Source: Athripsodes cinereus (lineage: Eukaryota > Arthropoda > Insecta > Trichoptera > Leptoceridae). Taken from it: a DNA stretch of 64,000 nt. Within the stretch, counting starts at the first letter, position 1, and every line of letters starts with the position of its first letter. Location of the stretch: positions 11,033,982 to 11,097,981 of the forward strand of contig OX388314.1 of the NCBI GenBank assembly GCA_947579605.1, in the 5' to 3' direction. Of the stretch, positions 1 through 64,000 are shown in pieces. A program made the position numbers and the translations under genes. The notes beneath the pieces are model-generated. The model did no database searches, had not been told where the DNA came from, and saw only the letters and a program-made list of their open reading frames with translations.

Positions 1-2253
1 AATTTTGCATATGATTCTCACTTTCTTGAATACAAATTATCATAGAGAATAAGACAAATAATAGGATTAAACTTGTTTATGGTCGTTTCAGTGAAAGGCT
101 TTTATCCGTCATCGCTAGTGATCTATGATCACTTTTGATGAAACGCTTGTTCCCACCTTTTCATTTTGGAGGATCATCCAGAGTGAACAAATGTGAACAC
201 CTCTTAATAGACACTGACACCTTTACTTACAAATATAGAATAACTGATATTCCGAGTCACATGTCAAGCCCAACATAAAATATCATTGTTCCGACTTTAA
301 TTATATTGCGAAAATAATTCCCGGCTGTTAATTGATTACCAATCTTTTTATTGTGTTAACCATAGAAAAGGGCGCGATGTGTTTGATATTTCATAATATT
401 TTCACAATTCTCTATGTATATTTCATTTTCTGACCTGGAAGGTTTTAGTTGAATCTATATTATTTTTAACAACCCAGATGGAGCACTCGTATGTATTTAC
501 ATTACAATAAAATGAAGTACCTACAGAACAGTTGGCAAAAAGAAGTGAGATCTCTTATTTTTGTAAACGAGACAGGGTTCTAGGTTTCGTATAAAATTCT
601 ATATTTAAATAAGACTTTACTGTATTATTATATGAGACGTAACTGGTAGGTGAGGGAGGTGTGAATATGGTTTTTCATGAGTAAGCAAGTACCTACGACT
701 GGGAAAGGTTTTTTCTTATTTATGATGAATTTAAAACTGTTTCTTTTGTCAGAATGAACGAGTAAATATTACATAACTTTTGATTGTACGCAGTATACAC
801 AAAAACGAAATTTCTTTTCGTACTTCTGAATCCCTTCCTGTCCTTTCTTCCTGTTCTTTTGAAAAAGTATTTATCTTTTAATGTTTGATTTTCTAACTTG
901 CTTTTTTATTATTACTTGCCAAAAGAAATACATTTTGTCCGTAGATTTCCAGGAATGGAACAGGTCTCCGATGTTTTTCATAAGTTTTATGGACTACCTT
1001 TTGTCGGTGAATTTTCTGGAATACTGTCAGATTTCCCATTTTTTGCTGAGTTTTCGATTGTTTCGCAAATATTAGTTTCTTTTTCAATTATAGAGGTAAA
1101 AGTAGTCATAGCAAACATGTCAGATATAATTACCTGTTCGTTGTAAAATTATTAATCTGAATGTCCTATATTTTTATAACCAAAGAAGACAACTTGTATA
1201 TTATCACAATATTTAGTTGTTTCAATAGTCTTGTTACGCCATATTTTAATGCCATAGATAATTATATAGATTCAGTAAGTGTTATTATATATTATTTATG
1301 ATTTGAGCTATTTCTTATAATAGCAATAAACAGAGGTGGCACATTGATATATGTTGGAAGGTACCTTGTTTTGTTTTAATATAGAATCAATATTGTCCTA
1401 TCTTTAAAAAAAAAACAATAAATCTTTGTAAGATAAACAACTTCCTACACTTAATATATTTATACATCCACTCTGATGAACATCAAACAAATTAATATCT
1501 TTATAAGTGATCCAATACGGATATAAACATCGGATTTCGTTATTGGTATGGTATGGATGGTGATGTTCTCATATTCCAGTGAAGAAAACATCAAAGGATG
1601 TATAAATATCCATAGCACTAATAAATATGGAAGTGCATTAAGTTTCCAACAACGAATAATTTTCCCACTTTTTTCTGTAGGTATGTTTTCAATTGTGTTG
1701 TAAATTTCCAGTATTAGAAGAACATCTTGAACAATATATTTGATTTCTTTATTAGAGTGATGAGGTATGCCGCCCATTCTGAATGTCTTAGTCATTTTTG
1801 GCACGAAGAGTACAGCTTGTATGCTTACAACATCAAGTTAATCAGCTGTCTACCCCACTTGTGAAAGATGCTGTGATGGTATAGATATACAAATAATATA
1901 GAGATTATAATATCAACCGTTTATGTACAACTCAATGAATTGATAATGTGTTTTTCTTGAGTAGAAAAGAGTATTCTAAAGTCAGAATAAATAAGAATGT
2001 GAGTTAATAATACATCTACCTCTTTAAGTACGGTTATGTAGAAAGCATATCGGCATTCAAATCCACCATTTCAAATCTCCCGATCTTAAATCCGAGACAG
2101 TCATATACTTACTGACTGTCTCAGTATAATGTATAAGTTACGTAATAAATCAATAAATATATTATGTTGGCAAAAAAATCGCTTCAATAAACATTTTGTA
2201 ACCAATTCGATTAATAAATTGTTCATACGGCGCATATTGGCCATATATTATAT
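1..2253. other. AT-rich intergenic DNA, no supported gene
   Basis: Only short chance reading frames are present (longest 114 codons, minus strand, 1460-1804). They have low-complexity composition and no recognisable domain, splice pattern or repeat family. I see nothing functional here. Confidence 0.6.
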
Positions 2254-2261
2254 CCACCTAC

Positions 2262-2329
2262 TAATGATGTAACGAATGTGTGATTTGGGACATTCGCGAA
2301 TGCGAATGCGAATATTCGTTACATCACTA
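2262..2329. mobile_element. 68-bp hAT-like micro-MITE with 8-bp TSD
   Basis: The ends are inverted repeats: TAATGATGTAACGAAT at the left, and TAGTGATGTAACGAAT when the right end is read on the minus strand (15 of 16 identical). The element is flanked by ccacctac (2254-2261) and ccacctat (2330-2337), an 8-bp duplication with one mismatch, as hAT transposases make. The interior has short repeats of the gcgaat type on one side. At 68 bp it is little more than two termini, so it must have been moved in trans. The 2.1-kb element at 16004 has related TAGT...TGTG ends. Confidence 0.8.
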
Positions 2330-2337
2330 CCACCTAT

Positions 2338-4599
2338 TATATTGTTTTCTGATGGAGATAGCTGTAGTCTTATGGACCTGATTTTGTAAAATGGCATTGC
2401 GATAACTGTCAGTGAAAAGATTAAGATTGAACACAGAATGCAAGTAGATAAGTTATAAAAAATACGGATTTATGACACGAGCAATTTCCTCCAGAAAACC
2501 CTTTCCAAAAATGTTTGCGCAACGAAACATAAAATACCGTAGCAGGAATGGATGTGTTATAGCATTTATGTTAATATTTATATAAATGATACCAGTTCAA
2601 GATATGTTTATTATCTTTCAATCTTAACACTCTCTCACTCTTTTGATTTTTTTTTCTATTATAAGGCATGAAATTTTAAACATCACAAACTATTTGATTC
2701 AACCCCTTTGTAACAAGAATAGACTCATAAGTAAACTTTGCGTTGTATTTGTATACACAAGATACCAATCGTAAACAATCGTGGGCGTTTTCCGGAACCC
2801 GAAACTATTCTCTTAGTAGGAGGTAGCCAAGGCAAAATTGAATTATGAGTTTTCCTTCATTTTAAGGGCTATGCAAAACTGTTAATTTAATTACTAGGAA
2901 ATTCAGTAATTACTTAAATATACCAAAACAATTAACTTACGCATTTGATACAATATTGTTTTAATATTTTTATAATTTTCTCATGAATGACAATTTTATC
3001 ACGATATCTGTTATCATAAATTAACAGTGACAGCTTTAATAACTTGTAAATGAGATAAATGAAACTTTTAGAAAAAAACTCTCCATCATTTTATTTTTAA
3101 GCAGTAAATCCGTGTAGGTTTTATAAGTATTTTATGGATTTTGTATTGTATTTTGTCCTTGTTTTCATTTCTTCTTAATATTGTCTTAAAGTAAAAAAGC
3201 CTTATAATACATTATTTTCAGCGCAAGAACCTCTCGGGTATCAATGTTTAATAAAAAGTATTGTATAAGTATAATAAAGATAATTAATGATGTGGGATTT
3301 CCTCAGCGCTATCCCTGAAAAGTATAATTATAATATATACCTATATTGAAAAAGGAAATGGAATACTTACCCACACACTGCCTCTGGGTAGAAGTGGAAA
3401 TTTTGTTAACTTTCAAAAGAATTCAAAAGTTTCAAATTTCATACAAAATCCAGTGCGCTAAATTTCCGCTTTATCCCCTTTCATAAAAGATTAATTACAC
3501 AAAGAAAAGTTTTAATTTTTTTTTGGTTAATAAATTATATCTCAAATATTTTAACACAATTTGTCAAGAATAAAATCTTACTTACAATATATAAAATATC
3601 TCATTGTCTAAAAGTTAATAGTTTGAAAACAAAAACTTTTCAAAACCAACAACGCAGTAGAAACTTTTACAGTGAGTTGGATGAAGAAATTGTTAATTAG
3701 GTGAATGGAAAGTGAAATAAATATATTGTTGTCTTCCTTGAAAAGAAAGTTGATTTCTTAATAAAGAAAGTGCTAAAAGAAAATTATTTCGCAAAATTTC
3801 CTAGAAGAAGAGAGATCAACAAGCGGCCACTACGTTAGGCGATTGCGAAAAGACTGAAATGTTTAGCGAAAAAATTTCAGAGTATTTCAGAGGATATCAG
3901 TTAGGTTACGCATGCGTATTATCGATGAAATAATATACTTAACCAACTTCAGACACAATGGAAGTGAATAAGAAATATAATATAGGAAGATGTGGGAATG
4001 TAGAGCTGAAAAGTTAAGTGTTACAATAAATCATATTTTAAGATACATTCGTATGAAATTTATACCTACTAATGATATTCCTTACAGCAGACAGAGTAAT
4101 TGAAAGACAGATTTCATTGGTTCACTGAACTACATAACATTTTAAGTATCTTAAATCTCTGATAAATTTACTTTTGAAAGCTGAAAATTAAATCATTAAG
4201 TTTTTATATTGAAAAACATTTTATCACTTCAATTCTTCTTCTGTGAATGAATCGTAACAAAAGTTTAATTTATGTAAACGTATTAAAATAACTACTTTTG
4301 ATAAAAGTTTTAGCAAGATACAAATTTTCCTTTCTTTTTTTATCTGTAAAGTTCATTTGATTTCATTGTAAATGATAATGCAATTTCAGTTTAAGATAAA
4401 AATAAATATTAACGAGTTCAGTTATTTAAATTATAATTATATTGATGAGGTAGGTATATTATGTAAGAAATACATATTAATCATTTTACTATGTTTGAAA
4501 GAGAGAATGAAAAAAATATTTGCGAAATAAAGGTTGGTGATTATTGTTTGGAGCAAGTTTGATGGCGAGGGATGGAAGATGTGATAGGGACATTGAAAA
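2338..4599. other. AT-rich intergenic DNA, nothing recognised
   Basis: No coding potential, tRNA-like sequence or clear repeat was seen on either strand. The stretch is dominated by A/T runs. Confidence 0.55.
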
Positions 4600-5045
4600 A
4601 ATTTAAAGTAGTCGGTGCTAGAGTGAACGGTGCGCTTCAACCCATTGTCGACAACGGCGATGTGTCGAACATGGCTAGAATGCTGATACACAATACCATT
4701 CTAGTTTGAAGGACGAGAGTGGAGTAAATGTAGTGAATGGAGAAATGAGGATATTAGAAGAATGAACAGATGCAATTAATGAGGAGAGGATTACAAAAAG
4801 GATAAACTTGCCTGAAAGAAGGTGTGTAAGGAAGCGCGGATGTCTGAAAAATATGTGGCTTGATTATGTGGATCAAATTCTCAAGGAAAAGCATGTGTTA
4901 GTAAGAGGAATCGCCGTATGTGTATGAGAAATTGTATGAGTGTAGAAAAAGCGAAGAAAGTATGTAAAGATAGATCTATACAGCATTCCGTTCTCTCTGC
5001 CTACCCCACTTAGGACACGGCATTAGGGTAAAGAATAGCATAATA
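4600..5045 (+). mobile_element. LINE-B 3' fragment, degenerate
   Basis: This is a decayed copy of the C-terminal coding end and tail of a non-LTR retrotransposon family found five times in the window (called LINE-B here). In shifting frames it shows the family signatures ARMLIHNTI, RKRGC...WLDYVDQILKE, RNRRMCMRNCM and a CKDRS...SAYPT end. The stop lies just before a tail containing the tagggtaaagaatagcata segment. Several frameshifts and stops make it non-coding. The 5' limit is approximate. The copies at 20440 and 28243 give cleaner readings. Confidence 0.75.
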
Positions 5046-5362
5046 GTATGTATGTATTAGAAGGGTGTAAATCGCTTTGTAATTCCTTTCATACTTAAAC
5101 CGAAACTTTTTGATTAATTAACAGGATCACTGTTTTAATACATAAATAATTAAATTGGTACGCAACTATTTATACCTTCAGTGACATTTTCATTTACATA
5201 TGTCCTTATGGTTTATTTCGAAATACTCTTCACTCAAAAATGAGTAAATCACCTTAAATTAGAAACATGTTTTGCTTACTGTGAAAGATGTAAAAGGTTA
5301 TATTTGAAACTTTTCAAATGTTTTGTGATTAATACTGTGAAATTCCCATTTTTTATTATTAA

Positions 5363-5886
5363 CTTTCTGACCCAGCGAACTTCGTACTGCCTAACAATCA
5401 ATTAATGATTAATATTTTTAATCTCTTTACGAATTCCCGTAATCTGCTGTACGTAATATAATTATGTAGGTTAGGTACTATTTTTTTTTTGGTAGATAAC
5501 TATTAATTTTAAATTTATAAAAAATCTTATTCATATTTTTTTTTGAAATTGAAATTTCAGAACCACAAATATTAAATTGTATGGATAACGATCCTTATTT
5601 GAAAATGTATACAAAAATTGTTCTTTAAATAGGCCAATCTATAAAAAAACAAAATCGTTGATTTTGTATAATTCTCCATATTACATTTATTGTTGAAATT
5701 AAAAATGCATGGCGTAAATAATTCTCTTCATAATTTTTCTTCCCGTGAATTTGTAAGATATTTTAATAGCCTATCGGCTATTCCGGGTGGAGAAGAATCC
5801 AACAAATCAGAGATCATTCAAATCGGTACAGTCATTCTTGAGTTATAAATGGTGTAACTTACGCGACTTTCTTTCATACATATAGA
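5363..5886 (-). mobile_element. Helitron-like non-autonomous element, copy 1
   Basis: About 520 bp match, in opposite orientation, the copy at 38760-39364. Shared landmarks are a 5' region with a palindromic GGTGTAA/TTACACC segment and ttataactcaagaatg, and a 3' end reading tacgaagttcgctgggtcag. In this copy the terminal CTAG has changed to AAAG, followed by T. The minus-strand 5' end reads A|TC, as expected for Helitrons. There is no Rep/Hel coding sequence, so it is non-autonomous. The divergence between copies suggests an old insertion. Confidence 0.65.
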
Positions 5887-6633
5887 TCTATGCAAAATAA
5901 AGGAATCATTATATTTTCCACTCAATTGGTTATATTTTGTAATATTTGGGTTTATAACAAAAACTCAGATACATTTTTTTCAGTAAAAAAGCTATGTACC
6001 TACCTATACCATGAACATAAAGGAAGTGTTCTTACTACCATAAGTTTTTAAAAATGAAGCATTGTTATTATGTCAAATAAATATTTGCGAACACCTTCAT
6101 TTAACTGGAAAATCAGTATCTTATAAAAAGAGTGAGAGACCATTTTTTTTATTGAGGACTGAAACAAAATCCTTATAAAAGCATAAACATAAAGATTTAA
6201 ACATGTTTTTTTTATCTCTGCGTATTAGGAATATACTAAGGTATGTAATTTTTTATGCATTCATGTTGGCATTTCCGTCAAAATGTCTCTGAAAACAGAA
6301 GCAAAGTTATTCAAATCACGGAAACACGAACAGAAAAGTTCTTGGACAGGTGCGTTGACCTGATTCTGCAGGAAGGAAACATTTTCAGAACAACTACACG
6401 TCATATAGTTGGGTGCTGTTTGTATATAGATGAACTGTACGAATAGTTATTTGTAGAGGTGGTTTAAATAACGAATAGTTTGGAATAAATCAGCGTTATT
6501 TTCTAACAAACTTTCATCATTTTCAGCCTACTTATAAAATATACAATTTAAAACACTTATTTACCATGTCTAGTTTGAGAATAGAGTTTTTTCCGATTAA
6601 TTAAAAGTCATAAAAATAAATTTAATAATATGG
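5887..6633. other. AT-rich intergenic DNA
   Basis: Contains a 63-codon chance frame (6255-6446) without family resemblance. Nothing else was seen. Confidence 0.5.
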
Positions 6634-6675
6634 GTTAAATGGAAGATATCACGCCTCTGCGAAAAACTCTTTTAG
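6634..6675 (+). repeat. Decayed LINE 3' tail with hairpin remnant
   Basis: The sequence gttaaatggaagatatcac...ctctgcgaaaaactc resembles the gttggaagatatcgc...gcgataaactcgcc tail seen at 45478, 51716 and 62967, but the stem is no longer paired. Assignment rests only on this short match. Confidence 0.35.
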
Positions 6676-6817
6676 TATACAGAAGTATCTGTGTATATCT
6701 TGTTGTAATTCTTTAATTGCTTTTTAGTTCATGAAATATTTTGGACAGTTAAATCTAAAATTATTAAAACAGTCTATTCTTTATTGCATCTTCTCAACAT
6801 TGCAGCGGCAATTAAAA

Positions 6818-7004
6818 AATTTTTTTTTTTTTTTAAGATATATCTGGGTTTTGTTTGTTAAAAACTCAAATACAACCTTATACACCTTTCACAGTAAGCT
6901 ACTAAAAGCTTGTGTCGTGGATGGGGAATTTGCCGGCACCTGGTATCAAACCACGGACCCCTTATTCACTAGGCCGAGACTCTACCTCCAGGCTACCGAC
7001 GAAC
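6818..7004 (-). mobile_element. tRNA-derived SINE (SINE-1), copy 1
   Basis: On the minus strand it starts with gttcgtcggtagcctgg (a pol III A-box-like segment). The B-box is degraded to ggtttgatacc, and the body and poly(A) tail are those of the three plus-strand copies. It is the most diverged copy: the stem arm cctttcac near the middle is changed to ccatccacg. The opposite strand carries an accidental open frame encoding NTTLYTFHSKL and DPLFTRPRLYLQATDE, a translation of the SINE rather than a gene. Confidence 0.85.
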
Positions 7005-8839
7005 TTATAATTAATTTTTTTTCATCTCCAATAAGTTGGATTGTCAGTAGCCAAACTGCATGCAATAAACATACTAGTAGTGCTCTCCGTTTCAATAAAA
7101 AATTATAAGAAATTATTAATGTTTATATAGTACACTTCATCACAAAAACTTATTTCAAAGCTTTATTATCGACTTTATCAAATGTCAGCAATTGCTCTGT
7201 AATCACAATACGCTAAAAACAATTGGCAGCCGGAAATAATTTTAGACAAATATAAAGTTTGTGTGACACTATCACATTTTTAGCAACGACGAGTTACATA
7301 CTAACGTAAATATACATAAAAGTCTGAATAGTATTTATTTCGTTATTGTTTTCGATTTGCTTTCTCGTTATTAATACTAAAAAGCATTTAAATTATAATG
7401 TAAAGGTTAAAAAAATACTCATTTTCATTGATTTTTTTATGAAATATGCAATAAGTATATATAAGTCATGAATATCGATTGTAATTTTATTTATTACCTG
7501 GAAAATTTTAAACATTCTTTCAAATTGATTACTTATACGAGTATAACTTTTATTGCATATTCGGCAACAAAAATGCCTGGTTCGAATTTTCGTACTCCGA
7601 TGCGATATAAGTATATTCCATTGTGTGAGGTTATTATTAATTAATGATGTACTTTGGTTTATTTTAAACTGATGTTTATTGGAAAAACGGTGCTGCGGTT
7701 ATCATTAATTTATAATAATTTATGGAAAATATCGCTTAATATTTGTGTAGAACTTCAAAATCATTTTTAATTTTATCTATTAGCGTTAACAAAACTTTTT
7801 GTTTTATTTTTCCAAAAGTGGCCTAAATGTTTAATATTTTTTTTTATTTTTATATTTATATTCTAAACGGACACGAACAGTTGAACCTTACAAATATCAA
7901 CATTCAAATTTCTACATCAAACCATGGACCTAAATAGAGTAATGGACAGACACTTTGGTAAATATTTTGTAGCTGCGCGGGGAGGGGAACGGCGGGCATT
8001 TTGTATGAAACAAATTTTGTTCGGTGCATCGCATTTGGGCTGCGTTCAGACAGTCACCGAGTGACGACGCATATTTTGAAAGTACCTATACAATGCCAGT
8101 ACACATTCATAGTGTTCTTGCACTGTATGTTTTCAAAATGTGTAACAAAATATAGTCTCAGAAAATATACTCGATTTCTTCGTAATTGTCATGTATACTT
8201 TCTGACGCTGATTCAGTGAATTTGTTTGGATAGATTTAGGATATAAACTTGTAACAAGTATTTGTGAAGTATACAAGCTCAGAAAGTTAGATAATGGCAT
8301 GGTTATTACTTGAACTGTTAATTTAAAGATACCTATTAAAATAATTTATTCCTTCGTTAGAGACAAAAATATTTTTATCATTTAAAAGAAACACAAAAGA
8401 ACTTGAATGCTACTATAAAAAGGCGCCAGTCAAATAATTATAAAAATATTTATTTATTTAAATAATATATTTATAGTTTACGTCTTTTACACGTTGACAA
8501 ATTTAAGAAATTATAACAAGTAAATCCAAAATAACAAAAATAATTTTAAAAGTTATAAAAGCAATATAAAATAATAAAAACAAGACGTAACAAATAATGG
8601 CGCCATTACGATGACATTTGGGTCATAAAAACGCTCTAAGTTATTCACGATTATCCGGGGTTATATTCACCACTCACTGCAACTTCATGGTCGTTCAGGT
8701 AACTCGACATCGAGTGACATATATGCTCCCGTGAACCAACCCTTGTATGTTTAGTTGTTTTAAAAATTAATCAAGTTTTTGCACATCAGTTGAATTTTTC
8801 ATATCGGTTTTTGTTTTTATATCCAGAAGAATAGGACTT
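7005..8839. other. Intergenic DNA upstream of the THAP locus
   Basis: Mostly AT-rich. A patch at about 7970-8110 is more GC-rich, and a 72-codon frame overlaps it (8001-8219), but neither matches a family I recognise. GGCGCC hexamers at about 8421 and 8599 bracket an AT-rich stretch, but the arms do not pair beyond the hexamer. The 200 bp before 8840 could hold a promoter, but no specific element is visible. Confidence 0.45.
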
Positions 8840-9984
8840 ATGATTAACATGGTGATGTGCGCTATAAATGGTTGTGGTTATAAATCCAATCCAACTTTCG
8901 CAGGAAACAGGATTGTCATATTTTCGGTAAGTTGTTTTGTATTGTAGTTTTTATCTTAATATATATTGCGATTTTGAAGTCGTTTATATTATAATTCGTA
9001 TACTTATAAATGATCATAATAATGTTATAAACGTTCTATGTAATTATCTGTCCTTATTATCCTATATGTACACATTTTCACGTTTTCCATTCTGTCATCT
9101 GACAATACAAAGAACCTACAATCTGATGTTTGATTTTTTTACCCGTTAGAATGAAATGTTTCATGCATACAAATCTGATCAGGTTAATGATATCATAGCA
9201 TGTTTATAAACAAAATCATTTTTTGTAGTTTTCCAAAGGATCCAGAAAGGAGAAACTGGACATTATCCAATATTTGACACCAAGTAAACATAGTGTTTTG
9301 TGTTCAAAAACATCTAGTTTTTCTGCGAGGTTGAAGAAAAAGTCATTCTTACGAAATATCCTGAGTTTCCCGCTCATTTGCAAGTTAGTATGTTTTATAT
9401 TATTCATTTAGATAATATCTAATTTTTATTCCGTAACATAGCTTCTCTTGTGGTTAGAGATAAAGAAAGTGTGTAGAGATGACATAAAGCCACACTTGAT
9501 CATCATTTCACGCTGTGAAATAACATGCACCTGTGCTTGCAAATCTGGACCATGTCATCTTGGACTTATTTATCTCTAATTACATAATACATGTGTAAAA
9601 TAATAACTTTTGCCACACTCACAATACAACCTGCATAGCACAATATTTTCAAGAGTTTTGTGAAGGTATTCTAAATAATATTATGTACATTATGATTAGA
9701 ATTGTGTAGAATTAATTTTAAATGGTGGTTGATTATTGTCGCTCAGTGTGGATTACTATTGTGGATCAGTGTATACAAGTACTTATATGGTATTTTTTTA
9801 TGTTTCAGAGAAAGATCGCAGAATATTGTCTGCGATTGAGAGTACAACATCAGCAATTGAGAGTTCGGTGCCAGTAGCTGAATATTCAATACCTCCAGTT
9901 GACAATATAATACCAACAGTTGATAGGATAGATGTGAGTTCGTACATCAATCCACCTGTGCAACATGTCTTCAACCTACCATAG
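8840..9984 (+). pseudogene. Three-exon THAP zinc-finger gene, decayed
   Basis: THAP domains are C2CH zinc fingers that bind DNA. Exon 1 (8840-8926) encodes MVMCAINGCGYKSN with the first C-x4-C pair and ends at a good donor (cg|gtaagt). Exon 2 (9229-9383, acceptor tttttgtag) encodes FPKDPERR, the hallmark of the family, then PSKHSVLCSK, then a basic stretch, and ends at caa|gttagt. Exon 3 (9809-9984, acceptor atgtttcag) has an open Ser/Pro/Val-rich frame ending HVFNLP and a stop; an AATAAA follows near 10109. The landmarks lie in different frames: FPKDPERR is one frame off from exon 1 and soon meets a TGA, PSKHSV returns to the exon 1 frame, and the zinc-binding His after LCSK is off frame. 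Splice-site and exon 3 phases fit the FPKDPERR frame. This looks like a gene with a few small indels. Sequencing error is the alternative. Confidence 0.65.
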
Positions 9985-12412
9985 CATACATCCAGTCACT
10001 CAACAAGTTAGTGCTCTTCAGAGGGCTTTGAGTTTGTTGTATGTTAATTACAATGCATTTTGTTATTATTATAAATCACTCAGTTTCTCCTGTTTATTTT
10101 TATATATTAAATAAAACTATCAAAATTTGTTTTTATTTCTAGCTATAATTTCTGTACATTTTTTTTATATTTTCCTTCAATTGTCATTCATTCTCTCCAT
10201 ATTGTGTGTATATGAAAACAATGTTTAAAAATAAATACTGAATGATTTTGAAATGAATTACTCAATTTTATTAACTCATCCTATTCCCTATTTCATCAAA
10301 TATATGAAAACATTAAGTTATGTGGCATTGTAATTATTTTAAGAAGTAAATATAATGTTTTCTGATACTGTGTGAATAATCTCCATACATTGCCCATACA
10401 AATGTTAAATAAAGTGTTTCATACAAAATGGCCACCGTCGATTTCCCTTCCACACTTTTTGGCTTCGCTGTCATTCTTACAAATTACTATAAACGTTCCA
10501 TCCCCTACCTATATACATCCATGCATCAAACAAACCAATCAAGGTCCCGCAAATTACCGAAGCGTATGACGAACACGTTGCTAGTAGGTAAATAATAATA
10601 ATCATACTTTACCCTACTCAAATCAAAAGCAAAAAACAAGAACAAAAATCATGAAAATAAGCAGTTAAAAATTACACTTGATAGACTTTATAATAATTAA
10701 AAGTTAAAATAATTAAAACTAAAGCAATTTAAATTAAGAATTGATTGAATCTCTGTTTCTCAAATTCAATTTGTAAATACAAAACAAAACAAATAGGTTA
10801 TTTATGAATAAATAACCATTATTTTCACCTCTAATTATTATAAGTAATAGTCTAATATATGTATGTACAAATCACGCCAAAGATAAAACAGGTTGAAGAC
10901 AAGATACGTAGGCCTAACAACAACACATTGTGGAAGAAAGCTATGAGGCGAACATGATGACACACTTAGATAATGCGCCTACTGTATCATGTAACACGTA
11001 TACAAGGTTTTATAGAGTTTTCCGCTCCCCTTTCTTAAACTTCAACGTTTCCAACTGCCAGTAAGTAAGTAAGTATGTAGTATAACACCCACAGGCTGGT
11101 ACCTACCTTTGTGTTATGTACGCAATTACTTTGTTCTATTGTAAATTCACAATTCTAGCTGACTGAGAAGTTGTTAGTATTTGTGACAAAGTATAACTTA
11201 CATTGTAAATTACGTTTACAGAAAATATTATTAATTGTTAAATGTAACATCTTCTTTGACGTTGCTAGAAACATCTGTTTTTCAGTAAGTGTTTATATTT
11301 TCTATCTTTAGTGAAATTATACGATATAAAATAGGTTTACACCATGAGTTCTCGAGAATAGAATAGATCTTCCACCATTTTCTGAAAGTTTTAGGGAGAC
11401 ATGTGAATGTCTTATTCATAAGACTTTTTGACACAAAAAAGAATGTCTGCATGTTTACTACAAGTAGTTAGATCACTGTATACCCCACTATGGTATAAAT
11501 AGATAGTGTAGAAGATATGGACAAAATAGGTATTTCTTATAATTTATTAAAGGAAATCATAAAAGCAAGAAAAAATGTCTCAAGAGGTTTCATACTTGAT
11601 AATATTAAGTAGTATAATATTATATGGCTGGGCATTTTAAAAATTATCAAGTACACTTTACTCGTTGCTATTGTTCAAGTGGGGTTTAGATGGACGTATC
11701 CCAAATATATTATTATTAGTTCGTGTACATAGGTCCAGTTTTTTAATGAGTCCTTAAGGTTTCCTTTATTGTGAGGGAACCCATGATTTGGCTTAACTTG
11801 ATTTTGCATCATTTTACACCAAAATGTGATTGATTAACAAAATAATATGCCTCAGTGATAGCTGACAGCTTAACATCTAATCTCTTTCTCTCTCTGTGTC
11901 ACATTTTGATGTAAAATAATTGATTTATACTACGTATTATCGGAATTGAACGAAAAAATATCAAATCGAATGGTTTCTCATGATAACCAACTTAAGGATA
12001 CACTAACATTTCAGGCTCTTTGTATTATTTTTGGAGTGGCATTATTCTCAGTCGTGATGTTTGAGTAAATTTCCGGATTAAGAGGGTCTTTTATCGATTG
12101 ATTTGATGATATTGCCATAAAAAGTTTATTCCATTTTGTAATATTTCTCGTTTATTTCAAGACTTGTGTTAGTTAACTACACGAAAAGATACCCTCAAAG
12201 CAAAATTAATAAAAAAATATATCTCTATTGTCCTATACATACACAAGGAAAAGTGACGAAAAACACTGTAGGTAGTTATTTGATGTGATGATTATATCAA
12301 TATTTGTCTTAAACAAGAATATTGAAGCATTGTATACCATCCATAAATAATGTGTTTATCATAAAAAAATTGAAAACACCAATTTGCTATTATTTTGATA
12401 CAAGAGGTCTGT
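9985..12412. other. Intergenic DNA, no supported gene
   Basis: The start of this stretch probably includes the THAP locus 3' UTR. A slightly GC-richer segment at 10420-10570 contains a 65-codon frame without recognisable features. The rest is AT-rich. Confidence 0.5.
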
Positions 12413-12598
12413 AGGGTTACTCTTGACACAATCTAATCAAAATCTTAATCTTATGAAACGTGAAGTGACTATTGTAAAAAAATTGTACATTGCATACCTA
12501 TCTCGTTGTAGCGGTAGTGTGGTATTTTTGACTAGTCCCTTCGCGCATCGTAATAATACGGTATTTTGATTCTGTCAAGAGTAACCCTTCTGGTCTGC
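12413..12598. mobile_element. Fold-back MITE, family M1, copy 1
   Basis: Terminal inverted repeats AGGGTTACTCTTGACA (12413-12428) and its complement (12583-12598) match perfectly. A second inner pair (gtgactattgtaaaaa against tttttgactagtc) makes most of the element fold back. ggtctg occurs just outside both ends, a possible TSD. Related copies lie at 20402 (split by a LINE) and 41228. It is non-coding. A short minus-strand frame across it is incidental. Confidence 0.75.
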
Positions 12599-13144
12599 AG
12601 TAGAATTGAATTCTTGATACAACAGAAAGTCTAAACATCATAACAACTATAAAAAAAAGTTCAGGAAGATCTTTGAAAAGAATCATATTGTAAAAGGCTT
12701 TAGCCATATATTGGATAAATAAAAATGTTAGTAGGTACAAAATTAGTACAAAAAAATAATAAACAAACGCACTGATTAATTTTCCCTGATTATTCATTAA
12801 AAAGTAGTTTTTCGTCCCGTCATGAGTTATATTTTTTAGAATTTTATTTATCAATTTTTCTTATTTACGGCTTTAAAACGTTTAACAACAACTAAATTCA
12901 TACATAATTAGGTATTTAATTATTTTTTTTCTAGTATGAAAAAATATCAAACAGGAAAGCTTAGTTAATCAAGGAAGCGCTTGGTCTATTTAAATATTGA
13001 AGTAATATGTCTTAACACAAACATGCATAATAATATATGTAAGAGTATAGCATGCAAACGACGTTGTTTATGTAAAGATTATAAAAAATATTTATTAATA
13101 TATCTAGACACTTAAAAGATGCAGCAGTAGATATTATAAACAAT
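12599..13144. other. AT-rich intergenic DNA
   Basis: Nothing is recognisable. A 118-codon minus-strand frame (12498-12854) overlaps the MITE and has no conserved features. Confidence 0.5.
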
Positions 13145-13156
13145 ATATAATAATAA

Positions 13157-13806
13157 TTGAAGCTGAACGAAGCCTTAGGAAAAATGGAAGGTATACTGTT
13201 GTCAAAGTACAACATGAAAATAAATAAAGACAAAACAAAATGTATGGTCGTTGGAAGGGAGGAAACGACTGCGAACATTGCCATAAATGGAGTGAGCATC
13301 AAACAAGTAAGAGAATTTGTGTACTTCAGCAAAATAATTGGCAGCAAAATAAACCAGGACGGACGCTCCAAATCAGAAATTATGAGCAGAATAAACCAGG
13401 CACGAATTGCCTTTAACAAAAAATCCAAAATATTAGAATCCCCTAATATTGATCTAAGCGTGAGGAAGAATCTCACTAAAGCCTTTGTGTGGAGCATTTT
13501 GCTATATGGGTGCGAGACGTGGCATTTGAAATGTGGTGCTATAGACGCATGCTGAAGATTCATTGGTCGGAACAGGTCGAAAACGAAGAAGTGTTAACCA
13601 TGGTTGGCGAAAAAAGGCAACTCCTCAAAAGAATCTGCCAACAACGAGCTAACTGGATTGGCCACAACATCAGGCACCCAGGACTGCTCATCGCAATCGC
13701 AGAGGGCAGGACCGAAGGCACAAATGGCAGAGGCCGACCGAGAGACGCCTATATGGACCAACTGAAGAGGGACATGAGCTGTGGTTCATACATGGAGTTG
13801 AAGAGA
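13157..13806 (+). mobile_element. RTE-A LINE, left half of a split copy
   Basis: A 5'-truncated copy that begins inside the reverse transcriptase, just after the YADD region. It encodes [17 protein letters not shown], the [17 protein letters not shown] region and [17 protein letters not shown]. It has a 34-bp deletion after CETW and a small insertion near VYF, so it is not functional. It stops abruptly at gttgaagaga. The missing 3' 80 bp lie at 18317-18397. atataataataa occurs both before the left half (13145-13156) and after the right half (18398-18409), consistent with the TSD of one original insertion, although this sequence is low-complexity. Confidence 0.85.
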
Positions 13807-16177
13807 TGATACGATATCGTCCCACTGGGACGATCGCATCACATCATTTTACAGAATTATCAAAAGAGAAATTATCAAATATTTAAAGAAATGAATTTAC
13901 ATGAATTGTACATAAGGAAAGTATATAAATTGGCTCGTAACCCCCAGCTTCGCTACATACATTTTGCAATGTACGTAAGCGAAACACATAGAAAATTAAT
14001 TATATTATATAGAGAAAGTTACAGTTATATTTGCAAGTAAAACAGATTAATATATTGGCTCAAGTTCATGTCTAGGGATGATTCTACTTGGTCTGTGCAA
14101 GAGGAATGCATTGTGTGTGGGTGTCAGTTACATACTTCAATTATACACATTATACTTACGTAAAGTTCAGAGAATTCTTTATCCTTCGGTTTCATCATTT
14201 TCTTATGGTCATCATATCATTATAGAATACATAGGTAATTTCAGCAATAATGTTTCTTCTGTTAGTATACTTTATATTGCAAAGATTCTACTTATATCTT
14301 TTCTTGAGTAAAATCATAGATAAATATCTCCAAGTAAACCATCAAAAATTATATCAATTGGAACAAAGATTATCATAAGTACATCAGACCTTTCCAAGAA
14401 AGTGGATATATTATTTCCATCAGTGGAGCCATTCCTTTAACTCTTTGTTGCTTTCATAGTAAAATAATAGGGTCTTTCATCCATTGGTTGATCAAGGAAT
14501 TGAACCTTTGTGACATAACTACTCCAAGTATAACTAGGTTATTGGAAGACTATATGCACGGAGGCGGAGAGATGTACTTTAGTATTATTAAGAGTATTGA
14601 ATCTACTGGTGGGTATACAAAATGAATTTCAACAGAAAGATATCGGATGGAAGTGATTTACATTTATTGTGTAAACATATATTACATAACAAGACAGTTA
14701 TTTTCAAAGTAAATTTGTAGGGAGACATAATAACATACAATATGCAAAGTTATGAAAGTTATACCATATTCGGACAGAGACAATAAAACAAACAATGGTA
14801 ATTATCAAATAAACCAACCCTGGTATTATCAATATAAATCAATACCTGGTTTATCATATGATCTATAAACATTAAGTGGAATCATTCATTCTTCATTCAA
14901 ACTCAAAATCTGATATTATTACACAAAGGAAATTAATATATAGGTCAGTTCAATGATAATAGGAACTAAGTTATGGAAAAATTATCATCACCAACAATAT
15001 TCAATAGTAATATAGTCACTTACAGGTGGACAAGCGAACAGTCGTTGAATAACACAAAGACGTGCATGTTACTGATGACGTATTTTGTACACATTGACGG
15101 TAGAAGGCAGGTTCGTGAAAGAAACATACTCTGAGGTATCTATGGCGGTCGCTGGCCATTCCAAAGACGTACAGGGGTGCGTAGGTGGTGTCAGAATCTG
15201 ATAGATTCTGTTCTCAGGACGGAAGAGGTCACTACTTCTCGAGAGGCTTGAGAAACCTTATATGTTTCCACTCCATCCTCTGTGTAAAAGGTAGAAGGCG
15301 TCACTATTTCAATAGTCCTTTCAAATTCACATTGGAATGAGAGTTACATCGGTAAATCACCGATAAGCAATGCGCAGGCTACCCGAGATGAAGCGGTACA
15401 CGTTGCAGACTTATGAACACATTCATAATGTTAAATTTACATCACTGAGCAAGTATAAAGAATTGTTTAAGTGGTTTGTATGATTCCTAACATGGAATAG
15501 TTGTTCAGAAACAATGGATTATCTTATTTCACATGGTTATGAATATTGGCGGGAACACAACGAAACCACACCCTAAACCAACATATATTGTTATTATACT
15601 CAAAACTTCCAATTATTATCATTATCACCACATGAATCGCCATGTATATATAACTCAAAGAGAATATAAGCTTGTCCATAACATTATTCAATTTATTAAT
15701 TACTATTAATTATTAATCGTTACTATTGTTCCTTGATATTGGCGGTAAGATTGGTCGCGCACGTAAAACTAACACAGATATTTAAAGTACATTATTAACG
15801 ACACACAATAAGAATTGTTTTACGTACAACAGAGGGCAACACACTTGTTTATCACATTATGAAGTTAAGTACTATTGAATAATTATCGTTAGTATTATTA
15901 TTGTGTCGGAGTTACGCACATCGCTGTTCGCGACTAAGGCGGGAAGGGACAAACCCTTCTTTCGTCCAACCTATGCCATGGTTTGCGGGTAACTGAATTT
16001 GCTTAGTATTGTGTAGGTAAAAATATAACAGGTATTGAATACTAGTTAAGCGAGACCTTTATCTGTAACAGGTATTATGCTGTGACAGTAACAGGTATTG
16101 GAATACCTATTAAAATATCTATATAGGTATTTAAAATAACAGGTATTTGAGTACGCGTTTGGATTAACAGATATTGT

Positions 16178-16481
16178 TATCTAAACTAGTATTTTCCATG
16201 CATATCTGTTTAGCCCACGTAACCTGTTACTAAATACTAGGCACCAGTGACAAAAGGGTATGAGTAATGCACACTCCAGGGATTATTATTCATATTAATA
16301 ATATTACTTTTCATAAAGTTAAGTACATAGTATCTAAACTAGTATTTTCGATGCGTATTGTTAAGCCCACGTTAAAAGTTACGAAATACTAGGCACCAGC
16401 GACAAAAGGGTATGAGGAATGCACACTCCGGGGAATATTATAAATATTTAATAGCACTACTTTTTTATAAAGTTAAGTAAA
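16178..16481 (+). repeat. Tandem duplication, 152-bp unit, two diverged copies
   Basis: Copies at 16178-16329 and 16330-16481 both begin tatctaaactagtatttt, share actaggcaccag and gcacactcc, and end aaagttaagta. Their differences show that the duplication is old. It lies next to the subterminal repeats of the 2.1-kb hAT element. Confidence 0.8.
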
Positions 16482-16671
16482 AGAAGATAATACCTATCTC
16501 ATACCAAGTAGTGAAATAGTATCAGAATAGTCTGATATCCAAAAAAGGAATATAATATATTATAATTACATTGCTGGAGTAATACGACAAGTCAACCTAT
16601 TAAGTAAGTATATTTTTTTTATTTTTAACTACCTTATAAATATTTCTATTTTTTTTTTCAATTTACCCATG

Positions 16672-16745
16672 TATTCAGCAGTGGACACTCCAGAGCAGCC
16701 GTACTCAACCTTTTTGTCTTCGGGTCGCATACATATATTTGAAAG
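16672..16745 (+). repeat. Direct repeat carrying a hAT terminus
   Basis: About 70 bp are repeated at 17520-17590. Both copies read ttcagcagtggacactccag, then CAGCCGTACTCAACCT, then tgtcttcgggtc. The first part resembles the 3' tail of RTE elements (compare tattcagcag at about 36680); the second is a hAT-type terminal inverted repeat. The repeat extends 30 bp outside the terminus, so a local duplication or a nested copy is more likely than two independent insertions. Confidence 0.6.
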
Positions 16746-16868
16746 GGGCGCAACAACTAGTTAAACTCGTATAACTAAAAATTAGGATCCCCCCCTCCTT
16801 TCTAAGAAAACATTTGTTTTGGTGTTAGATATTAAATTCTAAATATTGAACAATTTGTATTTTATGTT

Positions 16869-17029
16869 GTTGGCCGCACGGCCGCGTGTTGAGTAAGAGG
16901 AACCGACGTGCGTGTATGAGAAACTGTTTGAATGTGGAGGAAGCGAAGGAAGTGTGTAAAGATAGATCTGTTTGGCGTTCCGTTCTCTCTGCCTACCCCA
17001 CTTGGGACATGGCGTGAGGGTATAGTATA
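16869..17029 (+). mobile_element. LINE-B 3' fragment with 12-bp TSD
   Basis: The last 160 bp of LINE-B: RVLSKRNRRACMRN-type codons, CKDRSVWRSVLSAYPTWDMA and a stop, then the tail gggtatagtata. gtattttatgtt (16857-16868) and gtattttaggtt (17030-17041) are the TSD, with one mismatch. It lies inside the 2.1-kb hAT element and is therefore younger than it. Confidence 0.8.
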
Positions 17030-17550
17030 GTATTTTAGGTTTAAAGTTTCATGTAGTCGATATTCATTGTAGTCTATTTTGTTTTCTTGCTGTGGTTTCA
17101 CGGCAAAATATAATTCAGTTCAATATTGAAGTGATTAGAGTGGATGAGTGTGTGAAGATCCCTGGTAGGGATGGCAAGTATGAAAGATTGTAAAGAATTT
17201 ATAGATTTAGTCCAGATCAGAAGTTTAGAAAGTGACTTACCAAATGTGAGTAATGAAACTCGCGATTATTAAAGATGATTTATTATGAAAAACAGTTTTA
17301 CAATTACGAATTATGTTACACTAGATTTTATAGAGGAATGTAAACGTATGTGTGGTCAGCCAGGTAGAGAGAATTAGAATGATTTTTGATTTGTGATAAT
17401 TCTTATCACTGACGATTCCTGACGTCATCCAAGCTGACCACAATACTAATTAAGTGTTGCCTGCTCACTACAATATAATAGAATAATAAATTAATATTCC
17501 TATCTGTTTTCTTATGCACGCCCACGCGTTCAGCAGTGGACACTCCAGAA

Positions 17551-17822
17551 CAGCCGTACTCAACCTATTATGTCTTCGGGTCACAACACTAAAATAACCA
17601 AAAAAAATATAGGATACTCCTAATTTGTAACAAAAAACGTTTACGATATTTCAAAAAATGATCATTTTTGGGGAAATTGAATGATGAATTCATTTTCTGG
17701 TGTTTAATAAGGACATTTCATAAATGGAATACATTTAAGAATATGTTTGCTTAGCTGGAACTTTTCAGGAAGAAATTTTTAAATCACAAAAAATTTAGCG
17801 GGCCGCAGATTAAGTATCCCTG
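17551..17822. mobile_element. Non-autonomous hAT element, about 272 bp
   Basis: The left end is CAGCCGTACTCAACCT and the right end, inverted, is CAGGGATACTTAATCT with gcggcccgc next to it, a common hAT MITE layout. The interior is AT-rich and non-coding. I could not find a matching 8-bp duplication (ctccagaa against ctcagtgg), so one end may be eroded or belong to a different copy. Confidence 0.55.
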
Positions 17823-18316
17823 CTCAGTGGGATGAGAGACCATGTTCACGAGCTGACAGCATGACATGGGTCATAGGTTCATGGTGGAGACTGGCGTGAA
17901 CGTGCCCTTGTCACATCAAGGTCATGGGTTGTATCACGTGTACAGAGAGTGAGAGCACGGGGGGCCAGAACTTCCGTTGGTGAGAAAATAAACAGTTCCT
18001 GGAGTACTAGGTATTGGTAACAGGTATTTGCAAATAACAGTTTAGGGACTACCTGTTACTGGGAAATACTCCTTAAGCACATCACTAAATTTGCTTGCAA
18101 GCGACGCGAGGAGGAACAGGCACGTTTAACGGTTATTCTTCAAGGGAATGAGAATCATACGATGTGGTGCCGTGTGCAGATCGAAGCATCAGCCCGTCAC
18201 GTGTTCTTTGTAACGTACAATTATTATTATTATTACGGAAGACTCACAGACAACAAATGACTGTAGGAACATTAGCCAGTATGAACTTTTCCGCAGCGAT
18301 TATTTAATGCGTAGCA

Positions 18317-18397
18317 GAGACTGGCTGAGAATAGGGAGAAGTGGAGAAGAAAGTCCAAACTCGTTGCAGACCAATCCAATGGATTGTAACTCATTAT
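18317..18397 (+). mobile_element. RTE-A LINE, right half of the split copy
   Basis: Starts exactly where the 13157-13806 half stops, with gaga duplicated. It encodes RLAENREKWRRKSKLVADQS, then the stop in ggattgtaactc and the short tail attatata. The stop lies only about 15 bp from the element end, as in the other RTE-A copies, so the family has almost no 3' UTR. Confidence 0.85.
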
Positions 18398-18551
18398 ATA
18401 TAATAATAAATTCTGATACCATGACAAAGTGCTAAAACAAATAATAACAATACTAACGACTAGAAATAATAATGATTCAGAATACTCGTAACAACTTTTT
18501 CGTTTTTTTTTTAAATAATAGAAATAACATATAGAAGTAATAAATAAATGT

Positions 18552-18723
18552 GTTCGTCGGTAGCCTGGAGGTAGAGTCTCGGCCTCCGGAACAAGGGGTC
18601 CGTGGTTCGATCCCAGTTGCCGGCAAACTCCCCTTTCACGGCACAAGCTTTTAGCTTAGTGTGAAAGGTGTATAAGGTTGTATTTGGGTTAAAAACAAAA
18701 CCCAGATATACCTTTAAAAAAAA
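18552..18723 (+). mobile_element. tRNA-derived SINE (SINE-1), copy 2
   Basis: The tRNA-like head has an A-box-like tagcctggaggtagag and the B-box ggttcgatccc. The body follows, with the stem arms cctttcac (18632-18639) and gtgaaagg (18661-18668) enclosing aagc/gctt. The 3' end is cccagatatacc plus an A-run. It is probably transcribed by RNA polymerase III and moved by a LINE partner. The minus strand gives an accidental frame encoding NTTLYTFHTKLKACAVKGEF. Confidence 0.9.
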
Positions 18724-20401
18724 CAATATACACTTGCTGAATGCATGGAAGTAAAAATTGTAATTATAAAACAACAAACGAAATAAAATAAAAAGAAGCT
18801 AACCTTATATTGTGATATAACAAAACCAGACATGGACACAATTTTGGTATTTGCCACTTAATATGTTAAAATGCTTTTTTTAATGTTATTCATATAATAT
18901 GTATATGTACTAAAGTTCCCTGGGGCTTAATGCGAAGCGAAAACAAGATGATAATGATAAATAAAATGATAAATTTTGTTGTTAAATCCTACAAAGGAAA
19001 CTCCTACTGACTATGAATATGGATATCGTTTTGGAACAATGTCTCAAACTTAGTAAAAAATGTTAGTTTTAAATCAAATAGTTGAATTTGTAAGGGTGGA
19101 GTGAAACTATAAAAAAGTACTTTCATGTGGAAAACGTCAATTTCTCTTCTCGATTTTTATCCGTGAAAATTAATATTTTGTGCTGTGATGTTTAAAAATT
19201 GTATTTATATTTAGAATTGTAGACAAACAATATTTTAAACACGCCTATTTATTGCATTTATAAACGGAGTGTGCCATATCAACGCTCCTTAGGAGAAACC
19301 GCCACTGGTTTTGAGTTGGGAACTTCACAATAGTTTTAAAATGCTACGACGTAAATTTTTAGTTTTAATTATGATGTTTTTTCGTTTTTATGTATTAACA
19401 CATTTTTGTACGACAGTATCTTTCTTTATATTGTGGGAGTAAGTACAAGATAAAAAAATATAAAGGTTAAGAATATTTTATTAAGGGCTTACGATTTAAA
19501 AAATCGTTTACTTGGCAGTACATAAAACATCCTTCGTTAAATTATTAGAAAACGGAAATTTTGTTAGAAATCTACCTACAATAAATAAAAAATTTGTGAT
19601 TTTTAGCATAAACTTTTTACCTGCTTACTTATTTTTCTTGTAGTTCGTTTTGTGTATTCATTGTTTTTATTTGAATTACATGCCAGTATAGCAAGTTAAA
19701 TTGTTATTAGAGCAAAAGTAAACCGTGACGATATTTTTTTCCAATTTTGTTTCAATTTGTAAAATATTTTATTCTGTTTTTATGACTATATTAGAATTTA
19801 TTCAAATTCAATAACAAGAGAGAATAAATTGAAAAGGACAGAAATGAAATTATTCAACAATAAAAATATAAACTATCGCCACGAAACATCGCCAAAATTA
19901 TGTTACGTTACACATTATATATTATGTAGCTATATCATATTCATTTAAGTTGGGATGGGAGTCTATTGCTTCTAGGTATTCCTCAAAAGATTTTTGTCAA
20001 TTGTTGCTTCTAGATCACATTTCTTTTCTAGCTATAGAATAATTACATGAAGTGAAAAATATTTATCAAATTGCTATTCTTAATTTATTTTATCATTTTA
20101 AACTTGGATATTTTTTTTATATTGTGCACATACGAACTCAGCTTGTTAGTATTTTTTCATTCCCAATATCCTTTGTGAAATAAATTTATGTATATTCATT
20201 TTTAGTAAACCTTTTTCAATATTTTCTTGCAATTCGAATTTAAATTTAAGAGAAATTTATTGGAATTTAATTAATCGTAGATAAAAATACAATATTATTT
20301 TTCACTTACATTGTTATTCAAGCTATTTTGTTATAGGTAGGTACTTGGTGTTTTTTTTTACATTAGATATAGAAACAAAAACGTTATTTTTCTATTCTAA
20401 C
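18724..20401. other. AT-rich intergenic DNA
   Basis: No gene or clear repeat was seen in this stretch. Confidence 0.5.
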
Positions 20402-21030
20402 GTACTCTTCGCACAATCTAAACACAATATTAATCTTATACTATATTATACTATACTATACCCTCACGCCATGTCCCAGGAGGGGTAGGCAGAGAAAACG
20501 GAACGCCATATAGATCTATCCTTACATACTTCTTTACATTCTGCTTCCTCTGCATTCATCCAGTTTCTCATACATGCACGCCGATTTCTCTTACTCAGCA
20601 CGCGTCCGTCCTTAAGAATTTGGTCCACGTGATCAAGCCACGTGGTTCTTGGACGTCCGCGCTTCCTCACACCCCTTCTTTCAGATAAATACATCCTCTT
20701 CGTCATCCTTTCATCTTGCATTCGCTCAACATGTCCAAACCATCTCAACTTGTTTACACGCATTCTGTCCACAACACTCCTCTCACATCCGCTCATTCTC
20801 CTGATATCCTCATTCTTCACTCTATCTCGCAACGTTTTACCAACCATTCTTCTCAGTGAACGCATCTCCACAGCATTTATTCCACTCTCATCCTTTTTTA
20901 ACCACGTCCAAGTTTCGCTTGCATACATAAGTGTCGGTATCAGAATGGTATTGTGCACTAGCATTTTTGCCTTATTAATCTTATCTCGATCTTAATCATA
21001 TGACTTAGTATCGACTTAAAAATATCTTGC
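20402..21030. mobile_element. MITE family M1, copy split by a LINE-B insertion
   Basis: 20402-20439 (tactcttcgcacaatct...taatcttat) matches the left end of the 12413 copy. 20985-21030 (ctcgatcttaatcatatgac) matches the interior of the 41228 copy. The two parts are separated by LINE-B at 20440-20973 and joined by its 11-bp TSD. The far terminus is too decayed to place. Confidence 0.6.
20440..20973 (-). mobile_element. LINE-B 3' fragment, best preserved, 11-bp TSD
   Basis: An intact 166-codon minus-strand frame encodes the C-terminal region of a non-LTR retrotransposon polyprotein: MLVHNTILIPTLMYASETW, AVEMRSLRRMVGK, LRWFGHVERM, RKRGRPRTTWLDHVDQIL and a final CKDRSIWRSVFSAYPSWDMA. The W-GHV-RM and GRPR-TW motifs follow the reverse transcriptase in RTE/BovB-like and related LINEs; I cannot settle the clade. 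The tail is gggtatagtatagtata. attaatcttat flanks it perfectly (20429-20439 and 20974-20984). It is 5'-truncated, so the frame is a remnant rather than a gene. Confidence 0.88.
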
Positions 21031-21865
21031 TTCGCTTTTGAAATAACTCACAACTTGTGATAGGTAGAGGCTTAGTGTATAGAAGTTTAAGGATATGTTC
21101 CATTATAATATTGAGAAAGGCGTTAGAGCTCTTTCAAGAAATAAAATAACATGTTGTATAAGTAATACTTTCAGAAACTACATTATGTGTTGAATAAATA
21201 ATGCTAGCTCTTAAATTAATGATGGTTTTAAGAATTTAAATGACAGTTCTGATGTTTGATTCTTGATGCTAAACAAAACTGATTTGAATACATAATATGG
21301 AATAAATAAGGTACAAATATCTATTTTTCATTTTATATTTACATATGTGCAGTGGAGCCTCGGGCGTAGAATAAATCTTTGACTGTTTTATATTTATTCC
21401 TATATATCCCACCTATGATAACTATGATGATATTATTATGAATGAATACTATTTTTTTTAAATATTATTCATGCAATAATAATGCACATAGGTGGATATT
21501 TTTAGCGAATAGTCAGCCACCATTGTTTATACTCGTATAATTTATGATTTCGACTTTGATTTACAACTTTTTTTGTTTGTTTTTTGTTAAATGCTATAAT
21601 AATTTTCCAGACCAAATTATACTATGTTATAAACAATATGTACATAGTTGATGAAATTAGATCAATTTGTAAACAAACATTATTATCTCTTCCAGACTCC
21701 CTTGAGTAACTTTTATTTAAAGGGTTAGTGACCAAACAAATAATCCAGAGTATTTAATTTAAAGTATTAGCCTCGTTACGGATATTCCTGTCAAATGACT
21801 TTAAGTATAAAGATAGATAGAACTGATCTAGAGTTTGTGTGTTCACATTGTGAAAAGACATTTTA
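21031..21865. other. AT-rich intergenic DNA
   Basis: Nothing recognised. Confidence 0.5.
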
Positions 21866-22017
21866 AACATATTTCATATCAACAAAAACACCCAAAAGAA
21901 CTCTCTTCGCCGAGTAAGATCTCTTGAAAATGTCAAGCTCACTTGACGAAAGTAGGTACTCGAGTATTAAATCAATGGTGAAAAGTAAACAGTGTTTTTG
22001 TTGATATCAAATATGTT
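21866..22017. mobile_element. MITE with TA duplication, Tc1/mariner-like
   Basis: Terminal inverted repeats AACATATTTCATATCAACAA and, inverted, AACATATTTGATATCAACAA continue to aaacac (about 26 bp, one mismatch). TA lies immediately outside both ends (21864-21865 and 22018-22019). The 100-bp interior is non-coding. Confidence 0.75.
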
Positions 22018-22924
22018 TATAGATAGAACTGTAAATAATATTACCGACTGATAATTTATGATCATTAGGAAGGTATATATTACGTCAATTTTAAGAATAT
22101 GTTACAAAAAACAAGGTAATAATCGTGTTTCCGGCAAAGGATAAGCCTTTCACTCTGTTATGTAATTTTGAAGCATCCTGTAACAGGCAAATTATCGTTA
22201 TAAGAGAGTTAACATCTTCAATTTATTGGTGATATATATTTGTTTATTGAGATTGAAAGGGGAACTATAATATCCATCTCATAGGATGTGCTATAATGGT
22301 ATAGATTAATATAAATAAGCATAAGTAATATGTATTATGATAATGTTACAAAGACACAAGGTGAAAGCATCACGTACTTTCATAGAGGTTTTAAGATGGA
22401 GGAAGGGTATTATAGAAAATAGAAGAGACAGTATGAAATATTTACTTACAATGACTACATTGTTTAACAAATATTGTAACCAGACACCTTACTATCAACA
22501 TTTGTGTTGCCATGTTAATAATTATGTTATGTACGTTTTGTGTTTTCTTTGTGTAAGTAAACACACAGAATCCTTTGTCAGAAACAGATACGTAGTAATA
22601 ATAATATCAAATAAACTGTGAATATCATCGCCATCGTCTTGATTGGTGGAATCATAAAATAAACAATTATTCCCGATAAATATTCAATTTTTTGCTGAGT
22701 TTTTTACGATTTGGTATAAGAATTTAAGTAATATCCAAATTTTCAATATTTTTCCGGTTTATAAATAATGTGAATATTTAATATGAATATTTATGAATAT
22801 TTAAAATACTTTTATTAAAAAAAAAAACAAAAATACCCAGAATCCTATCTTCCATCCTCAAAAATGCATGTTGCTATGTAGGCACCTAGATCTGTTCATC
22901 AGTAATTATGGGCGGTAATGAGCA
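22018..22924. other. AT-rich intergenic DNA
   Basis: A 94-codon plus-strand frame (22337-22621) has no recognisable domain or splice context. I do not call it a gene. Confidence 0.45.
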
Positions 22925-23235
22925 AACCTGGGTGCCTGATGTGACCAATCACTAAGCTCGTTGTTTTTTTGTTGATTTTTTTTGTTTATAAAATGAAACA
23001 CGATATATAGTTATTCCACTATTGACTTTATTTATTTTTGCGAGCTGGCTTTCAAGAGCTTTCACTCTCATCGTCAGGCAAAAGTAAAGAACGTGTTTCA
23101 TTTTAAAAATTATTAATATGAACTTGGTTGATATATTAAACTTTTTTTTTTGTTTCATGATTTCTTTTAGGAGTTGCTTACATTTGTCTACCCTGATTCA
23201 CACCTTTTGTTTTCGACATTTTCTGACCAATGGAT
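22925..23235 (-). mobile_element. RTE-A remnant split by an insertion
   Basis: Minus-strand RTE-A sequence occurs at about 22925-22965 (gggtgcctgatgtgaccaat, agctcgttgtt) and resumes at about 23155-23235 (ggagttgctt, taccctg, ttttcgac, tgaccaatggatc). The parts are adjacent in intact copies. The intervening 190 bp is a T-rich block with gcgagctggctttcaagagc and ctcatcgtcaggc, probably another mobile fragment. gatttctttt-like sequence on both sides could be its TSD. Confidence 0.6.
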
Positions 23236-24322
23236 CCGATTCACACCAATAGGGTGGTAATACGTGCACATTTCTCTGGAGAGTGGGGAGGTGTTCAAGA
23301 CGAGGTTAAAACCCCTATTGTTCAGGAGGTGTTATGATTCTAGAATAGGCCCTTGCGGTGGTTTTTCCACAAAACAGCGCATCATAAATAAGTTGTCTAG
23401 TTATTATTATTTTTACGAAAATTTAGCACATTATTAGAATTCATCAGATCAATATAGCAAATCACAAGATACTTCATATACTTACCTACGTCATTTTTTT
23501 AACTACCCTTATTGTATTATACTCTTAATTGTATGATTTAAAGTTTATATTTACTTACCTAATTAATTTCCGATAGAATATTTAAGTTAATAATTAAAAT
23601 TTCGTTAACTATTAAGTAGTCACTATGCCTTTTATAAGCTAATAAAAAAATATTATGCCATAAAATTTGCGTTCAGTTTTTTGTATAAATTTAATATTAA
23701 ATTTTATGAAGTTTTAATTGAGGTAAATCAAATTTATTAATGAAATTGTGTTGATTACAATAATAATAAGCTTTAAATCATTTTTTTTACACTTATTATA
23801 ATTCTTAAATGTTAGATGACTTACATACTACCACGTTGAAAATATTTTGTGACATGTCTGCATGATATTCAAAAGGTAAATGCCCGAAGAACTAATGTAT
23901 TATGTATGTAGATGTATAGCGTACAGTGTAGACATTAAAAATAAGTTTTTATTCAGAAAAATAATGGGAAGGATAATGCTAGCCATTGGAATCAGCAATG
24001 AATACCATTGACTAAATAAACTCATATAGAAGATGAAGATGATATCACATTCATTAGAAACAAACTACCTATCCTAGAAAAACAATTAAACTAAATATAA
24101 AATAGAATAATTACATTGTTGGATTGTTTCAAAAAGGTTTATTTATTTTTATATGTTTATTGTCAACCAATTTCACTTATATTATGAGACTCACTGCAGA
24201 TAAATTGCATAAAATAAATGTGCATATTGTCTTTTCCATGCTAATAACATAAGATGGGTTTTAATTCATTCGTTACATCCACAGAATTCCATACAAAACT
24301 TAGAACCCTGAACGTTTACAAA
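23236..24322. other. AT-rich intergenic DNA
   Basis: A somewhat GC-richer patch at 23270-23390 could be an old LINE remnant, but no diagnostic motif is left. The rest is AT-rich. Confidence 0.4.
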
Positions 24323-24548
24323 AGTGAGGCAAAAAATCTATGAATTTTTGATAGAACGGTTGGCCAAAGCGTGTGGTTTTTCCTGCATTTTATGGACTAT
24401 TTCTCGCATTTTTATAAAAATATATCATTTTACATTTATATAAATGTAATTGGACATTTTTTGAAGTTCTTGTCAATGTTTTTAGCGATTTACCACACTT
24501 TTTTTCGCCAACCGTTCTGTCAAAAGTGCCGAAAAATAGTGCCTCACT
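24323..24548. mobile_element. 226-bp fold-back MITE
   Basis: The outer ends AGTGAGGCA and TGCCTCACT pair. Inside, tagaacggttggc pairs with gccaaccgttctg and gtgtgg with ccacac. The centre tttacatttatataaatgtaa is palindromic, so nearly the whole element can form one hairpin. The TSD is unclear (ttaca occurs near both ends). It is non-coding. Confidence 0.75.
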
Positions 24549-26173
24549 TTATTACAATGAAAATACATACGAGTACTCCATCTAGGTATTATATATAAAA
24601 ATCTATGGTTACATCACTAAATTGTCTATTTCGTGATATAATATGAATACTTGCCTTAAATAAGACGCAAAAAAACTTAATTAAAATTAGTAATACACTT
24701 TTCGCCAGCAATTTCATATTCTCTACAAAAAATATTTATTTTTAAAAAACTTCGAGTAAGAACATAGCTTATATACAGTGTATAATATTATCATACGAAC
24801 GTTCAGACTTTCTTGTGAACAGACTTCTAAAAACAGAAACTGAACAGTCTATTACAGTGTAAAATAATATGCCGTGTTTTTTTTTTTTAATAAAGTGAAA
24901 TATATTTGATAAATAATTCAAACTCGTCGCTCACAGAGCATCTTAGTTGATTCCCAAGAGAAAGTAGTGAATAAGAAATTTTACAGGGAAAATATTTTTT
25001 TTTTTTTATTATTATTTTCTAGAAACATAAACTAATGTATCCAAAATTCAACATTTGTATTCATAATTCATAATAATATATTATATACCACGAAGCGAAA
25101 AATGTATACCTACTTAATGATAATTTATTTTTGATTTGAAATGTCTTACTAATGAATTAAAAAAATCTGTTGAATTTTTCTGATTTTGAATTCCTGAAGG
25201 AAATTTGTTAGGTATATTTTTTGAATAATATGATAAAATTATTACTATTATTATTTTATATAAAAAGGAGATTTAAATTTTTTCTGGATTATAAGTTGAC
25301 GACACCAGCGGCCGTAGTCAAAACATATTTTAGCATTTCAAGTTTTACAGTCACAAATCACTCGAATCGGGTGGATAGCCGTAACCAATTAATGAAGTTT
25401 TATAGTCAAAACATATTTAAATTTTTATCAATTGTCCATCATGAATAGAAAATTTCAAATATCGAATACTTACTAGTTAGTAGTGTGTATAAGTACCTAC
25501 TTGCACCAGGATTACAAATTAATGTCTTGCTCATTCTATTTCTACTTATAACCCTCCTTTACACGAGACTTTTCTCTATAAGGAGGGTTTTTAGATTTAA
25601 GTTTTTATCAAATATTCTATATATTGTTATGTCTGTATTAATTGTTATGTTTTATTCATTTAAGTTTATCTTATAGGTCTGTTGTAAGATTTCGCAATGC
25701 AGCAATAGACTTTCCTTTACGAAAATATTATAAAGGTAGGTATATATCATCATGAAGATAGGTATATATCACTATGAGAATGGCCAATGACAGTTCGCCA
25801 AAAAGAGCGCTATTCTTCCGTCCGCAAGGGTTCCATCGGCCCGGGCGTTCCTATTTTACAATACACCGTTCCTATGACAATTTTGTCATTTATATTTATG
25901 TGATTATATAGTAGCTAGGAAAATATTATCCATTGAAATTGCATGATTACACTAACCCAAAAATATTTTTTCACATTCTTCGTACAAATTACACGCAACA
26001 CAATCATAATATTAGGTACAAATATATCGAAGGCTTTATTAAAACTCGAATGGAAGAAATAGTTTCCAGTATGACAACTACTAATAAAAAAAAATTATGG
26101 TTATCAACAGTCAACTTCATGTAAACACATTTGCCAATAAATTTTATTTGAATAAAAACACCAAACTAAACCC
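24549..26173. other. AT-rich intergenic DNA
   Basis: Only small chance frames. A GC-richer patch at 25800-25850 (ttccgtccgcaagggttcc, ggcccgggcg) is unexplained. Confidence 0.4.
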
Positions 26174-26263
26174 AACCTAACCTTCAATCAGTTAAATGTA
26201 AAAATAATTGTCGCCAGAGCAAACCTTACCTTATCTTGAATCAGCCAAACGTAAAAATAATTG
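26174..26263 (+). repeat. Local duplication, about 50-bp period
   Basis: Segments at 26174-26210 and 26224-26263 share aacct/acctt, aatcag, and gtaaaaataattg at their ends. It directly abuts the TSD of the next RTE-A insertion. Confidence 0.6.
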
Positions 26264-26274
26264 ACAATAAATGT

Positions 26275-26606
26275 ATATAATGAGTAACAATCCATTGGAT
26301 TGGTCTGCAACGAGTTTGGATTTTCTTCTCCATTCCTGCCTATTCTCAGCCAGTCTTTTCAGCTCTACGTATGAGCCACAGTTCATGTCCCTCTTCAGTT
26401 GGTCTATATACGCATCTCTTAGTCGACCTTTGCTATTTGTGCCCTCGGTCTTACCCTCCGCGATGGCGATGAGTAGTTCTGGGTGCCTGATGTGGCCAAT
26501 CCATTCAGCTCGTTGTTGGCCGATTCTCTTAAGAAGTTGCCTTTTTTCACCTACCCTGGTTAACGCTTCTTCGTTTTCGACGTGTTCCGACCAATGGATC
26601 TTCGAC
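26275..26606 (-). mobile_element. RTE-A 3' fragment with 10-bp TSD
   Basis: The last 330 bp of RTE-A in an open minus-strand frame: [55 protein letters not shown] and LAENRQEWRRKSKLVADQS, with the stop near the end. The TSD caataaatgt is perfect (26265-26274 and 26607-26616). A few extra bases at the 5' junction (about 26601-26606) do not match the family, typical of target-primed reverse transcription. Confidence 0.88.
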
Positions 26607-26720
26607 CAATAAATGTGCTGAAGCATAAAATAAACAAATTTGATTTCAGCATTGTATCAAAATTCATTTGATTGATTTTACTTTATTTATATTTTAACTT
26701 GTACTTTCTATAGTGTGTAT

Positions 26721-27225
26721 CAGGGATGTTGCGAATATACGCATCCGCATCCGCAAATGCGGAGCTTCCGCATGTATTTGGACATCTGCATCCGCATCCG
26801 CATCCGCAATAATCGATGCGGATGTTCATGCGGATGCGGATGTAAGACAATTTGCGACAAGAAATAAATGGGGCGGGGCCGGCTAATGGCGCGTGCCGTT
26901 CGCACTTGACATTAACCAATGGGAACGAAAAAATTGGTGACAAGATCCGACACGTTTTTATTTTTGCCGGATTTATTTTATTTTTGCAAATAACAAAAAA
27001 GAAAAAAATATTTCGCCAAAAAATCCATAATATTATTGTAGCAACAATTTCGTCAGATATTTGACAGTGGGGCCTACCAATTAAGATAGTTCCTACTTTT
27101 TTTCTATAACATCTTAAACATCCGCATCCGCATTCGCATCCGCATCCACGGATGTGAGCTTTCAAAAATCCGCATCCGCATTCACATACGCGGATGTGTA
27201 AAAATCGACATCCGCAACATCCCTG
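26721..27225. mobile_element. 505-bp hAT element with hexamer-rich ends
   Basis: A perfect 8-bp TSD gtgtgtat (26713-26720 and 27226-27233) flanks ends CAGGGATGTTGCG and, inverted, CAGGGATGTTGCGGATGTCG. Both subterminal regions are packed with GCATCC/GGATGC hexamers in both orientations (about 26740-26845 and 27118-27205), probable transposase binding sites. The interior is unique, slightly GC-rich and non-coding. The Cys/Gly-rich minus-strand frame through it (26683-27276) is produced by the hexamers and is not a gene. Confidence 0.92.
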
Positions 27226-27233
27226 GTGTGTAT

Positions 27234-28242
27234 TATATTTATCATGCTGGTTACCCTGAAAACCTTTTCCCTCCATGAAAAAATCAACATGAACTCATGG
27301 CTCGATGTGTAGAAAAACTTCAAATAATTAATTTTTATATTTATGTACCTAAAGGAATTCAAATAAAATTAAACATGTACAATTCAACGTTGATTTATGC
27401 CAACCAAATTTAATGTCTTATTTCATATTGGCACGGAGGGAAAAACTTGCATGTTTAATACAAACAGTTGCTACGCTTTTGCAATATGCAGTGATAATGG
27501 AGATAGAAAGTTATTTTGGGAGGCAACACAACTTCTCTCACGACTCAATAAACATAACGCAACATTCCAATTAAAAAGTTTCTGAACAATATGTCGGCAT
27601 ACATTTAAATTTCATGTATTTTCCAAATGCAGATTTTAAAAACAGTTTTAAAAATTGTTCATGAATATAAACATGAGAAGTTTCCAGACGGAGAAAAAAT
27701 GGATATGTGCTATTTTTTGTTTGCCACTATTTAGGAAACACGATGATATTTTAATGACTGAACTTTTCATAAAAATAAAATAAGTCTTTTGTAATGTAGG
27801 TAATACTTAAATTTTGTAATACTATCCTGTTACGACAAACCTCCGCAGTAGAAAGTTCATAAGAAAAACACCATGAAATAGGTATTTTTGAATTATAGAA
27901 ACCTTGGTTTAGAATTAGCTCAAATATTAACATCTAACAGAGGAAGCTGGGTTATCCCTGTGCTTCTGAGAAGTGGGTTGAATTGATTGGATTACCAGGT
28001 CTTCCAAACTTCTGCAAAAGATCCTTGGTATATAGTTTTTACGGTCCATAATTTATAAACCATCGTCTCCATAAAATTTAATTTTAATTAAGATCATAAA
28101 TTTAAGTTATAAAGCTAATATATTTACCCACAATTTATTATAACAAAATACATTTTACATAAAGAGATACTTCGTTCGTCAAGGAAAAATTTAGCACAAT
28201 TTTTGACTAGACGTACTTCATTACTTGATATTGACCAAATAT
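27234..28242. other. Intergenic DNA
   Basis: A 62-codon frame at 27397-27585 has balanced composition but no recognised family or splice context. Otherwise AT-rich. Confidence 0.4.
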
Positions 28243-28610
28243 TAAATTGAATGAGGATATTAGAAGAATGATCGAATGCAAGAAGAGTGTGGTGAACAGA
28301 ATGTGCGTGAGTAAGCTACGGTGGTTTCGCCATGCTGAACGAATGAACGAGGTAAGAATGACGATGAGGATATACTTGTCTGAAAGAAAGGGTATGAGGA
28401 AGTACGGACGTTCGAGAACCACGTGGCCTGATCACGTGGATCAATTTCTCAAGGACGACCGTGTGTTGAATAAGAAGAACCGACGTGTGTGTATGAGAAA
28501 CTATATGAATGTGGTGAAAGCGAAGAAAGTGTGTAAAGATAGATCTATTTGGCATTCCGTTCTCTCTGCCTACCCCACTTGGGACACGGCGTGAGGGTGT
28601 AGTATAGTAT
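28243..28610 (+). mobile_element. LINE-B 3' fragment
   Basis: 5'-truncated. It encodes NEDIRRMIECKKSVVNRM, LRWFRHAERM, GRSRTTWPDHVDQFL, CMRN and a terminal CKDRSIWHSVLSAYPTWDTA, then the tail gggtgtagtatagtat. The frame is open for 115 codons. No clear TSD was found. Substitutions relative to the 20440 copy show independent decay. Confidence 0.85.
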
Positions 28611-29154
28611 CGTATATTTTTGGAGTAATGTATTTTGAAACTTTCTGAAGTATTTAGAAATAGGTATGTTGAAATTAATATTTGAATAAAGTATCTACGC
28701 TTGGGTACTACTTGATTATATTTTCTATTTACCTTTAATCATCCCACACCTTCCCGCAAGGGACATTGCGTTATGTTATGTCGAGTATTTTGAAAGAATG
28801 TAACTTTTCGAGCAGATTCAATTTTCTTCTTTATTGTCAGGTACATCACAAATAAAGTTTTTTGGTTCAATAGAAAAAAATTATTGAGGTCTTGAATAGT
28901 ACGTGAAAGTTGTCAAGGTAAGTACGTGTTATGAATACTATAACTTTTTTATATTGAGTATATTCATTTTAACCTTCAAGCCAACTTTGATAAATCACTC
29001 GTTACGAAATATTTATAAGCTTTCTGTGGGTCACGAATTTGATATGAATCATCCATCAACTTGCCAGAACTTGAAGGCTTATTTAATAATTTTTTCATTC
29101 ATCCATGTTTTCCAATGAATATTTTGAAATGGATAACGTGATACGAGAGAACAG
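28611..29154. other. AT-rich intergenic DNA
   Basis: Nothing recognised. Confidence 0.5.
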
Positions 29155-29305
29155 AAAAGGTAACTCCAGAAGAAATGGACAAATTATATAATCCCTATCG
29201 TGGTAAGAAGATGAGCTAGCTCATTAGCTCAACAAGAGTAGCTTGGAAGAATTTAGAGAAGGCCTACGTCCAACAGTGGAGGGATGTCTGTAGAAGAAGA
29301 AGATG
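29155..29305 (+). mobile_element. 3' tail of a second RTE family
   Basis: Encodes VAWKNLEKAYVQQWRDVCRR, with one upstream stop. The WxxLE-AYVQQW ending is a hallmark of RTE elements in many arthropods, followed by a short repeat-rich tail (agaagaagaag). Only about 150 bp remain. Confidence 0.65.
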
Positions 29306-29432
29306 CTTTCCATTTTCATTCTCTCTTAGAGCATGCCAATATGAGTGTAAATTAATGTTTTAGCACTATACAGTAACTGTCTGACTTTTTATTTTACTTT
29401 ATTCGAATTTTATCTATGCTATGTATTTTGCT

Positions 29433-31942
29433 ATACATCCAAAAATTGCTAGATGACACAAAAGCAGAGGAAAATGTTATTGTAATGGGAGACTGGAACG
29501 CAGTAGTAGGGGAAGAAAGGGAGGGATCAATCGTAGGAGCATATGGGTTGGGCACTAGAAATGATAGAGGTAACCGTCTCATTGAATTTTGCGCCAAAAA
29601 TAAAATGTTTGTAGCCAACACCTGGTTTCAACACCACTATAGACATCGCTATACATGGAAATCTCCCGGAGACAGATTTCGATTACAGATTGATTATATT
29701 CTTACGCGTCAACGATACAGGAATCAAATTAAAGATTGCAGGAGCTATGCAGGTCCGGACATTGATAGCGATCATAATATGGTTGTGGCGGAAACCATAC
29801 TGAAATTCAAAAGGCTCGAGAAGAGAACCACAAAAAGATGGGACCTAAAGATGCTAAAAATAAAGGAAGTAAAAGAGAAATACGACGAAAAAACTGAGAT
29901 ATGCGATTTTGTGAGCAATGATAATGTAGATAAAGTATGGGGGAAAATTAAAGAGAAAATAACCGCAGCGGCAGACGAGGTTTTAGAGAAAAGAAAGCCG
30001 CAAGCTAGGAAAGAATGGATCACAGACGACATTTTAAAAATGATCGAAGAAAGAAGGAAGCTAAAGAATTCTCAAACAGAAGAAGGGAAAAAAGAATATA
30101 AAGCCCTAAGGAATAAAATTAACAGAGAATCCAAGCTGAAAAAGGAATGTTATTTGCAAGAAAAATGCAAAAATATCAACAGAAATATAAAACAAAGGAA
30201 TTTCGAAACCGCATACTCTGAAGTAAAGAACTTCTTCAATGAAAAAACACAGCCACGATGTGCTATACAAGATAAAAACGGCAAACTGCTGTTTGAGGAC
30301 GAACTGATCGTCAAAAGATGGAAGGAATACCTAGAACAATTGTACAAAGGAAAGAGCATACTCCAGGAAAGCAAAGCACTGGAAGCAGAATATGACGTAG
30401 AAAATAATGGAGATGACATCTTAAGAAGTGAATTTGATATTGCATTAGCAAAGTTGAAAGACGGCAAAGCACCAGGCATCGACCTGATCCCATCAGAGCT
30501 GCTTAAATGCGCGGGAAAAGGCATGCTTGATACATTGTACAAGCTCGTCTGCAAAATATACGACACAGGAGAGATACCTGAGGACTTTGCCAAATGTCTG
30601 ATACGAGCGCTTCCTAAGAAGGCAGGCACGACAAAGTGCGAACAACACAGAACCTTAAGCATGATATCACACGCTTCTAAGATACTCACCAACATTATAA
30701 TGAAAAGGGCGGAAAATAAAATAAACGAAACACTTTCAGAAGATCAATTTGGATTCCGCAAGGAGACTGGTACAAGAGATGCAATCCTGAGTCTCAGACT
30801 TATTCTAGAAAAGAGAATAACAGTTAATAAAAACACATATATAGCATTCATCGACCTAGAAAAGGCATTCGATAAAGTAGAATGGGAACAACTTTTTAAC
30901 ATCCTAAACGAAATAGGAATGAGTTTCAAAGACAGAAGAGCAATCTGGAGCCTATATAAGAACGAAATGGCCGTAATTAAAAGCGGAGAGAGCTGCGCAG
31001 AAGCAAGGGTCGAACAAGGCGTAAGACAAGGATGCTCAATGTCGCCAGCTCTCTTTAACTGCTATATACAGCGAGCCATTGATGAACTGAGAGAAGAAAT
31101 GAAGAACTGGACAGGAGTCAAAATAAATGGGAAAAAGGTCGACATGATCAGATATGCTGACGACATAGCACTGCTCGCAGACTCCGAGATGGAGCTGAAC
31201 GAAGCCTTAGGCAAAATGGAAAGTATTCTGTTGTCAAAGTACAACATGAAAATAAATAAAGAAAAAACAAAATGTATGGTCGTTGGAAAAGAGGAAGCGA
31301 CTGCGAACATTGCCATAAATGGAGTGAGCATCAAACAAGTAAGTGAATTCGTGTACCTGGGCAGCAGAATAAACCAGGATGGACGCTCCAAATCGGAAAT
31401 TGTAAGCAGAATAAACCAGGCAAGGATTGCCTTTAACAAAAAATCAAAGATATTGGAATCCCCAAATATTGACTTAAGCGTAAGGAAGAACCTTACTAAA
31501 GCCTTTGTATGGAGCATTCTTCTTTATGGTTGTGAGACATGGACCATCAGCAAGAGTGAAAGCGGACGGTTGGCGGCCTTTGAGATGTGGTGCTACAGAC
31601 GCATGCTCAAGATCCATTGGTCGGAGCACGTCGAAAATGAAGAAGTATTAACCAGGGTAGGCGAAAAAAGGCAACTCCTTAAGAGAATCAGCCAACAACG
31701 AGCTAACTGGATTGGCCACAACATCAGGCATCCAGGACTACTCATCGCCATCGCAGAGGGTAAGACCGAGGGGACAAATGGCAGAGGCCGACCAAGAGAC
31801 GCATATATGGACCAACTGAAGAGAGACATGAACTGTGGCTCATACGTAGGGCTAAAAAGACTGGCTGAGAATAGAGACGAATGGAGAAGAAAAACCAAAC
31901 TCGTTGCAGACCAATCCAGTGGATTGTAACTCATTATATATA
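29433..31942 (+). mobile_element. RTE-A LINE, longest copy, 13-bp TSD
   Basis: The longest RTE-A copy in the window. tatgtattttgct (29420-29432) and tatgtattttact (31943-31955) are the TSD, with one mismatch. The element is truncated at the 5' side inside the endonuclease domain, as expected from target-primed reverse transcription. It ends about 13 bp after the stop codon in attatatata, so there is essentially no 3' UTR. Its reading frame has no stop or frameshift over 2.5 kb, which points to a recent insertion from an active source. Confidence 0.93.
29434..31929 (+). CDS. RTE endonuclease/reverse transcriptase, 5'-truncated
   Basis: About 831 codons. The first ATG (29416) lies in flanking DNA, so the frame has no start of its own. 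Counting from that ATG: the end of an apurinic-type endonuclease ([12 protein letters not shown] near residue 26, SDHN near 118); a Lys/Glu-rich linker; then reverse transcriptase with [32 protein letters not shown], motif [14 protein letters not shown] (about 480), motif [12 protein letters not shown] (about 537), catalytic YADD (about 578), motif [11 protein letters not shown] and VYLGSRI. The post-RT part has [32 protein letters not shown] and [15 protein letters not shown], the layout of RTE/BovB C-termini. The catalytic RT residues are intact, but the endonuclease lacks its N-terminal half, so this copy should not retrotranspose by itself. Confidence 0.93.
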
Positions 31943-31955
31943 TATGTATTTTACT

Positions 31956-34900
31956 TTAGAGTTTTTAGTCTATAGTTGGCTGGAAAAAGTCCGCTAATTG
32001 ACAGAATTATTGTTATTCAAATTGCATTGTTATTTTTAATTATTTCGTCTTTTCTCTCAATAAAGTTTTATTTTTATTATGTTTTTGTTACCGAAAGAAC
32101 ATCTTAATTTTTCTTTTTTTCTTTAATATATCAAATATTTTAATAAAGAGTTATCAAAAAGATTAATATATTTCAACACTTTTTCCCGTAATTTTTTAAG
32201 CCAAGTATCACCTAATGTATGAAAATAATAAAATAAAATGATTTTGTATTTCCCAGAACTGTTGAACACGGTGACATTGTAATTTTGAATTATCTTTTCA
32301 AACACATCAGAAACAAAATATAAAGTTCGTAATGGATTCATTGCCAACCAATTAACGTTTTTGTTAATATATGCGGTAAAAATCATTTATTTTTTACTAA
32401 AAAATTTACACGTTGAAAATTAAGTATGGTCAAAATAAAATGAAAAAGTATATTAAAGCGAATACAAAGAGAGCTATAAATATCGAAAAGCCATTGTGTT
32501 CAATGCTACACGATATAAAATAGAAATATTGTTTCCGCATCACATCTATCACACTTATTGTGAACTTTGTGTTAGGCAGAGCAGTCATTTTCTATGAAAG
32601 TATTTTCTCATTAACTTGCTTTCAAAAAGCTCCTTCCAAGAACACAGATGGAAATGAGCCTCTTCCATTATATTTTTGAATATTATAAAAGATTTGTGAA
32701 CAAAATGACCTCTTATTTAGTTATCTAAAAAAAGCATTTTATTAAATTTTAGTTTCTCTGAAAACTATTTGAATATCTAAACATTTAAGTCAATAAATCT
32801 ACAATGTAATATAAGAGTTAAAACTTTATGTGTTTCACATGATTTTAAATTTAAACATTTCTTTTCTGGTGTGGGTCGAAAACATAGACGCTTTTATGAT
32901 TTACATTCCCATGAAATTACAACACAGTGTCTGAATTTATCAAAGGAACTTTATCGCTGACTCTCTGTTTGTATTATTTTAGTAGAAGGTAAAATATTTA
33001 ATGATAAAAATACTTGCTAGAGAAATTGCTAAATGATAACAACTTTGAAATACAAACTTACATAAATAATTTATAGGTTTTATCACATAGGATTTCTTAT
33101 TGCTCCAAATATTTAAAATAAATATTTTGGAATCACATACTGATATAAAATATTAACTGTATCAAAGTAACTGTGAAGCTATATCTTTTCAGTTATTTAT
33201 GAAAACTTTATTTTAGATATCATTCCACTTGTGATTAGATTATTCTTACCTTTTTTAATAAAGATAATTTTTGTTTACGTATAAAAAAATAGGTACCTCT
33301 GATTAGTGTGGTCTTCTATATTTTGTTTTAAGAAGGCATAAGATGTATGATAATCAATAAATAAATATTTATTAAGTGCAATTTATATATTGTCGCTAAA
33401 GATTCGATGATAAATTTCTCACCAGTTGGCTCAATCCGTTGTTACTTCGTGTAGGTCAACTAGATATAAAGTCATGCAAAGAATAAATAAGTATTGAAAT
33501 ACATGCATCATACACACTGCCGTTATAAACATATTTAATTTGAAAGAAAAACTTTTGAAATATATTATAAATTCGTTCATATAGCAATAAAATCAAATTA
33601 ACTCATTAAAATAATAAAAACACAAGATGTTCTTTCAATGCATATTAAGGCAATTATTATTAACTTTATTTTGGTTGATCTTTATGGTAGGGGGCATCTT
33701 ATAAAAACAAAAGGCAAAACAACAAAAACATCTTTTAAATAAACACTATAAATTACTTCCTTCATTGTATCAGATGAGAGCAGTACTTTGAATACACGCT
33801 TTTTACATAAAGTAGGTATGATAATGAGAACCCGCAGGCGATTTTTAAATAAATGACAGCAAGGAAGAAAGGAAAATACAATTTCTAGCAACTCTAAGAT
33901 ACTTGGATAAAATGTTCATGTATCAAGATGTTACTGACTCGTATAAGGTAATTGGATAAATATACCTTCCATCGTTTGTGACATACTTTTGCAGGTTTCA
34001 ATGGAAGAAATATGTAAAAGGATGACAATATCAGTATAGATGATCAAGTAGATAAATATATTATTATATTCGTGTAGAAAAGTAAGTACGCATACCTTTA
34101 CGATTAAATTCTTCCCTGAAGCGCAATATCTGAAAGAAATTGATTTATCCATGGTAGCCTTACTACCACGAGGTTGACTTTTCACTTTTGTATTTGTTTA
34201 TGATAAAAGCATTCCACATTTATTTTATTAATGCTCGATTGTACATGGTGAAAGATAAATTCTAAGAATCAAAGTCATTCCTTAATTAGCTTGTCCACGA
34301 TTTTACTTATTGCGGAATTATAAGTTTCAAAAAAGTTAAAAAATATATAATTTACAAACGATTCATTATCATAATCTTACTACATATTATTATCTTCTCT
34401 TACATTATTAAATAGTTCATCAGATAATACATTTTAAGATTATTATTTTTAATGTCAATTTGTCTCGAAAATTATTTATATATGATAAAGACTTCTTTCA
34501 AGATAAAATTATTATTAAAAGCTTACAATGCATAACTCAGATAACAATAATTATGTTTCTACATTCCATGGATTATTATTACTTCTCCTACGTGTCGAAG
34601 ACATAAACTGAATTTATTTAATTTAGTCATAATATTTAAATTAGTATATTTGTGAATTTAAAGGGATAAAAAAAGTCACAAAACAATTTATCCTTAAGTT
34701 GAAAACTGTGGTGATTATACTAAATTAATCAAACAAAACTTTTCAATTTGATTTCATACTATTTATCGAATATGCTAATCATTAGTCAATTATCATAATT
34801 ATTGAAAACATAAATGTTTGATGAAACTTTATAATTGTTTTGATTGTTTAACCCACACATTGATTAAACATGAGTTTGGAATACTATATAGAAATAATAA

Positions 34901-36366
34901 AATACCTTCTAAATAATGTATTAATTATTGTATAAATTTAATTTGTGGGTACGTTTTCCATTATTTGTGAATCCTTAAACATTTTGAAGATGAGTTCTTC
35001 ATTAACAAGTTCAATATTTTCAAGGATCCTTAATTTACTAAACTTTGTCAGAAATTTTGCAAATATTAATTTCATTTTTGGTTTTAAATTGTTCAATCCC
35101 ATTTCATAAACGGTATATTTTCTTACTTCACTCGGTCGTACTTTTCAATACCGTGAGTTAAGTTCGCGGAACTTAAGATATTAAAAATATATTATGGTAA
35201 TATTATAATAACATTATGTATTACAAATACCTGCTTGAAAACAGGATACTCCAGAACTATACTAAGGATTCCAAAGGTCATTCACAATATTCAAAATAAT
35301 TTTGAAAATGAGAATATCGTAAATAATTGTCAAACTTATATTCGTCACTTGAGATGATAATAATAATAATAAAATAATAAATATTTCACCCATGTGAATA
35401 TTTGGGTACCACTGAGACACCTAATAACCGTCAGAATAAAGTATTACCATTACAACACCTTGACTGTTTCAGAACTTTATTTTATTGGTTTTCTGTGAGA
35501 GCGCTAACTTTTTTAAATGCTTTTTGTTTTTTCTTTCCATTATTTTCTTTGATGAATATCAAAAATATAAACCATTGCCACTATGATTTTTCATACTTTT
35601 ACACAATCTTTTTTTTTACAGATTCATATACCAAGTGATATTGGATCACAAAGTAGTTGAATCAACAATACCTCTTATTTTAAATTATGTAGTTTACTGG
35701 TAGTATTTGTAATCAAAAAAACTTTTATTAATTACAAAAGGAAACAGGAAGGCGTGTTTCTTAGCATCTGGCTATTTTTATCTGTAAATCTTGAATGTAC
35801 ATACCTCAGCAAAATTTGGATTGACAATCTGTCAAAAACTATAAATTACATTACTATCTTTACAGTTCATATCAGTATCAAACAAGGAAAGGAAAAAGAT
35901 TAATAAAGTATTTCCGTAAAACTTATACTATTATTGTATATAAAAATCAATAAAATATTCCATAAAGTATATTCACAACTTCATTCCGCTCTAAAAGGGT
36001 TAAATAACTTTCGTAAAATGAGAATTCCGGCAGGAATGAGACGTGTTTTCGTATTTCAAGATCGTGAAGATTACGAGTTAAAAATATTTAATATCTACGT
36101 GATAATAAAAAACTCCAACTAAGAATGTTTCGATTATCGGTTTGTGGAGTTCCCACAAAAAAATGATCTCCTCTTTTTCAATAAGTTTTCGATTGCTCTT
36201 TAAAAAAAAAGATCTACCTTAATAAACATCATTTCAAATATATTTTAAATTTGCAATTTATAGATCAGGTACTCGACCAATCCTAAGTTTTTATTTTTTA
36301 TTGGCACGGAGAGAACATCTTTTCAATTATATGGAGTTATTCTATTAGTACTGAGGTGTGTATAGC
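31956..36366. other. Long AT-rich stretch without recognised features
   Basis: 4.4 kb with no supported exon, tRNA-like element or repeat family. Frames of 60-87 codons are of AT-rich chance composition. Confidence 0.5.
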
Positions 36367-36722
36367 GTGCCATGGAGAGACAAATGCTAGGCATTAGCTT
36401 GAGGGACAAAATAAGAAACGAAACGATCCGACAAAAGACAACAGTTGTCGACATTGTAGATAATGTCTCCAAGCTGAAATGGCAATGAGCTGGTCATGTG
36501 GCAAGGTGAGAGGATGACAGGTGGATTTCCAGAATTCTTGAATGGAGGCCGTGGGAGGACAAAGAAGTGTTGGGAGACCCCAAAAAAGATGGGTCGACGA
36601 TATTATCCAGATGATGGAAAAACAGTGGTGTCGTGTTGACGAGATCGAAAATTGTGGAAAAGTTTTGAAGAGGCCATATTCAGCAGCGGAGAAAAGAGGG
36701 CTAGCAGTAAGTAAGTATTGGT
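36367..36722 (+). mobile_element. RTE family C 3' remnant
   Basis: Translates in part as AMERQMLGISLRDKIRNETI, SKLKWQ-AGHVAR, DRWISRILEWRP, GRPQKRWVDDI and, in another frame, WKSFEEAIFSSGEKRA. This is the C-terminal block of arthropod RTE elements, where the end is usually WRxxxEAYVQQW. An in-frame stop after KWQ, another after AGHVAR and at least two frameshifts make it a pseudogene. It differs from RTE-A. Confidence 0.82.
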
Positions 36723-38125
36723 GAATACACTTATAGGATTTGCCGCGAAAATATATGTAGTCTCAACAAAAAATAGTTTAAATTTTTCGTTTTAACAAAT
36801 TAGATCATTCAAATGAACAAATAATAAAATTTTTAGCGTTTCATAAATAAAACAAACATGTATGTTCTATGAAATGTTTTATTTTCCTTTTTAATATTTG
36901 ATTATTTTCGTAAAATGCAATTTTTAACATGTTCAATTTTTATTTTGACGGTTTTCACATATTTCCTTGAACAAAATTAGATATCGCTTTAGGTTTCACA
37001 ACCCGTTCAAATATTTACTCATATATTTTTTAACTTTCAACATTCACTTTTAGACTTTTTATTTAGCGATTTACGTAATTCAAATGATTTTTTTTTTCGT
37101 GTTTGTTTATCTTTGTTTTTAAAACAAATATTCATTATTCAAAGATCATCAAAGGTAAAAATTAAATTTGAAATAATTTAACATGAATCTATTACAGTTC
37201 AAAGCATTTATAAATAACACGACTGTGTTTACAAATAAATATCCTTTTCATTATGTAGGTACCTGGAATTTATAACTTAATAAATTTCAATATTTCATTT
37301 AATTTGTTATTGAAAAAAGTGTATAATATCATGAATGTTCAGTGTTTACCATTGTGCACCTTTACCTTCAAATTATACTATTTATTGAATGTCAAATTTC
37401 GTTATAATTAGCAAATATTTACAGCTGTATTTTCAATAACGTATATGATCGATTTTTTTCATTATTTTTATACAAAAAAAAATTATTGACAAAACGATTA
37501 ACAAAATATTTATATTTTCTTATTCCGAAAAGTTTTCAAGAACCAAAAAATTAATAAAGTATTTTGGGTTCAAAGGAAATATCTTTGAAATTTTTTAAGT
37601 AGTAATGTAAAAATCAAAGAAATTGTTCATTTGTAATTAGTCTCACATTTTATTTTCAGTAAGTAGGTACCTACTCAACGTAAAAAGGAAATAAATAAAT
37701 CAGGTTGTTTTATTCATACCAAAACAACCGCAAACGTAAGCCTTTGTACTTTCTATTTATAGCAAGTCAATATTTCATAACAATACACATAGCTATAACT
37801 TACATATCGTTTTGTAACTTTATTGCAATTATATAATAATGAGATCTTACATGGGCCAAATCACCTTCTTTTGGGTGTAATGCTCACAAAAAAAACAATA
37901 CATAGCGAATAAATTCTTCAAATGTACGCAATGACAAAATCTCACCGGTCAATTCGTACGTTAAAGATGACAGAAGGAAAAGTTCAAGTAAAATCACTTA
38001 GACAAACATAACATAACCTAATCAAATTATTGTCAATATAATACAATACAAATTTTTCAATAATCACACTCAATGCTTTAAATAAAAGAACCTGTAGGTC
38101 GTTTAGAAACTCTAGGAAGATATTT
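36723..38125. other. AT-rich intergenic DNA
   Basis: Nothing recognised. Confidence 0.5.
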
Positions 38126-38215
38126 TCGGTGCGACGCGGAAGTATCGCTCTTGCCTTTGAGTCACGAGATCCCGAGTTTGATTCCAGACCAAGATGAACA
38201 TGATCTTTTTTTAAT
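38126..38215 (+). mobile_element. tRNA-like SINE, second family
   Basis: The sequence gcgacgcggaagtatcgctc, then cctttgagtcacgagatccc, then gagtttgattcc resembles a tRNA with a D-arm region, an anticodon-arm region and a B-box (one change from the consensus). It is followed by an AT-rich body with atctttttttaatt. A functional tRNA is unlikely because the acceptor arms do not pair. Its limits are approximate. Confidence 0.5.
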
Positions 38216-38759
38216 TGCTTTGAGTCTACGTGTTACATGCACATGTGTTTAGTTATTGTATACACGCGTCTCATCGTATAAGTATCCATAAAACTAAATT
38301 CACATCTTAGTTTGGCACTAACTCGATTTGTGTGAATTGTGCAATGTTATGCTATTTCGATCGCGTGATAAAGAGAGAGAGGTATTTTGACATTATGTTG
38401 ATAAGAATATGCAAAGTTTTTCCACAAATTGTTTAGCTTCTTAATAATTTATTTGATATATTAAAAAAAAAACAAATAAACTTACATTATATAGCGTTAT
38501 AAATAAAACGAAATGCTTAAGCTATTGTTTTAATTTATAAGTAGGCATTTTAAATATCTATGAAGTATTGTTTATTATTGCTTAGCTTGCGATATGAGGT
38601 ACACGTAGACAAGGATTTATTAAATATTTGTAATATCTCGTACTAGTTAGTAGGGCATAAGTAGGGAGTACACAATGGACCGTTATCAATAACATGCAGG
38701 CTGTTCAGGGAATAATTATATAACTAACAACATTTAATGTACATTCTCACAATAATAAC

Positions 38760-39364
38760 TCAATATATATATATATGTATATATAAATGAAAGTGGTGTA
38801 AGTTACACCATTTATAACTCAAGAATGGCTGTACCGATTTGAATGATCTATGATTTGTTGGATTCTTCTCAGCCCCGAATGGCCGATAGGCTTTTAAAAT
38901 ATCTTACAAATTCACGGGAAGAAAAATTACGAAGAAAATTTTTAATTTCAATAAAAATGCAATATGGAGAATTGTACAAAATCAACGATGATGTTTTTTT
39001 ATAGACTGGCCTATTAATAGAATAATTTTTGTATACATCTTCAAATTAGAATCGTTATCCATACAATTTTACATCTGTGGTTCAGAAATTTCAATTTTGA
39101 AAAATTCATAGAAAGAATTTTTGTAAATTTAAAATAAATAGATATCTTCCTAAAAAATAAATTAGTACCTACATAATTATATTACGTACAGCAGATAATT
39201 TATAAACAAATCTGAGTTAAATATAATTGTCCAACATTAATGAATTTTATTTTTTTTTACACTATACGATGACACAATTGGACAATTACGGGAGTTTGTA
39301 AAGAGATTAAAAAATGAATCATTCATTGATTGTTAGGCGGTACGAAGTTCGCTGGGTCAGCTAG
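38760..39364 (+). mobile_element. Helitron-like non-autonomous element, copy 2
   Basis: The 3' end reads ggcggtacgaagttcgctgg, then gtcagCTAG followed by T, a Helitron-type CTRR end. The 5' region has palindromic ggtgtaagttacacc, then ttataactcaagaatgg. It is homologous over its length to 5363-5886 in the opposite orientation. There is no coding capacity. The 5' limit is uncertain because it runs into a TA repeat. Confidence 0.7.
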
Positions 39365-39545
39365 TTGTAAATAATAATGAAATGTTTGAACATTTAAAAT
39401 ATGTACATCATGAATATCTTTACTACCAATTATTCAGTCAAACTTCGTCATTAATCTCTTATGTAAAGCAATAAAATACTTAAAATTATATAAAATTAAC
39501 AGGTTTGCGTAACTATATTTCATTCAATAATTTATGAGTCTGGGT

Positions 39546-39716
39546 CAGGGGTCGGCAAACTTTTAAGTTGGAAGAGTAAAAAATTACAATTTATAAAGTT
39601 TTTAAAGAGTCACATTTTTTATCAACAAATATGTATGTGCGCATGAAACTAAAGAGCCGCAGCTTCACATCCAAAGAGCCGCATGTGGCTCGCAAGTCGC
39701 AGGTTGCCGACCACTG
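39546..39716. mobile_element. 171-bp hAT MITE with 8-bp TSD
   Basis: Ends CAGGGGTCGGCAAAC and, inverted, CAGTGGTCGGCAACC. An inner agagccgcatgtggctc palindrome-like segment is typical of this widespread hAT MITE type. gtctgggt (39538-39545) and gtctaggt (39717-39724) are the duplication, with one mismatch. The R1 fragment begins a few bases after the right TSD. Confidence 0.9.
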
Positions 39717-39726
39717 GTCTAGGTGA

Positions 39727-41215
39727 TGAGTTCGGATGGACGGACAATCCGTGAGGGTTGTCGAAGAAGTCCGGTACTTGGGTGTTGTCTTGGACAGAGG
39801 GCTTACTTTTCTTCCGCATGTGAGAGCGACTGCCGATCGAGCGAGGGTGCTATTTTTCACCCTTCGTAAACTTAGCCGTGGAACCTGGGGCCTTAGAACG
39901 AGGACTGTGCGCATCATATATCGGGCGACCTATGTGGCTCAGGTCACCTATGCTGCCCGGGTTTGGTCGCACCGTCTTGCGGTTGGCTCTGTATCTGCGG
40001 CAGTTCTGAGGGGACAGAGACTTCCTTTGCTTGCCGTCACAGGTGCGTATCGAACGGCTGCCAGTGATGGCCTTCCAGTCATTGCTGGTGTGCTTCCTTC
40101 GGACTTAGAAATTCTTGACAGTGTAGCCAGACGTAAGCTCAAGGCGGATGGTAGGGTCAATCATCTCGGAATGTCCGTTCAAGCGGAGCCCGGGATAAGA
40201 GGTTTGAATAGGGCAATCGGCAAAATACGTGAGAGAACGATGGAAGTTTGGCAAGAGAGATGGGATGCGGGGAGGACTGCCAGGTTAGTCCACAAGTTCC
40301 TCCCGGATGTTAGCGAGAGAATGAAGCGGCGTTTTCTGTCTCTCAACCACCATGCTGTACAATTAGTGACAGGCCACGGTGATCTAAAGGGCAAGCTTTT
40401 TGAGCTTGGACTAGTGGAGAATCCGTGGTGTGTTTGTGGGACGGGTGCGCAAAGTGCGGAGCATATCCTCTGGGAGTGCCCCGAGATGATGGATGCTAGG
40501 GATAGAATGATATGTTATATGAGCGAGAACACTCCCCGACCTGTTTGGTTCGGGGAGGTGCTGCAATGTCCACGGAATCTCAGGGCATTTTTGGAATTTG
40601 TGGAGACATGGGTTTCTCGGTGGGATCTCCTGCGTCAGCCGGGTTTACCCCCGACTGAGGTAGGAGTGTTCTAGGATTGATTGTTGCCCTTTGCGGCGGG
40701 ATCTGTTGAGCGAACTCGTTATTTGTTGTGTTTCGTCCTGTCTCCCTTGGTGGAGAGTAGATATGGGAGGGATGTTCCTGTTGGGAGGGAAATGTCTTTT
40801 CATTGCGCTGGTAACGGCGACTCTCGAGTCTCACCTTCTGAAAGCCCAATAACAAATCTCTGGACACCTTATTTCGGCCTCTGGTCCAAATTAGATACTA
40901 TATTGTTATAACCATTGATAATTATTGTGCTTGCTTGTAATTTTTTTTTTTTTTTTTGGGTTTTTGTTGTTGAGCTTTGTTTATTTGTTGTTATTCATTG
41001 TGTTTGATTCGGTTATAATTGCATTTTATCCTCCTGAGAGGGGCATCGAAGACGTAAATGTAGCATAAAAGATTCCCACGAGGCGGTATTGGCCGGCCAG
41101 CCCTTCAGGCTGCCCAATGGGGCCCGCCCGTGAGGACTAAAGTTTTGCTTAGAAGAGCGGATAAATAGAAGTCCCCCGACTTCTGAGATATCCGGGTATG
41201 GGAGGGAGTCTTCAA
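39727..41215 (+). mobile_element. R1-clade LINE, 5'-truncated
   Basis: Contains the end of the polyprotein (39736-40674) and a GC-rich 3' UTR of about 540 bp, with a T-run at 40941-40958 and a structured GC-rich block (aggcggtattggccggccag, gggcccgcccgtgagg) near 41080-41140. The base composition stands out sharply from its surroundings. No rDNA is present, so this copy is outside the classical 28S target of R1. The exact 3' end is uncertain; MITE M1 begins at 41228. Confidence 0.8.
39736..40674 (+). CDS. R1-type LINE polyprotein, C-terminal 312 residues
   Basis: An intact frame starting near the reverse transcriptase thumb: RYLGVVLDRGLTFLPHVRAT is the post-RT segment shared by R1, TRAS and SART elements. 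The C-terminal part has a zinc-knuckle-like CVCGTGAQSAEHILWECP (C-x-C-x7-H-x4-C), characteristic of the R1 clade and probably nucleic-acid binding. The catalytic RT core is missing because of 5' truncation, so the product could not work alone. The absence of stops suggests moderate age. The ATG used is internal to the ancestral ORF. Confidence 0.85.
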   Translation: MDGQSVRVVEEVRYLGVVLDRGLTFLPHVRATADRARVLFFTLRKLSRGTWGLRTRTVRIIYRATYVAQVTYAARVWSHRLAVGSVSAAVLRGQRLPLLAVTGAYRTAASDGLPVIAGVLPSDLEILDSVARRKLKADGRVNHLGMSVQAEPGIRGLNRAIGKIRERTMEVWQERWDAGRTARLVHKFLPDVSERMKRRFLSLNHHAVQLVTGHGDLKGKLFELGLVENPWCVCGTGAQSAEHILWECPEMMDARDRMICYMSENTPRPVWFGEVLQCPRNLRAFLEFVETWVSRWDLLRQPGLPPTEVGVF

Positions 41216-41227
41216 TGGTTAATTCAG

Positions 41228-41445
41228 CAGGGCTACTCTTGACATAATCTCAAAGAGAGTAGAATCTTGTCTTGATCTTAATTGAATGACGCGTGAGGTG
41301 ACTATAGTCAAAAATACGTCCATACCAATCTCGCGGTAGTGGAAGTGCTGTATTTTTGCCTATAGTCTCTTCGCGCGTCTTATTATTAAGATCAAATCAA
41401 CATTAAGATCGGAAATAATACGTAGATTGTGTCAAGACTATGTTG
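41228..41445. mobile_element. Fold-back MITE, family M1, copy 3
   Basis: Left end CAGGGCTACTCTTGACATAA; inverted right end CAACATAGTCTTGACACAAT. The inner arms gaggtgactatagtcaaaaa and tttttgcctatagtctcttc, with acgcgt/gcgcgt next to them, also pair. Same family as 12413-12598. It is non-coding. Confidence 0.75.
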
Positions 41446-41789
41446 AGTACATAAAATTACATTCGAAAAAAACTAGGAATCAACGAGCTAGAAAACCAGT
41501 AAAATAAACATTAAATTATACTAAGAGTATTTTTCATTCTTCGCGTAACAACGATTGAAGTATTTTGCTAATATTTTAATACTTATCTTAATGTGATTTT
41601 TTAATAAATAATATATACATGAAAACATGGCTGATTGGATGGCAATTGAACAAGAAACGAAGAACGAGTGTGATTGAAAATACGATATTATTTTATTTAA
41701 TAAACGCAATAAATAACTTACATAGCGTGTAAGTACGTATGTGCGTAACATTGATTCAATAATATTATTATTATCAATTTATTCCCGGG

Positions 41790-41790
<1 letters not shown>

Positions 41791-41852
<62 letters not shown>

Positions 41853-41859
41853 TGTGTGT
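41791..41859. repeat. (TG)n microsatellite
   Basis: About 34 TG dinucleotides with a single interruption (ggg near 41848). The Cys/Val frame across it is an artefact. Confidence 0.97.
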
Positions 41860-42253
41860 AGTAGTAATACTCGTACTTGTGGGTTTACTCGTGTGTAACG
41901 GATCGTTATTATTGAGACTCAACAAATTATATTGACTTTTCCTTTACTACCACTAACCAGCCAAATGATACCAATAATAATATGAAACTGAATTATTATT
42001 TTCATAGAGTGTTGAGCTTGTGAGTACCTACATATATATATATAGGCCGAGCCTCATTCCGTATGCAAAGGCATGAGCCAAGTCTCTGCCCGACTGTACG
42101 CAGTGAAATGGAGTAAAACCTTCACCTTCATACTATCTCCTGCGTAAAATCAAATGATCTTTCATTCATGAGGTGCATGTTGTACATGCATTTCGGATGA
42201 AAATTAGATCATACAGTCTTCATAATATGCGATGCTCCTCGCATACAGGATTT

Positions 42254-42322
42254 GATGTTGTGTCGGTCATTATGTAAGATGGTCCTGATGAGACACATGC
42301 GCCAATGTCGAAACATAACATC
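42254..42322 (+). ncRNA. Hammerhead ribozyme, unit 1
   Basis: Core CTGATGA (42285-42291) and GAAA (42310-42313) with cleavage triplet GTC (C at 42264). Stem III: gatgttgtgt (42254-42263) with acataacatc (42313-42322), 10 pairs with one G-U. Stem I: ggtcat (42265-42270) with atggtc (42279-42284), loop tatgtaag. Stem II: gaca (42292-42295) with tgtc (42306-42309). Stems I and II are closed by loops and stem III is open, so the topology is type III. Stem III can extend through ggattt (42248-42253) with aaatcc (42331-42336). Predicted cleavage is after 42264. Confidence 0.9.
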
Positions 42323-42566
42323 TCTTCGACAAATCCAAACTGCATGTTCCGGTGACGGGCCGAGCCTCGTTCCGTATGCAAAGGCATGAGCCAAGTCTCT
42401 GCCCGACTGTACGCAGTGAAATGGAGTAAAACCTTCACCTTCATACTATCTCCTGCGTAAAATCAAATGATCTTTCATTCATGAGGTGCATGTTGTACAT
42501 GCATTTCGGATGAAAATTAGATCATACAGTCTTCATAATATGCGATGCTCCTCGCATACAGGATTT

Positions 42567-42635
42567 GATGTTGTGTCGGCCATTATGTAAGATGGTCCTG
42601 ATGAGACACATGCGCCAATGTCGAAACATAACATC
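42567..42635 (+). ncRNA. Hammerhead ribozyme, unit 2
   Basis: Identical to unit 1 except that stem I reads ggccat, which turns a G-U pair into a C-G pair with the unchanged partner strand, so the helix is kept or strengthened. All core nucleotides are present. Predicted cleavage is after 42577, which would release 313-nt units. Confidence 0.9.
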
Positions 42636-42879
42636 TCTTCGACAAATCCAAACTGCATGTTCCGGTGACGGGCCGAGCCTCGTTCCGTATGCAAAGGCAT
42701 GAGCCAAGTCTCTGCCCGACTGTACGCAGTGAAATGGAGTAAAACCTTCACCTTCATACTATCTCCTGCGTAAAATCAAATGATCTTTCATTCATGAGGT
42801 GCATGTTGTACATGCATTTCGGATGAAAATTAGATCATACAGTCTTCATAATATGCGATGCTCCTCGCATACAGGATTT

Positions 42880-42948
42880 GATGTTGTGTCGGCCATTATG
42901 TAAGATGGTCCTGATGAGACACATGCGCCAATGTCGAAACATAACATC
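42880..42948 (+). ncRNA. Hammerhead ribozyme, unit 3
   Basis: Same sequence as unit 2, with complete core, stems and cleavage triplet. Predicted cleavage is after 42890. The last partial unit (from 42984) ends before its ribozyme. Confidence 0.9.
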
Positions 42949-43297
42949 TCTTCGACAAATCCAAACTGCATGTTCCGGTGACGGGCCGAGCCTCGTTCCG
43001 TATGCAAAGGCATGAGCCAAGTCTCTGCCCGACTGTACGCAGTGAAATGGAGTAAAACCTTCACCTTCATATATATATATATATACCTATGTATTATTTT
43101 ATTACTGGCTTTCATTATGATTTCTTTCAGAAAATAAACATCAGAAATTGTAAATTTACAATACTCGACAACATAATATTATATTATGATTTTTATTATT
43201 TAACAATAATGGCAACAAATATTTTATATTGTATTATTATTGTTGATACATGAACCTTGATTTGATTTAAAAAATTGGAGATTTGCTTTTTAATACT

Positions 43298-43435
43298 ATT
43301 TATTTATTTATTAATTTTATTATTCACTATACATTGGTAACATTATTTCAAACCAATCCAAAAGTATCATAAAAATATCAGTTATTCGATGTACAGAGGG
43401 CGAGTTTATCGCTAGAATGCGATGTCTTCCAACTT
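43298..43435 (-). repeat. LINE 3' tail with conserved hairpin
   Basis: On the minus strand: ttggaagacatcgcattcta, then gcgataaactcgccctctgt, an AT-rich body and a taaataaat tail. The stem atcgc/gcgat lies near the start. Same family as 59384 and 62160. Confidence 0.7.
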
Positions 43436-45477
43436 AATTATGGATGTTACTCATCAAAGTAATAATAAATGTATATAATTATGTACGTATGTATATAATT
43501 ATGACGCCTAATTATATACAGTGCCCATAGAGGACATATGTATGTACATGTTTACTTATTCAGGAATGCTGTATAAATATTTTTATAGTAATTGTATTGT
43601 TGCTATTATACCTGTCGTAATAATAAAATAGGTTTAGGATCAGAGAGTCGCAAATAAATTGATTCCGTTGTAATATCAGGAAAATATTTATTACGTCGGT
43701 CTTTATTAACGTAAATAATATGATACTTATTTTATTGCAGAATATTCGTAAGTATATTTTCTTTGTTCGGTTTACGAAATTTATGTTTACATTATCTATA
43801 GAAGTTATTTATCCTAAACATTCCGCATTTGTTTGCTTAAGGTTTGAGACAATATATTCGCAATAAAGCACGCTTTTTTGACGTCATATTATTATGAATA
43901 AACAGCGCTTAAAGACCTTCTACGTGTTTATATTTATTCTTCGGGTCCCTATAAGAAATATACTTACATACAAGTATAGCCATCTTCAAACCATAAGAAG
44001 TGAAGATTTACAAGATGGTTGATAAACTTCATCTTTGAGTTCACTTAGTCCACGACGTCTTTGTCTTATATCGTCTGACTCTCTAGCCTGTCACCTATCT
44101 TGCTAAAATACTTACATCTAGTACATACACAACAATACAACGTTTATTTGGAGAAATATCTCAGGCATGATGATTGTATTTAACATCATAAGATATGACT
44201 ATATTATGGTTCATCATAAGATATGACTATTATAAACACATTGTTGTGTACTAGTGGATGATCTTGAGAAGAATAGAACAGACGTTATTGTGCAATAACG
44301 TTGCAGTCAAAATCTTTTAGATGTTAAATACGAGTATGTAGAACACTATTTTTACTACAGACTTACTACTATGCAAAACTGAACACTCTGTAAACTAACA
44401 TGGTGTCAAAGAAAAAATATTAAAACAAAGCAATACTAAGCAACATTATTTTGATTTTAGATAATTCTTGATCTGCTTCCCAGGAAACATCTCGAAAATA
44501 GAGACTCTGTTTAATTTTTTGTAATAACCTCACAGTAAAATTGGTTGTGGAGCTTCTAAGACTCACAAAAATAATTGTTACCTACTGTTATTGAAAAATG
44601 TTAAAACTCATAAAATGTTTAATTTCAGTTCAACTTACATTACAACATTGATACGTAGTTAATTTATAATTATTTGTAATAAAATTATTCATTAAAACAA
44701 ATAATATTGACAATGAAATATTTACACTGATTAAACTCAATCATAATGATTTCCAATTATTTCACCCGGTATTACGAGTAGGTATAATTTAGGTAATTCT
44801 ATCAGTGGAGTAAATTAAAAACTTAATTAGTTACAACAAAAACATTAACTACAAGGCGGAAAAACATTTAGTAAAATGTTTATATAATAGATGCAATTGA
44901 TTTTCATATTTATGTTATCTCAACCAAGGGATAAAAAATTTGCTTAGTATCTCTTTAGGTGTGTTTAGAAATTAAATAAAACTGGATTCACCTCTTAATC
45001 TCGTAATATTTTATTTTGCATACTAATACAATAATATATTAATAACAATTAATTAATTATATTGGAATAAACAGAAGAATAGAGAGCGGCAAATAATAAA
45101 ATAAATCCAAAACAGATAGCTTTTCCATATAATTTTGATGTAAGTAAAATTTAGCATTAAACAAAATTAGAACGGATATGTAAATTTTCAAACTAAATAA
45201 TAAATAAGCATCAGTTATATACAGACTCATCGTGACTGTTAAAATTAAAGTCAAGTTTTTAATATGCGGAGATACAAAAAGTTTGCCGCAATGTTATTTT
45301 GAGAATGTGGAAAAGTTATTTAAAAATCACGAACATTTATCAAAAGGTATATATTCATGCAGAAATATTTTAGCCTGTTCACTTGTACACAGGTATGCAA
45401 AATATGCCTCTTTTTTGTGGGATATTATTATTGGCTAAAAGCTATAATTATATCAGCAGATAATTATGTTTATGAAT
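43436..45477. other. AT-rich intergenic DNA
   Basis: A 25-bp direct repeat (atcataagatatgactat, twice within 44184-44232) is the only pattern seen. No gene was found. Confidence 0.45.
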
Positions 45478-45598
45478 CAGTTGGAAAATATCGCTTCTGC
45501 GATAAACTCGCTGATTGGATAATATCATTTATTTTTATCACATGATTTAATAACTCTGTAACTGATTATGTTCTTTACTGTGTAATAAAGATTAAGAT
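45478..45598 (+). repeat. LINE 3' tail with conserved hairpin
   Basis: gttggaaaatatcgcttctg, then cgataaactcg with a perfect tatcgc-ttct-gcgata hairpin, ending gtgtaataaagattaa. Same family as 51716 and 62967, without the trinucleotide tail. Confidence 0.65.
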
Positions 45599-46425
45599 TG
45601 ACAATGTCCTAAAAAGATTATTATTATGTTTTGGAATTTACATTAAATAAGCAAAAAGCTAATACAGTATACAGAAAATAAAACGACATGAAGATATGCC
45701 TTGAGATGACTTCAGAAAGCGGACCAGATAGGTAGAATGTATATCCAATACTTGTGTGACTGCAAATCTGAAGATACTGAAGAAAAACTGCAGACTTGTA
45801 GTTACCAGAAAAATGTCATTGCCCTCTATAAATGTTTGCGATCGGTCAACAAATTACTGAATATTTTGTTTTTGCGTTTTATTCATTAAAAATATTCCAC
45901 AAAAGATATGATATCACTTTTGTTAATGTTATGATGGCTACGAAAAAAACAACAGTGCTTTTGAACCAAGCTGAGTTTGAAGCTTGTTACAAATACATAA
46001 TTAGGTATGTATTTTATGACTTAAAAGATGGCCATATTTAAAATAAATTAAATTTAAAAAGCCATTATTTCAAAGGTCGTGTGTGATATATACATAAAAT
46101 AGCTGTGTTGAAAATAAAGTTTTCTGTGATTTTTCTAGCTCGAGTCTATTAGATGAATTTATGTTAATATCTCTGTGATAGTGCTTGGAGATGAAATTCT
46201 GTGAAATGAAATGCAAATTAGAAGAATGCTGTAAGATGAAATACCTGCTATAGAATCTTCTTCTACTTTCTGATATTTCTTAGTTATACAGATGTATGCA
46301 AAGAATGTGCAAGAGTTGATTTCGAGTTTTATTAATAAATGAGAAGAAAAAGAGTGCTACCTTGCTTTTTGATGGGTTAAATTGTCGTAATTGCTAATGG
46401 TTGGTACATAATTATTAAAATAAGA
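45599..46425. other. AT-rich intergenic DNA
   Basis: A 69-codon frame (45832-46041) is unsupported by motif or splice signals. Confidence 0.4.
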
Positions 46426-46601
46426 GTTCGTCGGTAGCCTGGAGGTAGAGTCTCGGCCTACGGAACAAGGGGTCCGTGGTTCGATCCCAGGTGCCGGCAA
46501 ATTCCCCTTTCACAGCACAAGCTTTTAGCTTAGTGTGAAAGGTGTATAAGGTTGTATTTGGGTTTATAACCAAACCCAGATATATCTTCTTTAAAAAAAA
46601 A
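46426..46601 (+). mobile_element. tRNA-derived SINE (SINE-1), copy 3
   Basis: The best-preserved copy: gttcgtcggtagcctggagg head, B-box ggttcgatccc, stem arms cctttcac and gtgaaagg around aagc/gctt, then cccagatatatc and an A-run. The antisense frame again encodes NTTLYTFHTKLKACAVKGEF. Confidence 0.92.
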
Positions 46602-46779
46602 TGTGAGGACGATAATGAAATGAAAATTAGAACAAAATATATGACACACCTATTATATGTTGAAATTTTATTACCTTTTGTAGACGGTAACAGGAATTGG
46701 CAGTAGGCCGTAAGGAACAATTCTGACAAAAAACGCCTAGAAGAATATTCGGGAGTGAGATTACTTGACATAATTTTTC

Positions 46780-47320
46780 AAAGAATAAGGTTCAAAGCCG
46801 TATACACCAAGCAAGACTTGCACTTTACAAAAATCTTAAATATTCGAGTAAAATTAATATTCGAGTCTAAAAATGTAAGTCTGATACTACGCGACTTCTT
46901 TGTAAATACATTTGTGTGGAGTTTCATATAAACACGACTGCGAGATATGGTGCCTATCTGAAAGAGTAGAGATGTGGTCGTAAAAAAGAATAGAGTCGTT
47001 CGAGATGTGGTCTTATAGAAGATTTATGGGAATATTATGATGAGAACACACCTCAAATAACCAAGCTCTTAATAGAGTCAAAGAAGGGAAGCGTCTACTT
47101 GATCCCATCTTATAAAGACGCTATTGGACATGAAAATTAAATTGTCATGAAAATCTTCAACAAGATATAATAGAGATATATAAGAGAGAACAACAAGGCC
47201 GGTGGACAAATCATAGGGGGTGCCCACACCGAGAATACCTCGACGATATATACGAGGATATGAGCTGCGGATTGTACGAACAGAGAAAGACAGATGTTAA
47301 CTTCTATGAAAATTGATAAG
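46780..47320 (+). mobile_element. Old RTE remnant, related to RTE-A
   Basis: In broken frames it reads SRIHQARLALYKN, NIRV, EMWSYRRFMGILWWEH, RVKEGKRLLDPIL and HREYLDDIYEDMSCGLYEQ. These follow, in order, the RTE-A segments [35 protein letters not shown] and [16 protein letters not shown]. Many stops and shifts show that it is much older than the 29433 copy, or that it belongs to a sister family. Confidence 0.75.
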
Positions 47321-47453
47321 ATATTTTACATCCAATTTCACGGATTATTTTTATATGTAAATCAATATTATTTGCCATATACATTTGCCATGTACTTATA
47401 TCGCTATTAAAAAGTAGGGGTTAATGGTAGAAGGGTGAAAATTTAGGGCTGTA

Positions 47454-47712
47454 CACTGAGAAAAATACTCAAAACGAATCATTGGTACAGTACTAACAGA
47501 TTAGGACCAGAGATCGTACAAACGATTCATTGGTATAAATCTATAATATTAACTCTTCGCAAACAAATCATTGGTAAATTTACCAACAACTTGTTTGCGA
47601 AGAGTTAATATCATAGATTCGTACTAATGAATCGTTTGTACGATCTCTGGTCCTACTCTGATAGTACGTACCAATGATTCGTTGTGAAATTTCGTTAGTA
47701 TTTTTCTCAGTG
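47454..47712. mobile_element. 259-bp hairpin MITE, TA duplication
   Basis: The two halves are almost perfect inverted copies: CACTGAGAAAAATACT at both ends, then gaatcattggta, aggaccagagatcgtacaaa, cgattcatt, and ttaactcttcgcaaacaa against its complement, meeting at the palindrome ggtaaatttacc. TA flanks both ends (47452-47453 and 47713-47714). This is a Tc1/mariner-type fold-back MITE without coding sequence. The long near-perfect hairpin could template small RNAs if transcribed. Confidence 0.93.
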
Positions 47713-47739
47713 TATGTATTTTTAATGCCTCACCATAAA

Positions 47740-47895
47740 AAAAAAGAAAAAAGAAAAAAATTGATGAAAAAAATCGGGTCGGACCACCCTTAACTTTTAG
47801 GGGTATGAAAAATAGATGTTGGTCAATTCGCGGTCCAGCCACTTCGAAGGAGTATGATAACAAACACCGTGACACAAGAATTTTATATAGGTATA
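47740..47895 (+). repeat. Remnant of a dispersed insect repeat
   Basis: The stretch ggtcggaccaccctta, aggggtatgaaaaatagatg, then cgtgacacaagaattttata resembles a repeat tail I have seen in many insect genomes, apparently with an internal deletion after aattc. The family was not determined. Confidence 0.4.
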
Positions 47896-50800
47896 AGATT
47901 TTCATCTATTTCACTAATTATTGTTATTTTCATCTATTGGTGCTTACCTACTTCGCGATGCTTAACATAAATATTACCCGTATAAAATTGGAACTAGACG
48001 CAGATTCATTTATTTTTATGTTGATAAATGTAGGTATTTGACATAAATAAATACATAGGAATCAAATAAATAATATGTTATTTTAATTTTTTACATATAT
48101 AAAGTGACCCGAGTTTCTACGTCTTTTTCAAAGAGTACCACAGGAGAAATAGAAATGAGTACATGCTTGAAAAATAGTACAAATGCATATAAATCGGACT
48201 ATTTTTACTGTCTTTTCTTGGAAGGTAGAGCACATTTTTCATTCTGAGCTACTCTCTGCGAATTGAGTGGCCTATTTCTAAGACATTTCCAAAGCTCAGC
48301 TTAAGAGTGGTAGACAATACTGCACAAGCAAATGATTATAAATAATGCGTTAAAACTTAACGTAACTAAGTTAACTTTGGAGAATAGAGAGATCAGTAAA
48401 AATTTAATATGTTCCTAGTATGGTGTATTAACAACCATTTTTGTTGTACATATACATAGGTATACGAATTTCATGTTAACTTCAATTTGAACTATACCCA
48501 TCTAGCTTTTATACCAGACTTTATTTTTATTGTCCAGAAAGCTCACTCCCGGGTCGAGGTTATGGTACCCAAACGTGTATTTCCACGGCTAAACTTATAT
48601 TATTATACTTCAGCATTTCAATTTCAACATTTTATTTCAAAATTCAACATCCCGTTGCCGAAGTGCAAACACATTTCACGGAGTACTTGTAGATAAATAT
48701 TTACAGAATGCAACGCAATATCACAATAAGTATATAAATATATTGTAACGTTGTATCAAATGTGTTGTAACGCCAACAAGTACCTACCTACCTACTCTAA
48801 CCCTACGTTCATACAACTTCAAAATTATTTTACTGAATATGTAGGTACAACTAACACCAGATGGCTCTAGTAGTTGATTACTTATTTGAAATACATGTTT
48901 GATATTTCAAAAACTTCTTCATGCTTTTACCTTTGATGTTCCTCTTGAAAACACTTGGATAAAATAAGCTTCTTCGTCCGGAGTGAATTTGTATTAATTT
49001 AGTAAACTATTACCATAAATTATTATTACATTATTAAATTAAATTATTACATTTTCCAACAATTATTTTTTTTCTACTTTAAATCACAAAAAATACTAGT
49101 TTACGATTTACGACCAGTACCTAAATAGGTATCTGTCAAATGTAATTTTGGCATTTCAACATTTAATATCAATTATTCAATTATTATTTGTAATTTCTAA
49201 ATTAAGTCAACTATGGTGGCAAACATAAACGATGTAAACATTTATAAATGAAAAGAAAACATTACAAGAATAACTGAAAAAAAACATTATAAAAATATTA
49301 TTGTGTAAGATTTAAAAAAAAATCTGTGTTCAATCCATTGTGATGAGATTCTCAGGAGATGTTTTCAATCCGCTTCAATAGAAGCATTGTTCTTTCAATA
49401 CGATTTATTATCAGATATACATACCTACTAAGTGTATATTTATTTACTTTGATATAAAGGATTCCAGGAGCTACGTGTAGGTGTATAATAAAGCGTGTAT
49501 ATAAAGTTACTCACCACTGTTACATGCAATACCTATTTGCTAAAAATCTGAATATCTAAGATTTTATGTTGAACATAAATACAATCAATATTTCATAAAA
49601 AGTTAGAGGTTGCCTTCTGTTCATTGGTTGTTATTAATTTTTTGCGGGAAAATTCTTGTAATCATGAACAATAAGGAATAAAGGAATAAACTACAATGAC
49701 ATGTATATTATTTGACCTAAAATTACCTTCCCAAAAAATATGTATTTGTTTGTAAAGTTGCTTGTAATCTTTGTACAACAAATAATGATTACATGAGTAA
49801 ATAAAATAAATTGGGCCCCGTATAAATAATATATTGATATGTACATATTTGACCCATCTTAAGGATTTTTTAAGTGGACTTTTTCCAAGAGTTGAGCTAG
49901 GTTTTATTTACGTGACCTTATTTTAATTCCATAATCTAAGTATTTATTAAATTCGGTCATATTATTATGAATAACAACGGTAGTAAAATTAAGCTGTTTT
50001 TGTCGTATTTTTCCATCAATCTTAAAATTCATCCTAAAATACAAAAAAAATGTATTCAGATCGATTTAAAGTTGAGACTTCATTTGAATCAATTTTATAT
50101 AAAATAAAATAAAAGCGATAAGGAACCTTCTAGTATTATAACAATAATCTGACAATCATTTTTATTCCACCATTTATCGTTTATCCTGGGTGATCGTTTG
50201 CCCTGTTTTGGGCAAAAACTAGATCTTTTAGTAAGGGATTATGGGCTGTATAATAGAATAGAGATACCCCTTTCTCACATTTATTATGCTCGATGTCGTT
50301 ATCATAGAACGGTGTATTGTGAAATAAGAAAGTTCTAATCGACTGAAAAAAAAGATTTTTTACCACCTTTGACATTTTGTTGAGTACCTACTCTCGTTTT
50401 GATAATAATTTATAATCATATATCTTGTTATTAGTATATTGTGGATCGGATGGCTGAAATTCTAGACAGAATCGTACATACAGCTGCATAGGCAACACCA
50501 GCCGATTTACGGCCTTAACCTCGTCAGACCTGAATTAATTATGTGAGTCAAAATAATTATTTTGTTTTAAAATCTTGTTTTTTGGCTTCTAAATAACAAG
50601 TTTCAGATAATTTAATTTTTTTTTTTATTTCTAGATTTGCGAAAATAAATATGTTCATTGGAATGGAAATTCAATAAAAATGAGGTTTCTGAAATGTTAA
50701 TTTAAATTTATTTGATATATATTAATTGATTAACATAAAATAAAGAATAAATTTACCTTTGCAAAAAAATTCCAGTAAAATTAAACACAAACTATGTAAA

Positions 50801-51000
50801 TATATTTTAATTTTCTCAACCTAAAACCTGGCAGTGACACTTTGCGTAGACTCGTTAACTAATAATTAAGTAAAAAAAATATAGTTAACTTTGACAAATG
50901 GCGCAAAAAAAAATATGTCGATAAAATAGACTTCATACCAATAATTTTCAATATTAATATTAGAAAAAAGCAATAGACTGGAGCGTAAAAAATATTACTA
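47896..51000. other. AT-rich intergenic DNA
   Basis: A GC-richer patch at 50440-50530 (ggatcggatggctgaaattc, cctcgtcagacctgaatt) looks like a fragment of something repeated but is unidentified. No gene was seen. Confidence 0.4.
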
Positions 51001-51004
51001 AAAT

Positions 51005-51135
51005 CTATGTCCATTGGAATGGACACCAGGTCTGAAGAAGGAAGACCACCAAAAAGATGGAAAGACAGCAGGTCTTTAGCATCACAAGAGACATCAACTT
51101 CCGAACTAACAGATTGATGATCTAAAATACGAAGA
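51005..51135 (+). mobile_element. Possible RTE 3' scrap
   Basis: Encodes MDTRSEEGRPPKRWKDS, with the GRPPKRWxD motif of RTE C-termini, followed by stops and agaagaagaaa. The assignment rests on one motif. Confidence 0.4.
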
Positions 51136-51715
51136 AGAAAAAGTATATTTTCAGACATTTTTTATTTTCTGCCAATGCAAGTATTCAGTAGATATAAATG
51201 TGGGGATATATGTATAATATGTCTATTGTGTTTCCCAGAGATATTTGTATTACGTTCGTGTGCCGTGTGTCAACTGTACGGAGGAGTGTAAGAGTGTGGA
51301 TTCGTATGATTGTACCAATTTATTATTATGTCGGTATATAGGGCAACTGGCAAATGTGTAATTTCATTTCAAATTGTGTCAAACGTGTGTTAAGATGCAG
51401 CGAGAAGAAAATATATACTTACTCTATTCTATACATACTTTCTCGTATATTATTATTAAGAGTGTGATTGAAAATATTCTGCAATATGTAATAGTATGTA
51501 TTTTCTTACCTACATATATCTACTCAGTTAATGGAAAAGTCAAACATTTCTCACCTCAAGAGATTGTAACTAACAGTTTTCTATATAAATGTCACAGATT
51601 TAATGTTTGATTATACTAAGAATTCTGTTTTAAAAAAAAACATGACATCTTGGCTTAAAGTTTATTTATGAGTTGAAAGTTATACCTACACGTGATAGAG
51701 ATAACGATTAATGGG

Positions 51716-51848
51716 TTAGTTGGAAGATATCGCGCTTCTGCGATAAACTCGCCCATTGCACAATTTTTTTATATAGTTAAATTGAATGTTTTCATATGTT
51801 ATTTTTTTGTGCAATAAAGTTTTTTATTATTATTATTATTATTATTAA
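51716..51848 (+). repeat. LINE 3' tail with hairpin and (TTA)n end
   Basis: gttggaagatatcgcgcttc, then tgcgataaactcgcccattg, an AT-rich body, then gtgcaataaag and a run of TTA. Stem atcgc/gcgat at 51729-51744. The conserved hairpin followed by a gcaataaagt-type end and microsatellite tail matches the minus-strand copy at 62967. Confidence 0.75.
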
Positions 51849-52817
51849 CGAAAAACATCTTTAAGTTATTTTGACACAAAAGTGTTATTACGATCCGTGT
51901 GTCTAATCCTGAAAGGAAAATATCGTTATTCTCATAAAGTTCCAGAAAAGAATAAGTCTCCCGCTTTTGTCTATTAAGAAAAAGGTTTCGAGTAAAGCGA
52001 AAAAAAATTGTTAACGTCAAATGAAAAATTATTTAACTTTTTATTTTTACAATTATTTAAAATGGCACCAAAGATGTGTTTCTGAGCTAAGTAGATATTT
52101 TGATAGATCCACACTTGTATGTTTACAGGTACCTACCTATATGAATATGTAGGTATAATATTTTTGAAACGCAGGTAAAATATTTTCAGTAAAAATTTTC
52201 TATATGTGCATAATGTCTCGAGAGAAAACCGTACTGGATGTGTTTACGGCTGTAGCCAGGTAAATTATTTTACAGCGGACACCTCAGTCATAATAATATT
52301 TATGTAACATACCGACATACACACATTATACTAATATTTACTGCCAGTTTCTTTTTATGTACACACATACCTATATGTAAATGAAAATTTGAAGTCAGCA
52401 TGATATGTAAAATATGTAGATGTTTGGTAAGTACATTGTCATAAATCGAGAAAAACATTTTTAGTTACTTAAAAAGTGCACACACATACCTAATATAATA
52501 TTATATTAATAGCTTTTCATAGAATACGTAATTATTTTATACGTGTGTACTTTCCAGAAATTTGTAATACTTTCATAATTTTCAGAATTTGGTCTGATCA
52601 CAAAAAATGAGCACTAAAATTGTTATTTTTTGTTGTTTTCATCTATACCTACTACGTTTTTTTTAACATTAAAAAAAGGAATGTTTAATTTTCCTGGAAA
52701 TAAGTTTGTTAAAAATTAATCCATTAAACTTTACTAACTTAATGCAAGAAATTTTGACTTTTTCCTATCAATTTATTTTTTTGAAATTTCGTTATTATTA
52801 GTTATTAGGTATATTTA
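51849..52817. other. AT-rich intergenic DNA
   Basis: Nothing recognised apart from the RTE-A target sequence at 52807. Confidence 0.5.
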
Positions 52818-53860
52818 GCATTAGCATTCATCGACCTAGAAAAAGCATTCGATAAAGTAGAATGGGAACAACTTTTTAAGACTCTAAACCAGATAGGAAT
52901 GAGCTATAAGGACAGAAGAGCAATTTGGAGCCTATACAAGAATGAAATGGCTGTAATTAAAAGCGGAGAGAGCTGCGCAGAAGCGAGAGTAGAACAAGGT
53001 GTAAGACAGGGATGCTCAATGTCGCCAGCACTCTTTAACTGCTATATACAGCAAGCTATTGATGAACTCAGAGAAGAAATGAAGAATTGGACAGGAGTGA
53101 AAATAAATTGGAAAAAGGTTGACATGATTAGATATGCTGACGACATAGCACTGCTCGCAGACTCCGAGATGGAGCTGAACGAAGCCTTAGGAAAAATGGA
53201 AAGTATACTGTTGTCAAAGTACAACATGAAAATAAATAAAGATGAAACAAAATGTATGGTCGTTAGAAGGGAGGAAGCGACTGCGAACATTGCCATAAAT
53301 GGAGTGAGCATCAAACAAGTAAGAGAATTCGTGTACTTGGGCAGCAGAATAACCAGGACGGACGCTCCAAATCTTAGAATCCCCTAATATTGATCTAAGC
53401 GTGAGGAAGAATCTCACTAAAGCCTTTGTGTGGAGCATTCTGCTATATGGGTGCGAGACGTGGACCATCAGTAAGAGGGAAAGCGGACGGTTAGCGGCAT
53501 TTGAAATGTGGTGCTATAGACGCATGCTGAAGATTCATTGGTCGGAACACGTCGAAAACGAAGAAGTGTTAACCAGGGTTGGCGAAAAAAGGCAACTCCT
53601 CAAAGAATCTGCCAACAACGAGCTAATTGGATTGGCCACAACATCAGGCACCCAGGACTGCTCATCGCAATCGCAGAGGGCAGGACCGAAGGCACAAATG
53701 GCAGAGGTCGACCGAGAGACGCCTATATGGACCAATTGAAGAGGGACATGAGCTGTGGCTCATATATGGAGTTGAAGAGACTGGCTGAGAATAGGGAGGA
53801 GTGGAGAAATAAGTCAAACTCGTTGCTGACCAATCCAATGGATTGTAACTCATTATATAT
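52818..53860 (+). mobile_element. RTE-A LINE fragment, frameshifted, with TSD
   Basis: Starts inside RT motif A ([14 protein letters not shown]), includes [11 protein letters not shown] and YADD, and runs to the family 3' end. A one-base loss at aataaccagg plus a 57-bp deletion removes [17 protein letters not shown]. Another base lost in the aaaagaatc run shifts the frame again, so three separate open stretches remain. aggtatatt (52807 and 53861) is the TSD, 9 bp identical. Confidence 0.9.
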
Positions 53861-54009
53861 AGGTATATTAATTTATTTGATAGGTGTGTTGGGTGTGTGT
53901 CAAATATTATTTTAAATTTTGTTTTTTTTCTTGTTATGTATTGTTAGTATTATATTATTATGCAATAGTATATTTGTTTTGATTAGGTATATCTCAATGT
54001 TTTATGCTC

Positions 54010-54136
54010 AGTTGGAAGAAATCACTTCTTGGTAATAATCTCTCCTATGTATAAATTATCCTAGCATTTTATTTTTTGTGTTGTTTTGTTAACACTGACA
54101 TAAAATGAAGATGTGCAAATAGAATAAATAAATACC
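54010..54136 (+). repeat. LINE 3' tail, diverged copy
   Basis: cagttggaagaaatcacttc, then ttggtaataatctctcc, then an AT-rich body ending aataaataaata. Related to the 59384 family, but the hairpin is weakened. Confidence 0.55.
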
Positions 54137-54173
54137 TATCACGATAGGTATGATTCAATATGCAGTGACTGCA

Positions 54174-54262
54174 CTCATCACACCACTAGAAATTGAACCT
54201 ACCACCTCTGTATTAGGAGTCAAGTGCTATATCAATTAGGCCACAGAGGTGCGTGGGTAGCA
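54174..54262 (-). mobile_element. tRNA-like SINE, third family
   Basis: On the minus strand: cacctctgtggcctaattga, then tagcacttgactcctaatac, then ggtaggttcaatttctagtg. It has a D-arm-like start, an anticodon-stem-like centre and a B-box-like ggttcaatttc. No second copy is in the window, so a tRNA pseudogene is possible. Confidence 0.5.
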
Positions 54263-54365
54263 CCACTCCAGAACACACAATTCTTTGCATAGTATGTACA
54301 TTGTATCAGATCTATTATCATATTGTTAGATTTATTTTTGACATATTCACGCTTGCTTGTATTGA

Positions 54366-54420
54366 TATATTTATTTATTTATTTTATAAATAAACGGCTA
54401 ATAAGCCTTTAACAAAAAAA
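54366..54420 (-). repeat. Jockey/CR1-type LINE 3' tail
   Basis: On the minus strand: ttaaaggcttattagccgtt, then tatttataaaataaataaat. Hairpin ggct/agcc followed by an A-rich short-repeat tail, as at 56500 and 56745. Confidence 0.55.
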
Positions 54421-54825
54421 TATATAATTTACATATAAATAGAAAAAATATAAAAAAAGTAAACATACATCCAAGAACCCATTACATTATCAATGGAGAA
54501 TAACATTAAAGTTAACAAAATAATAAAATAAAAAAACATTTGAGTACATAAGAAAACATCAAAATAAAGTAAATGCAGTTAAAAAATAAAAACAATCTTT
54601 TTATCAACCCATTTTATATTTAATAAAATTTATATAACGTAGACCTCTCGTTTCCAATTGACTTCTTCTGTTTTGCATTATTTTATTTTATTGACTGCCT
54701 TATTGTTTGTACAGAAATATATTCTTGAAATGTGATTTTGTGATTATTTCGTTTATTTGTGATTTGTTGTTTCTATTGAACTGTTTTATGAACATGTAAA
54801 AAATGTTTTGTTACAAATAAATCGA

Positions 54826-55000
54826 GTTCGTCTGTAGCCTGGAGATAGAGTCTCGGCCTCGTGAACAAGGGGTCCGTGGTTCGATCCCAGGTGCCGGCAA
54901 ACTCACCTTTCACAACACAAGCTTTTAGCTTAGTGTGAAAGGTGTATAAGGTTGTATTTGGGTTTATAACAAAAACCAGATATATCATTTAAAAAAAAAA
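54826..55000 (+). mobile_element. tRNA-derived SINE (SINE-1), copy 4
   Basis: Head gttcgtctgtagcctggaga, B-box ggttcgatccc, stem arms ccttt-cac and gtgaaagg, end accagatatatc and A-run. aaataaat flanks both ends (54815-54822 and about 55003-55011), a probable TSD. Confidence 0.9.
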
Positions 55001-55627
55001 TTAAAATAAATGTACTGCAATTGAACTGAATTATACAAGGTCTACTGTTACAGGGCAAACACAGTATTAGAATAATATTATCTATGTTCTTGTTCACTCA
55101 TTGGCCTGATGGACTAGTAACACAGTACTAATTTTCTCAATAACGAGTGTTCCCAAAAAAAACAAATATTGTAATATTGATCTCTCATGATTTTAGCACA
55201 CATCCTTTTCAATGATCCCATTTTTGCTACATTTTCGCCGCGTTCATTCTCCCTTTTCCATGTTGATATTATGTACCTACATGGACATAATAAAAAAAAC
55301 ATGGTGATAGACAATGACTTGTAAAAAGGTTAATTCCTAATATATGGACCATACATATTTTTTTTTTCAATGTCATTTGAATTTTTCGATGTTTTGTGTT
55401 TGAAGTGGGTTTGTATACTTGCTACGCTTCGAGTCAGGATTCTATTGCATAGTTTTGCCAGCCAATATCATAGCAGTATAAAAGTAAATTATTATTGTTA
55501 GGAATAATATTTGAAATATAGAATATGATTCATGATACATTTATAATACTTACCTATCTTAAATAATTGTTGATCTTTATTGCTGGATACCTACATACTT
55601 TCAAGCAATATAAACCCATTTCCTTTA
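55001..55627. other. AT-rich intergenic DNA
   Basis: Nothing recognised. Confidence 0.5.
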
Positions 55628-55676
55628 TAATGCAAATGTAAAATAGTCTATCTTTTGTGTTTGTATTTATTTAAAT

Positions 55677-56552
55677 ACTATTAATTAATAATATTAAAGA
55701 TTAATTCCATATGTGGTAGAGCCATGAGGATGTTGGGATTTGTTATCCGAACTTGTAGACCATTCTCTGACATATTTACTCTGAAAATTCTCTATATATC
55801 TCTCATACGCAGTATTTTGGAATACAACTCATCTGTTTGGAGTCCTTGTTTTGAGATTCATAAAACTAATTTGAACAGGGTGGAGCATAGATTTCTTAGA
55901 CATGTAAATTATAGATTGGGTATCCCTGTGGAGGAGATCTGTTACAGTTCAATATTGAACCATTTGAGTCTTTTGGGGCTGACTGAGAGAAGAGTACTTT
56001 GTGATTTGATTTTGTTACATAAAATAATTCACGGGAATCTTGATTGTCCAGATATATTGTCGAAGTTAAATTTTCATGTTCCCATAAGGGCTACTCGACA
56101 GGCTTTACCTTTTTATTGTAATAGTTCCAACACTTCTTATGATTTTAACTCGTCTGTCAACAGATTGCAGCGTCTTGGAAACAAATATGCCGATGTTGTA
56201 GACGTATTTGGCACATCTTTGTTAGAGTATAAGTATAAAATAATCGAATCGCTTCTTTCGGATCAGACCTAGTAGATTTTCCCATATTTATGTATTTTTG
56301 TGTAGTTTTAAAATTATTATCATTATTTTTTGTTTTTATTTATAAATTTGTCTTTTAATGAATTTATTATATTTGTATTTAAATTTTCATTTTTATTTCT
56401 TGACTTTAACTGGAGAATGTTTTGTCTGTTTTTATGTTGTTTTTATATTTTTGTACATGTATTGAATGATTGTGTGACGTTATAAAGTTTATCTGTATAC
56501 TTGTAAAGGCAATTGCCGTATATTGTGTTAAAAATAAATAAAAAAAATAAAA
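55677..56552 (+). mobile_element. Jockey/CR1-type LINE, 5'-truncated
   Basis: Carries the C-terminal coding end (55724-56272) and a 280-bp AT-rich 3' UTR. It ends in gtaaaggcaattgccgtata, a ggc/gcc hairpin, and the tail aaataaataaaaaaaataaa. It sits inside a duplicated 90-bp sequence whose neighbouring copy is empty. Confidence 0.8.
55724..56272 (+). CDS. LINE reverse transcriptase C-terminal fragment
   Basis: 182 codons. LKILYISLIRSILEYNSSVW and then NRVEHRFLRHVNYRLGIP are the post-RT segment of jockey/CR1-like LINEs (typically YxSLVRSxLEYxSxVWSP). No RT core or endonuclease is present, so this is a truncated remnant with an intact frame. The ATG is internal to the ancestral ORF. Confidence 0.8.
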   Translation: MRMLGFVIRTCRPFSDIFTLKILYISLIRSILEYNSSVWSPCFEIHKTNLNRVEHRFLRHVNYRLGIPVEEICYSSILNHLSLLGLTERRVLCDLILLHKIIHGNLDCPDILSKLNFHVPIRATRQALPFYCNSSNTSYDFNSSVNRLQRLGNKYADVVDVFGTSLLEYKYKIIESLLSDQT

Positions 56553-56739
56553 ATGTTTATTGTTCCTATACATTAAATTTGTTTCTGATGCTAAAGTGAT
56601 TTAGTTTTTTTATTTTGAGTTTTGAATAATGCAAATGTAGTATAGTCTATCTTTTGTGTTTGTATTTATTTAAATGTTTGATATTGTTCTTATACATAAA
56701 ATTTGTTTATCATGCTTTGTATAATAATGTTTAAGTTTG

Positions 56740-56790
56740 TAAAAGGCGTAAGCCGTTTATTTGTTGAAATAAAATAAACAAATAAATAAA
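56740..56790 (+). repeat. Jockey/CR1-type LINE 3' tail, second copy
   Basis: gtaaaaggcgtaagccgttt, then atttgttgaaataaaataaa and aaataaataaa. The ggc-gtaa-gcc hairpin corresponds to ggcaattgcc at about 56512. Confidence 0.65.
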
Positions 56791-58359
56791 ATATCTCATG
56801 GACAACGACAACATTCCATTTAAAGAGATTTATCTTATACTTCCATAGTCAATAATGTAATTAATACCTACAGCGTCTTAGGTGAAGATCCTTTTTATGT
56901 GACTAATACATTGTCATTTAAGCTGGAAGACTTTGCTAGTAAAGAATCAATACAACATAAAAAAATCAAATTTATAAGTAACATTCTGTTTGCTGATTAT
57001 TTGAATTCTGATGAATATTTTTATGTGCTCCCGAGAGGAGCGTTGAGGGCGATGATGATGATGATGATTTTTATCAAATGAAAGAATCCCTACATGGACA
57101 TAGATCGTAATGTCAGTATTAAATTAAAAGGTATACTTACACAGTAATCTAGTAAACATCCATTTATTTTTTTGATCAAACATAATGTGTAGTTTTTATA
57201 CAGGATTAATTCCTAATTCACTTGGTCAGCACAAAACTGGTAGGTAATTCACATAATTAGTGGTGGAAAATGAAAATGTTATGAAAGCAAAAGACAAATT
57301 CAAAAATAAATATTTATAATTTGATAAAGCATATTTCACATGGCAGTCAATATAAAACAACTAATATGATCACAATAAGAATATAAACAATCAAAGAAAA
57401 TAACTTACAACAGTTTGTACACCTACATCATATCAAAATTGAAACCTATCTTTGTTTTAATGCTAGTATATTAATAACAAAATAAAGTTGGAATCTACAA
57501 AATGACTGCCAAAGTATAAAGGATAAAAACTAAAACAATTTAAGGTACGTTAAATATTTATATAACTAATTGTCTGAAAGAATATAAGAAATATAAACAA
57601 TATTTTAGTTTTGAGCTTGCATTGCCAAAAGATTGCTAAAAAGATATTTCTTTTTTTTAATTAAAAAGATTTGCAACTCCGTCTTTAAACTTAATTAATG
57701 TAATATAGATTCACGAGCACAGGTCATTTTAGTGAAATGTTTATTTACAAATCATATGAGATGTTGTGTTTTCCATCTTATTAAATAGAAGAACTTTAGG
57801 CGGGTGACAAAGAAAATAATTTACTACTAAATAAAAAACAAATTGGTTAAATTAAATTTTAACATCAAATAAGATAAAGGAATCAAAACAGCATGAGTTT
57901 CATAATTAACACCAATAAACTTCATCCAGACATAATTTTACGGTGAGGTAAAAGGCATCAAACCGCATAACCCAAACATGTGACATACATAATTATATCT
58001 TTTACATGTTGCTAAATTTTTTTGCTCATAACTTAATAATTCCTGAATAAATAAATACAATACAATAAGATGGTAAAATAATAATGACAACAGTTTGACA
58101 TTTTCTTTATCCTACAATTATTTGCTTCTTCTACAAAATTTTACTAATGTGGTTTTGAAGCCTTTGTCCTGGGCACAGTCAATATAAAAAAAATATTGTA
58201 CAGTAGTTGGATGCATTGGAGACAAACAATGTTCTTATTTAACATTAAGTATATTTATTATTCTATGTTATTAAGTGAATACCACATTTTTATAAATTTT
58301 ATCAATAATTTATTTCTAATTTCAAAGTATGCATACTTATTTTGAATCTGAAATGAGGC
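56791..58359. other. AT-rich DNA, possibly downstream of the 62.6-kb gene
   Basis: No gene was seen. The gene at 62604-63640 runs leftward, so part of this and the following interval could be a 3' UTR, but no specific end can be placed. Confidence 0.35.
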
Positions 58360-58582
58360 GCAAAAGTAGTGTAACCCATAATTTTTGTTGGTTACGTTTC
58401 TGGCGTAAAACACATTCCTCACATTATGAACAGCTTTCAATGCAATAGTGGAGCAAGCCACTTTTAGATAATAAATAAATCAATGAATATAAAGTTCACA
58501 AACAATTTTTTTTCATAAAAGTTTAACAATTTCTTTTTTCCTCATTATCTCCTAAAGTAGTCTGGGGTTACACTACTTTTGC
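58360..58582. repeat. Inverted repeat, 18-bp perfect arms
   Basis: gcaaaagtagtgtaaccc (from 58360) and gggttacactacttttgc (to 58582) pair perfectly across about 185 bp. It may be a MITE, but no TSD is visible. Confidence 0.65.
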
Positions 58583-59383
58583 ACTGATAGCCTTAAATTA
58601 GGCTTATATATTATATATTGATTTGTTTCTATAAATTTTTTATTGTTTGTAAATTAATTTCAATCTCAATATAAACCTTAGTTCACTGAAACTGAAAAAA
58701 AAACTACTAAATAATTTTTTTTTATATAATTAATTGTATTGTGCATATTATTGGTTTGTGGGAATAACCTTACATTAATTGGTAATATGTATAATTATAT
58801 TTCAAGCATTCAAAAAATTCTAAGAAGCATTACATGGTATGTATATTTTCTGAATTGGCCGTGTCCAAATAAGAATAACATCAGGATTTATTTGTAGAAT
58901 AGGTACAATAAGAATAACTTTAGAAATTGTAGAAGAAAGTGTTAAGGCCAACTTAATAGTTGATAAATTCAACATGACTATATATAAAATAGGAAGATTA
59001 TAATAATAACAATAAATCAACTTGAATATAACTATATATTATAAAATAATAATTTATACAATGTAAATTTAAATAATATTCAACTACAAGTACTTAAATA
59101 TTTATAATAATAGGTAGCAGTAATGTAGTAATAAAAGTAATTAGGTAAAATAATAGCATAACAGTCCATGATGAGGATGTTGTCAACCGTGAAAACTTTG
59201 ATGGAAGCCTGCATCAGCTGATTGGAAACACTGGGACAAGAGAAAAATCACATCAATGTAGTAGAAGCAGTAAATGATTCAAATATTTCATAAAAATATT
59301 ACTCTCAAACAAACAAAATAAAATAATATAAACTTAAACTAATAATTATGCATGTGGCAAACATCAGCTAATTGTATATATTT
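58583..59383. other. AT-rich intergenic DNA
   Basis: Nothing recognised. Confidence 0.45.
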
Positions 59384-59520
59384 TATTTATTTATTTTATT
59401 CATCACTGTACATTGGTTACAATATTTCAAATCAAAACAGAGTGTCATAAAAATATCAGCTATACAATTCAATGTACAGAAGGTGAGATTATCACTAAAA
59501 AGCGATATCTTCCAATTAAC
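59384..59520 (-). repeat. LINE 3' tail with conserved hairpin
   Basis: Minus strand: ttggaagatatcgcttttta, then gtgataatctcacc, an AT-rich body, ttgtaaccaatgtacagtga and an aaataaataaa tail. Same subfamily as 43298 and 62160. Confidence 0.7.
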
Positions 59521-59679
59521 TAGGTAGTGATATCCATTTACATAATGAAATATTAACAATTGCTTTATTGACAGTCAGTAGTGATATTCATTTACATGAT
59601 GAAAATTATTAAAAGGAAGATCAATTACTATTTTCTTTGATTTTAAGTAAACAAACATCCAACAAACAGTAATTTACCC

Positions 59680-60063
59680 ATGAAAAAGCTATTAATAACT
59701 GGCTAACAATACCAGGACAAAAACATGCAAAAAACCTAAATGAAGGTTTCTCGTCAAAAAAAAGTAGAGGCATTCTCACACTTAACAAAGAGAACCTAAA
59801 AATTCTCACCAGAGTACTAACGGTGACTACGTAACACTTATGTATAACGAAACTAACTTGTGCAGATTTGGCGTGAATCAACATGAAACTCCTTTGCATC
59901 TACTCACGGAATGTGAACCAATAATGCAAACAAGAGCCAAAATAATTGGCTCACACTTTCCTAATTAAGAACAGATCAAAGTAACGAACCCACATCAAAT
60001 TTTGAATTTCTTTCAGGTTTTAGGTTTGTGGGAAGACATCTATGGACTAAATCATACAATGGA
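59680..60063 (+). mobile_element. LINE remnant with C-terminal zinc-knuckle region
   Basis: In broken frames: NNWLTIPGQKHAKNLNEGF, LTLNKENLKILTRVLT, then NLCRFGVNQHETPLHLLTEC, then NPHQILNFFQVLGLWEDI. The C-x-H-x4-C block and the preceding GxxxAK...LTLN..N segment match the C-terminal (RNase H plus zinc-knuckle) part of I/R1-type LINEs. One frameshift after RVLT and a stop after GSHFPN make it non-coding. Confidence 0.65.
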
Positions 60064-62159
60064 CTACATCTAGAAGTTGAGGTGGACAACGTCTTTGGAT
60101 GGAAGAAAAAATTACCCATTTCAGGAGATTGTTCAAAATTGTTTCTTTGTTGAAACTTTAAAAGTCGGAGGACTCCTACTTATCTATTCTTTTGTAAGGT
60201 TTTTTTCTGGACTGACTTGGGGTTCACCTTTAGGATTTCAGTCAAGTACAAAAATGTACTTTAAGGTGTTTGATGTAATATCAACAAAATTATAAATGTG
60301 TGCCACACACACACTAGAGCTAGACTTGTGTTTTTTTCTTGACATTTTGTTAAGTAATTGATTAATAAGTGTTATGTAATCAAGTGCCCTTCATAAAATA
60401 ATACATTGCATTACAAATGATTATAATGTCCCAAAAAATTTGATGAAAATTGAATAGTATTGACGAAACACTGATGGAAAAAAACTAACTGTCATTGAAG
60501 CACTAAATACCCATAGCCTCAAACCACAACCTTCCTGCACTATTATTTTTACTAGAAAATAATATAAAGAAGCTTTGCAAAAGTTAGTAAATGCAAATAA
60601 TGTATTACTATGTAATTAGATAAATAAATATTCACCAAAACAATTTACCTAGAAATGAAAATATATCTTCTAGAAAGAATATCCACAATAGAAGTTCTTT
60701 AATATAAATTTTGTTTTGAATCACAGTTCAGTTAACTGTAATAAAGAAAAATTCATGATGACATTGTTCAAATGACCTTTGTCTAAGAATTATGTCCCCA
60801 CAATAAGGAACCTATGGTTAGAAGCAAATAGCAAAGTGGTAGCTGATAATAATATAAGATTGAGGCAGTTAATAAATATACAAACAAAATAGTAAATAAA
60901 ACCTAGTTATATATTATTCAAGTTTACTCTAAATTAAATGAAAAGAAAGAAGTAATGGAAGGGAAAATGCACAATTAAAAGACAATCACCTTCAATTGAC
61001 ATATCAATATATTAAAAAAATCACTAATTATTTATCAGTCATGTAAAATAAGTGATTAAACATATAAACCATTCAAAAAAATCAATGCAGTGTAAATATT
61101 CTGCATTTTACTTCTCAAATTTATATTGGATATTAGCAAATTTTCATAATTTATTCAAGTAAACGGAACACTACAGACAATACATATAAATTTAGTCCAG
61201 TTATACAATTATGATTAACAAGTATGCAATGCAATGTCCAATTTATAAGTGTCCAATAATAAATAAGTAGTCTGCATTTGTTGAAAAAAAAAGATGTGAC
61301 TCAAGTGGCACAAAATTTCATAAGTTTCATTGACAGTTAGCTGTTATTCAACTTATTAATATTGTCAACAAGATTAAGACCATTGTGCACGTTCAAACTA
61401 ATTGAACATTTCTAGTTTTAATTGACAATTTTTAAATTATGCCTAATGAGATAAAAAGAAATAATTGTTTTTAGTGCATCAAAATTCTACGTACATCAAA
61501 AGCATACTAAAAATAAAGAATGTTAGAATATAGAAGAAAATTAAGAGATAGATCACCAATAACCATTATGCTACAATATTACTAAACTGCCATATAATAA
61601 TAAATCTAACTACAGTAAAATTATGATACCTAAAGACAACAATCGGTGAACCGGAGTAAATTACACCAAATAGGGTAGAAATAAAAAAATTAGGTTTAAT
61701 AATGTAATTTTTCTAATTCGTTTTTTATAAAAGGATCAGTGTTTTTACAAATTATTATTTTAATTACAAATTTTGGTTGTCTCCTTTTCAAAACGAGAGG
61801 GTAATATCAACTCACATAAAAAAATTGGAGTAATGAATAAAAAAGTTCATTGATCGCTGCTTTAAACAATTGTTTAGTGACTATGTAGATATTTTTACAA
61901 TAGAAACTATTATTGGATAAAACTGTACACAACTCACAAATTAATTGCTAAATGAATGGAATTATGCAACAATGTTTCAAGTGACATCCATAAACTGAGA
62001 TATTAAAATCAATGTTTTGCACCCTTTCCAAACAAACTGTGCAAACAAATGTTCTCCCTTTCCTTTCCTCAATGAATAAATGAGAAGAAAAATATTTAGT
62101 TAGACCTCCTTCTTTTGTCTACATTTACAAGAGTAAGAAAAGACAGACAGAGCAAATAT
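60064..62159. other. AT-rich DNA downstream of the 62.6-kb gene
   Basis: No exon or repeat was identified. It may include the 3' UTR of the minus-strand gene. Confidence 0.4.
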
Positions 62160-62290
62160 ATTTATTTATTTATTTTATTCTTTACTGTACATTGTTTACA
62201 ATAAAACAAATTAACATAGAAAATATCATTTATACAATTCAATGCACAGAGGGCGAGTTTATCGCTAAAATGCGATGTCTTCCAACTAAC
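62160..62290 (-). repeat. LINE 3' tail with conserved hairpin
   Basis: Minus strand: gttggaagacatcgcatttt, then agcgataaactcgccctctg, an AT-rich body, acaatgtacagtaaag and an aaataaataaa tail. Stem atcgc/gcgat. Confidence 0.75.
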
Positions 62291-62603
62291 CCGGGATTTT
62301 TTATTTGATTTCATTATTCACAGGGTTTGTATATAATGGACAAGGCTATTGAGTCAACATTTAAAGTTAACAAGTCATGAGTTAAAACAAATAGATATTA
62401 GGAATGATCGGTTAATTTTACCTGCTTGATTATTTCAGGAAAGCAATAATAGGTTTCTTTTTTATGGTTAAATTATGGCACCAACCATTTTTTCCATTTT
62501 TTAGCTTACGTTGTTGCACAACTTATTCCAAATAATAAAAACAAATGGTAACATTAGCTTAGTAGTTGCAGTAGTATTGATTAAGTATGTAATATATAAA
62601 ATA

Positions 62604-62729
62604 TTAATATCTAACAGGTTGCCAGTATCCCGTGTGCTCATCCCGGCGATAATAGTGAGGTCTGTTGTCTCGGAACACTGTCACTGCTGGGAATTGATTG
62701 TCTTGAATATATTTTAAAGTTGTCCTCAT
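62604..62729 (-). CDS. Unrecognised gene, last coding exon
   Basis: 41 codons then TAA, read from 62729 down to 62604. Acceptor attattttcag precedes it on the minus strand. The protein end includes TTLKYIQDNQFPAVTVFRDN, then RPHYYRRDEHTGYW and QPVRY. It joins the exon at 63479-63640 in phase 0. The dense Tyr/Arg/His-rich soluble sequence and clean splice sites indicate a real conserved protein, but I do not recognise the family. A LINE tail sits in the 749-bp intron (62967-63097). Confidence 0.75.
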   Translation of the reverse strand: MRTTLKYIQDNQFPAVTVFRDNRPHYYRRDEHTGYWQPVRY

Positions 62730-62966
62730 CTGAAAATAATAAAAGAGTGGATATAGAGAGTAACTGTATTTTACAGAAAACAATAATTATGCCTGCTGCC
62801 TGCTGCACTATTGGTTATGATTAATGGTCACATAGGATCTCACCCGTCCTTTCTATCTATCTGCTACCTATTGATCAAAACTTTACCAAACAATCTCACA
62901 ATTTACACAAAACAAATAAGTAAATGATAGCGACACTATGAGAGTTTATACTAACAAAACACGTGC

Positions 62967-63097
62967 ATAATAATAATAATAAACTTTATTGCACAATAAG
63001 AAGCATACATAATTACCAAGTTATAAAACAATGTGATACAAATAAATGATATTGTGCAATGGGAGAGTTTATCGCAGAAGCGATATCTTCCAACTAA
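62967..63097 (-). repeat. LINE 3' tail with hairpin and (TAA)n end, intronic
   Basis: Minus strand: gttggaagatatcgcttctg, then cgataaactctcccattgca, an AT-rich body, then gtgcaataaagtt and a trinucleotide run. Perfect tatcgc-ttct-gcgata hairpin. It lies in the last intron of the 62604-63640 gene, same strand. Confidence 0.8.
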
Positions 63098-63478
63098 CAG
63101 ATAGGTTCATTTACAATAATAATTATCAAGTCCAATCAGAGTCATGCTTATTTAGTTAAATAAAACAAAAAATCAATTTAGAAATTTATATGAAATATCA
63201 ATTTAGTTTTTTGAATCTAAATATATTTTTAATGGAATACAATAATAATAAAAATGAATAACGAAATTGGTAAGGCCCTTCAAGAAGACACTGTTTTGAA
63301 ATTCTAATTGAACATAACCTAATTATAACATGGCATGTAAACATTATCATATGACTGAAGACATTACATCAAGCAAAATTACCAAAACAAGTGTGTTTTG
63401 TACGTATTATCAAAACAAGTATTTAAAGCATATAGTAAAGTAAGTATTAGTAAAAATAAGTTGAGCACTCTTACTCAC

Positions 63479-63640
63479 TTGATTAACAAAGTGTGCTGGT
63501 TCTACTTGTGGTGAGGTTGATAGATGCTGCAAAATAAATTCATCTGACTGTTCTAACCAAAGATCCACTCCCCTCAAAGGACCGTAGTTAAAAGGGCCAA
63601 TACGTAACATTCCTATTGATGAATCGTATATATCCAAAAC
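63479..63640 (-). CDS. Unrecognised gene, penultimate coding exon
   Basis: 54 codons, exactly 162 bp, phase 0 at both ends. Acceptor attatttctag at its 5' side and donor caa|gtgagtaag at its 3' side (minus strand). Encodes DIYDSSIGMLRIGPFNYGPL, then RGVDLWLEQSDEFILQHL, then VEPAHFVNQ. No transmembrane or signal segment is visible here. Upstream exons lie beyond the right edge, after an intron that contains a LINE-B insertion. Composition and splice signals strongly support a functional gene. Its function is unknown to me. Confidence 0.78.
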
Positions 63641-63770
63641 CTAGAAATAATAAAAAGTTAACAACTTGATTTCATTATACAGCATTTGTTAATTTTAATT
63701 TTATAGACTAAACAAATAATTGCAAAAAGCTTCTGATTGTTTACAATTGTGAAAAACATTATATAGTACA

Positions 63771-63970
63771 ATACTATAGCCTCACACCATGTCCCAAGTG
63801 GGGTAGACAAGAGAAAACGGACTACCAAATAAATCTATTCTTACACACTTCCTTTGCTTCCTCCACGTTCATACAATTTCTCACGCACGCACATCGGTTT
63901 CCCTTATTCAACACACAGGCATCCTTGAGAATTTGATCCATGAGATCAAGCCACATAGTTCTCAGACACC
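63771..63970 (-). mobile_element. LINE-B 3' fragment with 13-bp TSD, intronic
   Basis: The last 200 bp of LINE-B on the minus strand: tail end ctatagcctcac, WDMV-type end, and codons matching CKNRF...SAYPTW, RNCMNVEEA and WLDLMDQILKD. attatatagtaca flanks it perfectly (63758-63770 and 63971-63983). It lies upstream of the 63479-63640 exon, in an intron of that gene. Confidence 0.88.
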
Positions 63971-64000
63971 ATTATATAGTACACATTAGATAAATAAATA

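What the first reader, a model, noticed from the sequence alone, without database searches (positions are those of the whole stretch)
42045..43070. Tandem hammerhead-ribozyme array: a retrozyme-like element
Three complete 313-bp units each contain a hammerhead with intact CTGATGA and GAAA core, GTC cleavage triplet, 10-bp stem III, 6-bp stem I and 4-bp stem II. Transcription through the array should yield exact 313-nt RNAs. Tandem hammerhead repeats of a few hundred bp are known as retrozymes in plants and metazoans, and hammerheads also occur in Penelope-like elements and some satellites. This locus is a candidate new family of self-cleaving, possibly circular, non-coding RNA retroelements.
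Basis: partly seen in the sequence, partly recalled or inferred. Interest (0 to 1): 0.96.

Follow-up and report, generated by a model that had tools for sequence, protein, structure and literature searches.

The report
Self-cutting RNA parasite of Penelope elements
A genome, probably an insect's, carries hundreds of scattered copies of a 313-base repeat holding a hammerhead ribozyme motif, and the way the copies end suggests that its RNA likely cuts itself, probably forms circles, and is likely pasted into TA-repeat DNA by the enzyme of a Penelope-type jumping gene, the two DNA ends probably starting at two different places on the RNA.

Summary
The array is real: 3.3 units of 313 bp at 42045-43071, each full unit with an intact hammerhead core of type III topology (RF00008, 32.9 bits, E 5.5e-6, below its gathering score). 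It is no lone satellite: 293 hammerhead-core matches and 118 + 140 exact end junctions lie across the genome, 0 in reversed controls. In 79 loci, 112 of 132 arms end 3' at one of two internal sites (called 88 and 184), usually joined to (TA)n. 5' ends vary; the commonest single one is 221, the base after the predicted cut. Many copies are head-to-head pairs; of 20 in the genome-wide listings, 18 use one end of each kind. A Penelope-like family with a weak GIY-YIG match in the same genome has the same (TA)n target, two tail ends and 24 of 24 listed pairs head-to-head with mixed tails. I conclude: a retrozyme-like element with a ribozyme type unusual for animals, probably mobilised by that family. 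Cleavage, circular RNA and the helper are inferred, not shown at the bench.

The parts
42045..43071 (+). 313-bp tandem array, 3.3 units, single-arm insertion
   Evidence: (L009 = this locus)
42033..42044 (.). (TA)6 tract at the 5' junction (target)
43070..43085 (.). (TA)8 tract at the 3' junction (target; overlaps the last two bases of the array)
42254..42322 (+). type III hammerhead, unit 1; predicted cut after 42264; U at 42267 weakens stem I
42567..42635 (+). type III hammerhead, unit 2; predicted cut after 42577
   Evidence: RF00008 match 42570-42632, 32.9 bits
42880..42948 (+). type III hammerhead, unit 3; predicted cut after 42890
42248..42336 (+). hammerhead of unit 1 with outer extension of stem III (GGATTT 42248-42253 / AAATCC 42331-42336); repeated in units 2 and 3
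42124..42132 (+). presumed reverse-transcription start site '88' of unit 1 (ACCTTCATA, last base 42132); this array itself ends at the equivalent base 43071
   Evidence: (repeat D1)
42218..42224 (+). presumed reverse-transcription start site '184' of unit 1 (CTTCATA, last base 42224 = unit position 180; the label 184 comes from the looser alignment)
   Evidence: (repeat D1)

Best explanation
This is a dispersed element of the retrozyme kind in what is probably an insect genome, made of 313-bp units that each carry a hammerhead motif of type III layout, whose RNA likely cuts itself to monomers, probably circularises, and is likely copied into (TA)n tracts by the protein of a Penelope-like element, each broken DNA end probably priming at a different one of two internal sites of the same RNA. 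Shown by sequence: the intact hammerheads, the dispersal, the (TA)n junctions, the two preferred 3' ends, the variable 5' ends with an excess at the cut position, the head-to-head pairs that mostly mix the two ends, and a Penelope-like family in the same genome with the same target, two tail ends and mixed head-to-head pairs. Inferred: transcription, cleavage, ligation to a circle, repeated copying of it (arms of up to 6.7 units, L033), the Penelope protein as the helper, and joining of the two cDNA 5' ends by end joining (short fillers and stutters at some junctions).
For: Hammerhead; in loci chosen without regard to the hammerhead, the ten invariant core positions keep 872 of 874 cells, while N7, the core position free to vary, is T79/C8; hammerhead positions vary less than the rest, 18 of 5930 against 150 of 23364, p 0.0014. 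Dispersal: 293 core matches, control 0; 118 and 140 exact junctions, controls 0. Ends: of 132 arms in 79 loci, 56 end at site 88, 56 at site 184, 20 elsewhere. Cut trace: 5' end exactly at 221 in 5 of 132 arms (binomial 7e-5; about 7e-4 with a rough correction for sampling) and in 1 of 41 more. Pairs: 34 head-to-head against 6 tail-to-tail; in listed junctions 20 outward, 1 inward, 3 same strand; 18 of 20 outward pairs mix the sites, p 1.5e-4. Templates: units of one arm differ by 0.65% against 1.46% for random partners; 30 head-to-head pairs (four without overlap) differ by 0.80% against 1.34%, 0 of 1000 draws as low, 42 of 44 marker alleles agree. Helper: (86 GIY-YIG matches; neighbours within 5 kb: 8 head-to-head, 0 tail-to-tail, 4 tandem, my reading of its table), tails of the third family, 24 of 24 pairs, its fusions with the retrozyme at L020 and L044. 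Frangieh 2024 (PMC11167929, main text read): a Penelope protein cuts AT-rich DNA, extends both strands and starts at two internal RNA sites.
Against: No RNA data: transcription, cleavage and circles are unseen. Rfam at gathering scores finds no hammerhead and RF00008 stays below its cut-off. The isolated motif is predicted to prefer another fold, by 2.8 kcal/mol in units 2-3 and 7.1 in unit 1. Covariation is weak: 1 of 26 pairs changes on both sides (3 sequences), all 500 shuffles have at least as many further pair types, and the first pair of stem II is broken in 4 divergent sequences. The GIY-YIG score of the TA-targeting Penelope family is just below the Pfam cut-off (22.2 in L044, 20.8 in L112, cut-off 22.6); its reverse transcriptase piece had no Pfam hit and is named from motifs that I recall; the only longer copy seen is broken. 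In the four copies read, two other Penelope families do not abut (TA)n (L108-L111). That the short tails listed abut (TA)n was seen only in fetched loci (L112, L062, L081). Circular against linear multimer template is not settled: an arm that starts at 221 is longer than a monomer (L014, 586 nt). Two of 20 outward pairs break the mixed rule.
Confidence: 0.8

Rival explanations
1. A plain satellite repeat that spreads by unequal crossing-over and happens to hold a hammerhead.
For: Tandem, near-identical units; repeats with hammerheads are known in newts, schistosomes and cave crickets (PMC3088659 and PMC4918200, passages).
Against: Hundreds of dispersed places with two preferred 3' ends in (TA)n and head-to-head pairs; hammerhead core kept and less variable than the rest.
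Confidence: 0.03
2. The same element, but without a dedicated helper: DNA breaks in (TA)n tracts are patched by any reverse transcriptase, TA ends annealing to the RNA where both sites read CTTCATA, then A or C, then TAT.
For: Both start sites share an 11-base word (D1) that offers short complementarity to (TA)n; fillers and stutters at some 5' junctions look like break repair.
Against: 18 of 20 listed head-to-head pairs use one site each; the Penelope family shows the same pattern with other start sequences (24 of 24); Penelope reverse transcription was reported to start at RNA not homologous to the cut DNA (PMC11167929).
Confidence: 0.15
3. A LINE-mobilised element: target-primed reverse transcription with target-site duplications, as proposed for Nematostella repeats (PMC4918200, passage).
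For: Fixed 3' ends with variable 5' ends are also LINE-like; LINE-type frames lie in the window (29416-31929 and 52899-53387).
Against: Head-to-head arms with both 3' ends outward in 33 of 79 loci, with the two sites mixed, are not the LINE pattern that I know. LINEs with (TA)n tails were not searched for, and target-site duplications cannot be read inside (TA)n.
Confidence: 0.07

Closest known systems
Metazoan non-LTR retrozymes (Cervera and de la Pena 2020, PMC7229834; abstract, passages, sections 13 and 17 read)
   Same: Tandem units of a few hundred bp, dimers to multimers, GC below 50% (0.444 here), stable predicted RNA fold (z -4.9, 0 of 200 shuffles), no long frame inside; that paper proposes target priming on circular RNA and Penelope-like elements as a strong candidate helper.
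   Different: Those carry type I hammerheads; this one is type III. There helper and priming were hypotheses; here the two start sites, the (TA)n target, the mixed-site head-to-head pairs and a matching Penelope family give sequence evidence.
Plant LTR retrozymes (PMC4918200, passages read)
   Same: Type III hammerhead; non-autonomous; tandem.
   Different: Unit of 313 bp instead of 600-1000 bp; junctions in (TA)n; host probably an insect. LTR hallmarks were not searched for.
Penelope-like elements and their tails (PMC11167929, main text read)
   Same: AT-rich target, both DNA strands extended, two internal start sites, tandem copies, a hammerhead.
   Different: No long frame; a type III hammerhead with three stems instead of the minimal Penelope form.
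Type III hammerheads of HDV-like circular RNAs and of termite and fly genomes (PMC7936874, passages read)
   Same: Type III in an animal context.
   Different: Those have longer stems I and II and, in termite genomes, are isolated motifs. A delta-antigen-like frame was not looked for here.

Membership tests
Retrozyme (broad sense) | Hammerheads repeated in tandem, bounding a non-coding unit | tested here: met
   no frame of 150 aa or more in the array; shorter frames were not scanned against families
Retrozyme (broad sense) | Dispersed multi-copy element with retroelement ends | tested here: met
Retrozyme (broad sense) | Self-cleaving, circular RNA in vivo | not testable with these tools
   only indirect: 5' ends at the cut base, 5 of 132 and 1 of 41 arms
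Metazoan non-LTR retrozyme | Type I hammerhead | tested here: not met
   topology is type III
Metazoan non-LTR retrozyme | Low GC, 150-450 bp unit | tested here: met
   313 bp, GC 0.444
Plant LTR retrozyme | LTRs, primer-binding site, polypurine tract, 4-bp target duplication | not tested
   no search for primer sites or polypurine tracts was made
Penelope-like element | Frame with reverse transcriptase and GIY-YIG | tested here: not met
   no frame of 150 aa or more in the array
Penelope-type integration | Two internal start sites, both DNA ends extended, AT-rich target | tested here: met
   (from genomic copies; not biochemically)
Hammerhead ribozyme type III (RF00008) | Score above the Rfam gathering cut-off | tested here: not met
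   32.9 bits against 48.5, E 5.5e-6
Hammerhead ribozyme type III | CUGANGA, GAA, UH cut site, three stems, stem III open | tested here: met
   core kept across copies

The most novel reading that the evidence does not exclude
One ribozyme RNA bridges a double-strand break in (TA)n: the two halves of a Penelope-protein dimer load the same retrozyme RNA at its two start sites, so that one DNA end primes at site 88 and the other at site 184, and both are copied into head-to-head multimers. This two-site, two-end rule would be the general integration mechanism of Penelope-like elements, hijacked by a type III retrozyme and by a second, 397-bp tandem element of the same genome whose ribozyme, if any, is unknown.
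Probability: 0.45. Interest if true: 0.92.

Novelty: new variant of a known kind. Interest (0 to 1): 0.84.

Why it matters
Which enzyme copies animal retrozymes back into the genome, and how, was left open by the papers that I read; Penelope-like elements were named as a strong candidate (PMC7229834). Here the genome holds the footprint of the reaction: target, two start sites, both-end priming, template identity and a matching Penelope family. It also bears on the 2011 survey's suggestion (PMC3088659, passage) that repeat propagation in eukaryotes may require type I hammerheads: a type III one has spread to hundreds of places. The mixed-end pattern makes a concrete, testable model of Penelope integration.

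Tried and rejected
Rejected: a single-locus satellite. Rejected reading of my own: one search seemed to show that opposite arms of a locus come from unrelated RNAs (1.58% against 1.59%); that set mixed in independent neighbouring insertions, limited to head-to-head pairs within 60 bp, with arms of 50 bp or more and at least 96% identity, reverses it. One search's hammerhead-conservation p-value is biased, because L049-L087 were chosen by an exact 51-base hammerhead match; I use (L009-L048). The sampling correction used 65 and 67 arms; a recount gives 63 and 69, which changes little. Led nowhere: tRNA scan, pol III box search in the unit (none), Rfam on the 397-bp element, a hammerhead scan of the held loci (no family beyond this one; it did not list the Penelope motifs that I name by eye), pairing statistics (weak). 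Dropped rows: 12 of the 77 rows (short matches at the TA tract itself) were left out, the 24 printed 88-junctions beyond contig 13 were left out because the 184 list stopped there. The organism was not identified beyond probably an insect, perhaps hemipteran (best LINE relatives are psyllid, 61%). Paper searches (listings only except the six papers named) showed no tandem type III animal retrozyme in the held open-access library; PMC7761336 (passages) hints at unpublished type III elements in insects, so priority is not claimed.

Full report
Observation. The window holds a 3.3-unit array of 313 bp at 42045-43071. Each of three full units contains GATGTTGTGT-C / stem I hairpin / CTGATGA / stem II hairpin / GAA-ACATAACATC. 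Stems I and II are closed by loops and stem III is open, so the layout is type III. A strict type III search finds three sites, all here, and none in 300 shuffled windows. Rfam at gathering scores is silent and the E<=10 search of 1.3 kb lists no hammerhead; on 101 bases RF00008 Hammerhead_3 matches 42570-42632 with 32.9 bits, E 5.5e-6, under its 48.5 cut-off. An outer helix GGATTT/AAATCC extends stem III.

Dispersal. The window lies in a 716-Mb genome of 160 contigs. A 51-base hammerhead pattern with up to 3 mismatches hits 293 times (139 + 154), the reversed control 0. The exact 3' junction at unit position 88 plus TA repeats occurs 118 times, that of the second site 140 times, controls 0. 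I read 99 loci: 40 chosen by similarity to the whole unit, 39 by exact hammerhead match, 20 by the 88-junction.

Anatomy of copies. In the first 79 loci there are 132 arms: 56 end 3' at the 88 site (positions 78-90), 56 at the 184 site (176-184), 20 elsewhere; under a strict pattern, 44 and 44 of 132 run straight into TA repeats. The label 184 comes from the looser alignment; strictly the last shared base is 180, so both sites end with CTTCATA, 92 bases apart, within the repeated word CTTCATA(C/A)TAT. TA runs of 8 bp or more make up 106 of 64000 bases of the window, so the target is specific. 5' ends are spread over the unit; the commonest single value is 221, the base after the predicted cut: 5 of 132, plus L097 among 41 arms of the third set. 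The binomial for 5 of 132 is 7e-5; allowing roughly for the second set's selection it is 7e-4. The five have different flanks, and L074 belongs to a divergent subfamily.

Head-to-head pairs. Neighbouring arms within 60 bp are oriented -+ (3' ends outward) 34 times, +- 6 times and -- 5 times; 33 of 79 loci have such an outward pair. Four of the six +- cases (L010, L037, L041, L058) face each other across little but TA repeats, as separate insertions would. With the genome-wide junction lists (76 of 118 and 100 of 140 places, those printed on contigs 1-13), 20 pairs within 2.5 kb point outward, 1 inward, 3 lie on one strand; 18 of the 20 combine 88 with 184, where free choice gives 49%, p 1.5e-4; one is 88/88, one 184/184. 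The 20 loci show mostly mixed pairs too, but overlap.

Templates. Units of one arm differ by 208 of 32196 sites (0.65%), random partners by 1.46%. Thirty head-to-head pairs (four without overlap) differ by 25 of 3118 sites (0.80%) against 1.34%, 0 of 1000 random draws as low; marker alleles agree in 42 of 44 comparisons, and both disagreements are in L042, an 88/88 pair; another 88/88 pair, L028, agrees throughout. So an arm is copied from one molecule and, as a rule, the two arms from one molecule or from identical ones. This replaces an opposite impression, which mixed in neighbouring independent insertions. Repeated copying of one monomer fits a circle, but a homogeneous linear multimer is not excluded: L014 has a 5' end at 221 and 586 nt.

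Ribozyme under constraint. In L009-L048 the ten invariant core positions show 2 changes in 874 cells; N7 is T79/C8. Hammerhead positions other than N7 vary at 18 of 5930 cells, the rest (five common polymorphic sites removed) at 150 of 23364, p 0.0014; related copies are not independent, so the p-value is optimistic. Of 91 hammerhead instances in these loci (24 distinct), two distinct ones were set aside as rearranged before the alignment of 22. Covariation is slight: one A-U to G-C double change in stem II (3 of 22) and G-U to G-C in stem III (4 of 22); the first pair of stem II is lost in 4 divergent sequences. The 313-nt circle folds at -95.1 kcal/mol, z -4.9, 0 of 200 shuffles; forcing the hammerhead costs 1.1 kcal/mol.

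Helper. The genome search lists 86 GIY-YIG matches, with frames up to 887 aa (150 of 1102 candidates scored). Family A (L108) is an 832-aa tandem Penelope-like element with RVT_1 and GIY-YIG above cut-off. Families A and B (L108-L111) have a CTGANGA...GAAA motif between frames that resembles the minimal Penelope hammerhead (by eye and recall; my scan, did not list it) and do not abut (TA)n in the four copies read. Neighbouring GIY-YIG matches within 5 kb are 8 head-to-head, 0 tail-to-tail, 4 tandem (my reading). A third family, seen in L040, L044, L020 and L112, ends with ...GACTATCAATACA followed by (TA)12 in L112 and with ...CTTATCAACAACA followed by TA repeats in L036, L040, L062, L078, L081: two tail ends, same target. 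In one search (40 of 362 candidates scored; 65 of its 77 rows used), 39 long-tail and 24 short-tail copies appear; all 24 short ones pair head-to-head with a long one, none tail-to-tail, and no long-long pair appears (short-short pairs could not be seen with that query). Its GIY-YIG scores are 20.8 and 22.2 bits, just under the cut-off of 22.6. Retrozyme and this family are fused in L020 and L044, as template switching would do. Frangieh et al. 2024 (PMC11167929, main text read) report that a lizard Penelope protein cuts AT-rich DNA, extends both strands and starts at two adjacent internal RNA sites, the genomic tail; the match with the anatomy here is close. I therefore hold this family or a close relative to be the helper (inferred).

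Comparison. Animal retrozymes in the papers that I saw carry type I hammerheads (PMC7229834, PMC7761336); type III in animals is known from HDV-like RNAs, termites and flies (PMC7936874). My searches of the held library showed no tandem type III animal retrozyme. Filing: retrozyme in the broad sense, a new variant by ribozyme type and by the read-out of its integration.

Second element. A 397-bp tandem family (L113; 397 of 397 bases identical between its first two units) ends in TA repeats at two alternative points, seen together head-to-head in L104. One search lists dozens of its places, but that query stops at the second tail, so pairs cannot be typed from it. No Rfam match up to E 2.

Noticed in passing
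L113:1-1071; L104:1187-1685; L072:933-1153: Second tandem family, 397-bp period, same TA-repeat target with two tail ends 48 bases apart and, in L104, head-to-head arms; no hammerhead by my scan and no Rfam match. Candidate for an undescribed ribozyme or for another processing route.
   Followed up: partly
L108:1-3351: Tandem Penelope-like element with an 832-aa frame (RVT_1 and GIY-YIG) and a minimal hammerhead-like motif between frames (by eye).
   Followed up: partly
L109-L111: Another Penelope family with a CTGAAGA...GAAA motif between frames and tails of varying length into the next frame (by eye).
   Followed up: partly
L020:2148-2599; L044:702-1012: Direct fusions of the retrozyme with the endonuclease part of the (TA)n-targeting Penelope family.
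   Followed up: partly
L011, L013, L017, L030, L036, L046, L050, L053, L072, L106: A repeat beginning near GGACAATTTGTAAAGCGCCGTTTACTCATAACATGACC lies beside ten TA tracts: a frequent landing platform or a further (TA)n-targeting element.
   Followed up: no
window 42045-43071, - strand: The antisense strand of the unit stays open for some 90 codons in several loci; probably chance, not tested.
   Followed up: no
window 29416-31929 and 52899-53387: LINE-type reverse-transcriptase frames; the first is 61% identical to psyllid proteins, pointing to an insect host.
   Followed up: partly
L034:1715-1775, L021:1116-1131, L033:3233-3257: Short stuttered, templated fillers at 5' junctions, as in polymerase-theta end joining (recalled).
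   Followed up: no
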